Part shown: positions 1 to 64,000 of the stretch, piece after piece
How positions within the stretch are numbered: the first letter of the stretch is position 1
Layout of the letters: every line of letters begins with the position of its first letter
NCBI GenBank assembly: GCA_947627465.1
Contig: CANQWD010000013.1
Coordinates: 1-64,000, forward strand
DNA: 64,000 nt
Direction of reading: 5' to 3'
Origin: an uncultured Clostridia bacterium
Lineage (GTDB): Bacteria; Bacillota; Clostridia; Oscillospirales; Ruminococcaceae
Translations under genes and position numbers: made by a program
Notes under the pieces: model-generated
What the model was told of the DNA's origin: nothing
Database searches by the model: none
The model's input: the letters and a program-made list of their open reading frames with translations, nothing else

Positions 1-1
1 A

Positions 2-64
2 CTTGATATCGTTTTTCTTGCGGTTATTTATATGGCTATGGTTTTAGATGCAATTTTAATGTGA
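2..64 (+). CDS. C-terminal end of an upstream phage ORF (partial, truncated by window edge)
   Basis: Open frame from base 2 reading LDIVFLAVIYMAMVLDAILM then TGA at 62-64; very short. Confidence 0.3.
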   Translation, partial: LDIVFLAVIYMAMVLDAILM

Positions 65-74
65 ACAGGCTCTA

Positions 75-875
75 ATGAAAAAGATCTTTAGCACAGAAAA
101 TGCTCCTCCGAGCGGCGGCGACTATATCAAAGACGGACTGATTTTTTGCGGAAAATGCAACACTCCGAAGCAATGCCGCACGGAGATCGACGGCGAAGAG
201 ATCTTTATACCGGTGTGGTGCGAATGTTCCGAACATGCGTATGCGGAAGAAAAACAGCGTAACAAAGATATCGAACATGCGTTTAAAGCGGCGGCGCTTC
301 GCCGTCTATCGATGATGGGCGACAAGCTGTCCGGGTGTACATTCTCAGGCGCGGATAAAGGCGGCGACAATGCGCGAAGTTTTAAAATATGCGAACGTTA
401 CGTTGAAAAATTTCCGCAAATGCTAAAAGATAATCGCGGACTGCTGCTTTTCGGCAGCGTCGGCACGGGAAAGACATTCGCGGCGGCATGTATCGCGAAC
501 GCGCTGTTAGAACAAAATTACTCGGTGGTGATGACCTCGCTGGTAACGCTCATTGACGGCACGGACGAAATTATTCGGCGAATGAACGAGATAGATCTGC
601 TGATACTTGACGATCTCGGTGCGGAACGCTCCACGGATTACGGCTTTGAACGCATTTACGCGGTGTGCGACGCACGTTATCGGAGCAACAAGCCCGTGAT
701 CTATACGTCAAATTTGCCGCTCGATACGTTCAAGCACGCGGAAGATATTCGGTGCGCGAGAATTTACGATCGCGTTCTGGAGCGGTGCTATCCCGTGGAG
801 TTCCGCGGGGTAAGTCATCGCAAACGCGAAGCTCGGCGCGGGTTTGAGGAAATGAACAAATTGTTGGAGGTGTGA
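75..875 (+). CDS. DnaC/IstB-like AAA+ ATPase (phage replication helicase loader or MuB-like role)
   Basis: Walker A GSVGTGKT, Walker B LLILDDLGAE, N-terminal Cys cluster GKCNTPKQC...WCEC. Confidence 0.85.
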   Translation: MKKIFSTENAPPSGGDYIKDGLIFCGKCNTPKQCRTEIDGEEIFIPVWCECSEHAYAEEKQRNKDIEHAFKAAALRRLSMMGDKLSGCTFSGADKGGDNARSFKICERYVEKFPQMLKDNRGLLLFGSVGTGKTFAAACIANALLEQNYSVVMTSLVTLIDGTDEIIRRMNEIDLLILDDLGAERSTDYGFERIYAVCDARYRSNKPVIYTSNLPLDTFKHAEDIRCARIYDRVLERCYPVEFRGVSHRKREARRGFEEMNKLLEV

Positions 876-1273
876 GAATGACAAATGAGGATTGGAAGCG
901 CATAGAGGAACAGCTCTCCTATCCGTTAGGCAGAGCAAAGATGATTATTGATGGATATAACGTGACGCTTGCGTGCGAACCGGAGAAGCCACTTCATTAT
1001 GTTATCATGGTGTATATTGACGGGGAATTTCGGGCGAAATGGGTAATGGAGGATTGCGATATTCGCCGTAAGTTTTGCAGCCGTCACACAAAATGCTTCC
1101 TTGATCAAAAAACTCGTAACCGCTTAAAGCGCGAGAAAAAAGCATTTCGCGAAAAAGTAAAAAAACAGTTTACCACAGAGTATTATCTTCCATATTGGAA
1201 CAGCTTTAAGATGATGAAATCGCATTTCATAAAAAACAATTCATCTATTGAATTAGCAAAGGAGCCAATATGA
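872..1273 (+). CDS. Hypothetical phage protein
   Basis: ORF overlapping the neighbouring ORFs by 4 nt on each side (operon-like). Confidence 0.6.
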   Translation: MRMTNEDWKRIEEQLSYPLGRAKMIIDGYNVTLACEPEKPLHYVIMVYIDGEFRAKWVMEDCDIRRKFCSRHTKCFLDQKTRNRLKREKKAFREKVKKQFTTEYYLPYWNSFKMMKSHFIKNNSSIELAKEPI

Positions 1274-1572
1274 TACATGAAGTAAAATGCCGCCCCGAAT
1301 ATTTTGCGGCGTTAGCAGATGGCAGAAAATCGTTTGAAGTGCGCAAAAAAGACCGTCCGTATCAAGTGGGAGATATTCTTGCGGTAAATGAATTTGTGCC
1401 GTTTGAATACAAATTTTGTTCGGAAGATGAGTGCGAAAGATTTTCACGCACGTCTGAAAGCGGCAGATATTCGGGGAATTGCTTGCTGTTCAAAATCACA
1501 TATATTTTGGACGATACAAATTTCTGCAAGGATGGAATGGTAATTCTCGGACTTGCACGGTGCGAAATATAA
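1270..1572 (+). CDS. DUF3850/ASCH-PUA-like phage protein
   Basis: MIHEVKCRPEYFAALADGRKSFEVRKKDRPYQVGDIL matches DUF3850 pattern. Confidence 0.75.
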   Translation: MIHEVKCRPEYFAALADGRKSFEVRKKDRPYQVGDILAVNEFVPFEYKFCSEDECERFSRTSESGRYSGNCLLFKITYILDDTNFCKDGMVILGLARCEI

Positions 1573-1669
1573 TAGCTTTGGGGGAATTTTCCCCCGCTTA
1601 ATGCGGCTCATCGAACGGTTGCAAGCCCGTGAAAACGCAGAGCAAGCAAAATAATAAAGGAGGATCATT

Positions 1670-1912
1670 ATGACAAAATTCAAGAAGATCTCTAAAGCTC
1701 GGAGCATTACTATTCCCAAGGATATCGCGGCACATTTGGATTTAGACGCGGGAACTGCAGTAGATCTGACGGCGGCGGACGGCAAACTGATCGTTACAAA
1801 GCACGCTGATACTTGCCGCTTTTGCGGCGGCGCGGAAAACGTCAAGCAATTCGGAGATGTTTTTGTGTGCCCGATTTGTGCGGCACGGCTGTACAAGGAG
1901 GTGTGCGATTGA
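1670..1912 (+). CDS. AbrB/SpoVT-like protein with C-terminal zinc ribbon
   Basis: ISKARSITIPKDIAAHLDLDAGTAVDLTAADGKLIV swapped-hairpin motif plus CRFCGG...CPICAARL; RBS aaaggaggatcatt. Confidence 0.7.
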   Translation: MTKFKKISKARSITIPKDIAAHLDLDAGTAVDLTAADGKLIVTKHADTCRFCGGAENVKQFGDVFVCPICAARLYKEVCD

Positions 1913-2553
1913 TGGACGAAATTACCGAAAAAGTGCGGGAGTTGAGCGCTGTTAAGACGCAGATCGCGGCGCTCTCCGAGCGCAAAAAAGAACTTGAAGC
2001 GTATTTTTTGTAACGCGGCAGCGAAGACGTTATCGACACCAAATACAAATCGCGAACATACGCCGACGCGGAAAGCCAAGCCGCCGTTACTTACACCGAG
2101 GCGCAGTCGCTTGAAATTTCCGCGCCGAATTATCTCGAAAACTCACTCGGAGAAAATGTTTTTAAAGATATTTTCAAAGAGGAGATTAAGCGCGAGATCA
2201 AGCCGCAAAGCAAGGATATTGAGCGAATGCTGATTGGTGTGTACACGGGCGACTACATAAAATCCACGCCCGCGGAGGTTATCGCGCAGCTGCCCTGCGA
2301 TGACAAAGCAAAGGCGGCGCTCGCTAAAAAACTCAAGGGCGCTAAATTTGAGACTGACCGCGACAATCTTATAAATATCGGCGGCTTGTCCGAGGATGAC
2401 GCGGGAGATTACGCATATATGTACGCCGAGGCGGTTGTGTGGCAAACGCTCTGCCGCGTTGCGGAGATGTCCGGCGCGGATAAAGAGTGCATTATCCGGA
2501 GCATAAATCTCGGCGTGTCGGTAGATAGTTCCACGAAAATCGCGGTGACGTAA
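1912..2553 (+). pseudogene. Phage early protein, ORF interrupted by in-frame TAA at 2011-2013
   Basis: MDEITEKVRELSAVKTQIAALSERKKELEAYFL-stop-RGSEDVIDTKYKSRTYADAES... continues in the same frame to 2553. Confidence 0.65.
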
Positions 2554-2554
2554 A

Positions 2555-3058
2555 ATGGCGACGGGAAAACAAATACAACGGATATACGCGCTGGGAGCAA
2601 AATGCGGGCTGTTGGATCGCGAGCGCGGTAACGACGATGATCTGCATTTATGGATAAAACAGTGGTCGCGAAAAGATCACATTTCAGAGCTTACCGAAAA
2701 GCAAGCGGATTTTATTATCGCTCGGCTAATCGATTATCAAAACAACGTATGCCCGCCAAAGCCCGCTGATATTGAGCCGATAACGGGAGCACAGCAAAGC
2801 TTTTGTTTTCGGTTAACATATAAGCTGGCGCAGGTTTCCCCCTCGGAGATCGATGTGCGCGAACGTCTTCGCGGGCTTATTTGCAAGGTCACCAACAGAA
2901 ACATTCAAACGGACGGAGATATTTTTTATAAGGTGACGCGCAATGAGGGTACACAGATAATCGAAATGCTGAAAAGGATAATCCGCTCTGAGGAGCGCAA
3001 AAAGAAACGGGGTGAGAAAAATGGGACTGGCACAGCTGGTAAAACTCAGCCACCTTAA
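2555..3058 (+). CDS. GemA-like regulatory protein (DUF1018)
   Basis: MATGKQIQRIYALGAKCGL...DHISELTEKQADFIIARL...ITGAQQSFCFRL typical of Mu GemA family. Confidence 0.75.
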   Translation: MATGKQIQRIYALGAKCGLLDRERGNDDDLHLWIKQWSRKDHISELTEKQADFIIARLIDYQNNVCPPKPADIEPITGAQQSFCFRLTYKLAQVSPSEIDVRERLRGLICKVTNRNIQTDGDIFYKVTRNEGTQIIEMLKRIIRSEERKKKRGEKNGTGTAGKTQPP

Positions 3059-3281
3059 TGCTGAGCAGCAGGAAATTGTTGATATAATTGGTATGGATTG
3101 TTATCGTGATCTTATTGAAAAATTTGGAGGAGACAGGATTTACATACCGAAAGCAAAAAGCCTTATTCCCGCCTCAGAGTTGGCACATGAAATTCGGCTC
3201 AGGCGGCAGAACGGCGATAGGAATGAACAGATAGCACACGACCTTGAAATTCCGTTCGCCGATGTGCGAAAAATAAAATAA
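3012..3281 (+). CDS. Mor transcription activator family protein
   Basis: IVDIIGMDCYRDLIEKFGGDRIYIPKAKSL...LRRQNGDRNEQIAHDLEIPFADVRKIK; Mor/C family layout; initiation probably at an internal Met (MGLAQL). Confidence 0.75.
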   Translation: MRKMGLAQLVKLSHLNAEQQEIVDIIGMDCYRDLIEKFGGDRIYIPKAKSLIPASELAHEIRLRRQNGDRNEQIAHDLEIPFADVRKIK

Positions 3282-3286
3282 TTTTT

Positions 3287-3313
3287 CCCTCGGTTTAAAG
3301 CCGAGGGTTTTTC
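3287..3313 (+). terminator. Intrinsic terminator after mor-like gene
   Basis: CCCTCGG tttaaag CCGAGGG followed by TTTTT. Confidence 0.8.
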
Positions 3314-3338
3314 TGTCATTATTTTATGGCGCTGAAAA

Positions 3339-3384
3339 TTACCGTAAATCTTTGGTGTACAAAAAATATTTTTAATGGTATAAT
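3339..3384 (+). promoter_or_regulatory. Candidate Mor-dependent middle promoter
   Basis: TATAAT at 3379-3384 without -35 consensus; small dyad (t)tACC-N10-GGTgta centred about -42. Confidence 0.4.
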
Positions 3385-3416
3385 GAAAAAAACAAAACCG
3401 CAAGCGAGGTGAAATT

Positions 3417-3728
3417 ATGGATTTTGACACGATATTCAACATTGTTATTACGACGGGAATGGGCGTTATTACGTTCTTTTTAAAATATTTTTTCGATAAG
3501 CTGAACAGTCGCGCCTCCAAAGAAGAACTTCACGAACTAAAGGAAAAAATTGAAAACGCGGACGACAAATACGCGAGTAAGTCCGAACTTAACGAGCTGA
3601 AAAAGTCTATAGAGAAAATTGAAAACAATATTGACTTTTTAAAGGAAAATACCGTGCGCAATTCGGATTTTATACGTACGATGTCGCGGCTTGAGGAAAA
3701 GATCGACAGCTTAAAGCGAGGTGAATAA
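3417..3728 (+). CDS. Small phage protein, N-terminal TM plus coiled coil (Mu gp25/DUF2730-like position)
   Basis: Hydrophobic N-terminus then ELHELKEKIENADDKYASKSELNELKKSIEKIENN. Confidence 0.55.
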   Translation: MDFDTIFNIVITTGMGVITFFLKYFFDKLNSRASKEELHELKEKIENADDKYASKSELNELKKSIEKIENNIDFLKENTVRNSDFIRTMSRLEEKIDSLKRGE

Positions 3729-4050
3729 GTTGGATTTTGAAAGAATTCGGCGAGAGAAATTTTTGGACAATAACGCGCGGGTGCTGCGAGCAGTGAATGC
3801 TCTCCGCGAAAGGTATGTCAAGGTAGGAGATCTGGAATACGGCTTGGGCGCGGAAATGAGCGCGGCGGAAATATCCGACTGCGTAAATTACCTTAACGAG
3901 AGCGGTTACATAAAGCTTCGCACCGTCGATGGGCACTCGGAGATCGCCGATCTTGCCGACGCGGAAATGTGCAAGATCGAGGCAAAGCTCACGGCAAAAG
4001 GCATTGCGTTTTTAAATGGCAAAGTCAACGATCCGTGCATAAGGCGGTGA
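3721..4050 (+). CDS. Phage winged-helix-like protein (Mu gp26-like position)
   Basis: ARVLRAVNALRERYVKVGDLEYGLGAEMSAAEISDCVNYLNESGYIKLR; TTG start probable at 3730. Confidence 0.5.
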   Translation: MNKLDFERIRREKFLDNNARVLRAVNALRERYVKVGDLEYGLGAEMSAAEISDCVNYLNESGYIKLRTVDGHSEIADLADAEMCKIEAKLTAKGIAFLNGKVNDPCIRR

Positions 4051-4054
4051 TCTT

Positions 4055-4597
4055 ATGAGCAACCGGAAACACAGCAAGATCGACGCGCTGCCGTCGGATA
4101 TAAAATCGGCGGTCGAAGAAATGATACTTGGCAACTACACCTACCGCGACGTGTGCAATTTCGTTCGAGATACGGCAAACGTTACACTTTCCGAGGCGGC
4201 GGTTTGCAGATATGCTCAAGGGCTTAACGCCACGGTGCAGGATCTGCGTTTGGCAAGTGAGAATATGCGCACGCTCACCGAGGAAATGGCGAAATATCCG
4301 CAATTGGATACCACCGAGGGGATCGCACGTCTCGTTTCGCACAAGGTTCTGTCGGCGGTTCGGGAGCTTAGCGATGACGATTTAAAAAATTCAGACCCGC
4401 TGAAGCTTATAGATCGCTGTACGGCACTTATTCGCGCGGTCGCGTACAAAAACGAGAACGATACGCGCGTGAAAAACCTTAAAGACGTAGCGTTCGAGAG
4501 CTTTAAGGAAGAAATATTCGACGCTATGGCGAAAGAGGAGCCGGAGCTGTATAAGCAGTTGGTGCGGTTCATATCCGCTCGAAAGGACGTGGAATAA
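4055..4597 (+). CDS. DUF3486 / Mu gp27-like protein
   Basis: RKHSKIDALPSDIKSAVEEMILGNYTYRDVCNFV...LSEAAVCRYAQ pattern. Confidence 0.75.
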   Translation: MSNRKHSKIDALPSDIKSAVEEMILGNYTYRDVCNFVRDTANVTLSEAAVCRYAQGLNATVQDLRLASENMRTLTEEMAKYPQLDTTEGIARLVSHKVLSAVRELSDDDLKNSDPLKLIDRCTALIRAVAYKNENDTRVKNLKDVAFESFKEEIFDAMAKEEPELYKQLVRFISARKDVE

Positions 4598-5088
4598 TGC
4601 TGTATGTTCTGTTCGTCCAAAGCGGACGCGAGCTGACAATAATCGAGGAACTTCGGCGAAAAAATATATCCGCGTACTGTCCGCGGCAATTAAAAGCAGA
4701 ACGCCGCCGCGGACATTGGCGATATGTAGAACGTATCATCTTTACGGGGTATGTTTTCGTAGACGTTCCCGAACTTCAACCATGGGTGTGGCACACCGTG
4801 ATGAAATGCGTCGGCGCTATACGATTTATAAGCAAACTTCCTTTGCCGCCCGATGAGGACGATTATATTCGGCGGCTTTGCAATGACGGGGACTGTATCG
4901 GAATTTCACGCGGATATGTTTTGGATAATATTCTGCATATCACAAGCGGATTCCTAAAAAATCTCGAACATGAGATCATTAAATTCAATCGGCGCGGGAA
5001 ACGCGCCTCGGCGGATGTTACGATCTACGGTGAAAAACACAGAATTATTTTCTCTGTGGAATTTGACGCTCCGCCCGCATTACCGTGA
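4597..5088 (+). CDS. NusG-like (LoaP-like) transcription elongation/antitermination factor
   Basis: NGN-type MLYVLFVQSGRELTIIEELRRKNISAYCPRQ...IIFTGYVFVDV and C-terminal KOW-like segment. Confidence 0.8.
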   Translation: MLYVLFVQSGRELTIIEELRRKNISAYCPRQLKAERRRGHWRYVERIIFTGYVFVDVPELQPWVWHTVMKCVGAIRFISKLPLPPDEDDYIRRLCNDGDCIGISRGYVLDNILHITSGFLKNLEHEIIKFNRRGKRASADVTIYGEKHRIIFSVEFDAPPALP

Positions 5089-5120
5089 TAAGCTCCGGCA
5101 GTGCAAAAAATATTGTTAAA

Positions 5121-5260
5121 ACGCCTTAGATAACTTTGGCGTAATGGGCGAAGCTATACCCTCGAAAAAACGAGCCGAGAATTGCGTTTTAAGGGCTGCC
5201 AGATTTTCGAGGTATAGTTTCCCCTGTTTTTATAAAACGGTGCTCTAAAAAGGGCGTATA
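5121..5260 (+). ncRNA. Structured leader between NusG-like gene and late operon
   Basis: Stem ACGCC-N12-GGCGT (5121-5142); long stem GGGcGAAGCTATACCcTCGAAAA (5146-5168) with TTTTCGAGGTATAGTTTCCCC (5204-5224); internal CTCG-A6-CGAG. Confidence 0.55.
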
Positions 5261-5297
5261 ACGCTTAAAAAGGCATATCCGAGAACGAGGTGATGTT

Positions 5298-5756
5298 ATG
5301 AGCAGAAAAAAGAAAAGTATCGCGGCGCTGGGTGCGGCAATCGCGGAACACGAAAAAATGAATAATTCCACCTCGACCTCTGCGGTGCAGCAGCTTGTCG
5401 AGGCGTTTTTGTCCACCAATAATCCCGCGAAAAGAGCAAAGAAAATCGCCGAAATTAAATCGCGGTGCGGCGGTATCGCGGAACTGTTTGCGGAAAACAC
5501 GGAGCTGATCACCGCAGAAGTCGAACAGGCGCTCATCAGAGCGGCGACAGGCTACACCGTTACTGAACGCAGAACAAAATATGTGAACGGCGTTAAAACC
5601 GTGGAAACAATTGAAAAGCATATCGCTCCGTCACAAGCGGCAATCGAATTTTATCTTGTAAATAAAAATCCCGAGGGCTATTCAAAATCGGGCGGTACTT
5701 CCGGCGACGGAGAGGGAAAAATTGCGGAAATCGTGGAGGCGTTAAAAAATGGATAA
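5298..5756 (+). CDS. Phage terminase small subunit-like protein
   Basis: IRAATGYTVTERRTKYVNG...ETIEKHIAPSQAAIEFYLVNKNPEGYS; directly upstream of TerL. Confidence 0.7.
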   Translation: MSRKKKSIAALGAAIAEHEKMNNSTSTSAVQQLVEAFLSTNNPAKRAKKIAEIKSRCGGIAELFAENTELITAEVEQALIRAATGYTVTERRTKYVNGVKTVETIEKHIAPSQAAIEFYLVNKNPEGYSKSGGTSGDGEGKIAEIVEALKNG

Positions 5757-6999
5757 AATAGCTTTTACGGATAAGCAAAATGAATTTATTCGCACGCTTA
5801 AACAGGATAAATTAAAGCGGATTAACGTCCTAGAGGGTTCGGTACGTTCGGGAAAAACGTGGATCTCTCTTATCGCTTGGGCGGTCTGGGTGGCGATGCG
5901 CCCAAAAGATTATTTGTATATGATGTGTGCTAAGTCGCTTAAAACATTGTATCGAAATTGCCTTTTGCCGCTTCAGGGACTTGTCGGCGAAAACAATTTT
6001 AAATTTTCGCTCTCCAAAAAGGAGGGCGTTTTATTTGGCAGAAAAATAATGCTGGAGGGCGCGAACGATCAGCGAAGCGAGGGGAAAATACGAGGTATTA
6101 CGCTTGGCGGCGCGTACTGTGATGAGCTGACGCTGTTCCCAGAGGATTTTTTCGCCATGCTGCTGTCACGTTTGTCCGAACCCGGGGCAAAGCTTATCGC
6201 GACGACTAACCCCGATGTTCCTACGCATTGGCTGTTAAAAGAATATCTGAAGAACGAAAATTTGACGGACGATCTATTTCGAATGTTTTTTCATATCGAC
6301 GACAATACCACGCTTGATAAGGGATATGTCGAAAGTTTGAAAAAAGAATACACGGGCGTTTACTATGATCGTTTTATTTTGGGCAAGTGGGTAGTCGCGA
6401 ACGGCGCTATATACAAGGTTTTTTCGGATTCTCCGACAGCCTTTTACACAAAGGATATTCCGCATTTCGATTATATAAATATCGGCTTGGATTTCGGTGG
6501 CAACGGCTCTCAGCACGCGCTTGTCTGCTCCGGGATAACCCACGATATGCGACGTTTATACGCATTAAAGACCGAACGCATTCCTGCCGCGGATATGACC
6601 CCGCAAACGCTGTACAGGCGCGTTTTCGACTTTTGCATTGAGATAAAAGAAAAATACGGAACAGTTTCCGCGCTTTACGCCGACAGCACCGAGCAGACGC
6701 TTATAGCGGGCTTGCGTCAAGCGCTTCGTCCGATCGAAATTATCGTTAAAAACGCGCTTAAGCGCGAGATCAACGACCGAATACGCGCAACAACAATGCT
6801 GATGGGCGGCGGAAGATTTTTTATGCTTTCCGCAGAGTGTCAGACGCTTATTGACGCGTTCCAAGGCGCGGTCTGGGACGATAAAGTTGTCGGGAAAGAG
6901 GTTCGGCTCGACGACGGAACGTCAGATATTGATACGCTCGACGCGTTCGAGTACTCGTTTGAGCGGTACATTCCGCAGCTGATAAGGAGCGAAAAATGA
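5749..6999 (+). CDS. Phage terminase large subunit (PBSX-type)
   Basis: VLEGSVRSGKTWISL Walker A, GAYCDELTLF Walker B, nuclease segment NIGLDFGGNGSQHA. Confidence 0.9.
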   Translation: MDKIAFTDKQNEFIRTLKQDKLKRINVLEGSVRSGKTWISLIAWAVWVAMRPKDYLYMMCAKSLKTLYRNCLLPLQGLVGENNFKFSLSKKEGVLFGRKIMLEGANDQRSEGKIRGITLGGAYCDELTLFPEDFFAMLLSRLSEPGAKLIATTNPDVPTHWLLKEYLKNENLTDDLFRMFFHIDDNTTLDKGYVESLKKEYTGVYYDRFILGKWVVANGAIYKVFSDSPTAFYTKDIPHFDYINIGLDFGGNGSQHALVCSGITHDMRRLYALKTERIPAADMTPQTLYRRVFDFCIEIKEKYGTVSALYADSTEQTLIAGLRQALRPIEIIVKNALKREINDRIRATTMLMGGGRFFMLSAECQTLIDAFQGAVWDDKVVGKEVRLDDGTSDIDTLDAFEYSFERYIPQLIRSEK

Positions 7000-8360
7000 A
7001 CGTTTTAAGAAAATTAAAAAGCCTTGTAAAGGGCTTTGGAAAAGGCGGTGACGATATGGAGGATATTGCGGATGTTTCAAAGCTTGAAACGGCTGTAAGC
7101 GCTGTAATGCGTGAAAAATCGCGGGAATGGTGGGATATTTTTCAAGGAGCTTTACCGCAGAAAACAACGCATAAAAATTTCAAGCCGCTGCCGACAGCGT
7201 ATATTTCTACGGCGTATCTCGCGCAATTGGTAACGGGCGAAATAAAATACGAGCTTGCCGATGAGCGGCTGAACGTGTTCGTGCAAAAGAACTTGATCCC
7301 CAATCTGGACAGGATCGTGCAGCTGACGCTTGTCGGAGGCTACACCGTCATAAAGCCGTACATAACGCGCTCCGGCGAGGTGTTTTTCGATGTGGGAACA
7401 TCGCGGGATTTTTTGCCCGTAATGTTCGATGAAAACGGACACGTCACCGAGGGAATATTTTTCGAGCGCATACGCTACAAGGGCAAAATATACGAGCGGC
7501 GCGAACATCACCGATTTGACGGCAAAATGCATTTTGTACATAATTCCGCGTATTTGTACGGCACTCGACATCACGTGGAATTATCCGAAATACCGCGCTG
7601 GGAAACGCTGCTTACCGAGGGCGCGATACCGTCGGATATTCCGATGATTGCGACATTCCGCACGCCATACGCTAACAATATTGACCTCGACAGCGAGCTT
7701 CCGATCTCGCTTTTCGCAAACTCCGTCCAAACGCTGCACGATATTGATTACGCGCACTCGGAGTACATCGCGGAATTCAAAAAAATGTCCGCGAAAGTTT
7801 TTGGCAGCGGAGATATTTTTCAAGGTAAAAACGGTATTACCGATGATTATTTTGTTACTGTTGAGAGCGACTTTAACACTACGCTTGACAATCAGATAAT
7901 GGCTTATGCGCCGCCAATTCGCGAGGAAGCTCACAAGGCGGCGATAAATACGGAACTTAGGCTCTACGAGGTGCAGATCGGCGTTTCGAGCGGCACATTC
8001 ACATTTGATACGCAAAAGGGCTTAGTTACGGCGACGCAGGTGCTTTCAGAGGACAGGACTACATACAACACCGTTTCGCAGCTCCAACGGCAACTCCGAC
8101 CTTCGCTCGAGGCTCTTGCAAAAATTACCGCGAACTTGGCGCGTTTTTACGGCTATGAGGTCGCGGACGGTGAGCCTGCTATCGAGTTCGGCGACAGCGT
8201 TTTCGAGGACACGGGAACGGAATTTAATCGGCGTTTTCAAATGGTTCAAGCGGGCTTGCTAAGACCCGAGGATTTCAACGCTTGGTATTTCGGACTTCCG
8301 ATTGATAAGGCAAAGGCAATGCTGCCAAAAATGACAGAAGCGTTTGGTGGTGACGAATAA
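6996..8360 (+). CDS. Phage portal protein (SPP1 gp6-like)
   Basis: 454 aa between TerL and MuF; SREWWDIFQG...ATQVLSEDRTTYNTVSQLQ. Confidence 0.85.
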   Translation: MNVLRKLKSLVKGFGKGGDDMEDIADVSKLETAVSAVMREKSREWWDIFQGALPQKTTHKNFKPLPTAYISTAYLAQLVTGEIKYELADERLNVFVQKNLIPNLDRIVQLTLVGGYTVIKPYITRSGEVFFDVGTSRDFLPVMFDENGHVTEGIFFERIRYKGKIYERREHHRFDGKMHFVHNSAYLYGTRHHVELSEIPRWETLLTEGAIPSDIPMIATFRTPYANNIDLDSELPISLFANSVQTLHDIDYAHSEYIAEFKKMSAKVFGSGDIFQGKNGITDDYFVTVESDFNTTLDNQIMAYAPPIREEAHKAAINTELRLYEVQIGVSSGTFTFDTQKGLVTATQVLSEDRTTYNTVSQLQRQLRPSLEALAKITANLARFYGYEVADGEPAIEFGDSVFEDTGTEFNRRFQMVQAGLLRPEDFNAWYFGLPIDKAKAMLPKMTEAFGGDE

Positions 8361-10366
8361 TGCTTACGCCCAAGCAGCTTCAAAATCTTCCCAAACCGCT
8401 TACGAATATTTACGAGGAGCTGTCCGAGTTTGTTTTGCGCGACATCGCGCGGCGTATCGCGGGCGCGGCGAAGATCACCGACACCGCGGAGTATCAGATG
8501 TACCGTGCGCGCGAGCTGGGTATGTCGACCAAAGAAATTGCCGAAAAGATCGCAAAAATCAGCGGCGTTTCCGAGGAAAATATCCGAGAGCTTATCCTTG
8601 ACGCGGCGGAAAAATCCAACGAATTTGACGCGCGTATGCTAACCGGGAACGACGGCTCGGCGATACCTTTAAGCGAAAACGAACAGCTCCAAAAGCTGAT
8701 GGCGGCGCAGATCAAACAAACTAACGTCACTTGCAAAAATCTCACGGGGACGCTCGGATTTGCGGAAATCGACGCGGACGGGCAGGTCGTGTATTCCTCG
8801 CTGACGGATTTTCTTCGTAAGCAAATGGATATGGCGCAGATGAAAGTTGCGACGGGCGTTACCGACTACAACAACGCAATTCGGCAAGCGTGCAATGCTC
8901 TCGCGGACAGCGGGTTGCGGACGGTTTATTACGCTTCGGGACGTTCGGACAGGATTGAAGTCGCGGTGCGCCGCGCTCTGATGACAAGCGTTTCGCAGAT
9001 CACGCAGAAGATATCCGAGCAGAACGCCGAGGAATTCGGTGCAGACGGCTGGGAGATATCCGCGCATGTCGGTGCTCGACCGTCGCACGCGATCTACCAA
9101 GGGCGGCAATATCCCAACTCGCAATACGAAACGATAGTTTTGCCGCTTATCAACGATTATAATTGCCGTCACTCGGCTTATCCGATAATTATGGGCGTGT
9201 CAAAGCCCGCCTACACCGAAGAACAGCTTGCGGCGCTCGACCCGCCGCCGTTCACTTACGAGGGCAAGCAGTACACAGCGTACAAGGCACAGCAGCAAAT
9301 GCGAAAAATGGAGCGGAAAATGCGAAAGCAGAAAGACCGCTGCATTGTCGCAGACGCTGCGGGAGACAAAGAGACGTTCACGGCGGCGAGTATTAAACTT
9401 CGCCGACAAAAGGATATTTATGAGGACTTCTGCAAAGCCGCGGGGACTTACACCGAGTATGAGCGGACGTTCGTTGTGGGATATAATCGGCGGCTTGCTG
9501 GGAAAACCGGGGCGGTCACTCGTGCGCAGAACAGGCAGAAAAATTTGCAAATTCCCTTGACAGATTTGGATAAGGGTGGTATAATATCAGTAGAGAAGTT
9601 TACTCCCGCTGAAAGCATATCCAAAGCAGAAGATTTTGCGAGAGATGTTCTTAAAATCCCGAATGTTTCTTATAAGGGTGTCGATGTAACCACTGCCAAC
9701 GAGTGGAACCGAGGACTTTTTGATACGTTCCGAAAATTCCCCGAATTGCATGATAGATTTGGATTTGTGGGGGAATGTCATGAACGTAATGCGGCTTTAA
9801 AACCTGTTGTCCAGCAGTATTATATGGACGCATATAAAAAACGCTACCCGGAAGTTGCTCTTGAGGAGCTTCAACCATATATAGACAAATCCGTAAATAA
9901 ACAAATGAAGGCGCTTTCAGTGAGCCGCGCAACACTTGCTCAAAGCTTTACTCCTTCTTTGGATGAGTATAAGCCGTTCGCTGGTATATCAGTAAACCGT
10001 GACGCAGGAAAGAATTCAACAAGCTTTGTTGAAAGCTTAAAAAGAAATGTACAATCAAAATTTCACCCGGAGGGGTGTGATACTATTTGAAGCGTGTTAG
10101 ATCATGAAATCGGACATCAGCTTGACAATATGCTTGGAATATCGAAAATAAAGGACATTCAAGAGTTGTATACAAGTCGAACAACAGATCAAATAACAAA
10201 TGGGCTTTCTCGATATGCTTGGAATAACGACAACCAAAACGATTATTCCGAAATGATTGCAGAAGGTTGGGCTGAATATTGCAACAACCCAAGACCACGG
10301 GAAATTGCAAAGAAAATTGGCAAAACTATTGAGGCGGAATATAAGAAAAAATTTGGAAAGCATTGA
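8360..10366 (+). pseudogene. Phage minor head protein (MuF/minor capsid 2-like) fused to C-terminal zincin domain, split by in-frame TGA at 10088-10090
   Basis: 8360..10090 and 10094..10366 share a frame: ...KFHPEGCDTI-stop-SVLDHEIGHQLDNML...EMIAEGWAEYCNNPRPREIAKKIGK; HExxH plus downstream E. Confidence 0.75.
9557..9585 (+). promoter_or_regulatory. Perfect sigma-A-type promoter inside the MuF fusion gene
   Basis: TTGACA(9557-9562)-N17-TATAAT(9580-9585). Confidence 0.6.
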
Positions 10367-10382
10367 ATTGGAGGTGTTTTTT

Positions 10383-10544
10383 ATGACCGATGAAGAATTT
10401 AAGAAGCAAGCTAAAAAAATGGGGTATAGCAATGAATTCATAAAAGACACCATTGAAAACCATAATAACGACAAATTTGTCTTGCCTTATGAAAATGAAT
10501 TGCTCGGGGCAATTGATAACTACCCATGTGAAAGTAATAATTAA
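10383..10544 (+). CDS. Small protein, candidate immunity partner of the MuF zincin
   Basis: RBS ggaggtgttttttATG; MTDEEFKKQAKKMGYSNEFIKDTIENHNNDKFVLPYENELLGAIDNYPCESNN; immediately 3' of the toxin-like domain. Confidence 0.5.
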   Translation: MTDEEFKKQAKKMGYSNEFIKDTIENHNNDKFVLPYENELLGAIDNYPCESNN

Positions 10545-10577
10545 GCGTTTTGCACTCGCGTGCAAGGCGCTTTTTTC
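10543..10577 (+). terminator. Intrinsic terminator after candidate immunity gene
   Basis: AAGCGTTTTGCAC tcgc GTGCAAGGCGCTTTTTT. Confidence 0.75.
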
Positions 10578-10604
10578 TAACCAAAAACGAAAGGAGTAAT
10601 AGAT

Positions 10605-10769
10605 TTGAAGCACAATAAATATTTTAAAACGCAGCTTGCTGCGCTCGTTGCTTGCTCTGTAGGCACAATCGTGAGCTGTTACACCGCACCGCCTCCGTGG
10701 AAATCATCTCCGGACGGCGATTTTAAATCATTCGTTATCGCTTGTCAAAAGCGACAGCATTATAAATAA
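10605..10769 (+). CDS. 54-aa hypothetical phage peptide (TTG start)
   Basis: RBS aaaggagtaatagaTTG; LKHNKYFKTQLAALVACSVGTIVSCYTAPPPWKSSPDGDFKSFVIACQKRQHYK. Confidence 0.4.
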   Translation: MKHNKYFKTQLAALVACSVGTIVSCYTAPPPWKSSPDGDFKSFVIACQKRQHYK

Positions 10770-10847
10770 ACCGCGCTCCGATGAGGGGCGCGTTTATTAT
10801 ACCTTGCGGGCGGCTTCCGCCCCAAATTAAATTTAGGAGGAATAATT

Positions 10848-11417
10848 ATGGAAAAACTTTTAGCGCTGCTGAAAAAGCTCGGCATAGAGCTTACGGCAGA
10901 CCAAACCGCGCAGATCAAAGAGGTCGTGGGCAAGGAGTTCGTCGCGGCAGAGGACGCGGCAAAAAAGAACACCGAACTTGACGAACTCAAAAAGCAGCTC
11001 GCAGAACGCGACAAGGATCTCGAAAAGCTGAAAAGCGAAAACAAATCCGAGGAGCTTGCGAAACAGCTTGAGGAGCTGAACGCGAAGTACAAGACTGACA
11101 CCGACGCTTTGAACGCAAAGCTCACGGCACAAGAGACTGACCACGCCGCCGAGAAGTTGTTCGGCGAGTACAGGTTCGCGAGTGAGCGCGTGAAAAAATC
11201 CGTGCTGGAGGAATTTAAATCAAAGGGCTTTAAGTACGAGAACGGCGCGTTTGTCGGCGGCAAGGAGTATCTCGAGGGGCTGAAAAAGTCCGAGCCGGAC
11301 GTGTTCGCTTCCGAAAAGCCCGGACTTTTTATGGGCAGTACTCAAAGCAGCGCGTCGTCCGACGCGAATAATCTTGAAGCGCAGATATTCGGCGGCTTCG
11401 GATTGAAAAACGACTGA
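10848..11417 (+). CDS. Phage scaffold protein (GP20-like)
   Basis: Charged coiled coil plus EKLFGEYRFASERVKKSVLEEFKSKGFKYENG; upstream of capsid gene. Confidence 0.8.
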   Translation: MEKLLALLKKLGIELTADQTAQIKEVVGKEFVAAEDAAKKNTELDELKKQLAERDKDLEKLKSENKSEELAKQLEELNAKYKTDTDALNAKLTAQETDHAAEKLFGEYRFASERVKKSVLEEFKSKGFKYENGAFVGGKEYLEGLKKSEPDVFASEKPGLFMGSTQSSASSDANNLEAQIFGGFGLKND

Positions 11418-11436
11418 TTACGGGAGGTAGATAATT

Positions 11437-12393
11437 ATGGCAATCAACACAATTGAGGCGGCGCAAATTTTTATGAAAGCGCTCGACCAACAGATGATCG
11501 AGGGCGCGACTTCCGGGTGGATGGAAGCGAACGCGGGTCGCGTAAAGTATTCTGGCGGCAGCACCGTCAAGATACCGACGATCTCCACGAGCGGACTTGC
11601 GGACTACGACCGCGAAGCGGGATATAATCAAGGCTCGGTGTCGCTTACATATCAGAGCAAGACAATGACCAAAGACCGCGGCAGACAGTTTTTGCTTGAC
11701 CGTATGGAGGTCGATGAGAGCAATTTTATCGCGAACGCCACCGCCGTGATGAGCGAGTTTCAGCGCACGCAGATAATCCCCGAAGTTGACGCGTACCGTT
11801 ACTCGAAAATTTACGCGCTCGCGAAAAACAAGAGCGAGTACACTCCCGCGGCAAGCACGATCGTTACAACGCTTAACAAGGACATTACCGCCGTTTACGA
11901 TGAAGCGGGAGCGACCGATCTGGTGATCACTATGTCGTACAAGGTCGCGGATATTCTCGATACCAACGAGAAATTCAACCGTTATCTGAACGTTTCGAAC
12001 TTTAAGCAGGGCAACGTTGATCTTACCGTGAAAACGTTCAACGGCATACCCGTTATCCGTGTTCCGAGCGCGAGAATGAAAACAGAGTATATTTTCAACG
12101 ACGGCAAAACCGAGGGACAGACAAGCGGCGGCTTTGCTCCGACCGAGAACGCTTCGCAAATTAACTGGATAATCTGCCCGAGGAGCGTTCTGATCGCGCT
12201 TTCCAAGACCGACAACTTTAAGATCTTCGATCCCGACGTCAATCAAAAAGCGGACGCGTGGCTTATTCAGTACCGCAAATTCCACGACCTGTGGATAAAG
12301 GACAACGATCAGTCGCTTGTGCGTGTAAGCGCGACGCCCGCGCCGAAAAAGACCGACCCTGTTCCCGAAGAAAACGGTGAGGAGCAGACATGA
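11437..12393 (+). CDS. Phage major capsid protein
   Basis: 318 aa after scaffold; YSGGSTVKIPTISTSGLADYDREAGYNQGSVSLTYQSKTMTKDRGRQFLLDRMEVDES. Confidence 0.85.
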   Translation: MAINTIEAAQIFMKALDQQMIEGATSGWMEANAGRVKYSGGSTVKIPTISTSGLADYDREAGYNQGSVSLTYQSKTMTKDRGRQFLLDRMEVDESNFIANATAVMSEFQRTQIIPEVDAYRYSKIYALAKNKSEYTPAASTIVTTLNKDITAVYDEAGATDLVITMSYKVADILDTNEKFNRYLNVSNFKQGNVDLTVKTFNGIPVIRVPSARMKTEYIFNDGKTEGQTSGGFAPTENASQINWIICPRSVLIALSKTDNFKIFDPDVNQKADAWLIQYRKFHDLWIKDNDQSLVRVSATPAPKKTDPVPEENGEEQT

Positions 12394-12737
12394 TAATTTT
12401 TGCCGATTATGAATTTTATAAAAGCGTCGGTGGCGAACTATCCGAGAATGAGTTCGGGAAGATCGCCGCCAAAGCCTCTGCGTATATTGATAAGATAACT
12501 TTCGGACGGGCTTCGGAGCACGCCGATGACGAGCGCGTAAAGCGCTGCTGCTGTGAATTGTGCGATACTCTTTCCGCGGCGACAAGCTCCGGACAGATCA
12601 AGCAGTCGGAGAGCGTGGGCAGCTGGAGCGTGACCTACGCAAACTCCGAAAACACGTCCGAAGCAAATTACGCGCGGGCGACTTGCCGAGTGTGGCTTCC
12701 CGCCGATTGGCTTTACAGAGGAGTTGGTCGGGAATGA
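12390..12737 (+). CDS. Head-tail connector protein
   Basis: Short acidic protein after MCP; position and VGSWSVTYANS motif. Confidence 0.65.
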   Translation: MIIFADYEFYKSVGGELSENEFGKIAAKASAYIDKITFGRASEHADDERVKRCCCELCDTLSAATSSGQIKQSESVGSWSVTYANSENTSEANYARATCRVWLPADWLYRGVGRE

Positions 12738-13123
12738 AATTCGACGGTATAATCACGGTTTACAATTGCGTTGAGGTCGATTTTAAGAAAACGGTCTTCC
12801 CTCACCTGCTGAACGGCGCGCATGTCGAAAAAATACGCGGCGCGGAGAGCGCGACGGATGGCGATAAAAACACGGATAATTTATTTGTTATAATTCCGTT
12901 CAAACCGCATAAAAACGGTTTTTTAACGCCGCTTGAATTTGAAAAATGCGAGGAAAAATCCGAGCACTGGACTTTGGCGGCGGGAGATATTATCGCTGTC
13001 GGAGATACGGGTGCGGCGGATAATTTCGCGGAGCTAACCGCAATAGCGGAAACGTTCCGAATTATTTCCGTGAAAACCTTTGATTTTGGCAGCTTGCCGC
13101 ACTGGGAGGTAACGGCGAAATGA
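12734..13123 (+). CDS. Minor capsid / head-tail joining protein
   Basis: Internal ATG at 12734 of the 12560 ORF overlaps upstream stop; position in head-tail module. Confidence 0.6.
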   Translation: MKFDGIITVYNCVEVDFKKTVFPHLLNGAHVEKIRGAESATDGDKNTDNLFVIIPFKPHKNGFLTPLEFEKCEEKSEHWTLAAGDIIAVGDTGAADNFAELTAIAETFRIISVKTFDFGSLPHWEVTAK

Positions 13124-13464
13124 TCAATTTAAACGCACATTTTCAATGGAACAATCGAAACAGAATTCCGCAGAACATAGAAAAAGCGCAAAAATATCTC
13201 GATAGCCAAGTGCTGAAGGACACCGACAAGTATGTTCCGATGCGCACGGGAATACTCGCTAAGTCGGGTATTCTGGGTACGCGTATCGGCAGCGGAGAAA
13301 TCGAATATACCGCGCCGTATGCAAGAAAATTATATTACGGCGTAAATATTCGATTATCAAAATCGCGTCACCCGTTGGCATGTGCTAAGTTTTTTGAAGC
13401 GTCCAAAGCGGTAAACAAACGGTCGTGGTTGTCGGAAGTAAGAAGAATTGCGGGAGGGCGATAA
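13120..13464 (+). CDS. Phage minor capsid protein (Minor_capsid_2-like)
   Basis: LDSQVLKDTDKYVPMRTGILAKSGILGT...YTAPYARKLYYG. Confidence 0.75.
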   Translation: MINLNAHFQWNNRNRIPQNIEKAQKYLDSQVLKDTDKYVPMRTGILAKSGILGTRIGSGEIEYTAPYARKLYYGVNIRLSKSRHPLACAKFFEASKAVNKRSWLSEVRRIAGGR

Positions 13465-13880
13465 TGGAATTTACCGAAGCAATACTGCGAAAGCTGAAAA
13501 GCTGTCCGCTGCTGAAAGAACACGGCGTTACGGCGATAGGCTTTGCGGGAATGGACGCGAAAAAACGTTCTATGAGCATTTTGAACACCAAGGGCGAGCT
13601 GGTGATAAACGAATATTGCGACGGGAGCCGCGATATGCAGTACCCGTTCGCGCTGATTTACCACTCGCTCGAGATTGACACGGCGGGAAAACTTGCCGCC
13701 CAACAGCTTATCGACGGCGTGGCGGAATGGCTTGTTGCTCCCGAAAATTTACCCGAGATCGATAACTGTAATGTGCAGAAAATATCACGCGCCGACACCT
13801 GCACGCTGATCTCGGAGGACGAAAACGGCGCGGATTTTCAAGGGTCATTTGCCCTTGAGTATTATAAGGAGGAATTTTAA
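13464..13880 (+). CDS. Phage minor capsid protein / tail terminator (Minor_capsid_3-like)
   Basis: ATG at 13464 overlapping upstream stop; position before tail tube. Confidence 0.65.
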   Translation: MEFTEAILRKLKSCPLLKEHGVTAIGFAGMDAKKRSMSILNTKGELVINEYCDGSRDMQYPFALIYHSLEIDTAGKLAAQQLIDGVAEWLVAPENLPEIDNCNVQKISRADTCTLISEDENGADFQGSFALEYYKEEF

Positions 13881-14404
13881 TGGCAGCATCAAATGAAAAT
13901 AAGGCAAAACGAAGCGAATATTATACGTTTTTAAATACGGGAACGGAGGCGTCGCCCACTTGGGTTCGAGAGGGCAAGTTCGCGAGCGAGCTTACTGCGC
14001 AGATGAATCCGCAGACTACGACCGTGCAGGACGTTACCCAAGATACCGCCGAAACTGATATCACAGGATATCAGCCGTCTATGTCGGTATCTAAATCCGT
14101 TTCCAAAACGGATCCCGCATACGAATACATCAACGACATACGCCGACACAGGAAGATCCTGTCGGACGCTTACGGACAAATACTTAACGTAGATGTTTTT
14201 GACAAGCAGTCCGACGGCTCTTATCCCGCCGAGCGTCAGGATGTATCAATTCAAATTGACAGCTTCGGCGGTGCCGCGTCCGACCCGCTGAGTATCGGGT
14301 ATACCTATAACTACCGCGGCGACCCTGTGACCGGAAAAGCGACTATTGCAAACGGCAAGGTCACATTTACTCCCGATGGCGAAACAAGCACGGCAAAAAA
14401 CTGA
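13880..14404 (+). CDS. Phage major tail (tube) protein
   Basis: MAASNENKAKRSEYYTFLNTGTEASPTWVREGKFASELTAQMNPQTTTVQDVTQD. Confidence 0.75.
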   Translation: MAASNENKAKRSEYYTFLNTGTEASPTWVREGKFASELTAQMNPQTTTVQDVTQDTAETDITGYQPSMSVSKSVSKTDPAYEYINDIRRHRKILSDAYGQILNVDVFDKQSDGSYPAERQDVSIQIDSFGGAASDPLSIGYTYNYRGDPVTGKATIANGKVTFTPDGETSTAKN

Positions 14405-14465
14405 TCAAATCATATTATCCCGCCAAACGGCGGGATAAATATTTTTACTTAAAGGAGAGATTTTC

Positions 14466-14888
14466 ATGGACAAAATACGCATACAGCGCAATGTAAAGCG
14501 CATTGAAGTAAACGACAAAGGCGAAATTTTGGAGCTCGATTTCGACGACCTGAATTTACCGTATAATTATTATGCAATGATAAAGCAATTTGAGACCGAT
14601 CGCGTGAAATTTACAAAAGATCTTGCAGAAAAACTCAAAGGCAAGTCCGATCGGGAAAGCATTGACGAGATGGTGTCGGCGGAACGAGAGCTTAATATTT
14701 ATATGCGCGACGCCGTAGACAGGGTTTTCGGCGAGGGCACGTGCCGCAAGGTCTACGGCGACATTTTGCCGTCGGTGGAAATGCATATGCAGTTTTTCGA
14801 CGCGCTCACGCCCTATTTTGAGGAAGAAGCGAAACGGCGGCAGGAGAAAATGAACAAGTACAGCGCAAGGAGAATGGGCGATGCTTAA
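14466..14888 (+). CDS. Tail assembly chaperone-like protein
   Basis: Position between tail tube and tape measure. Confidence 0.6.
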   Translation: MDKIRIQRNVKRIEVNDKGEILELDFDDLNLPYNYYAMIKQFETDRVKFTKDLAEKLKGKSDRESIDEMVSAERELNIYMRDAVDRVFGEGTCRKVYGDILPSVEMHMQFFDALTPYFEEEAKRRQEKMNKYSARRMGDA

Positions 14889-15429
14889 CGTTATTTTGGA
14901 CGGTTTTCCCGATGAATACAAGGGCTATCTGATAAGGACGGATTTCCGCATAGGCATACAGATTTCCGAGGCTTTGAACGACGTTAATCTCGCGGAGCCG
15001 GAAAAGATGATGACGGCGGTTCGCTTGCTTTACGGAGCGGGTGCGCCGTCCGATCTTCGGCTTGCTTCGGAGGGATTGAGGTGGTTTATGAGCGGAGGAC
15101 AGCCGAGCGACGAAAGCGTTCCCGACGGCAAGCCTCCGACGTTTGATTTCGAGCAGGACAATCGTTTTATATTCTCGGCGTTTCGAGTACGGTTCGGTAT
15201 TGATCTCACACGGGAACGTATGCACTGGTTTGCGTTTCTCGCAATGTTGAGCGATCTGGGCGGGTGCTCGCTGTCGGATATTATCGGCATACGCGGGACG
15301 GATTTGTCACAGCTCGGCGATCAGCAGCGGAAACGCTACGCGCAGCTTCAAGCTAAATACCGCATTAAACAGCAGATGTCCGACGGAGAACTTGCGAGAA
15401 TCGCCGAGTTTGAAAGCGAGCTGGGTTGA
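14881..15429 (+). CDS. Bacteriophage Gp15-like protein
   Basis: Overlaps upstream ORF; LDGFPDEYKGYLIRTDFRIGIQISEAL... Confidence 0.7.
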   Translation: MLNVILDGFPDEYKGYLIRTDFRIGIQISEALNDVNLAEPEKMMTAVRLLYGAGAPSDLRLASEGLRWFMSGGQPSDESVPDGKPPTFDFEQDNRFIFSAFRVRFGIDLTRERMHWFAFLAMLSDLGGCSLSDIIGIRGTDLSQLGDQQRKRYAQLQAKYRIKQQMSDGELARIAEFESELG

Positions 15430-15454
15430 CAAATTTCGAGTTTTGGTGTATAAT
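15426..15454 (+). promoter_or_regulatory. Perfect sigma-A-type promoter for lipoprotein moron
   Basis: TTGACA(15426-15431)-N17-TATAAT(15449-15454), overlapping the upstream stop codon. Confidence 0.85.
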
Positions 15455-15481
15455 GAAAGAAAATATTTGGAGGTAATTTAT

Positions 15482-16078
15482 ATGAAAAAATTTCTTTGCG
15501 TTATACTTTGCGCGGCGGTGGCGCTGACTTCGGGGTGTTCTAATGTTTCGCAAGAGGAATACAATTCTCTTGTGGAGGAAAATTCTCAATTAAAAGCGGA
15601 CAATGAGCGCATTTTAGATGAGAAAAACGATTTAGAGAAGGAAAATAACACATTAAAAGAAAACCTCGATGTGAAAACAGAATGTTTTAACATTTGCACA
15701 TGGATGCTTGGAAGACCCCAATCGGCTGTGGCTAAGAATGAATTTAAAAATGTAATTGATGGACTCACAACGGAAGGTACATATTACGTAGAAAATTCCG
15801 AGTTCACTGCAAAAAATGTTGCAACGTTTAGCAGCAAATTTAAACCCAAAGAAATTGCGGAATACATTAAAGGCTTTGAGGATAAATTGGAAAGCGGTGC
15901 TGAATCCATGTTTGAGGCAGGTGAAAAAAACACAGTGACGATTTATCGATATGAAAATGGCAACATTATCGCGACATTTTATTTATACAAGGATAAATCA
16001 AATGCTGTAAACCATAAAGCTTTTTTCACTCAATATGGAACAGACGTTGCCGATCAGTACAGTTTATTGAATCACTGA
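15482..16078 (+). CDS. Prophage lipoprotein (moron candidate)
   Basis: RBS ttggaggtaattt; MKKFLCVILCAAVALTSGCSN lipobox; coiled coil. Confidence 0.8.
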   Translation: MKKFLCVILCAAVALTSGCSNVSQEEYNSLVEENSQLKADNERILDEKNDLEKENNTLKENLDVKTECFNICTWMLGRPQSAVAKNEFKNVIDGLTTEGTYYVENSEFTAKNVATFSSKFKPKEIAEYIKGFEDKLESGAESMFEAGEKNTVTIYRYENGNIIATFYLYKDKSNAVNHKAFFTQYGTDVADQYSLLNH

Positions 16079-16099
16079 TTTGTTGATGTTTATTAGCTT

Positions 16100-16125
16100 G
16101 CACCCTACCTAGTGGGGTGCTTTTA
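16100..16125 (+). terminator. Intrinsic terminator after lipoprotein gene
   Basis: GCACCC...GGGTGC followed by TTTTATTAT. Confidence 0.75.
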
Positions 16126-16155
16126 TTATACCAAAAAATAAAAGGAGATGATATC

Positions 16156-19086
16156 ATGGCAGGGAGCTATGACGGCTCGATACGAATAGACACGTCGATA
16201 AATTCAGCGCCGATTGACAGCGGCATTTCGGCGATCGAAAATAAAATCAAGAGCATTGGAACTGCTATAGGGCTTGCTTTCGGCGTAAAAGAGCTTGTGG
16301 ATTTCGGTAAAAGAGCCGTGACCGCCGCGTCCGATCTCTCCGAAGCGCAAAATGTCGTTGACACGGCGTTTGGAGATATGTCGTGGAAAATGGAGCAGTT
16401 TGCTTCGACCGCGCTTGAAACCTACGGCATTTCGGAGCTGACGGCTAAAAATATGGGCAGCACTTATATGGCGATGGCAAAGGGGATGGGCGTGGCGACC
16501 GACGCGGCTTCGGATATGGCGGTAACGCTTACCGGGCGGCTGTCGGATATCATGTCCTTTTATAACAAAACTCAAAGCGAGGTCGACACGATCGGGCGGG
16601 CGCTTATAACCGGCGAAACCGAGCCGCTGAAAGCGATAGGCGTTGTTATGACGCAGACAAATTTGTCCGCATACGCTATGGCACAAGGGTTCGCGAAAAC
16701 CTACGATGAGATGAGCGCGAACGAGCAACTGCTTGTGCGTTACAAATACTTTCTGGAACAGACGTCAATGGCTCAAGACGACTTTGCGAAAACTTCCGAG
16801 GGCTGGGCGAACCAAACACGTACCCTTTCGGAACGCTGGAACGAGTTTATAACAAACTTCGGCAGTTTAATAATGAATACTTTAACACCCGCCTTGCAGT
16901 TCGCAAACGAGGCGGTGTCATTTTTGAACGAGCTGTTTTTTGGCGGCAGCGGGAACGCGGAAAACGCGACCGCCGTTCAAAACGCCGAGGCGGTCACGGA
17001 TGAAGTGACTTCAATGGGGACGGCGGCGGACAAATCCAAAAAGAAGCTCAACAATCTCATTGCGGGCTTTGACGAACTGCACATTATCAGCGGTTCGGGA
17101 TCCGATAAGGATAAAGAACAAACGACCGACGCGGGTATCGACACATCAAATCTCCTCGGCGTAAATCTGGATGCCGATACAAAAAACGCTAAAAAAGCTG
17201 CGGGGAAATACCGCGATGTTATCGACGAAATTTATCTCGCGTTCAAGCGGCATCCGCTCACCAAAGCTGTTGAGAATATTATAAAGGGTGTCGGTAAGTT
17301 TTTTGGCTTTATCAAAGATAACGATAAGATCAGCGCGGGCGGTATCGTTGATACGCTTATGGATATCCTCACCGCGATTTTAGCGTACAAAGCGGTTAAA
17401 GGTATTGCCGGCGGAGTACAGACATTTGCCAAGGGGTTTAGCGGACTTATCGGTATAATTACAAAGCACCCGGTGGCGGCTGCCGTTATCGGTATTACCG
17501 GACTTGTGGTCGGAATAATCGCGCTGAATGATGAGCTTAAGAGACAAGAAATAGCGTCGCATTTCGGAGATATTTCCATATCGCTTGAGGAAATTGATGA
17601 GCTTGTGTCGCCGATAGATTCGGATATAAACAAGCTCGCCGACGCATTCAGCGATAATGAAAGCAAAATAGAATCATCGCGAGACAGATTTATTGAACTT
17701 TCAAAAGCTGTAGAAAATACCACCGAAGCCCTTAAATTCGATAACAGCGTCGAGGGCGTGCGAAATTTAGATAAGATGGTCGATGAATATGCCGACGCTG
17801 CGCTTGATTATATTGACGCGAGAAACGATACTTCCGCACTTATGCAAATGTACATGGGCGACGGTACTATCAGCGAGGAAGAGCAGCATGTTCTCGATGT
17901 TAAAGCGAGTTTAAAGAGCGATTTTTCAAGCAAGGTTGAGGAGATACGCGAACAAATTCACTCAATTACACAAAAAGCTGCAGATGAAAACCGTGGCCTT
18001 GTTGAGGCGGAGATTGAAAATATTAAAAAGCTATACAGCGAGCTTGCCAAAATGACATCTACACAGAGTGATATTGAGCAAACCGCCGCATGGGAACGGC
18101 TTACAACGCGAGCCTATACATATGACAGTTATGACGAGCTGCTTGACGAGATTAAAAAAGCCCGCGAAAAATCGGATGAATCGCTAAAGGAAATTGACGA
18201 GGCGAATTTTAAAGATTTGGCAAGCACTATTGCTGAAATGCGTGCGAGAGGTGATTCCGAAGAAGAAATAAACTCATACCGCGACGATTTTATAAAATCT
18301 AAAGACAAAGAATTGCGCGATCGCAAAAAGAAGTCTGCAGAATACGAAAAGAAGCTTCTCGACGCATGGGGCAAGGCACACTACGACTTTACCGAGGAAT
18401 CTTTATTTGAAAAATACACATCAGGCAACATATCGTTTTCCGGCGAAAAAGAAAAAGAGCGTTTGAAAAAGTATTATGAAGCATATAAAAGCGCTCTGCA
18501 AAGCGGAGATAACCAACAAGAATATATTGACAAGCTGAAACAAATGGCAAGTGATCTCAACGAACAATACTATTTGGAAACAGCGTCGGCGCTTTACCGC
18601 GCTCTTGCGTCCGAGGACAAAACATACGGCGATTGGGCGGACGAACGCGAAGCTGTCGTACAGTCTCTTACGGAGCTTGGTGAGGAAGGGACAAGCGGAT
18701 TTATGGACGCTGCCGCCGGCGTGCTTGAGGGTGCGGAAACCTTTGACGGACAGGCTCTGTTTCCCGATATAAGCGAATTTTACCAAAGCGGCAGCGATTC
18801 CGGAGAAGCATGGGTCAACGGCGCTCTGGATTATATACACGAAGCGGCTAAATCAACGGACTTTAAAAAGGAGTTGATAAGCTTCGGTGATTTTACTGTA
18901 GAAAATGAGGTTAAATCACCAAGAGTAGATCCGTTTATCAGTCCGGATTGGAGACAATTACCGAACGCCGAAACAACCGTAGTTTTTAATATAAACGATG
19001 AGACGCAAGAAAAAGTTACCATACCGAGCGGTTTAGAAGAGTATATAACTTACGATCGCAATCTGGTCAACGGGAAAGGAAGATAA
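16156..19086 (+). CDS. Phage tail tape measure protein
   Basis: Very long ORF; LSEAQNVVDTAFGDMSWKMEQFASTALETYGISELTAKNMGSTYMAMAKGMG; RBS aaaggagatgatatc. Confidence 0.9.
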   Translation: MAGSYDGSIRIDTSINSAPIDSGISAIENKIKSIGTAIGLAFGVKELVDFGKRAVTAASDLSEAQNVVDTAFGDMSWKMEQFASTALETYGISELTAKNMGSTYMAMAKGMGVATDAASDMAVTLTGRLSDIMSFYNKTQSEVDTIGRALITGETEPLKAIGVVMTQTNLSAYAMAQGFAKTYDEMSANEQLLVRYKYFLEQTSMAQDDFAKTSEGWANQTRTLSERWNEFITNFGSLIMNTLTPALQFANEAVSFLNELFFGGSGNAENATAVQNAEAVTDEVTSMGTAADKSKKKLNNLIAGFDELHIISGSGSDKDKEQTTDAGIDTSNLLGVNLDADTKNAKKAAGKYRDVIDEIYLAFKRHPLTKAVENIIKGVGKFFGFIKDNDKISAGGIVDTLMDILTAILAYKAVKGIAGGVQTFAKGFSGLIGIITKHPVAAAVIGITGLVVGIIALNDELKRQEIASHFGDISISLEEIDELVSPIDSDINKLADAFSDNESKIESSRDRFIELSKAVENTTEALKFDNSVEGVRNLDKMVDEYADAALDYIDARNDTSALMQMYMGDGTISEEEQHVLDVKASLKSDFSSKVEEIREQIHSITQKAADENRGLVEAEIENIKKLYSELAKMTSTQSDIEQTAAWERLTTRAYTYDSYDELLDEIKKAREKSDESLKEIDEANFKDLASTIAEMRARGDSEEEINSYRDDFIKSKDKELRDRKKKSAEYEKKLLDAWGKAHYDFTEESLFEKYTSGNISFSGEKEKERLKKYYEAYKSALQSGDNQQEYIDKLKQMASDLNEQYYLETASALYRALASEDKTYGDWADEREAVVQSLTELGEEGTSGFMDAAAGVLEGAETFDGQALFPDISEFYQSGSDSGEAWVNGALDYIHEAAKSTDFKKELISFGDFTVENEVKSPRVDPFISPDWRQLPNAETTVVFNINDETQEKVTIPSGLEEYITYDRNLVNGKGR

Positions 19087-19087
19087 A

Positions 19088-19441
19088 ATGGATGTAATAA
19101 AAATCAACGGAACACCGCTTCCCGGAAATATTGTCATGTACAAGGGTACGATAATCGATGTGGACGGCAACGGCGCGGGCACAACGGAAACGGGCATAAC
19201 GATACGCGACGTTCGCCGCAGAAATAAAAACAAAATCATGCTGAAGCTGGACGGACTAACACTTAAAGAGTTCGGCAATATTATGTCGGCGATCAATTCG
19301 CCGAGCTTTACCGTAACGTTTTTCTGCGGCTCTTACAAAACGATAACCTGTTATGCGGGCGATAAAAATTGGGAGGGGTATAAGGTCGTCAGCGAAAGCA
19401 AAAGCCGCTGGCGGCTTGAAGTAAATTTGATAGAATATTAA
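19088..19441 (+). CDS. DUF6711-like phage tail protein
   Basis: DVIKINGTPLPGNIVMYKGTIIDVDGNGAGTTETG; position. Confidence 0.6.
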   Translation: MDVIKINGTPLPGNIVMYKGTIIDVDGNGAGTTETGITIRDVRRRNKNKIMLKLDGLTLKEFGNIMSAINSPSFTVTFFCGSYKTITCYAGDKNWEGYKVVSESKSRWRLEVNLIEY

Positions 19442-19454
19442 GGAGGCGGCAAAA

Positions 19455-21311
19455 GTGTATGACGTAAGCGACGCTTATAAAAAAGCGATCGTACAGGACT
19501 TTCAAGAGTGGAAAGCAGAGGTGCGGGTGCGCTACGCGAACGGTGAGCAAAAGGTTTTTGACGACAATGCGATAAAGGACGGTATTACAATAGATTCCCA
19601 GATGATGTCCTGCGGCTCCGGTGAAAATGTGATAGACGTCGGTGCAGTACCTGCAAAAACTGTAAGGCTCACTCTGATAGACGACAGCACCGATCTGCAC
19701 CGTTATGCGGGAGCAAGGATTTCAATACATATATCTCTCAAACTCGAAAACGGTGAATATGAGCGCATACCTATGGGAGCGTTTTTTGTCGATTCCAGTG
19801 CGCTGTCGCGGGTCGATAATAAAATAAGCATCGTAGGGCATGACGGTATGCTGTCGTTTCAATATGCGCTCAGAGACGACCACCGCGCGGCTCTTAAAAG
19901 CAAAAATGCGACAGAGGCGGCGCGGCTTTTGGCAGCGTACAGTGCGTGCGGGTTTTCACAAGACCTTTCACAGCTTCCCAACGGCAATATACCGCTAAAC
20001 TTCGACAGTACGCAAATTGAGACGGCATGGGACGGCATTATGTGGATAGCTCAGATAATGGGCTGCTTTGGGCGTATCAACCGTCAAAATTATCTGGAAT
20101 TCGTGCCGATAATGTCGGAATGGGAATGGTTTAACGAAGATCACACTTGGGGCACGATCATCGCGGCGCGAAACATTGAAGGCGATCAACGGTATGATGA
20201 GATAACATACACGGATGACCGAATACATATTGTCGGCGTAGCGATGAAAGGTGATGACGACAAGCTTGTTACCCGTGGCGGCGGCGGACTTATCGATGAT
20301 GCCAATATCACGATAAACCTCGAAAAGAACCCCATAATCGCGGGATGCGGCAAAACACTTGAAGCGATTTTAGATGATATTTTGGAGCAGTTGTCAACAG
20401 CATATTTTTATGCGTTTCGCAGTGTAATAAAAAACGATCCCTCGCTTGATGCGGGTGATGTTATACGCCTTAGAGGCGGACGCATAAGCGGCACAAATAA
20501 AAACAACGATCTAATTGGTTTTATTACTCACAGCACTTGGGAGTATCACGGGCGGCAGACGATAACCAATGTCGGGCAGGTGCCGATAGTATACCGCGAC
20601 GCTTCCGACGCTGCGGCACTATCTGACGATAATGAGAACAACATTGCACTTTTGGCTGACGGACAGCCGTCAGACGAATTGTTTTATGTGCCGCCAATTC
20701 CTCAGTCGCAAAAGGCGAAAGTCGGAAACGCAATAAAAACCGCGATAATAGTATCGCAGTACACGTCGGAGTACATGCAATACGAATACACGGTACTGCC
20801 TGTGACGACATTCCCCGTGCTGTACGGCGGCTCTACGTCGAATTCCGTAATATGCTGCGGACTTGTAAACGGATGTTATTCCTACTCAAAGGAAAGCGGA
20901 CGGGCCTTTGATGAGAACGGGAAATTGTTGTATGTTGATTATACTTTGGGGTATGGGTTCGTAGACGCTGAAACCGGTGAGAAAATAACGCGCGAAGAAA
21001 CACGTAGATCCTGGACCGGAGAAGATAGCATAGGCAGCCCCGACGGCGGCACGGTTACGCTGCAATCTGTAGTAAGCAGCGGCGGGCTTGGTTATGGGTT
21101 TATAACCGTGCAAATAGTATTTAAATGGTCGGGAGCGCCTGACGACCCAACAATTTGGAAAGGCATAATGCTTGATTTTAAAAACAAAACAGAATTGGAT
21201 GCGGCATTGGGGTTGACTACGGAATATGTGCAGTCAAGCGAAGTGAACGTAACGGCTACGAAAATGGGCGGCGAATTCACCCCGGGTTCGATACCCGTTG
21301 ATTTAAACTAG
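19455..21311 (+). CDS. Phage tail-associated / minor structural protein
   Basis: 618 aa; YDVSDAYKKAIVQDFQEWKAEVRVRYANGEQKVFDD... Confidence 0.7.
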   Translation: MYDVSDAYKKAIVQDFQEWKAEVRVRYANGEQKVFDDNAIKDGITIDSQMMSCGSGENVIDVGAVPAKTVRLTLIDDSTDLHRYAGARISIHISLKLENGEYERIPMGAFFVDSSALSRVDNKISIVGHDGMLSFQYALRDDHRAALKSKNATEAARLLAAYSACGFSQDLSQLPNGNIPLNFDSTQIETAWDGIMWIAQIMGCFGRINRQNYLEFVPIMSEWEWFNEDHTWGTIIAARNIEGDQRYDEITYTDDRIHIVGVAMKGDDDKLVTRGGGGLIDDANITINLEKNPIIAGCGKTLEAILDDILEQLSTAYFYAFRSVIKNDPSLDAGDVIRLRGGRISGTNKNNDLIGFITHSTWEYHGRQTITNVGQVPIVYRDASDAAALSDDNENNIALLADGQPSDELFYVPPIPQSQKAKVGNAIKTAIIVSQYTSEYMQYEYTVLPVTTFPVLYGGSTSNSVICCGLVNGCYSYSKESGRAFDENGKLLYVDYTLGYGFVDAETGEKITREETRRSWTGEDSIGSPDGGTVTLQSVVSSGGLGYGFITVQIVFKWSGAPDDPTIWKGIMLDFKNKTELDAALGLTTEYVQSSEVNVTATKMGGEFTPGSIPVDLN

Positions 21312-21320
21312 GAGGTAAAT

Positions 21321-22307
21321 ATGATAAAAAGAGTGACATTAAGCGGCTCGGAAGTCAAGGTTGAAGACCTCGGCGGACAGAACGCCGCGATAAAAAATCT
21401 CGGCGGCGGCACGATATACGCGAGCGCGTTTCCGAACATCACCGAGGACGCGGACAACGTTATCGAAATTCCCGCGGGCGGCGGCGAGGTGCTGCTTAAC
21501 GCGCGGGGAACGGTGTACGTGCTCGGCACGGGAAAGGTTCAGTTGACGGGCACCGATTACGCGGCGCCAAATTTTAAGCTGCCGTCATCGTCAAGCGGCG
21601 GTGGCGGCGAGATCATCAACGAGGGCGTTTATTGCGGAAAGCTTGAAATGACGGGTCAGCCGCAGCAGGGCACGTATTTTAAAGCTGCCGATTACGTGTG
21701 CGATACGGTGAAGCAAAGGGCAAAAACCGCATCTTCACTTCTTGCGGAGCTTACCGGTTGGGAGCTGCAAAGCGACGGCTATACGGTGCTCGCGAACGGC
21801 GTGGGATTTGCGATCACCGAGACCTATGTGTATTTTGTGAATTCCTCTGGTGATAAAGTCGGCGGCGCGGATTTTCGGCACAACAGATTTTCCGAAAATA
21901 TGCAATACAACATCAGCGTATGCAAAAGCGGCGGCGTGACGGCTTGGGGAATTGGAACATCTCTCGAACGGCAATTGATGTTCGCGTATTATGACGGCTC
22001 AAACGGCGGCGAACCCGCCGTTATTGCTGCGTATAGCGGGAGTATCTACATACTGCACAAGGGTGATGAAACCTATACAACATTTTCCACTCTGTATAGT
22101 TACAGTATGGATGCGGAGTATGCGGAAGCGCACGCGCTGTGCGATCTCAGCCGCGGAATCGTGCTTCGCGATTTGTATATTTTAAGTGCCGCGAACGCCG
22201 TGCCGCAGTCGGGAGAGCCTATGATTATCGGCACGGGAGAATTTTTCGCGGTAATCAATCCAAGCTACAGCGACATTCCCGTGCTTGCTGTCAAGGTGAG
22301 GGGGTGA
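21321..22307 (+). CDS. Phage distal tail / baseplate-associated hypothetical protein
   Basis: Position after tail protein; Gly-rich linker SSSSGGGGEI. Confidence 0.5.
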   Translation: MIKRVTLSGSEVKVEDLGGQNAAIKNLGGGTIYASAFPNITEDADNVIEIPAGGGEVLLNARGTVYVLGTGKVQLTGTDYAAPNFKLPSSSSGGGGEIINEGVYCGKLEMTGQPQQGTYFKAADYVCDTVKQRAKTASSLLAELTGWELQSDGYTVLANGVGFAITETYVYFVNSSGDKVGGADFRHNRFSENMQYNISVCKSGGVTAWGIGTSLERQLMFAYYDGSNGGEPAVIAAYSGSIYILHKGDETYTTFSTLYSYSMDAEYAEAHALCDLSRGIVLRDLYILSAANAVPQSGEPMIIGTGEFFAVINPSYSDIPVLAVKVRG

Positions 22308-22368
22308 TCGTATGGACAGAAAGGCATTTTTATTAACTTAAAACTTGACGATTTAAGGAGGAATTTTT

Positions 22369-22593
22369 ATGAAAATTGACTGGAAAAGAAAGCTTACCTC
22401 GCGTAAGCTCTGGGTGAGTATCGCGGGATTTGTCGCGGGAATGGTCGTCATTTTCGGCGGACAGCAAGAGACAGCCGACAAGGTCAGCGGCGCTATTTTG
22501 AGCGGCGCGGCGGTCGTGGGGTATGTGCTCGGCGAGGGATTAGCCGATGGTGGGAACAAAGAAAACACAAACAACAGTTGTAAGGAGGACTGA
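22369..22593 (+). CDS. Phage holin
   Basis: MKIDWKRKLTSRKLWVSIAGFVAGMVVIFGG...VGYVLGEGLADG; upstream of endolysin. Confidence 0.8.
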   Translation: MKIDWKRKLTSRKLWVSIAGFVAGMVVIFGGQQETADKVSGAILSGAAVVGYVLGEGLADGGNKENTNNSCKED

Positions 22594-22596
22594 ATT

Positions 22597-23595
22597 ATGG
22601 CACTTAATATCAAAGGCGTAGACATCAGCTACTGCCAGCACGGACTTGACTACGCAAAACTGAAAGCGGACGGCAACGAGTTCGCGATTATCCGCGCGAG
22701 CGTTACGGGAACTTCGTCGCATAAGCAATTTGTTGATGAGCTTCTGAACCGTCATGTAAACGGCTGTATCGCACAAGGAATTGACTACGGATTTTATCAC
22801 TACTCTTGTGCAACGAGCGTTGACGAAGCGAAAAAGGAAGCGCAATTTATCGTTGAGCAGATCAAGAAGTATCCGCTCCCGAAATATCCCGTGTTCTTCG
22901 ACGCGGAGGATATGCAAATCGCAAACAAGGGCAAAAAGACCGCGACAGACATTGCGATTGCTTTCATCGATGAGGTTCAGCGGCTCGGCTATCCGTCGGG
23001 AATTTACGCAAACCCGTCGTGGATGGAAACCTATCTTGAAAAAAGCCGCATTATGCAGCACTGTGACATCTGGCTTGCTCATTGGGTTGCGGAAAGTTCG
23101 TATCATTACGGACAAAAGCTGTGGCAGAACGGCTTGAAATACTCGGCGGGTATGCAGATCGACAGTGATATTTGCTTTATCGACTATCCCGCGCAGACCG
23201 AGAACTGGTACAAAACCCACGGCAAGACGTACACTAAGCCCACACTTAAATCCACCGATGAGATTATCGAGGAAATCTGGGAGGGACGCTGGGGCAACGG
23301 TGAACAGCGCTATCACGATCTCGCCGCCGCGGGATATGATCCTTATGAGATTATGGACGAGCTTAACAGACGGCTTGAAGAAAAGAAAAAGTCCGAAAAT
23401 TCCGTAGGAACAATCAAAGTCGGTTCGTCTGTTATGGTAAAGAGCGGCGCAAAGACCTACAACGGCGGATATCTCGCTTCGTTCGTCTCCAACCGTCCGC
23501 ACACCGTCACTGAGCTTGTCGGCGACCGCGCGGTTATCTGCTACGGCAATGTAGTCGTCGCGGCAGTGAATGTTAACAATCTTACATTGGCATAA
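22597..23595 (+). CDS. GH25 endolysin with C-terminal extension
   Basis: KGVDISYCQHGLDYAKLKADGNEFAIIRASVTG...GFYHYSCA...FDAEDM; SH3-like C-terminus. Confidence 0.9.
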   Translation: MALNIKGVDISYCQHGLDYAKLKADGNEFAIIRASVTGTSSHKQFVDELLNRHVNGCIAQGIDYGFYHYSCATSVDEAKKEAQFIVEQIKKYPLPKYPVFFDAEDMQIANKGKKTATDIAIAFIDEVQRLGYPSGIYANPSWMETYLEKSRIMQHCDIWLAHWVAESSYHYGQKLWQNGLKYSAGMQIDSDICFIDYPAQTENWYKTHGKTYTKPTLKSTDEIIEEIWEGRWGNGEQRYHDLAAAGYDPYEIMDELNRRLEEKKKSENSVGTIKVGSSVMVKSGAKTYNGGYLASFVSNRPHTVTELVGDRAVICYGNVVVAAVNVNNLTLA

Positions 23596-23685
23596 TTTTT
23601 CGGTTGTCCGTATGAAAATCGGGCGGTCAAATAATTTAATGGCGGGGCTTTGCGCCTCGCTTATATTTTTATAGGGAGTGATTTT

Positions 23686-24435
23686 TTGAACAGTCCAATT
23701 ACAAGAATAGGCGGAAAAAAGCTTTTAAGAAAAACGATATGCGAACGCTTTCCGGATGCCGGAACATTTGAGCGTTATATTGAGGTGTTCGGCGGCGCGG
23801 GCTGGGTGCTGTTTTACAAAGATAAACACGCAGATCTGGAGGTTTACAACGACGCGGACGGCGAACTTGTCAATTTAATGCGATGTATAAAATATCATGC
23901 GGGCGAGCTTCAAAGGGAGCTTGACGGGTACTGTAATGCGCGTGAATTTTTCGAGGATATCCGCGCTCAAACGGATATACGGGGATTTACCGATATTCAG
24001 CGTGCCGCGCGGTATTTTCTGCGAATGAAGCTGTCGTTCGGCGCGGATATGCACTCGTACAGCTGCAGCGCTAAAAATCTTTCAAACGCGGTCGAATATC
24101 TTACGGACGTTCAGCAGCGGTTATTGTCGCCGTCGGTCGTAATAGAGCATAAGGATTTTGAAAATCTGATCAAGGTTTATGATCGTCCGAAGGCTTTTTT
24201 CTATTGCGATCCGCCGTATCATACCACCGAGAAATATTACGATATTAAGTTTACAGAAGCGGATCATATTCGACTTCACAATACTTTGGCGGCGATTAAG
24301 GGCAAATTCTTGCTGTCTTATAATGATGACGATTTTGTGAGAGATCTGTACAAGGACTTTAAAATCGAATCCGTTGAGCGAAATCATAACCTTTCAAGCG
24401 GTAAATTTAAAGAACTTATAATTACAAATTACTGA
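23686..24435 (+). CDS. D12-class DNA adenine methyltransferase (Dam-like)
   Basis: NSPITRIGGKKLLRKTI...YIEVFGGAGWVLF...FYCDPPYHTTEKYY; TTG start. Confidence 0.9.
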   Translation: MNSPITRIGGKKLLRKTICERFPDAGTFERYIEVFGGAGWVLFYKDKHADLEVYNDADGELVNLMRCIKYHAGELQRELDGYCNAREFFEDIRAQTDIRGFTDIQRAARYFLRMKLSFGADMHSYSCSAKNLSNAVEYLTDVQQRLLSPSVVIEHKDFENLIKVYDRPKAFFYCDPPYHTTEKYYDIKFTEADHIRLHNTLAAIKGKFLLSYNDDDFVRDLYKDFKIESVERNHNLSSGKFKELIITNY

Positions 24436-24510
24436 TTCGATTTATTTTTTTTACGAAGTGAATAACGGATTTTGTTGCACGACGCAAACAAAATAAATCG
24501 GAGGTTTTTT

Positions 24511-24723
24511 ATGATCAACATAAAATTGCGCTCAATTTTGGAACGCAGAAACATGACGCAGTCGGAGCTTGCAAAACGCACGGGAATACGCCCGTCGACA
24601 ATATCCGATCTTTGCAATAATAACGCGGATTTTATTAAAACAGAAAATTTAAACCGCATTTTAAAAACGTTAAAATGTGATTTGAATGACGTTTTAGAAT
24701 TTAAGGACGGTGACGATCAGTGA
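24511..24723 (+). CDS. Cro/XRE-family HTH regulator
   Basis: LRSILERRNMTQSELAKRTGIRPSTISDLCNN. Confidence 0.85.
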   Translation: MINIKLRSILERRNMTQSELAKRTGIRPSTISDLCNNNADFIKTENLNRILKTLKCDLNDVLEFKDGDDQ

Positions 24724-25649
24724 GAGTGTTAAGTCTTTTTGACGGCATTTCCTGCGGTCGCGTCGCCTTGGAACGTGCGGGAATTGCAGTAGAGGATTAT
24801 TCGGCTTATGAGATCAACAAATACGCGATTGCCGTCAGCGAGAAAAATTATCCCGAAATACGGCACTTCGGAGACGTTTTCAAAGGTGATTTCAAGCAAT
24901 TTCACGGGTATGATATGCTTATTGGCGGATCGCCGTGCACATATTGGTCTATTGCCAAAAGAGAACGTGAGACCGAGGTAGGCGGCGAGGGCTGGAAACT
25001 GTTTATGGCATACGTCCGCGCTTTACGGGAAAGCGGCGCAAGATGGTTTTTGTATGAGAACAATTACTCGATTCATCAACGAATAAAGGACGCAATCAGT
25101 TGTGAGCTTGGTGTTCAGCCTATAATGATAAATTCGGCTTTGGTGTCTGCGCAAACACGAAAACGTTGTTATTGGACTAACATTCCAAATGTTACACAGC
25201 CTGCGGACAAAGGCATAATGCTTGCCGATATAATCGACCATGCTGTTGCTTGGACGGGAAAATCCTACTGTCTGACCGCAAATTACGGCGGCGCAACGCT
25301 TAAAAATACACTTGAACGCCACCAACGCACAATGGTCGCCGAGCCTGTTCGCATAGGCGATATAGGCAGTTCCGGGCAGGCTCACCGAGTTTATTCCGTT
25401 TACGGAAAATCCATAGCATTGTCAACGGGACAGGGCGGGCAAGGCTCTGGAACGGGTTTGTATAAGATTGACCTGCCCGACGGCGATTACATAATTCGCA
25501 AGCTTTTTCCCGTGGAATGCGAACGCCTTCAGACGCTGCCGGACGGATATACAGACTGCGTTTCAAATGCACAACGATATAAGTGTCTTGGCAACGGTTG
25601 GACGGTTGATGTTATTTCCCATATTTTGCACTTCTTGCCAAATACCTAA
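24720..25649 (+). CDS. C5 DNA cytosine methyltransferase
   Basis: VLSLFDGISCGRVALERAGI, GGSPCTYWS, LYENN, SAQTRKRCYW; GTG start. Confidence 0.9.
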   Translation: MRVLSLFDGISCGRVALERAGIAVEDYSAYEINKYAIAVSEKNYPEIRHFGDVFKGDFKQFHGYDMLIGGSPCTYWSIAKRERETEVGGEGWKLFMAYVRALRESGARWFLYENNYSIHQRIKDAISCELGVQPIMINSALVSAQTRKRCYWTNIPNVTQPADKGIMLADIIDHAVAWTGKSYCLTANYGGATLKNTLERHQRTMVAEPVRIGDIGSSGQAHRVYSVYGKSIALSTGQGGQGSGTGLYKIDLPDGDYIIRKLFPVECERLQTLPDGYTDCVSNAQRYKCLGNGWTVDVISHILHFLPNT

Positions 25650-25772
25650 AATTGTGCAATATTCACAAATGTATAAATGTTTTTCAACAATGTTCCGATT
25701 TTGCCACCGCTTTTTCAACATTTTATTGATTGGCTTCAAAATTTGGCTCAATAATGCCATTTAACAAACTGA

Positions 25773-25812
25773 AAAGCCGCCGATTTTATTGTTTTCGGCG
25801 GCTTATTTTTTG
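25773..25812 (+). terminator. Terminator downstream of prophage methyltransferases
   Basis: AAGCCGCCGA...TCGGCGGCTT followed by ATTTTTT. Confidence 0.75.
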
Positions 25813-25864
25813 TGTTTTGCTTGTCAATTTTTTGTATTTTGCGTGGCAGACAACAGATGTGAAG

Positions 25865-25894
25865 GCAAATGATACATTTGATCAACTTGTTGAT
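25865..25894 (+). repeat. Direct repeat copy 1 of par-like locus
   Basis: gcaaatgatac-atttga-tcaacttgttgat. Confidence 0.7.
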
Positions 25895-25964
25895 CTCTGT
25901 CAAAGCGGGCATGATCGTTGAGATTATCCGCAATTGGCTTGACAGCGGCAAGCGCAGATATTAG
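25869..25964 (+). CDS. Candidate Fst/Ldr-like type I toxin peptide (31 aa)
   Basis: MIHLINLLISVKAGMIVEIIRNWLDSGKRRY: hydrophobic helix, WLD and basic tail; direct repeat overlaps start. Confidence 0.55.
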   Translation: MIHLINLLISVKAGMIVEIIRNWLDSGKRRY

Positions 25965-25991
25965 AGCAAAGCCTAACTCTTACGCGCGTGC

Positions 25992-26040
25992 GTAAAAAAG
26001 TCCCCCGAGCGTGTTCGAAAGCCTCGGGGGATAATTTTTT
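25992..26040. terminator. Bidirectional intrinsic terminator
   Basis: TCCCCCGAG...CTCGGGGGA with aaaaaa on the left and tttttt on the right. Confidence 0.8.
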
Positions 26041-26079
26041 AGCAAATGATACTCAACTTGTTGATTTTATTTTTCTTAC
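25994..26079 (-). ncRNA. Candidate antisense (RNA II-like) antitoxin RNA
   Basis: Downstream of perfect minus-strand promoter; carries antisense of direct repeat 2 and ends at the shared terminator. Confidence 0.5.
26042..26065 (+). repeat. Direct repeat copy 2 of par-like locus
   Basis: gcaaatgatac-tcaacttgttgat. Confidence 0.7.
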
Positions 26080-26085
26080 ACTGTT

Positions 26086-26114
26086 ATTATATCACATTTG
26101 CGCGGTTTTGTCAA
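26086..26114 (-). promoter_or_regulatory. Perfect sigma-A-type promoter for antisense RNA
   Basis: TTGACA(26114-26109)-N17-TATAAT(26091-26086) on minus strand. Confidence 0.8.
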
Positions 26115-26132
26115 GCGTTTCGGAAAACTTTT

Positions 26133-28079
26133 TTACTCCAGTTCAAACGCGCCCGTGTACAGTCTGTAATACTGACCTTTTTCGGCGATGAGCTTTTCGT
26201 GAGGTCCGCGCTCGATAATGCGCCCTTGTTCGAGCACCATTATAACGTCGGAGTTGCGAACTGTGGAGAGCCTGTGCGCTATAACGAAAACCGTTCTGCC
26301 TTTCATCAGAGCGTCCATACCCGCCTGAACTATCGCCTCGGTACGCGTATCTATTGAAGATGTCGCTTCGTCCAAGATCATAACGGGCGGGTCGGCGACC
26401 GCCGCTCTAGCTATCGAAATGAGTTGGCGCTGACCTTGCGAAAGACCGCTGCCGTCGCCCTTGAGCACCGTGTTGTAGCCTTGTGGCAGCATTCTGATAA
26501 AGCTGTCGGCGTTGGCGAGCTTAGCAGCCGCGATACACTCCTCGTCCGTAGCGTCGGGCTTGCCGTAGCGCAGATTGTCCATTACCGTTCCGGTGAACAG
26601 GTTCACGTCCTGCAAAACCACGCCGAGCGAGTGCCGCAGATCGGCTTTCTTTATCTTGTTGATGTTGATGCCGTCGTAGCGTATCTTGCCGTCGGCGATA
26701 TCGTAAAATCGGTTGATAAGGTTGGTTATCGTTGTCTTGCCCGCGCCCGTCGCTCCAACGAACGCGACTTTCTGCCCCGGCTTCGCGAAAATATCTATGT
26801 TATGAAGCACCGTCTTTTCGGGAACGTAGCCGAAATCTACGTCGTCCAGTACAATATCGCCCTTAAGCTCCGTATAAGTGACGGAGCCGTCCGCCGAGTG
26901 CGGGTGCTTCCACGCCCAAAGGTGGGTGCGCTCGTCGGTCTCGACAAGCTCTCCGTTTTCGCCGCGCTTAGCGTTTACAAGGGTTACATATCCGTCGTCG
27001 GTCTCGGGCTTTTCATCAATAAGCGTAAAGATACGTTCCGCGCCCGCCATCGCCATAGCGACGGAGTTGAGCTGCTGAGACACCTGACCTATCGGATTTA
27101 TAAAGCTGCGCGAAAGGTTCAGGAAAGAAACGATAGCGCCGAGCGTCATAGTGTTCGCGCCGAAAGCGTAGATATTTGTAACGCCCTTTATCGCCAAAGT
27201 GCCGCCGACTACGGCGAGAACAACGTACAAGAAATAACCGAGACAGTTGTTGAGCGGCATAAGAACGTTTGCGTTTGCGTTCGCACGGTAAGTGTTTTCG
27301 CAAAGATCGGCGTTCTTTCCGTCAAACTGCTCCTTTGCTTTTTCTTCATGGCAGAATATCTTAACGACTTTCTGACCGTTTATCATTTCTTCAATAAATC
27401 CGTTAACGTCCGCCGTAGAGTGCTGCTGCTTTACGAAATACGCGCCGGATTTTTTCGCGATGCGCGTCGTTATAAACAGAATAATGAACAGGAATGCCAC
27501 CACGATAAGCGTCAGCCACACCGACAGCGCCAGCATTGAGCAGAACACCGCGATTATAGTAATGCCCGACGAGATCACCTGCGGCACGGCTTGCGAAAGC
27601 ATTTGCTGCATAGCGTCCGCGTCGTTGGTGTAAAAGCTCATCACATCTCCGTGCGAGTGCGTGTCGAAATAGCTTATCGGCAAACTCTGCATGTGCGAGA
27701 ACATATCATTTCGTATAGTTTTCAGCACGCCTTGCGACACTTTCGCCATTATCCACGCGTTAAAGTAAGCCGCCGCCGCGCCCGCTAAAAACAGCGCTCC
27801 CATTCCGATAAGCGTTCGGAGAAGTCCGCCGTAGTCGGGATTATCCATACCAACCATGGGGAGAATGTAATCGTCTGTCAAGGTCTTGATAAACAACTGC
27901 GACATTACCGACGAACCCGCCGTCAGCAAAACGCAGATAACAACGGCAAGCATCTGCCATTTGTAAGGCTTCAAGTAGCTCATAAGCCGCTTTATCGTTT
28001 TCTTATCGAATTTCATCGGCACCCGCGCGCCCTTGGGAGGGCGTCCGCCGTGCTGCATGGGCTGTTTCGTATCAGGCAC
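26133..28079 (-). CDS. ABC transporter ATP-binding/permease (heterodimeric multidrug exporter type)
   Basis: Walker A GATGAGKTT, LSQGQRQL, MILDEATSSID; GTG start coupled to upstream stop. Confidence 0.9.
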   Translation of the reverse strand: MPDTKQPMQHGGRPPKGARVPMKFDKKTIKRLMSYLKPYKWQMLAVVICVLLTAGSSVMSQLFIKTLTDDYILPMVGMDNPDYGGLLRTLIGMGALFLAGAAAAYFNAWIMAKVSQGVLKTIRNDMFSHMQSLPISYFDTHSHGDVMSFYTNDADAMQQMLSQAVPQVISSGITIIAVFCSMLALSVWLTLIVVAFLFIILFITTRIAKKSGAYFVKQQHSTADVNGFIEEMINGQKVVKIFCHEEKAKEQFDGKNADLCENTYRANANANVLMPLNNCLGYFLYVVLAVVGGTLAIKGVTNIYAFGANTMTLGAIVSFLNLSRSFINPIGQVSQQLNSVAMAMAGAERIFTLIDEKPETDDGYVTLVNAKRGENGELVETDERTHLWAWKHPHSADGSVTYTELKGDIVLDDVDFGYVPEKTVLHNIDIFAKPGQKVAFVGATGAGKTTITNLINRFYDIADGKIRYDGININKIKKADLRHSLGVVLQDVNLFTGTVMDNLRYGKPDATDEECIAAAKLANADSFIRMLPQGYNTVLKGDGSGLSQGQRQLISIARAAVADPPVMILDEATSSIDTRTEAIVQAGMDALMKGRTVFVIAHRLSTVRNSDVIMVLEQGRIIERGPHEKLIAEKGQYYRLYTGAFELE

Positions 28080-29820
28080 TCTCCTCACTTCCTTTCGTCT
28101 GCTGATCGTAAATTTCTTTATAAATACCGCCGCGGGCGTACAGCTCATCGTGGTTTCCCATATCGGCTATTCTGCCGCCGTCGAGCACGATTATTTTGTC
28201 CGCGTCCTCGACCGAGGAAACGCGCTGTGCAATGATAATCTTTGTGGTATTCGGGATCTCCTCGCGGAACGCTTTTCTTATCATAGCGTCTGTGTGAGTA
28301 TCGACGGCGCTCGTGCTGTCGTCGAGAATGAGTATCTTCGGGTGTTTCAAAAGCGCTCTGGCAATACACAATCTCTGCTTTTGACCGCCCGAAACGTTCG
28401 TGCCGCCCTGCTCTATGTGAGTTTCGTACTTGTCGGGGAATTTTTGGATAAACTCATCGGCGCATGCGAGCTTACATACTCGCTGTACGTCCTCGTCGGA
28501 AGCGTTCTCGTCGCCCCAGCGGATATTCTCGTAGATAGAACCGCTGAACAGTGTGTTCTTCTGCAAAACCATCGCGACGTTGTTTCGGAGCGCTTCAAGG
28601 TTATACTCGCGGACGTTCTCGCCGCCCACGATAACCTCTCCCTCGGTGGTATCGTATAATCTCGGTATCATCTGCACGAACGTTGATTTTGAAGAGCCTG
28701 TGCCTCCGATTATTCCGATAGTTTCGCCGGAATTTATTTTCACGCTGATATGGTCGAGCGCGTTGCTTTCGGCGGTCTCGGAGTATTTGAAGCAAACGTT
28801 CTTGAACTCGACCGAGCCGTCCTTAAGCTCGGTGAGGTTGCGTTCGCCGTCGTTTATGTCGCAGCCCTCTTGAAGAACTTCGGCTACACGGTCGGCGCTG
28901 GCTTTCGACATCGTGAGCATAACGAATATCATCGAAAGCATCATAAGGCTCATCAAAATCTGCATAGTATAGGTGAACAGCGAGGTAAGTCCGCCGACGG
29001 TAAGTCCCGGCTCGGCGTTGCCCGAAGCTATGATAGCGTGAGCGCCCGTCCACGAGATCGCTATGATACAGCCGTATACCGCTATCTGCATTGCGGGAGA
29101 GTTGAACGCCACCGTTCTTTCGGCTTTCATAAACAGACCGAATATTCTGTTGGATATAGCTTGAAATTTCGAGATCTCATGATCCTCTTGAACGAAACTC
29201 TTTACCACGCGTATGCCGCTGACGTTTTCCTCCACGCACTCGTTGAGGTCGTCGTAAGCCTTGAACGTCTTGTCGAATATCGGGAACGCTTTCTTAATAA
29301 TTATCGCGAGTACGATAATCAAAAACGGTATTGCGTACAAAAACGTCATCGAAAGCTTGGGGCTTGTTCTGAACGAGAAAACGCACGCGAAAATGAGCAT
29401 TGCGGGCGCTCTGAACGTGATACGCGTCAACATCTGGAACGCCATTTGTACGCGGTTCACGTCGGTGGTAAGACGCGTTACCAAACTTGCGGGGCTGAAC
29501 TTGTCGATAGACGAGAACGTGAACCGCTGAATGTTGCTGTACATATCCCAACGCAGATTTTTCGCGAAGCGCGAACTTGCGCGGGACGCTGTAATGCCCG
29601 CCGTGATACCGAAAGCCATTGAAGCCAGCGTAAACGCCAGCAGCATAACGCCGTATTTCACCACGTTGTCCATATCGCCGACGTTTATGCCCTTGTCTAT
29701 CATATACTTCATGACTGTGGGTATGCACACCTCGCAAAACGCTTCGGCAAGCATAAAGATCGGCGTTAAGATCGCGGGGAGCGCCGCGTCGCGAACCGAT
29801 CTCGCCAATGTTTTTATCAT
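28072..29820 (-). CDS. ABC transporter ATP-binding/permease
   Basis: GGTGSSKST, VSGGQKQRLCIARAL, ILILDDSTSAVD. Confidence 0.9.
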   Translation of the reverse strand: MIKTLARSVRDAALPAILTPIFMLAEAFCEVCIPTVMKYMIDKGINVGDMDNVVKYGVMLLAFTLASMAFGITAGITASRASSRFAKNLRWDMYSNIQRFTFSSIDKFSPASLVTRLTTDVNRVQMAFQMLTRITFRAPAMLIFACVFSFRTSPKLSMTFLYAIPFLIIVLAIIIKKAFPIFDKTFKAYDDLNECVEENVSGIRVVKSFVQEDHEISKFQAISNRIFGLFMKAERTVAFNSPAMQIAVYGCIIAISWTGAHAIIASGNAEPGLTVGGLTSLFTYTMQILMSLMMLSMIFVMLTMSKASADRVAEVLQEGCDINDGERNLTELKDGSVEFKNVCFKYSETAESNALDHISVKINSGETIGIIGGTGSSKSTFVQMIPRLYDTTEGEVIVGGENVREYNLEALRNNVAMVLQKNTLFSGSIYENIRWGDENASDEDVQRVCKLACADEFIQKFPDKYETHIEQGGTNVSGGQKQRLCIARALLKHPKILILDDSTSAVDTHTDAMIRKAFREEIPNTTKIIIAQRVSSVEDADKIIVLDGGRIADMGNHDELYARGGIYKEIYDQQTKGSEESA

Positions 29821-30347
29821 ATGTTATCTCTCCTTTCGGGTTTGTCATTTTGTTCGAGATTTTTCTGTATTCTGTCAAGAAAGCCGCAGAGCGTTTTCAG
29901 CTCCGCGTCCGAAAATCCTTTTGTTAGCTGCGTTTCGGTTTGAGCAAGCTCGTCGTGCATTTTTCTGCCAAACTCTCTCGAACGTTCCGTGAGCACTATC
30001 CTTTTCATTCGTCCGTCGTGAGACACGGACACGCGCTCTATCATTCCTTTTTTCTCGAGGAGCTTCAGCACCTTTGAGACCGTTGAGCGCGTTATCCCGA
30101 AATCGTTCTCAAAATCGCGCTGATATACGTCCTGTCCGAGATCCTCCATGTGACACAGATGTCCGATTATCCAGCCGTTGGAGCAAGTCATATTTTCAAG
30201 TTCCGCTTTAAACTCCGAATTGTGGTCCATATATCGGCGCACGGCGTTGTTTATCATTCTAAACCTCATTGCGATATTTTGACTTCCGTTACCGCCCACC
30301 GGATCATCTCCTTTCTTTGTTGGATATGCTACTATCTTGTTTGACAT
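29817..30347 (-). CDS. MarR family transcriptional regulator
   Basis: wHTH ITRSTVSKVLKLLEKKGMIERVSVSHDGRMKRIVLTERSREF. Confidence 0.85.
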   Translation of the reverse strand: MSNKIVAYPTKKGDDPVGGNGSQNIAMRFRMINNAVRRYMDHNSEFKAELENMTCSNGWIIGHLCHMEDLGQDVYQRDFENDFGITRSTVSKVLKLLEKKGMIERVSVSHDGRMKRIVLTERSREFGRKMHDELAQTETQLTKGFSDAELKTLCGFLDRIQKNLEQNDKPERRDNI

Positions 30348-30449
30348 TAAACATTATACAGCACATTAAATAATTTGTCAAGGGGAATTTTGTGAAAATT
30401 GTATGAAAAAACCGCCGCAGAATTTGTAAATATTTTCACTATACAATTT

Positions 30450-30515
30450 TGTAATTATATTGTAACCGAATTGTAACCGCGCTGTAACCCATTTTGTGGA
30501 AAAATATGATATAAT
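30450..30515 (+). promoter_or_regulatory. Activator-dependent promoter with four 11-bp-phased TGTAA direct repeats
   Basis: TGTAA at 30450, 30461, 30472, 30483; TATAAT 30510-30515 with no -35. Confidence 0.65.
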
Positions 30516-30551
30516 TTATGTAAGATAATATGCAAGTAAGGAGCGCATTTT

Positions 30552-32165
30552 ATGAAAAGAAAAATAAATTTCATTCCCGCAATAATCATTCTGACCGCGT
30601 TTGCAGCTGCATTATGGTTAGTGCCTTACATAATTGACAATGAATTTTCGCCGTCCGACCTAAGTTGGAGCCGTTACAAGCCGTTTATACATACGCGTAA
30701 CGAGCCGGACGGCACGGCTTATGTTGACATTCTCGTGAAAATGGACGCGTCCTCGGAGGATTATACGGAGTTTAACGAGCTGCAAAAACCGCCGAAAAGG
30801 TTGGTTCGTATCAACGAAGTAACCGAAGCGGTGGAAAGCGAGACGGGCGAGCGTTCTACACAAACCCGCCGCGAACCCGTATACGAAGAAGTTGTCCTCA
30901 CCCCCGACAGCGGGATAGCGAAGTTTAACGACGGCGGATATGTCAGCTTGTCGCTTCACTGCAAGGGAGTTCGCGGCTTTCAGATCAACGATTATTCGAC
31001 GCAGCTTATCTTGACGGAGCAGCGCGAATTTGACATCGAGGAGCTTTACAAGCGTTACGAAAATTTCAAGGCGGCTTATGTCGACGAAAACGGCGAGGTG
31101 CTTAAAGTCACGGATAGAGCCTGCGTTCAACATGACCCTGATATAAGCAGCAGATTTTCCACGCGCGGCGAGGAACTAAACCTCACGATCTGCGGCGGCT
31201 TTTCCGCACAAAACGCCTTAACTTGCGTTATGATTTTCGGACGGTGGGCGACGATGGCGGCGCTTGCGGTGTTTATCGTGCTCGCGGTAATGAACAAGGT
31301 AAAATTCTCAAAGCAATCCGAGACAGAGACAATGAGGAACATTCACTATGCGCCGCGTATCGCTGTTCTCGCGGTTTGCGTTGTTGCTTTTCCGATTATC
31401 GTGCTCGGCAATATATTTAGCGCAATGGGTCGCACTCACGATTACATTGGTTCGCAATGGGACGCGGAATATTCGTTCAAAAACGCGCCCGAGGGCACGG
31501 CTTACATTGATCTGCTTGTAAAGCTCCCCGAAAGCTCGGAGGACTATGTTGACTTCAACGAAGCGGGCGGCGCGCCGAAAAAATTCTTGGGCTTCAAAAG
31601 GGATTATTATGATGAATTTAAGGGTCGGGAAAAAGTGCAGAGGTATATTGAATACGCCGATTACAAGCAACTGAACATCACCCCCGAAAGCGGGATAGCC
31701 ACGCTCAACGACGACGGCTACGTCAGCCTTTCGGTGCACTATAAAGGCTGCGAGGGGTTTTCTTACAGATTTTACGAGCACGAGTGCCGTATTGTTTTGT
31801 CCGGCTCTCCCGATACACCAGGCGGTACCGCTGCCTATAGTGATAATTTCGCGATGATAGCAAAGCGTTACGGAGACTTCAAAGCGGCGTATATCGGCGA
31901 AAACGGCGAAGTACTCAAAGTCACGAAGCCCGCGAAAATCAAGCATTGGAACGGAATGTCCGAGATCTCCGCAAACGGCGACAAGCTGACGTTCCGTGTT
32001 TACAAACGGTCGGCGTTCGCCGATATTCTCCTCTTTATCGCGATTTTCTGTCAGCTTCCCGCGCTTGCCGGGCTAATCGTCTGTATCGTCCTCGCTCTTA
32101 GGCAAAAGTCGCCGAGCTCGCTGCCGAACCTCGACGCGAGAGAGAAAAAACACAATGACCTTTAA
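30552..32165 (+). CDS. Membrane protein with internal duplication
   Basis: Two repeats: PDGTAYVDILVKMDASSEDYTEFNE / PEGTAYIDLLVKLPESSEDYVDFNE; multiple TMs. Confidence 0.75.
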   Translation: MKRKINFIPAIIILTAFAAALWLVPYIIDNEFSPSDLSWSRYKPFIHTRNEPDGTAYVDILVKMDASSEDYTEFNELQKPPKRLVRINEVTEAVESETGERSTQTRREPVYEEVVLTPDSGIAKFNDGGYVSLSLHCKGVRGFQINDYSTQLILTEQREFDIEELYKRYENFKAAYVDENGEVLKVTDRACVQHDPDISSRFSTRGEELNLTICGGFSAQNALTCVMIFGRWATMAALAVFIVLAVMNKVKFSKQSETETMRNIHYAPRIAVLAVCVVAFPIIVLGNIFSAMGRTHDYIGSQWDAEYSFKNAPEGTAYIDLLVKLPESSEDYVDFNEAGGAPKKFLGFKRDYYDEFKGREKVQRYIEYADYKQLNITPESGIATLNDDGYVSLSVHYKGCEGFSYRFYEHECRIVLSGSPDTPGGTAAYSDNFAMIAKRYGDFKAAYIGENGEVLKVTKPAKIKHWNGMSEISANGDKLTFRVYKRSAFADILLFIAIFCQLPALAGLIVCIVLALRQKSPSSLPNLDAREKKHNDL

Positions 32166-32170
32166 ATACA

Positions 32171-32200
32171 AAAAGCCGCCGTCTTTCGACAGCGGCTTAA
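32171..32200 (-). terminator. Terminator of tuf/str operon
   Basis: Minus strand AAGCCGCT...GCGGCTTTTTG. Confidence 0.7.
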
Positions 32201-32227
32201 ATGTTGAATTAAATTCGCAATTCGGAA

Positions 32228-33463
32228 TTACGCGTTGATCTTGGTAACAACGCCCGAACCAACGGTGTGACCGCCCTCGCGGATAGCGAAGCGGAGACCT
32301 TCCTCGATAGCGATAGGAGTGATAAGCTCAACGTCCATTACAACGTTATCGCCGGGCATGCACATTTCCTTATCAGCGGGAAGAGTGATAACGCCGGTAA
32401 CGTCGGTGGTTCTGAAGAAGAACTGCGGACGGTAGTTGGAAACGAACGGAGTGTGACGGCCGCCCTCTTCCTTCTTAAGAACGTAAACCTGACCGCTGAA
32501 CTTGGTGTGCGGGTGAATAGAACCGGGCTTGCAGAGAACCTGACCACGCTCAATATCGTCACGAGTTACGCCACGGAGCAGAGCGCCGATGTTGTAGCCC
32601 GCAATAGCCTCGTCGAGGGTCTTGTGGAACATCTCAAGACCTGTAACAACGGTCTTCTTCGGCTCGTCGGTAAGACCTGTGATCTCAACTTCGTCGCCAA
32701 CCTTAGCTACGCCACGCTCTACACGACCGGTAGCAACAGTACCACGACCGGAAATGGTCATAGTGTCCTCAACAGGCATAAGGAACGGCTTAGCCTCATC
32801 ACGCTCGGGAGCGGGAATGTAGCTGTCAACAGCGTCCATAAGCTTCTTGATGCAAGCGTACTCGGGAGCGTCGGGATCCTTGGAAGTAGAATCGAGAGCA
32901 ACCTTAGCGGAACCCCAGATTACGGGAATCTCGTCGCCGGGGAACTCGTTCTTCTTAAGCTCGTCGCGGATCTCTTCCTCAACAAGCATAAGCATCTCAT
33001 CGGGATCCTTGTACTCGCCTGTTGCGGGATCGTACTCGCCTGCGTCATCGCACTTGTTTACGAAAACGACCATAGCGGGAACGCCAACCTGACGGCCGAG
33101 CAGGATGTGCTCCTTAGTCTGAGCCATAGGACCGTCGGTACCTGCAACAACGAGAATAGCGCCGTCCATCTGAGCCGCACCGGTGATCATGTTCTTGATA
33201 TAGTCCGCGTGACCGGGGCAGTCAACGTGAGCGTAGTGACGCGTGTCGGTCTCATACTCAACGTGAGCGGTGTTGATCGTGATACCACGCTCTCTCTCCT
33301 CGGGAGCCTTATCGATCATATCATAAGCCTCGAACTTAGCCTGACCCTTGAGTGCGAGCCACTTGGTGATAGCTGCGGTAAGGGTGGTTTTGCCGTGGTC
33401 AACGTGACCGATAGTACCGATGTTAACGTGGGGTTTGCTGGAATTATATTTTTCCTTAGCCAT
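32228..33463 (-). CDS. tuf: Elongation factor Tu
   Basis: [32 protein letters not shown]. Confidence 0.98.
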
Positions 33464-33652
33464 TGGATTTTCCTCCTTCAATAGGTTGTTTTAAAGTTTA
33501 CAGTATTATTTTACCATAAAATACCGAAAAAATCAAGTACTTTTGGGAAATTTCTTCATATATTCTCCCCGCGCCGCGGGGAAAATATGAAAAAATCCGT
33601 TTGGTAAAATTTCTCTATATTCTCCCAAAGCATGGGGAGAATGAAAATAGTT

Positions 33653-35740
33653 TTAATCGTTCTGCTTGCGCTTGGACATAATGCCCTCTGCAACGGACTT
33701 CGGAACCTCTACGTAGCTGTGCGGCTCCATTACATACTGACCGCGTCCCTGAGTCTTGGAACGGAGGTCGTTGGAGTAGCCGAACATCTCGGAAAGCGGA
33801 ACGAGCGCGGTAACCTGCTCGGAACCGTTTCTGGATTCCTGACCTTGTATCTGACCGCGGCGTGAAGTCAAGTCGCCGATGACCGTACCGGTATAATCGG
33901 ACGGAGAAACGACAACGACTTTCATGATCGGCTCGAGGATTACGGAGTGCGCTTGTCTCAGCGCTTCCTTGATAGCCATAGAGCCTGCGATCTTAAACGC
34001 CATTTCGGACGAGTCGACTTCGTGGTAAGAGCCGTCGTACAGCTCAACCTTGATATCGACAACGGGATAGCCTGCGAGAACGCCCGCGTTAAGCGCGCCT
34101 TGAATACCTTGGTCTACCGCCGGGATAAACTCCTTGGGGATAGAACCGCCGACAACGGCGTTAACGAACTCGTAGCCCTTGCCGCTCTCGTTCGGCTCTA
34201 CGCGGATCTTAACGTGACCGTACTGACCCGAACCGCCCGACTGACGCTTATATTTCTCGTCGATATCGGCAGTACCGGTAATAGTCTCCTTGTAAGCAAC
34301 CTGAGGCGCACCTACGTTCGCTTCTACCTTAAACTCGCGGAGCAAACGGTCTACGATAATTTCAAGGTGCAATTCGCCCATACCCGCGATAATGGTCTGA
34401 CCTGTTTCTTGGTTAGTCCATGTCTTGAATGTGGGGTCTTCCTCGGCGAGCTTCGCCAAAGCGATGCTCATCTTCTCCTGACCTGCCTTGGTCTTAGGCT
34501 CGATAGCCAGATCGATAACAGGCTCGGGGAAGTCCATCTGCTCGAGGATTATCGGGTGAGCGGGGTCGCAGAACGTATCGCCCGTAGTCGTGTACTTCGT
34601 GCCGACTACCGCCGCGATATCTCCGCACGGACAAGCGTCGATATCCTGTCTGTGGTTGGAGTGCATCTGCAAAATACGACCCATACGCTCGTTCTTGTCC
34701 TTGGTGGAGTTGAGAATGGTAGTACCCGCCTCAACGTAACCCGAGTAAACTCTGAAGAAGCAGAGCTTACCAACGAACGGGTCTGTCGCGATCTTGAACG
34801 CCAACGCGGAGAACGGCTGATCGTCGCCGGGGTGACGTTCTTCTTCCTCGTCTGTCTCGGGGTTTGTGCCCTTAATAGCGGGGATATCCAATGGCGACGG
34901 CATATAGTCGACGATAGCGTCGAGCAACTTCTGAACGCCCTTGTTTCTGTAAGAAGTGCCGCAGGTTACGGGAACGAACTTGTTCTCGATGGTACCCTTA
35001 CGGATAGCCTTTTTGATCTCCTCGGACGTGAAATCCGCGCCCTCGTTTTCGAGGTAGCGCTCCATAAGGTCGTCGTCAAGTTCCGCAACCTTTTCGAGCA
35101 GGTTAGCGCGGTACTCCTCTGCCTTTTCCTTCATATCCGCGGGAATTTCCTCAACTCTCATATCCTTGCCGAGGTCGTCATAATAAACGTCCGCGTTCAT
35201 CTCAATGAGGTCGATAATTCCCTTAAAGTCCTGCTCCGCGCCTATCGGGAGCTGAATGGGAACTGCGTTGCACTTCAGTCTGTCGTGCATCATATCCACA
35301 ACGTTGTAGAAATTTGCGCCCATAATATCCATCTTATTTACATAAGCCATTCTGGGCACGTGATAGTTGTCGGCCTGTCTCCATACCGTCTCGGACTGCG
35401 GTTCAACGCCGCCCTTTGCGCAGAATACGGTAACAGAGCCGTCAAGAACTCTCAGGGAACGCTGAACTTCAACGGTGAAGTCAACGTGACCGGGAGTGTC
35501 GATAATATTGATACGGTGGTCTTTCCAGAACGCGGTGGTAGCGGCGGAAGTGATCGTGATACCACGCTCTTTCTCCTGCTCCATCCAGTCCATCGTGGAA
35601 GCGCCGTCATGGGTCTCGCCTATTTTATAGTTGACGCCCGTATAGAACAAAATACGCTCCGTAGTGGTGGTCTTGCCCGCGTCTATATGCGCCATGATAC
35701 CAATATTACGCGTCATTTCAAGAGATACGTCTCTTTTCAT
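33653..35740 (-). CDS. fusA: Elongation factor G
   Basis: [26 protein letters not shown]. Confidence 0.98.
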
Positions 35741-35838
35741 AGATCCTCCTGTATTAGATGTAAGAGGTCAGAGGTAAGCGTAGAGATAAGATGTTAGATT
35801 GTGTTCTTACCTCTTACCTCTCAATTTCTAACCTCTAA

Positions 35839-36309
35839 TCACCACTTATAGTGTGCGAACGCCTTGTTAGCCTCCGCCATCTTGTGCGTATCATCGCGCT
35901 TCTTGACCGCGCCGCCCTGATTGTTCAAAGCGTCGCATATCTCGTTTGCGAGTCTTTCTTTCATGGTCTTTTCGTTTCTCTGGCGGCTGTACGTTGTTAT
36001 CCAACGAAGTCCCAAAGTGCGGCGTCTGTCCTCACGAACCTCCATAGGAACCTGATAAGTCGCGCCGCCGACACGTCTTGCTTTTACCTCCAAGCGGGGC
36101 ATGATGTTTTCCATTGCCTCCTCGAAAGCTTCGAGAGCATCCTTGCCTGTCTTTTCGGCAACTATCTCGAACGCGCCGTATACGATCTTCTGGGCTACGC
36201 CCTTCTTTCCGTCAAGCATGATGTTGTTGATAAGTCTTGTTACCAACTCCGAACCGTAAAGCGGATCCGGCAGGACCTCACGCTTGGGAACATTACCTCT
36301 TCTTGGCAC
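35839..36309 (-). CDS. rpsG: 30S ribosomal protein S7
   Basis: [34 protein letters not shown] start. Confidence 0.97.
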
Positions 36310-36426
36310 TTTACTTCCCTCCTTCAAATAAATCGAATTCACAGGTACTCGAAAGTGTAAAACTCCCGCCGTGCCTAAGGATTGTCTATTTAAAACAATG
36401 CCATAAGCCAGCTTTATAAGGATTTA

Positions 36427-36852
36427 TTACGCTTTCTTTCCTGCCTTGGGCTTCTTAGCTCCGTACTTGGAGCGTCCCTGCATTCTCTTGTCCACGCCCT
36501 GCGCGTCGAGAGTTCCTCTTACGATGTGGTAACGCACACCGGGGAGATCCTTTACACGTCCGCCTCTGATGAGTACAACGGAGTGCTCCTGGAGCTTGTG
36601 TCCGATACCCGGAATGTAAGCCGTTACTTCGTAGCCGTTAGAGATCTTAACTCTGGCTACCTTTCTCATTGCGGAGTTCGGCTTCTTAGGGGTCTGTGTA
36701 CGAACCGCCGTGCACACGCCTCTCTTTTGAGGGCTGTGCTGGTCGATCTGCTCCTTATGCAAGGTATTCAGACCGTGCTGCAAAGCCGGGGCCTTAGACT
36801 TCTTTGTGGATACCTGGCGTCCTTTGCGGACAAGCTGGTTAAACGTTGGCAC
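36427..36852 (-). CDS. rpsL: 30S ribosomal protein S12
   Basis: [13 protein letters not shown]...[15 protein letters not shown]. Confidence 0.98.
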
Positions 36853-36929
36853 TGTTTTTCACCTCCAATAAAATCATCGTAATGCTATTGTTTCCCGCTG
36901 TTGGGAAATTATTATAGCACACATTGAAC

Positions 36930-36958
36930 ATTATAATACAAACAACGTCCTTTGTCAA
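36930..36958 (-). promoter_or_regulatory. str operon promoter
   Basis: Minus strand TTGACA-N17-TATAAT. Confidence 0.8.
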
Positions 36959-37063
36959 GGGCTTTTTGCAAAATTTGTGACAAAACGATGCATTTTTTTC
37001 TCCAAAGCGCCTTGGTTATGCATTTTGCACAATACCAACTAGTTTTTTTGTTTAAATATTAAC

Positions 37064-37118
37064 TTGACAAAATAAACAATAAGCGCTATAATTAATTTAC
37101 AAAGGAGTTTTTCCTTTG
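37064..37118 (+). promoter_or_regulatory. Perfect promoter plus start-proximal stem-loop, secreted paralog 1
   Basis: TTGACA(37064)-N17-TATAAT(37087); CAAAGGA gtttt TCCTTTG (37100-37118). Confidence 0.75.
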
Positions 37119-37165
37119 CCGGCTCACGTTAATAGTTTATTGGGTTATGAAAGGAGTAATTATTT

Positions 37166-37894
37166 ATGAAAAAACAATTTCTGAAAATCGTTTCAACAGC
37201 GGCGGCACTGACGGCGGCACTGACGTTCAGCCTAAACAGCGCTTCAGCTTATTCGTCAACAACGACCGCCGACACGGTCGTTGTTACCGAGGAAATGTTG
37301 GAAAAGCACAGCGAATACATCGAAGCATACAATAACGCATACGATAAGGCTCTCAAAGAGGAAATGTCAGACATTGAGGAAGCCGTTGCAAAAGCACAAA
37401 ATAAGACCGAGCGCGGCGAATACACCGAAGACCCGCACAGCGTCAGACGTAAAATAGCCGAGGAAAAAGCCAAAGCTGAATGTGAAAAGCTTAGTCTTTC
37501 GTCCAACTCATTTAAGCTCACAGCTTATGAAAACTCTGTTTGGCCGGGATGGCACGAATCTTTTGTTCTGCCTTCCGATGTTGGCTCCAATTCACTTACA
37601 TTTTTTAATCCACCCAACTTTTTTAAATGCTATACTAACGGCGGATACGCCTCCATTACCCCAATAGAGGGTTACAAAGGAAATCTTAAGTCCGTTCGAA
37701 TTGATATCACATACACTGACGGTACCACGGATTACTCATACAAAAAAGGAAATGAATCATCGGTAAACACGTATGTAACGGGTTCCGCCAATAAAAAGAT
37801 CGAACGTGCAACATATAGATTTACTTTATATGAAGGCGACACGGTTGCCGCGGATATAAAAGAGTACGCGATCATTACTTTGATTAGCGGCTGA
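37166..37894 (+). CDS. Secreted protein of unknown function, paralog 1
   Basis: Signal peptide MKKQFLKIVSTAAALTAALTFSLNSASA. Confidence 0.75.
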   Translation: MKKQFLKIVSTAAALTAALTFSLNSASAYSSTTTADTVVVTEEMLEKHSEYIEAYNNAYDKALKEEMSDIEEAVAKAQNKTERGEYTEDPHSVRRKIAEEKAKAECEKLSLSSNSFKLTAYENSVWPGWHESFVLPSDVGSNSLTFFNPPNFFKCYTNGGYASITPIEGYKGNLKSVRIDITYTDGTTDYSYKKGNESSVNTYVTGSANKKIERATYRFTLYEGDTVAADIKEYAIITLISG

Positions 37895-37957
37895 TAAATA
37901 ACTTGAAGCATAATTAAGAAAGGCCCCCCGAAGAATTGAATTGCCCCATTATAATAC

Positions 37958-37984
37958 AAAAAGCCCTTTATCAAGGGCTTTTTT
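37958..37984 (+). terminator. Intrinsic terminator
   Basis: AAGCCCTT tatc AAGGGCTTTTTT. Confidence 0.75.
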
Positions 37985-38080
37985 CAAAATTTATTACATA
38001 ATTGCCTCATAAATCCCGCCGCGCGGATTTGATTGTGCACTATGCACAACGAAAAAGTATTCTTTTGTTTAATTTTACGC

Positions 38081-38141
38081 TTGACAATCAAGGCGTAAGT
38101 ATTTATAATGTTTATATAAGGGAATTTTTTCCTTATATAAA
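38081..38141 (+). promoter_or_regulatory. Perfect promoter plus start-proximal stem-loop, secreted paralog 2
   Basis: TTGACA(38081)-N17-TATAAT(38104); TTTATATAAGG...CCTTATATAAA (38111-38141). Confidence 0.75.
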
Positions 38142-38175
38142 TTATTTTATAATACCATTAGGCAAGAAGTTTGGA

Positions 38176-38931
38176 ATGGGTGTTACTATGAAAAAAAGGC
38201 TTTTAAAAATCGCCGCCGTGTCCGCGGCAGCAACATTGACTTTAACGTGCGGTGTATGCAGCGCCGTTGCCGACAACACAAAAACGTCCGCGCCGGCAGA
38301 TGAAATCACAATAGTGGATGAGCAAATGATGGCGGCAAACAACAAATACGCGGAGGCTTACAACAAGGCTTTTGAAGAAGCGCTTATTGAAGAAGGGGCT
38401 AAAATTGACGAAAGCATTACCATCAGCGCTTGCGAGAAAGATTGTCGACGGCGCGGCGTTGCCGTTCAAGAACCTCATGAAATTGCGCGCGAAAACGCAA
38501 AGAAAACGGCTGAAGAAAAATCCTCGGCAGCTAAAGCGTATGCCGAAACCGCAATTGGGCTTAATTTGTTAGGCACTTCGGCGTATAATCATTGGGGAGG
38601 TAAATTTTATGTTTTCAGCGTTGAGGAAACAAAGCTCTCATTCCGTGAACCCGACAGCTTTAACCTCACTTTGGGAAATATGAGCGGAAGAATGACAGCC
38701 ACAAACGGCTATGATGGCAACTATAAAAAATGTACCGTTACGCTCTACTTTGAAAACGGGCAGGTATCAACCAATACCGTTACCTCAAACAACAAGAGTT
38801 TTGCTGTTAAGGCCGATTCAAAAGGTCCGATCATTCAGCGCGCCGTTTATGAGTTCACTATGTATAACGGCACGGGAAGCAGTTCAAGACCATTGGATGT
38901 AGCTACCGTAACTTTGCAAAGAATGGAATAA
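38176..38931 (+). CDS. Secreted protein of unknown function, paralog 2
   Basis: Signal peptide MKKRLLKIAAVSAAATLTLTCGVCSAVA; similar to paralog 1 (EAYNNAYDKALKEE / EAYNKAFEEALIEE); exact start approximate. Confidence 0.7.
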   Translation: MGVTMKKRLLKIAAVSAAATLTLTCGVCSAVADNTKTSAPADEITIVDEQMMAANNKYAEAYNKAFEEALIEEGAKIDESITISACEKDCRRRGVAVQEPHEIARENAKKTAEEKSSAAKAYAETAIGLNLLGTSAYNHWGGKFYVFSVEETKLSFREPDSFNLTLGNMSGRMTATNGYDGNYKKCTVTLYFENGQVSTNTVTSNNKSFAVKADSKGPIIQRAVYEFTMYNGTGSSSRPLDVATVTLQRME

Positions 38932-38958
38932 GACCGTCTGCTTTTTAATACGCAATAT

Positions 38959-38990
38959 AAATCACCCCGCGGTTTTTCGCGGGGTGATTT
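38959..38990. terminator. Strong terminator-like hairpin
   Basis: AAATCACCCCGCG...CGCGGGGTGATTT. Confidence 0.75.
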
Positions 38991-39009
38991 ACTGTTTTCC
39001 ATGCAAATC

Positions 39010-39041
39010 GGCGCGGCGTTTCTATCAAGAAACGCCGCGCC
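39010..39041. terminator. Strong hairpin downstream of glgD
   Basis: GGCGCGGCGTTTCT...AGAAACGCCGCGCC. Confidence 0.65.
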
Positions 39042-39065
39042 TTACTATTTAGAATTCGATATCGG

Positions 39066-40190
39066 TCAAACCACTCCGCCCTTGGAAATGTATACGGGGA
39101 AGTCCGCCGAGCCGGTGATAGTGCGGTTCTTTGTGATCGTCACGTCTTTATCGGCAACCGCGTTGATAAAGCTTGCCTTTTCCTCGATAACGGCGCCCTG
39201 CATTACGATACTGTCCTTTACCACCGCGCCCTTGCCGACCTTAACGCCGCGGAACAATACGGAATTCTCAACCGTACCGTCAATAATGCAGCCGTCGGCG
39301 ACAAGCGAGGATTTAACCGAGCAGTCGATTCCGTACTTCGCGGGAGCAACGTCGCGAACCTTTGTGTAAATAGGCGTATCGAGCGAGAAAACTTCGCGCG
39401 AAATATCGCGGTTTTTCATATCCATTGTCGCCTTGTAGTACGATTTCATGGAATCTATGATCTCGAAATACTTCTCGTACTTATAACCCATGATTTTGAA
39501 ATCGTGCAGCTTGTGCTGAAGAATATCGGTCTCGAAGCTGTAAAGGCTTCTGCACTCGCTCTCGCGGATAATATCCTCTAGGAACTTGCGCTTCATAACG
39601 TAAACGTTCAGCGCAGCATTCATCTCGCCGCTTATAGCGGGTCTCGCGAGAACGTCGTAAACCTCGCCGCTCTCGTTTACGCACAAAATCGTCTGCAGCT
39701 GAGCGCGCTCGGTATCATAAACGACTTTTCCGTAAACACAGGTGATATCCGCTTCGTTCTTCTCATGGAAATCAACTATGGGCTTTAAGTCCATATTTGC
39801 GATAACGTTGCTGTCCGTCATAACGACGTATTCCGCGTTGCTTTCGTGAATAAACTCGCCCGCGCCCGCGAGAGCCTCAAGTCTGCCGCGGTACATACCC
39901 GCGTTCTCTCTGCCATACGGCGGGAGTATGTGAAGTCCGCCCGTCTTGCGTGCGAGATCCCACTCGGAGCCCATTCCGAGGTGGTTCATCAGCGAATAGT
40001 AATTCTGCTTTGTGATAATTCCGACTTGAGTTATGCCCGAATTTACCATTCCGGAAAGCGGGAAATCGATCAGGCGATACTTACTGCCGAAAGGAACGCT
40101 TGCCATAGCTCTCGCCTTGGTAAGCTCGGGAAGGGTCTGCTCGTGCATATTGGCGAAGATCAAACCCAAAACGTTAGCCATACTTGCCAT
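39066..40190 (-). CDS. glgD: Glucose-1-phosphate adenylyltransferase subunit GlgD
   Basis: Nucleotidyltransferase; VPFGSKYRLIDFPLSGMVNSGI; downstream of glgC. Confidence 0.9.
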   Translation of the reverse strand: MASMANVLGLIFANMHEQTLPELTKARAMASVPFGSKYRLIDFPLSGMVNSGITQVGIITKQNYYSLMNHLGMGSEWDLARKTGGLHILPPYGRENAGMYRGRLEALAGAGEFIHESNAEYVVMTDSNVIANMDLKPIVDFHEKNEADITCVYGKVVYDTERAQLQTILCVNESGEVYDVLARPAISGEMNAALNVYVMKRKFLEDIIRESECRSLYSFETDILQHKLHDFKIMGYKYEKYFEIIDSMKSYYKATMDMKNRDISREVFSLDTPIYTKVRDVAPAKYGIDCSVKSSLVADGCIIDGTVENSVLFRGVKVGKGAVVKDSIVMQGAVIEEKASFINAVADKDVTITKNRTITGSADFPVYISKGGVV

Positions 40191-40208
40191 ATCAAACAGT
40201 CCTCCTTC

Positions 40209-41414
40209 TTATATATCCTGTGAAATCATAGCCTTTGGCGGAGCCACGGCTTTATCCGAAACGCTTACGTGATGTCCGATAACAGCGACGCCCCACTGCG
40301 ATTTGTCCTCGATAAGCTCGGGACGTTCGCCGATATGCGCGCCCTCTCCGATAACGCAGTCCTCGCCGACAATGGCGTATTCGATTACCGCGCCTTTCTT
40401 GATGACGGAATTGGGCATTATAATGGAATCGCGGACTATCGCGCCCTCCTCGACGGTAACTCCCGCGAACAGAACGGAGAAGTCTATCATTCCGTTTATC
40501 TCGCAGCCCTCGGCTATCATCGAGTTCTCAATTCTCGATTGAGGACCCGCGTAGTGCGGCGGCATAACGGGGTTTCTGGAATATATCTTCCAGCTGTCGT
40601 CCAGCAGATCAAGTGGAACTTTCGGGTCGAGAACGTCCATATTCGCTTCCCACAAGCTGTCGATAGTGCCAACGTCTTTCCAGTAGCCGTCGAAGTGGTA
40701 TGCCACCATCTTCTCCTTGTTGTTGAGCATTGCGGGAATTATGTTCTTACCGAAATCCTTTGTCGCGCCCTCGTCGTTTTCGTTTTCGATAAGATAAGCG
40801 CGGAGCTTCTGCCACGAGAACACGTAGATACCCATGGAAGCAAGGTTGGATTTCGGCTCTTTGGGCTTCTCGGCGAACTCGGTTATCATGCCGTTTTCAT
40901 CAGCCGTCATAATTCCGAAGCGCGGAGCCTCCTCCCACGGAACTTCAAGAACGGCGATCGTCGCGTCCGCGTTCTTTTCCTTATGGAAGTCAACCATTTT
41001 GGAATAATCCATTTTATAAATGTGGTCGCCCGAGAGAATTACAACATACTCGGGGCTGTATCGATCGATAAATCCGATATTCTGATAAATAGCGTTTGCC
41101 GTGCCCGAATACCAGCTCTTTCCGTTCGCGGTCTCATAAGGCGGCAGAACGTGCACGCCGCCGTGCGCTCTGTCCAAGCCCCACGGCTGTCCGTTGCCGA
41201 TATACTCGTTGAGCACCATAGGCTGATACTGCGTAAGCACGCCCACCGTATCGATGCCCGAATTCACGCAATTGGAAAGCGGGAAGTCAATTATTCTGTA
41301 CTTTCCGCCGTAAGGCACGGCGGGCTTTGCCATATCCTGCGTCAGCGCGTACAAGCGGCTGCCTTGACCACCCGCGAGCAGCATCGCGACGCACTCTTTT
41401 TTTATGTGGTTCAT
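40209..41414 (-). CDS. glgC: Glucose-1-phosphate adenylyltransferase
   Basis: [40 protein letters not shown]. Confidence 0.95.
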
Positions 41415-41503
41415 AATCTGTGTCCTCCTTATTTTATTTTCAATTCAAATAGTGTAGTGCAGATAGTGCAGCTTTTTAATTGGGCATATTGGATTCCGTC
41501 CGT

Positions 41504-43675
41504 TTATCTTTTGTGCTTGCCCTTGCGCTTTGAATTTCTGTTCGCGTTGTTATTCGTGTTTTGCGGCTTTGAAGCAGGCTGCGATTGCTGAGTCGGCTGC
41601 GCTTGCTGCGCCGCTTCCGACTTCGGTGCTTCCTCGGCTTGAGGCTCGGGCTTAGGCTCGAGGTTCGTTTCGGGCTTAGGCTCGGATTTTGCCTCAGACT
41701 TAGTCTCGGGGGTCGGCTCGGATCTTACTTCGGGCTTCGGCTCGGGTTTCACCTCTGCGACAGGCTCCGGAGCGTGAGGATCTCTGATATTGCGCGGCTT
41801 TAAGAATATAGCCGACATAGGCGGGATATCGAGCGTAATTCTATACTGCTCGTCGTGCATCGGCTGTTCCTTAGCGGTAACGGTGCCGTTTGAAATGCCC
41901 GTGCCGCCGAACTCTACCGCGTCGCTCGTGAATACCTCCTCATAATCCGCAAAATACGGAACGCCTATCTCGTATATCTCATGACGAACAGGCTGGAAAT
42001 TGCAGACCACAATGATCTCGTCCTTGTTTTTGGCGATACGTCTGAACGCGATAACCGAATTCTGATTATCCTCGGCGGAGATCCAGTGGAAGCCCTCCCA
42101 GCTTGTATCGCACTCCCACAGTTCGGGGTTCTCCTTATAGAACTTGTTGATTGCCTTGACGTACTGATGATATTTATAGTGCGGCTCGAATTCGAGAACC
42201 TCCCAATCAAGCTGCGTCTGGAAGTTCCACTCCTTGTACTGCGCGAACTCCTGCCCCATAAACATCAGCTTTTTGCCGGGGTGCGCCATCATATAGCCCA
42301 GGAACGTTCTCATTGAGTTAAAGCGGTACTCTCTCGGGCCGCCCATCTTGTCGAGCATTGAGCACTTGCCGTAAACGACCTCGTCGTGGCTTATCGGTAG
42401 CACAAAATTCTCGGAGAACGCGTAGTAGAACGAGAACGTAACGAGATTGTGATTATACGGTCTGCCGAGCGGATCCATGCTCATATAACGGAGCATATCG
42501 TTCATCCAGCCCATATTCCACTTGAAATTGAAGCCCAATCCGCCAATATCCGCGGGCTTTGTTACCATAGGCCACGCGGTGCTTTCCTCGGCGATCATAA
42601 GGATATTCGGGTGTTCCTTAAATACCGCCGCGTTGAGCTTCTGCAAAAACGCTATTGCTTCAATATTCTCCTTGCCGCCCTTTTGGTTCGGACGCCACTC
42701 GCCCTGACGGCGGTCGTAATCGAGATAAAGCATTGAAGCGACGGCGTCAACGCGAAGTCCGTCGATATGGTACTTCTCTATCCAGTAATTCGCGTTGGAA
42801 ACAAGGAAGCTCTGCACCTCGGCAAGCCCCCAGTTGAACACGTTCGTGCCCCAGCTCTTATGCTCGCGCTTGAACGGGTCGTCATACTCATAGCAGAAAT
42901 CGCCGTCCCACTCGTAAAGCCCCGCCGCGTCTTTCGGGAAATGCGCGGGAACCCAGTCCATGATAACGCCGATATCCGCTTGGTGGCACTTGTCTATGAA
43001 ATACATAAAGTCGTGCGGCGTTCCGAAACGCGACGTCGGCGCGAAGTAGCCTATCTGCTGATAGCCCCACGAGCCGTCGAACGGATACTCGCCCACAGGC
43101 ATAAGTTCGATATGAGTGTAACCCATTTCCTTGATATAAGGGATAAGCTCATCCGCGAGCATTTTGTAGCTCAGGAAGTTCTCGCCGTTACGCTTCCAAG
43201 AGCCTGCGTTCAATTCGTAGATGTTGATCGGGCTTTCGTAGACGTTGGTTTTCGAGAGCTTTTCCCGATATTTCCCATCGCCCCAATTATATCCCTCGAT
43301 ATCGTAAAACTTTGTAGCTGTGTTCGGGCGCAGCTCCATGTGATATCCATAAGGGTCGGCTTTGAGCTTTATCAGTCCGTCCGGGGCTTCAACGCTGTAC
43401 TTGTAATTGTCGTACTGCTTAATGCCCTCCACAAACAGCTCCCAAATGCCCGCGTCGCTGATCTTATTCATTCTGTGCTGCATTCTGTCCCAGTGGTCGA
43501 AATCACCCACCACACTTACGGATTTTGCGTGCGGAGCCCAACATCTGAAAATGACGCCGTTTTTTCCGCCCACGGTTTCTTTGTGCGATCCGAAAAATTC
43601 ATACGCGTGCGCGTTTTCGCCCTGATGGAACAAATACAGCGGCACGTTGTACTTTTCGGGAACATCGATTGCCAT
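41504..43675 (-). CDS. glgB: 1,4-alpha-glucan branching enzyme with low-complexity C-terminal tail
   Basis: GH13 motifs DWVPAHFP, DGLRVDAVASMLYLDY, ISHDEVVYGK; tail rich in P/E/K then N/Q. Confidence 0.95.
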   Translation of the reverse strand: MAIDVPEKYNVPLYLFHQGENAHAYEFFGSHKETVGGKNGVIFRCWAPHAKSVSVVGDFDHWDRMQHRMNKISDAGIWELFVEGIKQYDNYKYSVEAPDGLIKLKADPYGYHMELRPNTATKFYDIEGYNWGDGKYREKLSKTNVYESPINIYELNAGSWKRNGENFLSYKMLADELIPYIKEMGYTHIELMPVGEYPFDGSWGYQQIGYFAPTSRFGTPHDFMYFIDKCHQADIGVIMDWVPAHFPKDAAGLYEWDGDFCYEYDDPFKREHKSWGTNVFNWGLAEVQSFLVSNANYWIEKYHIDGLRVDAVASMLYLDYDRRQGEWRPNQKGGKENIEAIAFLQKLNAAVFKEHPNILMIAEESTAWPMVTKPADIGGLGFNFKWNMGWMNDMLRYMSMDPLGRPYNHNLVTFSFYYAFSENFVLPISHDEVVYGKCSMLDKMGGPREYRFNSMRTFLGYMMAHPGKKLMFMGQEFAQYKEWNFQTQLDWEVLEFEPHYKYHQYVKAINKFYKENPELWECDTSWEGFHWISAEDNQNSVIAFRRIAKNKDEIIVVCNFQPVRHEIYEIGVPYFADYEEVFTSDAVEFGGTGISNGTVTAKEQPMHDEQYRITLDIPPMSAIFLKPRNIRDPHAPEPVAEVKPEPKPEVRSEPTPETKSEAKSEPKPETNLEPKPEPQAEEAPKSEAAQQAQPTQQSQPASKPQNTNNNANRNSKRKGKHKR

Positions 43676-44087
43676 TTTAAAATACCTCCCACTTAACAGT
43701 TGACAGTTTATAGTTTACGGTTGACATCGGTTTTTTATAATAGAAATTTGTCAACTCTTTTGTAAAAACACGTCACGGTGTTTTTGATAAATTTAACCAA
43801 ACTTTATCACCGCTTTATGTTTTTGTTACTACCATTGTAACATATATGTCAAAATTTTGCAAGTGGTTTGTTGGTTTTTTATGATTTTTCACATTTTTAT
43901 TTTAGTATTTTGTGAAAAATATACAGCGTTTGTAATGTAATTTGCAAGAAAACGTTTACATAGGCAGATTTAACATATTTTTTTCGACAATTTAGGTTAA
44001 CTTTGCCGCATGGTTTTCGCAAATTTAGCACTTTTGCACAACTGTGGTTTTACTTAACTAAATTTTACTGTTAATTTCAAATCGGTA

Positions 44088-46364
44088 TCAGCCGACCACC
44101 GCCGCGATAACGCTGATATCGTCGTCGCGTCCGTTGTTGGAATTCCGCGCCGCCTTAGCTATTCGCTCGGAAAGCTCGGACGGGTCAGAGGATCTCGACA
44201 GCTCGCGCGACAGCCATTGCTCGTCGGGCGCCGCTCCGTCCGTCATCATGAGGATAACGTCGCCTTTTTGCACTACAAATCTCTGCGCGGGCACGGTGAG
44301 TTTTCCGCCCGTCCCCGCGGGCGGCGAGGAAAGGGACGCGCGGATAAGCCGATCGTCTGATTTTATGTAAGTGGTCGCCGCGCCCGCTTTATAAACGGCG
44401 CATTCGCCGCTGTTGAGGTCTATCTTACAGATATCGAGCGTGGCGAAGCTCTCGTCGGCGCTTTTTACCATGAGTACGGTATTCACGGTCTCAAGCGCCG
44501 CGGAGAGCGCTATGCCGCTTTTGAGCAGTTTCGACATCACCGAGCACGCCATTGTTGAATCCACTCTCGCGCGGCTGCCCGTGCCCATTCCGTCGGAAAG
44601 TATCACGTACAGAGCGCCGTCCGCACCCGTAAAGCACTCGTAACAGTCGCCGCATACGCGGTTTTCGCCGCGCGCAAGCTGATACGCGCCTATTTTCGCG
44701 GAAAGCCTTGTGCGTTCAATGGAAGATATCCGAAAACGTTCGCCCGAGCCGCCTATCTCGGGCAATTCAAGTTCGCAGCCCACCGCGCTTGACAGCAGCG
44801 ACCCGAGATATTCGCGGGTAACTCGCGGCTCGGTGGCTCCATACGCCTCAAAGCGCAGCTTGCCGTTTTTGCCGCGCATTACGAAAACCTGCGCTTTTGC
44901 AACGCCGTTGTTTTTCAAAACCCGCTCGGCGCGTTCCTCGGCAGCGGTATCGCGGTCGTTCGACAGCGCGTCGGTGTTGAGACTGCCCATATCGCGCAGG
45001 ATGTCGCGCACTCCGCTCAACTGGTCGGTATAAATTCGTCTTAGTTCGCGCACGCGGCGCTCGTCCGCCATTGCCGAGACGTAACGCGAATATTCCGCGT
45101 CGACAGCCTTGATAACGCCCGCGCGATTCACGCAAAGCTCGGCGCAGTCGGGCGACATCGAAAACTCCGTAAGCTCAAAACCTGTGCGAAGCTGCATTAC
45201 CAAGCGGTTAAATTCCTTGTGGAACGTCTCATACTTTGCGCCCCAGCAGACCATGGAGTTCGGACAGGAACGGCAGGCGCGGTCGGCGGCACGGTCGGCG
45301 ATGTCGGCGGGGTTCAGCGTGTATTTTTTGTCGAGCACGTCCGCCGCCGCCGAAATTCCGCTTCCGATACCCGCGATAGCGTCCGCCGCAAAGTTGAGCC
45401 GCTCGTGTATCATTGCCGCCACGCCCTTGTCGGAAAACGCGCTTTCGGGAGCGCAAATTCTCTCCAAAGGCAAGACCGCGAACAGAGCGCCCGAAACGGC
45501 GGCTTCCGTCAAAATGCGCCATCCGCCCTCGTCGGCGTTTGCCGCAAGCATTCCCGCCGCGCAAAAAAACACATAACCCGCCGCGCATACGAGTTTTCCG
45601 CGCCTTGCGAACACTCCGCACGCCATCGCCGCAATTGCTATGACCGCCGCGCCCGAGCCTATCCGCCCGCCCGAGGTCGAAAGGCACAGTCCGCACAGCG
45701 CGGACAATATTACGGCGATGCCCGACGCGTTTTTTCTCGAGGTAAGTTCAAGCGCCGCAAAGCTCAAAACGACCCGCCCGAGATTTATGTATTTGTAATC
45801 CAGCGCCCCAAGCGGCATAAACGCCGCCGCGCAGGCGATACACAAAACCGAGGCGGCTTTGACGTCCGCGCCGAAATTGCCGATACTGCCGAGCGAACCC
45901 TCGCGGTTTTCCGCGTTTTCGTAAAGCGAGTTTACGCAAAGCGCGAAAACTCCCGCTGTGACCGCAGCGACGATCACCGAGAGCAGCTCCGAAGCGTTTG
46001 ACGTCTCGGATATTCGCGAAAAGAACACGGCGAGAAGCGCCGCCGCGCAGCGTTCAGCGGCGCGAAGCTTTTTGTTTCCGAAATCGGGAATGATCCGCGC
46101 TGCAAGAACTATCCCCAACGCACCAAGCCCCGAGAGCGCCGCGGGAAAACCGTGCAGAAGCGCGCCCAAAACGCCGCCGCTCATCGCGCCGATAAACGCC
46201 GTGCCGCCAAGCCCCGACGCGAGAGCCGCCGCACATGGAGCCGCCGCGAACGTGCCGCTGCCAAGCTCCATAAGCAAGGCAAGCAGACCGAGCGCCGTCT
46301 CTTTCAGCGGAAAAGCCGATCTCCGCGCCGTTCTCCTTTTTAAAATTGCCGCTTTTTCCGTCAT
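44088..46364 (-). CDS. spoIIE: Stage II sporulation protein E (PP2C phosphatase)
   Basis: Many N-terminal TMs; C-terminal ILSDGMGTGSRARVDSTMACSVMSKLL and ILMMTDGAAP. Confidence 0.9.
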   Translation of the reverse strand: MTEKAAILKRRTARRSAFPLKETALGLLALLMELGSGTFAAAPCAAALASGLGGTAFIGAMSGGVLGALLHGFPAALSGLGALGIVLAARIIPDFGNKKLRAAERCAAALLAVFFSRISETSNASELLSVIVAAVTAGVFALCVNSLYENAENREGSLGSIGNFGADVKAASVLCIACAAAFMPLGALDYKYINLGRVVLSFAALELTSRKNASGIAVILSALCGLCLSTSGGRIGSGAAVIAIAAMACGVFARRGKLVCAAGYVFFCAAGMLAANADEGGWRILTEAAVSGALFAVLPLERICAPESAFSDKGVAAMIHERLNFAADAIAGIGSGISAAADVLDKKYTLNPADIADRAADRACRSCPNSMVCWGAKYETFHKEFNRLVMQLRTGFELTEFSMSPDCAELCVNRAGVIKAVDAEYSRYVSAMADERRVRELRRIYTDQLSGVRDILRDMGSLNTDALSNDRDTAAEERAERVLKNNGVAKAQVFVMRGKNGKLRFEAYGATEPRVTREYLGSLLSSAVGCELELPEIGGSGERFRISSIERTRLSAKIGAYQLARGENRVCGDCYECFTGADGALYVILSDGMGTGSRARVDSTMACSVMSKLLKSGIALSAALETVNTVLMVKSADESFATLDICKIDLNSGECAVYKAGAATTYIKSDDRLIRASLSSPPAGTGGKLTVPAQRFVVQKGDVILMMTDGAAPDEQWLSRELSRSSDPSELSERIAKAARNSNNGRDDDISVIAAVVG

Positions 46365-46489
46365 AATTTTCAACTTCCTTTCCGTTAAACGGTAAGAATA
46401 TTGTATCACCAATACGTTGAAAACTCTGTCAAAATACGGTGGAGATTTTTGCACAATAAGGAAAAAGCGTGGATGTTTTCGGCGGATAA

Positions 46490-46518
46490 TTGACAACGCC
46501 GAGGATTTGTGTTATAAT
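46490..46518 (+). promoter_or_regulatory. Perfect sigma-A-type promoter for deaminase-rsmA operon
   Basis: TTGACA(46490)-N17-TATAAT(46513). Confidence 0.75.
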
Positions 46519-46683
46519 GGTATAGAAAAGCTTCTCCGCGCCACAAGCAAAGAGCTTTTATAACAGCGTTCTCTCCCCGTCTTCGCGGGGGAGAGAGAAA
46601 AACTTTTTACACAAGCTGTCTCCGCGCCGTATGCACGGAGGAAAACAAATTCGGTCGTGTATTTTAAGAAAGGACTGACGGTC

Positions 46684-47181
46684 ATGGAAAACAAACCGCG
46701 CGTTGACAAGATAAACTATTACCTCGACATCTCACAGACGGTCGCGGAACGCGCAACGTGTCTGCGGCGCAAATTTGGCGCAATTATCGTCAACAACGAC
46801 GAAATAATCTCAACGGGCTACGTCGGCGCTCCCCGCGGGCGCGTAAACTGCTCTGATCTCGGCGTTTGCACCCGCGAAAAGCTGAATATCCCGAAAGGGC
46901 AGCGTTATGAGCTTTGCCGCTCCGTCCACGCCGAAGCAAACTGCATAATCTCCGCGCCGCGCACCCTTATGATAGGCGCGACGCTGTACTTAGCCTGTCT
47001 GGACGCGAAAACCGGCGAGCTTTACGGAGACGTTGAGCCTTGCTCGATGTGCAAGCGCCTGATAATCAACGCCGGGATAGCTCAAGTGATAGTCCGCACC
47101 TCCCCGAGCGAATACCGTATCTTCAATGTGCAAGATTGGGTCGACAACGACAGCAGCTTGACCGAAAACGAGGGTTACTGA
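46684..47181 (+). CDS. dCMP deaminase-like zinc deaminase
   Basis: CRSVHAEANCI and VEPCSMCKRLI. Confidence 0.9.
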   Translation: MENKPRVDKINYYLDISQTVAERATCLRRKFGAIIVNNDEIISTGYVGAPRGRVNCSDLGVCTREKLNIPKGQRYELCRSVHAEANCIISAPRTLMIGATLYLACLDAKTGELYGDVEPCSMCKRLIINAGIAQVIVRTSPSEYRIFNVQDWVDNDSSLTENEGY

Positions 47182-48029
47182 TGGAGCTTACGAATATCGG
47201 CACAATAAAGGAGCTGTTTGCGCGGCACGGTTTTTCGTTCTCAAAATCCTTGGGACAGAACTTTCTGATAAACCCGACGGTCTGCCCGAATATCGCGGAA
47301 CGTGGCGGCTGTGGGCCGGGCGTTTGCGCTCTGGAAATAGGCACGGGGGTCGGCGTTTTGACGCGGGAGCTTGCAAAGCGCTGCGACAAGGTAGTCGCCG
47401 TTGAGATAGACGAGCGCTTAAAGCCCATTCTCGCGGAAACTTTGGCTGATTTTGACAATGTCGAGGTGATCTTCGCGGACGTTATGGAAACAGACCTCTC
47501 GAGGCTCATCGCGGAAAAATTCGGCGGCAAGGACGCGGTAGTCTGCGCGAACCTTCCTTATTACATTACCTCGCCCGTCATTATGAAGGTGCTCGAAAGC
47601 CGCCTTAATATCAAGGCGATGACGGTCATGGTGCAAAAGGAAGCCGCGGAGCGCATTTGCGCGAAATGCGGCACACGGGAGTGCGGCGCGATAACCTACG
47701 CGGTAAACTATTACAGTGAACCGAAAACGCTGTTTCGTGTGGCTCGCGGAAGCTTTATGCCCTCGCCGAACGTTGACAGCGCGGTCATTCGATTGAACAT
47801 CAAAAACGAACGTTCACTTTCGCCGAACGAGGAAAAAACGCTGTTTCGGCTCGTTCGCGCGGGATTTTCACAGCGGCGCAAACAGCTTGTAAATCCGCTT
47901 TCGGCGGAGCTTCACGTTTCCAAAGCCGACATCTCGGAAATTCTGTCGAGCCTAAATTTAAAGCCCACGGCGCGCGCCGAGGAGTTATCGCTTGAGGACT
48001 ATATTAAAATCGCTAAAACAATCTTATAA
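47181..48029 (+). CDS. rsmA: 16S rRNA dimethyladenosine transferase
   Basis: FSKSLGQNFLINP, ALEIGTGVGVLTREL, CANLPYYITSPVIM. Confidence 0.95.
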   Translation: MELTNIGTIKELFARHGFSFSKSLGQNFLINPTVCPNIAERGGCGPGVCALEIGTGVGVLTRELAKRCDKVVAVEIDERLKPILAETLADFDNVEVIFADVMETDLSRLIAEKFGGKDAVVCANLPYYITSPVIMKVLESRLNIKAMTVMVQKEAAERICAKCGTRECGAITYAVNYYSEPKTLFRVARGSFMPSPNVDSAVIRLNIKNERSLSPNEEKTLFRLVRAGFSQRRKQLVNPLSAELHVSKADISEILSSLNLKPTARAEELSLEDYIKIAKTIL

Positions 48030-48040
48030 ATACAAAAAAA

Positions 48041-48061
48041 TCCCCCGCTTTTGGCGAGGGA
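48041..48061 (+). terminator. Terminator after rsmA
   Basis: TCCCCCGC ttttg GCGAGGGA. Confidence 0.55.
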
Positions 48062-48075
48062 TTATTAGTACTCTT

Positions 48076-48127
48076 AAATTTATGCCGACAGGATTTGTGC
48101 ACTTTGCTGTAGTGGGGAGTATAAATT
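48076..48127 (+). repeat. Solo arm of the foldback element family at 56824-57001
   Basis: tgccgacaggatttgtgcactttgctgtagtggggagtataaatt, near match to both arms at 56.8-57.0 kb. Confidence 0.7.
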
Positions 48128-48839
48128 ACTTATACATAAAGCAATTAAACACAAATTCGTTGTTCCAATAATTCTCCACAGCGGACTCGGAAAACTCGAT
48201 CTTCAAGCCGTGCTTTTTCGCGAAATCCTCAAAGAACGCCTTGCTGTAAAACAGCTTGTTAAGATCGGCGTATTTTTCGTCGTAGTTTTCTATCATCTTT
48301 CTGCGGTACGCGATAAAGTCGTCCTTTTTCTCTATGTTATGTACGTCGATAAGACCTATTGAGTAATTCGTTTTCGCGAACATCTTTTCAAGAACGCCCG
48401 CCGTATAGTCCGTATTGGGAAAGTAGGATATAACGCTGTTCGCCAAAATGCAGTCGTAAACGGGCTTCTCGGAAGCGTTTATCGCCTCGCCGCACGTGAT
48501 GTCGTCGGATTTGAGAACCTTTTGGGCAATGTCGATAAGAGCCTTGGAATAATCAATGCCGCCGCATTTAAAACCGTCGCGTTCAAAAAGCAACAGGTTC
48601 GCGCCGCTGCCGCACCCAAACTCGTAAACGGAACCGACGGGCTTGGGAGCGCCCTTTGAAAGTCTCTGCTTCACGTCCTCGTACTGACAAATCAGCGCCT
48701 TTTCCGACAACTCGCCGCCGCCAACGTCAAAGCCGTCGGCACGTTTAAGCTCCACAAAGAGCTTGTTGATATCCTCGGAGTTGAACGCCTCCTCGTTAAG
48801 CGAACGCTTTTCCCAAATGCTTTTCCAATTGTTTGCCAT
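48126..48839 (-). CDS. SAM-dependent methyltransferase
   Basis: VGSVYEFGCGSGANLLLFERDGFKCGGIDYS. Confidence 0.85.
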   Translation of the reverse strand: MANNWKSIWEKRSLNEEAFNSEDINKLFVELKRADGFDVGGGELSEKALICQYEDVKQRLSKGAPKPVGSVYEFGCGSGANLLLFERDGFKCGGIDYSKALIDIAQKVLKSDDITCGEAINASEKPVYDCILANSVISYFPNTDYTAGVLEKMFAKTNYSIGLIDVHNIEKKDDFIAYRRKMIENYDEKYADLNKLFYSKAFFEDFAKKHGLKIEFSESAVENYWNNEFVFNCFMYK

Positions 48840-48933
48840 AGTTTGCTTTCTCCTTTCACATGACCGAATCCTTTATTCCGTTCCCCGGCGGCGAAAGGAA
48901 ACAGTGATTTTCTGTAATGGGGATTGAAATCAA

Positions 48934-49188
48934 TTACTGCTCGTGGCTTTCGGACGCAGCTTTCTCGTCAACGTTAACGAGAATATCGTCGCCCTCAACT
49001 TCCTTGTTCTTGTTCTCGTCGATGTTGAGCTTTTCGGACAGCTTCTTTTTCGCCTTGCGGAAGTGAATTCCCACCGCCGCTCCGACAGCTATCGCAACGC
49101 CCGCGATAGCCTGAATGGTATAGGTCATAACGGACGGATCGATATAGCCCTTGTTTGTCAAAACTGCTTTTAAATTTAAGTTTTTCAT
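48934..49188 (-). CDS. Small single-TM protein, coupled to YidC-TagF fusion
   Basis: Start overlaps the fusion stop by 4 nt; TIQAIAGVAIAVGAAVGIHF then charged tail. Confidence 0.65.
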   Translation of the reverse strand: MKNLNLKAVLTNKGYIDPSVMTYTIQAIAGVAIAVGAAVGIHFRKAKKKLSEKLNIDENKNKEVEGDDILVNVDEKAASESHEQ

Positions 49189-51269
49189 TGTTTGCTTTCC
49201 TTTCTCTTTTTGATCTGATTCTGAACTGCTTCTATGATGTATTTGCCGCCGACCTCGGAACTGCTTCCGAGATTGTAAACACAGCGTTCTGTGAGCGCGG
49301 CGATTTTTTCATGGTACTTTTCGCGGTTTGCAAGCATTTCGCGAACTATCCCGTCAAGCTTGTCAAGCTCGTCGGTTTTTACTACCGTGCCCACTTCGTT
49401 TCTTATCCAAATGTTGATAGGCTCGGTGTCGATCTTCTTGTAATCGGGGTTCATGATCTTCATCGGAGTGTCGATAAAGATAACGGGCTTCTTGGTGGTG
49501 AACGCGTAGTCCTGACTTATCGACGACCAGTCGGTTATCAGGATATCCGCGTTGAATACGGTGTCGTTGCTTGAAAAGTCCGTTTGGATAGTGATGTTTT
49601 TGTCGTCCTTATACTGCTCTTTCAAATGCTCGAACTTTTCCGCGGCGTGACGAACGTGCTGCGGGTGCGGACGAACTATTACGTTATAGTCCTTGCCGCG
49701 CATACTTGCAAGCACCTCGTCAAGGCACAGGTCGATGATGTTGTCCTTTTGCCACGACGGTGCTATAAGAACGGTCTTTACCGCGTTTTCGGGGTGCGGG
49801 GTCGATTCGTATTCCGCTATCATATCGTCCAGCAGGCAATACCCGTATTTTATGAATTTCTGATCGTTAAGCTCATAGAGCTTCGCGATTTTTTCGCATT
49901 CCTCCAACTGATGAGGACCGCAAACGAAAACCGAATCGAACGCGTTCAGCGCGCGCGTTCTGAACGCCAAATTGTTGCTGTCCATTCCATGCGGAATGTA
50001 AACATACTCGATATCCTTGCGAATATAGCTGCGCTTGATGTGGTAAGTCTCGAGATCCGGCATAGTCATTGCCACAACATCCGCGTCCATTTTCATCATC
50101 AGCGTGATAAGGCGCTTTTCATCGATAAAGTACGCCTTTATGTGCTCGTTTTGCTTTTCAAGCTCGAAGATCTTGTCGTTGAAATCGCTTGTTATATAAT
50201 GTATGGTAATGTTGGTGTGCTTCAAAATATACTCGATAATGCCCTTGTAATATTTGTAAAAGCCGTTGCTCTCGGAGTAGAACACCAAATGTTTATTGAC
50301 TATGCCGAAAAACCGCTTATAGTCCGCTTTCGCCTTTTTCTTCGCCTCGGGCGGCAGCTCCTTGACGGACTTCATATTGTTAAGCTCGGAAAGCTCCTTG
50401 CGGGTCTTTTCAAGTTCTTCGTAATTGACGTGCTTCTTCGGGTTGATCGCGATATTCAGCAGCCACTGCTGCAAGATCGCGAGCAGATTGCTCGCCGTCC
50501 AGTAAAGACCTACGCCCGCGGGAACGGAAATTCCCAAAAACAGCGAAAGTCCGACGGAAAACGCCATCATACCGTACTTGTTAAGCTTGCTCTGCTCCGC
50601 TTGGAGCACGTTTATCGAGTTCTGAGCCACGCACAGCAGCCACGCGGAGAAGCCCGCGATTATCGGAACAAGCCACGCTATACCGCCCGTTGTAGCCGCG
50701 ACCCAGCCGAGGTCAAATCCAAAGAAGCTCATTTTAAAGCTCTTGATGCTGCTTATCGTTTCGCTCGGCTCGTTCGTTATAGCTGCGGTGTATTTGTCGA
50801 TAAATCTGTCGTTTTGAATATCCTCGACTACCGCTATCTCAAGGCTTGACGAGCCTTTATCCAGCTTCTCATTATTATCCAGCGCCACCTGAACCATTGC
50901 CGAAACGCTGTCGTTCGGGGTCTTGGTAATATAAGTAAGCGGGTGATTTATAACGTCCACCACGCCGATAAGAAGTACTATCTGTATCAGCATTGGTATA
51001 AGCGACGCGAACGCGCTGTATTTTTCCTTTTTATACAGCTTTGACTGTTCGTCCGCTATCGTATCCTTATCGCCGAAGTGGTCTATTTTTATCTTGTTTA
51101 TCGCCGGCTGCATTTTCACCATCTTTATAGAGTTTTTCTGCACCCAGATCGACACGGGCAACAATATTATTTTGCTGAAAAGCGTAAACAGTACTATTGC
51201 CCACCCGTAATTTCCTATTATCTGATAGCACCAGTTCATTACGGGGCCCAATATTTTTCCCAAAAACAT
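49185..51269 (-). CDS. YidC/Oxa1-like insertase fused to CDP-glycerol:glycerophosphotransferase (TagB/TagF-like) domain
   Basis: N-term WAIVLFTLFSKIILLPVSIWVQKNSIKMVKMQPAINKI; C-term IPHGMDSN...VRPHPQH...DILITDWSSISQDYAFTTKKPVIFIDTP. Confidence 0.9.
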   Translation of the reverse strand: MFLGKILGPVMNWCYQIIGNYGWAIVLFTLFSKIILLPVSIWVQKNSIKMVKMQPAINKIKIDHFGDKDTIADEQSKLYKKEKYSAFASLIPMLIQIVLLIGVVDVINHPLTYITKTPNDSVSAMVQVALDNNEKLDKGSSSLEIAVVEDIQNDRFIDKYTAAITNEPSETISSIKSFKMSFFGFDLGWVAATTGGIAWLVPIIAGFSAWLLCVAQNSINVLQAEQSKLNKYGMMAFSVGLSLFLGISVPAGVGLYWTASNLLAILQQWLLNIAINPKKHVNYEELEKTRKELSELNNMKSVKELPPEAKKKAKADYKRFFGIVNKHLVFYSESNGFYKYYKGIIEYILKHTNITIHYITSDFNDKIFELEKQNEHIKAYFIDEKRLITLMMKMDADVVAMTMPDLETYHIKRSYIRKDIEYVYIPHGMDSNNLAFRTRALNAFDSVFVCGPHQLEECEKIAKLYELNDQKFIKYGYCLLDDMIAEYESTPHPENAVKTVLIAPSWQKDNIIDLCLDEVLASMRGKDYNVIVRPHPQHVRHAAEKFEHLKEQYKDDKNITIQTDFSSNDTVFNADILITDWSSISQDYAFTTKKPVIFIDTPMKIMNPDYKKIDTEPINIWIRNEVGTVVKTDELDKLDGIVREMLANREKYHEKIAALTERCVYNLGSSSEVGGKYIIEAVQNQIKKRKESKQ

Positions 51270-51280
51270 ATTCGCTCCTT

Positions 51281-51476
51281 ATTTAAAATCGCTACATTTA
51301 AAATCGCTACGCACCGTGCAAAAAATCTTTGATTTTTTGCACTAGCCTTGCCAAGTCGTCATATCTTCGCTTCGCTTTTTATTTAAAATCGCTACGCACC
51401 GTGCAAAAAACTTCGTTTTTTGCACTAGCCTTGCCAAGTCGTCATATCTTCGCTTCGCTTCGATATGACAACTTGG
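51281..51476. repeat. Tandem ~85-bp repeats with internal hairpins
   Basis: Unit atttaaaatcgctacgcaccgtgcaaaaaa...tgcactagccttgccaagtcgtcatatcttcgcttcgctt at 51296 and 51381; partial at 51281. Confidence 0.85.
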
Positions 51477-51525
51477 CGGCTTGCTCCGCTTTTAATGTGA
51501 CTTGCGGCAGCTTGGCTTTTTTAGA

Positions 51526-53208
51526 TCACTTTAAATCATATTCATTACCTGTTTTCTTAAACTTTTGCCACTCCCAAGCCTTGTCCGTCACCACGTATTC
51601 CTCTATATGGTTTTCTAGGCGGAAATTTCTGTACCACATAAAGTACCGCTCACGCTTGTCGGGAATATCCGCGACAGCTTCTTCCGCCGAATTGTCGTCC
51701 AAAAGCTTTGTGTAAATATCCATAAGATCAAGATAGGACAGCGGCTTTTCGGAAACAGCGAACTCATGGTGCTCGTCCGCGCCCTTTACAAGGAACATCG
51801 GATTTCCTCTGACAAGCATGTCGTTGGCTTCGTTCAAATTCGTGTTGCCGTGATCCGCCATTATTATTATCACGGTGTTGTCGTAGGTTCCGTTCGCTTT
51901 CAGGCGCTCTATATATGCGTTTATCATCGTGATAGTGGCTTCGATCTTCGTTTCGTAATCGGTATAGCCGTCGACTATGTTCAAATTTTTATCGTACTGA
52001 AACGGGATATGTGCGCCCTCGGTGTGAACAAATTTAAACGTCTTGCCGCTTTGCTTCTTTAAATTCGGCACGTTCGTCGTCATTTTGTAAACCGTGCGGT
52101 TATCCCAGATGTACTTGTCCACCAAGCCGTTGAAATCCATTGTTTCGATTTTTGAATAGCGTTTCCAAGCGTAAGGAAGGTACTTGAACTTTACGTACTT
52201 CATTTCTTCCCGGAAGAACGTTTTGATCGGCAGACGGTAATTTTTGTAATCCGCGCTGTTGCTTATATTAACGTTCTTGTCTCCGTACCAGATAAGCTCC
52301 GCGTCGTAGAGACTGATGTCATAACCGCGCTCGTCAAGCTCCTTAAAAAACGGAGAGTTGCTGTAAGCCTCCGACGAAAACTGCTCAAACGCCTTTTCGT
52401 TCTTGTTCAATGCGCCGCCCAAAACCAACGGGATAGTGTCGCGCGTACAAGGGTAGCAGCCCAAGGTGTCGGGGAAGTATGTGAAATCCTCAAAAACCTC
52501 TTTGTATTCGGGATTGTCGTTCAAAACATTGCCAAATTCCGTAGAACCCACCGCGTCAGCCAAAAAGATGACGAAGTTTTTGTCCTCGGAGATCGTATTG
52601 AAACCGACGTTTGTCGTAATTACGCTGTCCTTGCGCTTAAAAGCGTCCCAACTTATCATTTCGGTCACAAGCGACACCGTGAGCATTATAAAAAGCACAA
52701 CGGACACGCCCGCAACGTATTTCAGCGCGCTTTGCACGCCGAGCTTTACCAACATAAATACCGCCGCGCCGCCGAGAGCCAGCCAGACGATAAACGTAAT
52801 AATGTCGTTCTTGCCGAAGCTGTTCCACTCTATCACGGAGCCGTCCAGCGCGGGCAAGCTCCCCGCGAGCAGGTTGCCTTGCAAATATGCCGCGAAAAAC
52901 ACAAAAAACAACGCGATAGAGATCAATCTGTAAGCGGTAGGCTCTTTTTCCTTTACTATCGCTTTATTTATAAGGAACGCCGCCGTAAGTATGATAGCGC
53001 CGCCGAAAAAGAAGGCCGCAAAAGCCGCGAGCATTGGCGGCGTCATCAGGCGAAGATCGAACCAAAAATCAAGCTTGTTTGTGCTGTACATAAGCAGCGG
53101 CTCGTAAACGAAAAGCATAAAGCAAAACACAAACGTTATTATATAAGACGGCAAAAGCTGTTTCATTGCTGTTTTAAATTTTGAAGAATGTTGTTTTGAA
53201 GCGTCCAT
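51526..53208 (-). CDS. LtaS/sulfatase-superfamily membrane protein, paralog B
   Basis: N-terminal TMs; FVIFLADAVGSTEF, CTRDTIPLVLGG, VIIIMADHGNTN. Confidence 0.85.
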   Translation of the reverse strand: MDASKQHSSKFKTAMKQLLPSYIITFVFCFMLFVYEPLLMYSTNKLDFWFDLRLMTPPMLAAFAAFFFGGAIILTAAFLINKAIVKEKEPTAYRLISIALFFVFFAAYLQGNLLAGSLPALDGSVIEWNSFGKNDIITFIVWLALGGAAVFMLVKLGVQSALKYVAGVSVVLFIMLTVSLVTEMISWDAFKRKDSVITTNVGFNTISEDKNFVIFLADAVGSTEFGNVLNDNPEYKEVFEDFTYFPDTLGCYPCTRDTIPLVLGGALNKNEKAFEQFSSEAYSNSPFFKELDERGYDISLYDAELIWYGDKNVNISNSADYKNYRLPIKTFFREEMKYVKFKYLPYAWKRYSKIETMDFNGLVDKYIWDNRTVYKMTTNVPNLKKQSGKTFKFVHTEGAHIPFQYDKNLNIVDGYTDYETKIEATITMINAYIERLKANGTYDNTVIIIMADHGNTNLNEANDMLVRGNPMFLVKGADEHHEFAVSEKPLSYLDLMDIYTKLLDDNSAEEAVADIPDKRERYFMWYRNFRLENHIEEYVVTDKAWEWQKFKKTGNEYDLK

Positions 53209-53363
53209 TAAAACTCCTTTGTAATCAAAGCATCCGTAAAAGGATATATACCAATACTTTTTTATTATATCACACAAACCGCTCCGTGTCAACGGTTTTA
53301 GCACTTTATATAAAATAACCGTGTGAAATTGTGCATTTTCAACAACACAATGTCGCGCAGAAT

Positions 53364-55043
53364 TTAGTTTTTAGGCAAATCGAAAACGTTTCCCGTTTCA
53401 TGAAATTTATCCCATTCGGTGGCTTTTCCGTCAGTTTGGTATTCCACCATATGCTCCTCCTTGTATATCTCGTACCAGATAACCGTTCTTGTGCGCGGAA
53501 ATTCCGCGTCGGTAAACAGCTCGGAGCTTTGTTTTCCGTCGAGCAGGTCGTTGTAAGCCCCGGGCAGATCAAGGTAGGAAACGGGCTTGTCGGAGTATTC
53601 AAGATCGTGCTTCTCCCCCGCTCCCTTTATCAGCAATATCGGATTGAAACGCGAGAGGATATAGTTTTCGGGCTTGTTTTTAGCGGGCTGATAACCGTGA
53701 TCCGCCATGATCACTATAACGGAATTGTCGTATACGCCGTTTGCTTTCAGGCGCTCGATAAACGCCGCAATGAGCTTGGCGGTCGCCGTGGTTTTCTGGG
53801 CGTATGTGCCTTGCTCTATCCTGTTCATGTTTTCGTCCATATCGAGCGGAACGTGAGCGCCCTCCGCGTGAATAAATCGGAACTGCGCACCCGAGCTTAC
53901 GTCAAGCGACGGCAGATTTTTGAACTCCTTATAAAGAACGTCGTTGCCCCAATTGAACTGATCTATGCAGCGTCCGAAATCCATTCTCTCAATGCCCGAA
54001 TATTTTTTGAACGCGTAAGGAAGATATTTGAACCACACATACCGCATTTCGTTTTCAAAATACTCGCCGAACTTAAGACTTACGTTATTGGAGCCGGGGT
54101 TGTTTTTGATGTCGAAGTCCTTTTCTCCGTACCAGTCGAACTCGCTGTCGTAAAGGTACAGGTCGTAATCGCGCTCGTCAAGGGCTTTGAAGAGCGTCGA
54201 ATCGTTAAGCGCCCGCTCGGAATACTCGCCGAAGCCCTCGTCGTTTTTGTTGAGATGTCCCGACAGCACGAACGGCACCGAATCGCGCGTATACGCGTAA
54301 GTTGAAAGCGTATCGGTATAGTAAGTGAAATCGTCGAACGCGTGGCTGAACTGCTCCTGATTTGATATGACCTCGGTAAATTCGGTCGCGCTTTGCGAAT
54401 CCACCATAAATATGAAGAAGTTCTTGTCTTTGGAAGCGCCGTTAAAGTTTTCCGTGGTGGAGATCAGGTTGTTTTTGTTTTTAAAGAGATCTTTCTGCAC
54501 CGCAGTCGTTACAAGCGACACCGTCAGCATTACAAAGACGGCGAGAGACACGCACGCCGCAAAATTGACAAATTTCTTTAAGCCGCCTTTCACACAGAAA
54601 AACACCGCAGCTGCCGTCAGAATAACAAGTATCGCGAGCGTTATCAGGTTGTCCGAGGTGTGCGCGCCCCAATCGATGAACGAGCCGTCCAGCGCTGGGA
54701 GATGACCCGCAAGCACGTTTCCCTGAACATACAGCAGCGCAAAGGCAACGAAAACCACCGTTACAGTCAGTCTGTAAATTCTCGCGTCCTTTACGCGGCG
54801 CGTAAGGAAAAACAGCCCCGTGAAAACCGCCGCCGCGCCGAAGAAGAATATCGCGAAGATCTTCAAGGTCGGCGCCGCCATAATCCCGAAATCGAACCAA
54901 AAATCATCCTTGTTTGTGCCGTACATCATCAGCGGCTCGTATATGAACAGCATGTAGCAGCACACAAACGAAATTATCCAGCCCGGCGCGAGCTGCTTCA
55001 CCACTTCTTTCGCGCCGCCTTGTTTTACCGAATTATCAGCCAT
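53364..55043 (-). CDS. LtaS/sulfatase-superfamily membrane protein, paralog A
   Basis: FFIFMVDSQSATEF, YTRDSVPFVLSG, VIVIMADHGYQP; same architecture as paralog B. Confidence 0.85.
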   Translation of the reverse strand: MADNSVKQGGAKEVVKQLAPGWIISFVCCYMLFIYEPLMMYGTNKDDFWFDFGIMAAPTLKIFAIFFFGAAAVFTGLFFLTRRVKDARIYRLTVTVVFVAFALLYVQGNVLAGHLPALDGSFIDWGAHTSDNLITLAILVILTAAAVFFCVKGGLKKFVNFAACVSLAVFVMLTVSLVTTAVQKDLFKNKNNLISTTENFNGASKDKNFFIFMVDSQSATEFTEVISNQEQFSHAFDDFTYYTDTLSTYAYTRDSVPFVLSGHLNKNDEGFGEYSERALNDSTLFKALDERDYDLYLYDSEFDWYGEKDFDIKNNPGSNNVSLKFGEYFENEMRYVWFKYLPYAFKKYSGIERMDFGRCIDQFNWGNDVLYKEFKNLPSLDVSSGAQFRFIHAEGAHVPLDMDENMNRIEQGTYAQKTTATAKLIAAFIERLKANGVYDNSVIVIMADHGYQPAKNKPENYILSRFNPILLIKGAGEKHDLEYSDKPVSYLDLPGAYNDLLDGKQSSELFTDAEFPRTRTVIWYEIYKEEHMVEYQTDGKATEWDKFHETGNVFDLPKN

Positions 55044-55363
55044 AAATATGCTCCTTTGTAGTGTTAAAAAATACACAAATGAATTACTGCCGCGGCGATT
55101 CGATGCAAGTTTTATTTATGTTATCTATATTATATCACACGGTACTATGTAATGCAATATACATATTCGCCAAACGGTTTGAGAAATTTTGCGATCAATT
55201 TGTCGGTTTTCACAATGTTCTTTAACCTTTCCAAATTATACGCCGCGGCAGACCCGTACAAAAACCGCCACACGGAATTTTTACGGCGCTTCCTTAAAAA
55301 GGAAAAGACCCGCCCGCAAAAGGAAAAAGAGCCGCCCTCGGGCAGCTCCGAAAATATTGCTTA

Positions 55364-55552
55364 TCAACCGGCTCTCTGAACCAGACCCGAACGCAAGCAG
55401 CGTGAGCAAACATTAACTCTGCAAGGAGTTCCGTTTACGATAGCCTTTACTTTCTTTACATTGGGTTTGAATGTTCTGTTGGAGCGTCTGTGAGAGTGCG
55501 ATACCTTAATACCGAATGTTACACCCTTTCCGCAAATTTCACATTTTGCCAT
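55364..55552 (-). CDS. rpmB: 50S ribosomal protein L28
   Basis: MAKCEICGKGVTFGIKVSHSHRRSNRTFKPNVKKV. Confidence 0.95.
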   Translation of the reverse strand: MAKCEICGKGVTFGIKVSHSHRRSNRTFKPNVKKVKAIVNGTPCRVNVCSRCLRSGLVQRAG

Positions 55553-55670
55553 ATATAACACCGTCCTTCCGAATGAATATTTTATCAGTAACAAAGTGTA
55601 TTATAACATAATTCGCCGCAAATTGCAAGCGTTTTTTTCAAATCGCTCAAACTTTGTTGATTTTGCACAA

Positions 55671-56669
55671 TCAAAGCACGACAAATCCGACCTTTTTCTG
55701 TACCTTTTGCAGAGTTTTACGGCTGACCTTGAACGCCTTTTCCGCACCTTTTTTCATGCAGTCCTCGATATACCCCTTATCGGCGGCGATACGCTTGTAT
55801 TCCTCCTGCATTGGAGCGAGCTTGTCCGCGACGGCTTCTCCGACGGCAAGCTTGAAATCTCCGTAGCCCTTGCCCTTGAACTCCGCTTCGATATCCTCAA
55901 ACGACTTGTCGGTCACCGCGCCGTAAATAGACATCAAGTTGATTATGCCGTCCTTGCCCTCTCTCGCGCAGACCTCGGTCTCGCTGTCGGTGACGGCACG
56001 TTTGAACTTGCGGATTATCGTATCGCGGTCGTCCAAAACCCACACGGAAGCGTTCGGGTTTTCGTCCGACTTGCTCATCTTCTTGGTCGGGTCTTGCAGC
56101 GACATCACCTTTGCGGTCGCCTTTGTCACGTAACCCTCGGGCATTGTAAGCACGTCGCCGTAAATGCCGTTGAAGCGCTGGCAGATGTTCCGCGCAAGCT
56201 CCAAATGCTGCATTTGGTCTTGTCCCACGGGAACGAGATCGGCTTGATAAAGCAGAATATCCGCCGCCATAAGCACGGGATATGTAAACAAGCCCGCGTT
56301 GATGTTTTCGGGGTGCTTGGCGGATTTGTCCTTGAACTGCGTCATTCTCGACAGCTCGCCGAACTGCGTGTAGCAGCTTAAGATCCACGAAAGCTCTGCG
56401 TGGTGAGGATTATGCCCCTGCACGAAAAGCGTGGACTTTTCGGGGTCTAAGCCCATAGCGATAAGCAGTGCGTAACTCTCCTTGATCTGCGCGCGCAGTT
56501 TTACGGGGTCTTGGCGCACGGTTATCGAGTGGAGGTCGGCTATGCCGTATGTGCAGTCGAACTCCTCCTGCATTTTTATCCAATTCTGCATTGCACCGAG
56601 GTAATTTCCCAAATGCGGGGTGTTTGTCGGCTGGATTAAACTCAAAATCTTTTTCTTCTGTTCTTCCAT
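55671..56669 (-). CDS. trpS: Tryptophanyl-tRNA synthetase
   Basis: SLIQPTNTPHLGNYLGAMQNW; KMSKSDENP. Confidence 0.95.
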   Translation of the reverse strand: MEEQKKKILSLIQPTNTPHLGNYLGAMQNWIKMQEEFDCTYGIADLHSITVRQDPVKLRAQIKESYALLIAMGLDPEKSTLFVQGHNPHHAELSWILSCYTQFGELSRMTQFKDKSAKHPENINAGLFTYPVLMAADILLYQADLVPVGQDQMQHLELARNICQRFNGIYGDVLTMPEGYVTKATAKVMSLQDPTKKMSKSDENPNASVWVLDDRDTIIRKFKRAVTDSETEVCAREGKDGIINLMSIYGAVTDKSFEDIEAEFKGKGYGDFKLAVGEAVADKLAPMQEEYKRIAADKGYIEDCMKKGAEKAFKVSRKTLQKVQKKVGFVVL

Positions 56670-56718
56670 AATTTACCCTTTCAATATTTTCACAATGTAT
56701 TTTTTCATAAACACTCTC

Positions 56719-57151
56719 TCATTTTTCGGTCAGACGGTCTTTGGACGGTTTGCCCCATTCGGCAAGCCGATCGGCTACGCCCCTCATACAGCTTTTGCAA
56801 ACCCAAAACGAAAGCCTGTCAAGTCCAAAAGCCTTATACTTCCCACTACAGCAAAATGCACAAATTCTGTCGGCAGAAATTTCGTGTGTTTTCGTTGTCG
56901 TCCTTGCCTTGCGACAGCAAGGCGGCGTCCTCCGCCTCAACACACAAAATTTCTGCCTGACATTCTTTGCACATTTTGCTGTAGCGGCGAGTATAAATTC
57001 CGGTCCGCCGAAAATCATACCGCCTTTCTTCTTAAAACGAAAATCGGGTATGTATCTTGTCGGTCTGGCTCCGTCGGGAAGCCACGGAAAACCCTTGGCT
57101 CGCGTAAAGAAATCCGTACTCCATTTCCGCGCCGCAGAACGGGCAGTGCAT
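56719..57151 (-). pseudogene. Zinc-ribbon (DUF6487-like) protein disrupted by foldback element and frameshift
   Basis: MHCPFCGAEMEYGFLYASQG in one frame, then GFPWLPDGARPTRYIPDFRFKKKGGMIFGGPEF...FWVCKSCMRG in another. Confidence 0.6.
56824..57001. mobile_element. Foldback MITE-like element with ~56-bp terminal inverted repeats
   Basis: TTATACTTCCCACTACAGCAAAATG...GGCAGAAATTTCGTGTG and the inverted copy CACACAAAATTTCTGCC...CATTTTGCTGTAGCGGCGAGTATAA. Confidence 0.75.
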
Positions 57152-57191
57152 ATCGCGTGCCTCCTTTCAAAAATTCCTATAAAGAAACGTG

Positions 57192-58238
57192 TCAAGCTCC
57201 ACCGTGAACGTCAATATTATCCTTGCCGCGAGGAGCGCCGCCGTGCCTATGATTGTGATTTTTTCCACTTATATAATGAGTATGTTCGTGCGAGTGCGTT
57301 ACCGTATGCGTATGAGTTGAACCGTCATGCGTATGTGTGAACGTATGAGAATGCTCATGAACGTGCCTGTACGCCAAAGCGTCAACGGCGGCAAGCGCCG
57401 CTCCGACAAGCATTACGGCAAGCGCCGCGAGATAATTCAAAGTAAGTTTTTCGCGCAGTAACGCAAAAGACAGAAACGCTCCGATAAACGGCGCGGCGGC
57501 GTAAAACGCGCTCGTTTTCGCCGCGCCGAGCGTTTTCTGCGCTCTGATATACGTAAATATGCTCAACCCGTAAGCGACAAATCCAAGCAGAAGCGCAGGC
57601 AAGATATATTTTATTTCGGGGAATTTTTCTCCCGTTACAAAAGCCACTATCATTGAACCCGCGCCCGAAAAGAAACCTTTTATCGTCACGATCTGATACG
57701 CGCTTTTCTCGGAAATGCTTCGCGTGCAGTTGTTTTCCAAGCCCCAGCAGACAGCTGCTCCAAGCACGAACAGCGAGCCTTGCGAGAATTGCAGACTTCC
57801 CGCGCCCTCAAAAGATAAAATCGCGCTTGACAGCGTAATAAGCCCGATAGCCGCCCAAAGGCGCGGACTTACCCTTTCACGGAAAATCAGCGCGGCGATA
57901 GCGGTCGTGGCGACTATCTCGAAATTCCTGAGCAACGAGGCGTTTGACGATGTGCCGATACTCACGCCTATCATCAACAGAATGGGCGCGGCAATGTCGA
58001 GCACCACCATTCCCACGGTGTATGGCAGATCTTTTCGGGCAAGGCGTTCCGCAGGCTGTTCCTTTTTATAATGAAACAAATACATCGTCCCGACGCCAAC
58101 TCCCGCGCCGAGATAGAGAAACGCCGCCATAAAAGTTGGGGGTATATTTTCGAGCAGCAGTTTCGAACACGGCACGTTTAACGCGTAAAACAACGCGGCA
58201 GCCAACGCGTAGCAAATTGCGATTACTGTCTTATTCAC
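57192..58238 (-). CDS. EamA/DMT family transporter with His-rich C-terminal tail
   Basis: Ten-TM pattern; tail HVHEHSHTFTHTHDGSTHTHTVTHSHEHTHYISGKNHNHRHGG. Confidence 0.85.
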   Translation of the reverse strand: MNKTVIAICYALAAALFYALNVPCSKLLLENIPPTFMAAFLYLGAGVGVGTMYLFHYKKEQPAERLARKDLPYTVGMVVLDIAAPILLMIGVSIGTSSNASLLRNFEIVATTAIAALIFRERVSPRLWAAIGLITLSSAILSFEGAGSLQFSQGSLFVLGAAVCWGLENNCTRSISEKSAYQIVTIKGFFSGAGSMIVAFVTGEKFPEIKYILPALLLGFVAYGLSIFTYIRAQKTLGAAKTSAFYAAAPFIGAFLSFALLREKLTLNYLAALAVMLVGAALAAVDALAYRHVHEHSHTFTHTHDGSTHTHTVTHSHEHTHYISGKNHNHRHGGAPRGKDNIDVHGGA

Positions 58239-58259
58239 TTACATCACTCGGCTTTCGGT

Positions 58260-59447
58260 TTACTTAAAAAATTCCTTGGCGCATTTCCCGAGTATTTCCG
58301 CGCCCTTTTCTATCTGCTCGTCCGTCGGGGTCGAGAAGTTCAGGCGGAACGAACTTGACTTGGCGTTCTCGTCGCTCAAAAACGCGTTGCCCGGCACTAC
58401 CGCCACTTTTTTGTGAACCGCTTCGGTGCAGAACGCGTTCATATCGTACTTTTCGGGAATTGTCGCCCAGATAAACAGACCGCCCTCGGGTTCGGAGTAA
58501 GTAACGCAATCGGGCATATTCGCTTTGAGAGCGCCGCGCATAAGCCCGTATTTATGTTTGTAAACGCTCTGCAAACGCTTTAAATGCGCGTTCCAATCGA
58601 CCGTTGTAACAAATTTGTAAGTGAGCATTTGCGCCCAAATGTTGGTGTGTACCGTGCTTGTCTGCAAGCCCACGACGGCTTTGCCCACAAGTTCGCTTTC
58701 GCCGCAGAGATAGCCCACGCGCAAGCCCGGCGCGAGCGTTTTCGAGAACGTTCCCGCATAGAGAACGTTGCCTTTCGTGTCGAGCGACTTGTAGCTTTCC
58801 ACGGGAGTTCCCGCGAAACGCAAGTCGCCGTAAGGGTTGTCCTCGAGTATGTAAATTCCGTACTTTTCGCCGAGCGCGAGTATCGCTTTGCGCCGCTCCA
58901 AAGAAGTCGTGTTGCCCGTCGGGTTTTGAAAGTTCGGGATAGTGTAGAGAAATTTCGCGGTCGGGTGCGCTTTCAGGGCTTCCTCAAACTCGCTCGGCAG
59001 AATGCCGTCCTTATCCGTGGGAAGTCCGACAAGCTTCACTCCGTAGCTTCTGAACGCGTTCAGCGAACCTATGAAGCTCGGGTTCTCGCAAAAGATAACG
59101 TCGCCCTCGTTGCAGAGTATCTTCGCGGTGGTCTCGATCGCTTGCTGAGCGCCCGCGGTGACTATCACCATATCGTTTTCCGCGAACATATTCTTAGAGC
59201 GCAGGTCGCTTTCAAGCCGCTTTCTGAGAGGCGCGTAGCCCTCGGTCACGGAGTATTGCAGCGCGCTTATCGGCTCGTTTGTGAAGATCTCATCGGAGAG
59301 CTTTTTTATCGTCTCCACGGGGAACGCTTCGGGCGCGGGATTTCCCGCCGCGAAGCTTATTACCTCGGGATCGGCGGTAAACTTCAATATCTCGCGTATC
59401 GCCGACGGCGCAAGATTTGCAACTTTGTTTGAAAAAGGCTTCAGCAT
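58260..59447 (-). CDS. PLP-dependent aminotransferase (2-aminoadipate transaminase/LysN-like)
   Basis: PSAIREILKFTADPEVISFAAGNPAPEAFP...YAGTFSKTLAPGLRVGY. Confidence 0.9.
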   Translation of the reverse strand: MLKPFSNKVANLAPSAIREILKFTADPEVISFAAGNPAPEAFPVETIKKLSDEIFTNEPISALQYSVTEGYAPLRKRLESDLRSKNMFAENDMVIVTAGAQQAIETTAKILCNEGDVIFCENPSFIGSLNAFRSYGVKLVGLPTDKDGILPSEFEEALKAHPTAKFLYTIPNFQNPTGNTTSLERRKAILALGEKYGIYILEDNPYGDLRFAGTPVESYKSLDTKGNVLYAGTFSKTLAPGLRVGYLCGESELVGKAVVGLQTSTVHTNIWAQMLTYKFVTTVDWNAHLKRLQSVYKHKYGLMRGALKANMPDCVTYSEPEGGLFIWATIPEKYDMNAFCTEAVHKKVAVVPGNAFLSDENAKSSSFRLNFSTPTDEQIEKGAEILGKCAKEFFK

Positions 59448-59839
59448 AACATTACCTCGCAATTTTATATGGTATCAAACGCTTCCCGCTCGGCGGAAAA
59501 CGGCGCGTTCAAAGCGTTTCGGACGATACCGCGCAAAATCTCCGCGCGATACCGTCTTTATTATTATAACACACTTTGCCGCGTTTGTAAAGTCCGCCGA
59601 TCAAATTTTACATAAGGCAGCGTTCGCGATTTTGGCGCTTTCGGACTTTAAAAAGCGCTTTGCTTTTGTAATCATCACCCAAAATGTCCAAATTTCGCCG
59701 CGCTTTTGTAAAAATTCCACAAAAGCACTTGCAATTTGTGAAAAGATATGTTATAATTCTATTAAAGCAAAAGAAATTATGCATTTTAAGTAAAATATGA
59801 TTTTTACTTAAATCATCGAAAATGATTAGGGGGATTTTT

Positions 59840-61507
59840 ATGAGCGGACGCATAGACGATAAATATAAAGACAGGATCGTGCAAATGTTGAAATGCGACG
59901 CTGACGCTGTGCATTTTTACTATTCGGTTGCCGACGATGTGTTTTTTCAGCTGAGCGGCAATTTATTTCCCGAGATATCGGGAGACCCGCTTGATTATCT
60001 CGCCGAAAGCGGTCTTATCGAGGAGCAGTCGAAGCCCGTGTTTGCGGTATTCTGTTCCAAGATACAAGACGGCATTATAAATGGAACGGACAAAAACTCA
60101 GCGGGTACGGACATTTCCATAAAGCTCCCCGAATACAGCGATTACAAGATGTGTCACTTGTACGCGCTTTTTCTGCGCGATGAAAACGGAAGGATAACCG
60201 ATATACATTATAATATACGTCCGTATTCGCCTATCGAGGAATTCAACCGCACAGTCTTGAAGTCGTTTTCCTCCGACAAAAACCCGAAGCTGTTCGCGGA
60301 ACGCTGCGCGCGCGTCATCAAGGACAATCCGAACGACAATATCGCGTTTATTCAGTTTGACGTGGAGCGGTTTAAGCTGATTAACGAGACCTACGGCGTT
60401 GAAACGGGCGACGATCTTTTGCAGTTCTTCAACGACTCTCTGGCGCTTGTCTGCACCGAGGAACAGCCGTTCTGCCGCCTCACCGCCGACGTTTATATGA
60501 TAGTCACAACGTTTGACACCAAGGACGGGCTTGTAAACTTCATACGCAAGATCGAGAGCATGCTGTGCGGCTATCACGGCATGGAATACCGCCTTGTGTT
60601 CGGCGTAAGCATAGTCGACGACCGCACCTGCCATACCCGCCGCCACGGTGATAACGCTTCGCTTGCGCGGCAGTTGATAAAGGGCAACGCTCTGCAAAAC
60701 ATCGGGTTTTACAGCAGCAACATGAAAACGGAGCTTCAAAAGAAGCAGTCCATTGAGGACGATATGCACAAGGCGCTTCTCAACAACGAGTTTGTAATGT
60801 TTTTGCAGCCCAAGCACTCCATAAAAACGGGCAGGATAATCGGAGCGGAGGCTTTGGCGCGCTGGAACCACCCGACAAAGGGCATGGTGTCTCCGGGAGA
60901 CTTTATTCCGGTTTTCGAGCAGAACGGATTTATCATTAAGCTTGACGAGTTTATTTGGGAGCAAGCGTGCAGACAAATTCGCGATTGGATTGACGCGGGC
61001 ATAGAGCCTGTGCCCATTTCCGTGAACATTTCGCGCGAATATATTCATACGATAGACGTAACTTCAACACTTTTGAAGCTCGTTGAAAAATATGATATCC
61101 CCATATCGCTTTTGGAGCTTGAGATTACCGAATCCTTTGACAGCAACGGCGTTGAGGAAATTGTAAAGAGAATGAAAAAGGCGGGCTTTAAAATGCTGAT
61201 GGACGACTTCGGCTCGGGGTATTCTTCGCTGAATATGCTGAAAAGCACGCCGTTCGACGTTTTGAAGATAGACAAGAGCTTCTTGGACGAATTTATGGAA
61301 TCCTCACGCGGCAGAAAAATTATCGAGCACACCATTTCCATGTCGCAGGATATCGGCTTGGACATCATCGCCGAGGGCGTTGAAACGCTCGAACAGGCGA
61401 AGTTTTTAAGCGAATGCGGCTGCGACGCGGCTCAGGGCTTTTATTACTCGAAGCCCATTCCCGCACCGGATTTTAACAAACGGCTTATCGAGATCAACGG
61501 AAAATAA
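59840..61507 (+). CDS. Degenerate GGDEF - EAL domain protein
   Basis: EAL domain FLQPKHSIKTGRIIGAEALARWNHP, DDFGSGYSSL; GGDEF site replaced by RLTADVYM. Confidence 0.85.
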   Translation: MSGRIDDKYKDRIVQMLKCDADAVHFYYSVADDVFFQLSGNLFPEISGDPLDYLAESGLIEEQSKPVFAVFCSKIQDGIINGTDKNSAGTDISIKLPEYSDYKMCHLYALFLRDENGRITDIHYNIRPYSPIEEFNRTVLKSFSSDKNPKLFAERCARVIKDNPNDNIAFIQFDVERFKLINETYGVETGDDLLQFFNDSLALVCTEEQPFCRLTADVYMIVTTFDTKDGLVNFIRKIESMLCGYHGMEYRLVFGVSIVDDRTCHTRRHGDNASLARQLIKGNALQNIGFYSSNMKTELQKKQSIEDDMHKALLNNEFVMFLQPKHSIKTGRIIGAEALARWNHPTKGMVSPGDFIPVFEQNGFIIKLDEFIWEQACRQIRDWIDAGIEPVPISVNISREYIHTIDVTSTLLKLVEKYDIPISLLELEITESFDSNGVEEIVKRMKKAGFKMLMDDFGSGYSSLNMLKSTPFDVLKIDKSFLDEFMESSRGRKIIEHTISMSQDIGLDIIAEGVETLEQAKFLSECGCDAAQGFYYSKPIPAPDFNKRLIEINGK

Positions 61508-61512
61508 CAACA

Positions 61513-61545
61513 AACGGCGGCAAGTTTTCAGCTTGCCGCCGTTAT
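61513..61545 (+). terminator. Terminator after EAL gene
   Basis: AACGGCGGCAAG...CTTGCCGCCGTTATT. Confidence 0.75.
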
Positions 61546-61575
61546 TCTGTGCAAAACATCGGCGATCGGATATGG

Positions 61576-61673
61576 AAAACCGCTCCGCAGCCGCATCTTA
61601 AGGCAGCACCGCACAAAGACCGTAGATCGGTCTTTGTGCGGTGTTGCCTTAACAGCTTCTGCGAGGCGGTTTT
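61576..61673. repeat. Large palindromic element
   Basis: TTAAGGCAGCACCGCACAAAGACCG tagat CGGTCTTTGTGCGGTGTTGCCTTAA nested in AAAACCGC...GCGGTTTT. Confidence 0.85.
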
Positions 61674-61724
61674 AATATAATGTTTCGCACAATGAAAAAT
61701 TTCTTAAATATTTTTAAAAACCCC

Positions 61725-61771
61725 TTGACAAAATTGTGATAATATGATATATTGTATATATGAGATATACA
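61725..61771 (+). promoter_or_regulatory. Promoter and GntR/YtrA-type operator
   Basis: TTGACA-N17-TATATT; TGTATAT-N5-ATATACA (61753-61771). Confidence 0.65.
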
Positions 61772-61866
61772 CAATATACTCTCAACCGGTAAACTTTGCA
61801 AAGGAACGCCGTCAAAACGTAAGGCAGTGCACAGTCAAGCGTATTCGGCGGCGAATGGTACTTTTA

Positions 61867-62235
61867 ATGAACATTATAATAACAAACACGGGCGGCGTGC
61901 CGATTTACGAGCAAATTGCCGCGCAGATCAAAGGAATGATCCTGAACGGGCAGCTTAAAGAGGGCGACGCTTTGCCGTCTATGAGAGCGCTCGCGCAGGA
62001 CTTGCGCGTGTCGGTCATTACGACGAAGCGGGCTTATGAGATACTCGAAAGCGAGGGCTTTATACAGTCGTTTACGGGGCGCGGAAGTTTCGTTTCCGCC
62101 GCCGATCCCGAAATGCTTAAGGAGCAAAACCTCCGCGAGATAGAGGAATATCTCGGAAAAGCCGCGGAGATCGCAAAGCGAAGCGGTGTTTCGCTTGACG
62201 AACTTTGCGATATTCTGAAACTGTTATTCGAGTAG
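61867..62235 (+). CDS. GntR (YtrA-type) regulator
   Basis: GVPIYEQIAAQIKGMILNGQLKEGDALPSMRALAQDLRVSVITTKRAYEILESEGFI. Confidence 0.9.
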   Translation: MNIIITNTGGVPIYEQIAAQIKGMILNGQLKEGDALPSMRALAQDLRVSVITTKRAYEILESEGFIQSFTGRGSFVSAADPEMLKEQNLREIEEYLGKAAEIAKRSGVSLDELCDILKLLFE

Positions 62236-62248
62236 GAAAGGAATTGTT

Positions 62249-63091
62249 ATGGAAAACTGTATCGAAGTTAAGGGCATTACGAAAAATTATCCGCAGTTCA
62301 GCCTAAAGAACGTGTCTTTCGGCGTGCCGTGCGGCTCTGTTGTGGGCTTTATCGGCGAGAACGGCGCGGGCAAGTCCACAAGCATTAAGGCAATTTTAGG
62401 ACTTATCAAGCCCGACGGCGGCGAGATCACCGTCCTCGGCGAAAACTCGCTGAAACTCACCGCCGACACGAAAGAAAAAATCGGCGTGGTGTTCGACGGG
62501 CTGACGTTCCCCGAAAACCTCACGGTAAATCAGCTTAATAAGGTAATGCGCGGAATTTTCAAAACTTGGAACAGCGAAAAGTTCTTCGGATTTATGACGA
62601 AGTTTGAACTGCCGTTAAATAAAAAATTCAAGACGTTCTCGCGCGGTATGGTTATGCGGCTTTCTATCGCCGCCGCTCTGTCGCACGGAACGGAGCTTTT
62701 GATACTCGACGAGCCTACAAGCGGTCTCGACCCCGTAATGCGCTCGGAAATTCTCGATATTTTTCTGGAGTTTATGCAGGACGAAAATCACTCTATACTT
62801 ATGTCAACGCACATCACAAGCGACCTTGAACATATCGCGGACTACATCTGCTTTATCCATAAGGGCAAGATGATATTCACCGAGGAGCGCAACGAAATGC
62901 TGGAAAAGCACCGCATTCTCAAATGCACCGAGGAACAGCTCTCCCAAATCGACAAGTCGGACATAATCGGTCTTCGCCGCGGAAAGTTCCAGAACGAAGT
63001 GCTGACGACCAACGCCGAAAAATACCCCGATATTCCCGCCGACGCGCCGACTATCGAGGAAATTATGGTATTCTACGTTAAGGAGGGCTGA
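62249..63091 (+). CDS. ABC transporter ATP-binding protein
   Basis: GENGAGKSTSIKAI; FSRGMVMRLSIAAAL; ILDEPTSGLD. Confidence 0.92.
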   Translation: MENCIEVKGITKNYPQFSLKNVSFGVPCGSVVGFIGENGAGKSTSIKAILGLIKPDGGEITVLGENSLKLTADTKEKIGVVFDGLTFPENLTVNQLNKVMRGIFKTWNSEKFFGFMTKFELPLNKKFKTFSRGMVMRLSIAAALSHGTELLILDEPTSGLDPVMRSEILDIFLEFMQDENHSILMSTHITSDLEHIADYICFIHKGKMIFTEERNEMLEKHRILKCTEEQLSQIDKSDIIGLRRGKFQNEVLTTNAEKYPDIPADAPTIEEIMVFYVKEG

Positions 63092-63093
63092 AA

Positions 63094-63801
63094 ATGAAAG
63101 GTTTGCTTTACTGTAATTTCACCCTTAACAAGAAGTGGTTTCTTATTTCGGGAATTGTCGCGGCGGTCGGAGTGGCGGTCGGAGCGGTGCTTTTTAACGT
63201 TATGGGCGGCGACGAGGAAAGCCTGAAACTTATAAACTCCCTTATGCTGCTGTTTGAGCTTGTGGCAATGCTGCTTTGCGCCGAATGGACGGGGCGTAAT
63301 CTTGACGCGAACCTTAAAAACAGGTTTGTGAATTACACCTTGGCAAGCTCCGTTTCGCACAACGCGTTTGTTTTGACGGAGCTTATCCAGAACGTTATCT
63401 GCACGGTGATCGGATTTGTGATGTGTCTCGGTATGACGGGGATATTGTGCATATTCGACGGCTCGTTTTGGAACGTTGACACGCTGAAGCTGCTCGGTGG
63501 TTTCGCGCTGTTCGTGGCGGTGTTCGACTTTTCTTTAATTCCGCTTACCATAAAGTTTAAAAGCTCGGAAAAAGCGGGCGCGGTCGTTGGACTTATCGCG
63601 GGCTTCGGCATTGTATGCCCGATGATCGTTTGGTACAGAATGTCACACCCCGACGATAACTCTTACGATATGTTGAACGTTATCACGCCATTGACCGACA
63701 AGGCGTGGTTCGCGCCCGTTTATTTCGGCGTGTGCGCCGCTTTAATTGCAATATTCTCCGCGATAACCTATCATACGCTTAAGAAAGGGGACGTTTGCTG
63801 A
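63094..63801 (+). CDS. ABC-2 type permease
   Basis: Multi-TM, follows ATPase. Confidence 0.75.
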   Translation: MKGLLYCNFTLNKKWFLISGIVAAVGVAVGAVLFNVMGGDEESLKLINSLMLLFELVAMLLCAEWTGRNLDANLKNRFVNYTLASSVSHNAFVLTELIQNVICTVIGFVMCLGMTGILCIFDGSFWNVDTLKLLGGFALFVAVFDFSLIPLTIKFKSSEKAGAVVGLIAGFGIVCPMIVWYRMSHPDDNSYDMLNVITPLTDKAWFAPVYFGVCAALIAIFSAITYHTLKKGDVC

Positions 63802-64000
63802 TGAAGGGATTGGTTCTGAAAGACGTTTACAACGTGCGGCTTCAGATATTTTCGGGAATGGCGATCCTTATGTTTCCGTATATTCTGATGTTGATAGCGG
63901 GAATGTTCGACAGCTCCGAGGATAATATCCTGAACGAAGAGATTTTCGGCATAAACGGCGGCGTGGTCATGCTTATATTGCTAAGTTATGTTTCAATAAC
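63801..64000 (+). CDS. ABC-2 type permease (partial, runs off window)
   Basis: MKGLVLKDVYNVRLQIFSGMAILMFPYILMLIAGMF. Confidence 0.7.
   Translation, partial: MKGLVLKDVYNVRLQIFSGMAILMFPYILMLIAGMFDSSEDNILNEEIFGINGGVVMLILLSYVSI

Follow-up and report, generated by a model that had tools for sequence, protein, structure and literature searches.

A conserved ops-like leader element behind a LoaP-like nusG gene of Mu-like Clostridia phages: a candidate antitermination switch for late genes

We analysed a 64,000-nucleotide stretch of DNA from an uncultured Clostridia bacterium (hereafter the window), in which the gene for a phage NusG paralog is separated from the late genes of a Mu-like phage by a 209-nt leader (5089-5297) with no evident gene. 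The leader carries a composite element, in which a covarying hairpin is followed, usually after a gap of 2-3 nt, by GGCGNAGC-N(1-2)-Y-R-C-C (Table 1). The element co-occurs strictly with nusG across several genera and families. We consider it probable that the locus forms an operon-encoded NusG-paralog antitermination switch for the phage late genes.

Table 1. Features of the nusG-leader-late gene locus in the window.
Feature	Position	Strand	Basis or value
Mor/C-family activator gene	3012..3281	+	Pfam PF08765; phrog_836
Intrinsic terminator ending the upstream (early) unit, then TTTTTCTG	3287..3307	+	terminator scan
Candidate promoter TGTACA-17-TATAAT, extended -10 (TGGTATAAT)	3356..3384	+	position and sequence kept in 5 relatives
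Phage NusG paralog, NGN and beta-barrel KOW	4597..5088	+	Pfam NusG E 5e-11; phrog_6386; NCBIfam; AlphaFold2; PDB match
Covarying hairpin just 5' of core, candidate pause/recruitment hairpin	5121..5142	+	fold, arm swap, alignment
Long 20-bp stem, 5' arm containing the core; candidate leader terminator	5146..5224	+	-33.3 kcal/mol
ops-like core GGCGAAGCTATACCC	5147..5161	+	44/44 leaders; absent without nusG; 3/3 further records
T-run TGTTTTTAT after long stem	5225..5233	+	sequence inspection
Terminase small subunit, first gene 3' of leader	5298..5756	+	phrog_309 E 1e-10
Terminator-like site in late operon	10543..10572	+	terminator scan
Terminator-like site in late operon	10772..10792	+	terminator scan
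Terminator-like site in late operon, intergenic	14415..14438	+	terminator scans
Terminator-like site in late operon	16100..16120	+	terminator scan

The locus shares its order with relatives: gemA, mor, orf103, orf109, gp27, nusG, the leader, terS, terL and portal, as far as each locus extends and similarity is detectable. This order is fixed down to about 26-30% protein identity and spans the host genus, other genera of the family and unannotated human-gut phage contigs; in an order-level relative (G044), gp27 and nusG are adjacent. No close relative was found among the annotated phage isolates searched. Downstream of the leader, plus-strand ORFs for terS, terL, portal, a minor head protein and more extend to about 22-24 kb; the late operon is roughly 18-20 kb long. 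The first-pass annotation, which had described an NGN-KOW protein ending at 5088, a structured non-coding stretch of 209 nt and late genes running in one direction, is borne out on all three points. Two genes of the locus match PHROG terminase small subunit families, gp27 (4055-4597) matching phrog_426 and the gene after the leader phrog_309.

The window NusG protein scored highest against the NCBIfam LoaP family (NF033641), with 99.8 bits, below the curated cut-off of 125. Scores were also below the cut-offs for UpxY (35.9 bits, cut-off 100), the housekeeping NusG equivalog TIGR00922 (31.2 bits, cut-off 135.7) and the RfaH equivalog TIGR01955 (22.8 bits, cut-off 144.5). Judged by these scores, LoaP is its nearest NusG family. 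Because the host carries another, housekeeping-like and better-scoring NusG (G000:C3:34106-34627), and given the family scores, the window protein is a paralog. NusG-like phage proteins are already known as annotations, under PHROG 6386 'transcription antiterminator' and as BFVD entries named RfaH and NusG; PHROG 6386 was unusable for listing the phage paralogs because it also matched housekeeping NusG. An AlphaFold2 model based on 15 family members (pLDDT 92) shows an NGN domain and a KOW domain predicted as a beta-barrel (block pLDDT 71-92). The alpha-helical KOW of the autoinhibited, fold-switching RfaH is absent from this model, which shows one state only; since the predicted KOW is a beta-barrel, autoinhibition of the RfaH type is not indicated. 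The best PDB match to the predicted fold was the NusG-RNA complex 8f5g (E 9e-13, TM 0.79), with the RfaH-ops structure ranking behind (E 5e-5), and 8f5g likewise came first in a phmmer sequence search. From its title and from PMC12691694 we read 8f5g as LoaP with its RNA, and the fold comparison thus also points to LoaP. In a by-eye alignment with RfaH, the RfaH residues contacting ops were not obviously conserved in the phage protein.

The most conserved feature of the leader, which the first-pass annotation had not named, is GGCGNAGC (5147-5154 in the window). Of 45 nusG loci sharing less than 90% protein identity, one (L006) breaks off about 12 nt past nusG and is unreadable, leaving 44 leaders. 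All 44 carry GGCGNAGC on the plus strand, 18-331 nt after nusG, and none carries it on the minus strand of the same 400 nt. The core positions G, G, C, G, A, G and C are invariant, C3 and G7 included, whereas the loop base is free (A in 32, G in 9, C in 3, T in 0). A Y-R step follows one base later in 32 leaders and two bases later in 12, and the CC flank is present in its strict form in 38/44. Shuffled leaders carry the extended motif in only 1.7% of cases. As the 44 loci are related, these counts are not independent trials, and the controls described below matter more.

The hairpin just upstream of the core, ACGCC-N12-GGCGT in the window, keeps its position and covaries among relatives. When the 45 nt preceding the core were folded, the minimum-energy structure contained a hairpin in 44/44 leaders, its 3' arm ending 0-6 nt before GGCG (mode 3). 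When arms were swapped between sequences, own arms gave a mean of -9.9 kcal/mol and those of other sequences -5.3 kcal/mol; 0/20000 permutations were as good, and the result held in a thinned set of 29 sequences. A model-based alignment had 92.6% of cells paired, compared with 25-55% in slid controls, and double changes in 8/8 pairs; since the structure itself guided this alignment, the swap test gives cleaner evidence for covariation. The sequence of the hairpin is not conserved, its loop varies in length and sequence, and there is no conserved UNCG.

The presence of the element goes with nusG, not with gp27. Of the gp27 loci that also have nusG and whose leader can be read, 18/18 carried it, whereas the extended motif was found in 0/5 gp27 loci without nusG (Fisher 3e-5); a sixth such locus, L126, was too fragmentary and was left out, and L102, which has gp27 without nusG, contains one GGCGCAGC with the flanks missing. 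A motif-only scan of IMG/VR with AATGGCGNAGCATACCC returned 21 stretches, and in ten of them a nusG paralog lies 90-161 nt upstream. L086 makes an eleventh case with hairpin and core, on a contig that starts just upstream; in the remaining stretches no nusG was seen, and they look like chance. A covariance-model search of 249 genomes gave 14 hits, nine of them following nusG and including the eight best; the other five, among the weaker ones, had no nusG in view. Because this model, built from 6 sequences, found divergent clades weakly and did not report the window, the counts for the element rest on direct inspection. Subdoligranulum records looked up afterwards had the element in 3/3 cases, and a housekeeping-type nusG locus fetched alongside was without it. 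At two genuine LoaP loci, the only two above the LoaP cut-off that were found, the element was absent within about 1.5 kb on either side. Covariation of the leader and its co-occurrence with NusG were the checks that the first-pass annotation had proposed for its own idea, and the swap and double-change results, together with these counts, speak for a conserved, structured cis element that accompanies the NusG paralog.

The leader as a whole folds to -62.8 kcal/mol, compared with a mean of -49.5 kcal/mol for dinucleotide shuffles (z -3.0; 0/200 as stable); no Rfam family was found in the window. Besides the upstream hairpin, it contains the long stem pairing 5146-5168 with 5204-5224 and a CTCG-A6-CGAG hairpin at 5161-5174, the three helices lying where they had been described. 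The three differ in conservation. The long stem is confined to the window's own clade and is more likely a terminator than a recognition site; the window, L016 and L017 have a T-run behind it, and the close relatives L001, L018 and L049 a weak one. The window terminator is non-canonical, with a large loop, and its T-run is shared by near relatives only, so it is less certain. The CTCG hairpin is lost in several close relatives.

Terminators after the element are supported statistically across the leaders. Strict rules found a terminator in the 200 nt following the core for 22/44 leaders, compared with 5% of shuffles and 19/172 neighbouring coding windows; half of the leaders are without this strict form. 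A first scan under loose rules had separated poorly from shuffles, and the strict rules did better. The terminator-like sites within the late operon come from scans that overall gave more sites than shuffles (31 vs 18; 27 vs 17). Between the related phages L007 and L008, the loop of the leader terminator hairpin looks inverted (GGGGAAGTTACCCTAT vs ATAGGGTAACTTCCCT).

Several leaders contain further repeated sequences. L001, L003, L005 and L018 (and L017) repeat the core region in degenerate form (GGGCGAAA...ACCC) a few dozen nt downstream of the first copy. An A/T-rich second element, which itself looks like a degenerate core region, is GGGTAATTTCAC-like in L051, L062, L067 and L081 and occurs as the reverse complement in L063, L064, L065 and L098. 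CGTTTAAA/CGTTTTAA repeats after the core, as in L074, L079, L088 and L098, are spaced mostly 10-11 or 20-22 nt apart and number 1.05 per leader on the plus strand, 0.39 on the minus strand and 0.09 in shuffles.

Upstream of orf103, the locus retains signs of control at initiation. The Mor/C-family gene scores 23.8 bits against Pfam Mor, just below the 24.9-bit cut-off, and matches phrog_836 'late transcriptional activator' with E 1e-7; close relatives have a Mor-like gene as well. The mor-orf103 gap contains a strong terminator in the window and also in L001, L016, L018, L049 and L050, and after it the window and the same five relatives have the promoter-like TTGTACA-N17-TGGTATAAT or near variants (3282-3416 in the window). 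Since a terminator and then a conserved promoter-like site follow mor, the nusG transcript probably starts before orf103, and the candidate promoter is likely the start of the transcript carrying nusG and the late genes. Initiation-level control by a Mor-type activator has probably been kept, and this contradicts the earlier suggestion that NusG replaces C. Repeats such as CACGCATAAAATCACG lie upstream of the candidate promoter in some relatives and may be an activator site.

We propose the following course of events. A transcript would start before orf103, with initiation probably controlled by the Mor/C-family protein, and would yield gp27 and the NusG paralog along with two small proteins. 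RNA polymerase would pause in the leader at the RNA hairpin and GGCGNAGC-N(1-2)-Y-R; the end of the motif matches the G-10 Y-1 R+1 pause pattern, and the pause is predicted at T5157 (-1)/A5158 (+1) with G5148 at -10. Phage NusG would load at this pause, most likely via an exposed non-template GCGNAGC mini-hairpin, as RfaH reads ops, and the modified polymerase would then run past the terminator in the leader and those inside the late operon. LoaP is known to pass intrinsic terminators after its leader hairpin (PMC12691694), and its read-through works by antagonising NusA. With NusG encoded on the transcript itself, late expression would be delayed until the protein has accumulated.

We give about an even chance to the RfaH-like part of this scheme, in which phage NusG reads the core as non-template DNA. 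In the ops element, ops12 (GGCGGTAGCGTG) forms a non-template DNA hairpin with the pair C3:G8 and the loop G4-A7, to which RfaH is recruited (PMC5995543). DNA mini-hairpins are very stable when two G-C pairs close a GNA or GNNA loop, and GCGAAGC has a Tm of 78 C (PMC4686876). The phage core fits the GNA form, and ops reads as the GNNA form; when GCGNAGC is aligned with ops, its loop is short of one base. The invariant pair positions, the free loop base and the Y-R at the place of the G-10 Y-1 pause agree with what non-template reading would predict. The bare core showed no stability as DNA or RNA in ViennaRNA folding; the DNA set used there gives a GAA loop no advantage over other triloops and so cannot test the core hairpin. 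Two points speak against DNA reading: the likeness of the protein to LoaP, and the lack of evident counterparts to the residues with which RfaH contacts ops. The GG...CC flanks could also make a weak RNA hairpin around the core. To the complete picture, in which the LoaP-like NusG of Gram-positive Mu-like phages is recruited by an ops-like non-template mini-hairpin behind a nascent-RNA pause hairpin and switches on the late operon, we assign slightly less than an even chance.

The strongest rival is recruitment of the LoaP type, in which the NusG paralog binds emerged RNA, namely the covarying hairpin and GGCGNAGC, instead of non-template DNA, with the same antitermination outcome. We regard it as rather unlikely. 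In its favour, LoaP is the nearest family and a NusG-RNA complex the nearest fold, the upstream hairpin covaries as RNA, and the core is flanked by GG...CC. On the other hand, with its sequence unconserved the hairpin could be recognised by shape alone, it has no conserved UNCG-type loop such as that of the LoaP target (PMC12691694), the bare core has neither a stable RNA fold nor covariation, and the core is missing at two genuine LoaP loci. The original proposal that NusG acts via an RNA leader at the late operon stands in part: a conserved, structured cis element is there, and non-template DNA is considered somewhat more probable than RNA as what NusG reads.

Other explanations dispense with NusG at the leader. 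Plain attenuation, in which a leader terminator or an RNA switch controls the late genes and the proximity of nusG is synteny only, would account for the enrichment of terminators in the leader, and in the window the core lies within one arm of the long stem and could pair alternatively. This overlap of core and stem was not found in other clades, and such an explanation is improbable given that the element and nusG go strictly together in several genera and families. We think it equally improbable that the leader carries a late promoter or a Mor/C binding site, with NusG acting elsewhere. Many leaders do hold the A/T-rich second element (GGGTAATTTC-like or its reverse complement) and the CGTTTAAA repeats, but no sigma-70-like plus-strand promoter scored in 5089-5297, the conserved one lies before orf103, and covariation of the RNA type is in keeping with an element that is transcribed. 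Pac sites of some phages are located before terS, and the element lies directly before this gene; Mu-like phages, however, package from the left end. That the leader is a packaging site conserved through the terminase is very improbable, because the element tracks nusG and not gp27, persists where TerS similarity to the window is undetected (e.g. L057-L059, L072, L073, L075, L076), covaries in an RNA-like way and is often followed by a terminator. Packaging and plain attenuation were both set aside on the co-occurrence with nusG.

The preferred arrangement of antiterminator gene, recruitment element, terminator and long operon is that of known NusG-paralog systems. LoaP, which acts on the dfn and mln operons of Bacillota, is the closest in family, solved fold and Gram-positive setting, and likewise combines a leader element, an intrinsic terminator and a long operon with a gene beside its target. 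It differs in that the phage protein falls below the curated cut-off, the phage operon comprises late genes rather than polyketide genes, and the phage leaders have, in place of a conserved UNCG-type hairpin, the covarying hairpin and GGCGNAGC that the two LoaP loci lack. With RfaH/ops of E. coli the likeness lies in the site: phage GGCG-N-AGC-N-YR corresponds to GGCG-GT-AGC-G-TG of ops, both fit GNA/GNNA mini-hairpins and both stand in the leader of a long operon. GGCGGTAGCGTG itself was not what the leaders carry; the related GGCGNAGC-N(1-2)-YR is present in 44/44. The phage loop is one base shorter and free, an additional covarying hairpin lies upstream, and the phage protein is far under the RfaH cut-off, with no alpha-helical KOW hairpin predicted. 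UpxY of Bacteroides capsule operons is also a NusG paralog encoded inside the operon that it controls and acts on termination in the 5' leader (PMC7819879); its leader is upstream of its own gene, whereas the phage leader is downstream of nusG. As with lambda Q and N, later genes would be expressed via an antiterminator made earlier by the phage; those proteins are unrelated, and in the phage locus the NusG homolog itself would be the antiterminator.

Among the open-access PMC papers searched, we found none that describes the phage element or a late-operon switch of this kind. How NusG paralogs encoded in their own regulated operons are recruited was stated in 2020 to be unknown (PMC7593976), and later work showed that LoaP uses an RNA hairpin (PMC12691694). 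For one NusG family, dozens of phage loci now show a cis element that is short, strictly conserved and open to testing. If the target is RNA, it would be a second kind of target for LoaP-like proteins; if it is DNA, an RfaH/ops-like mode would have been reached in another NusG lineage, through a two-part signal of RNA and DNA. On both readings, phages of gut Clostridia would regulate their virion genes at the elongation step in addition to using a Mor-type activator.
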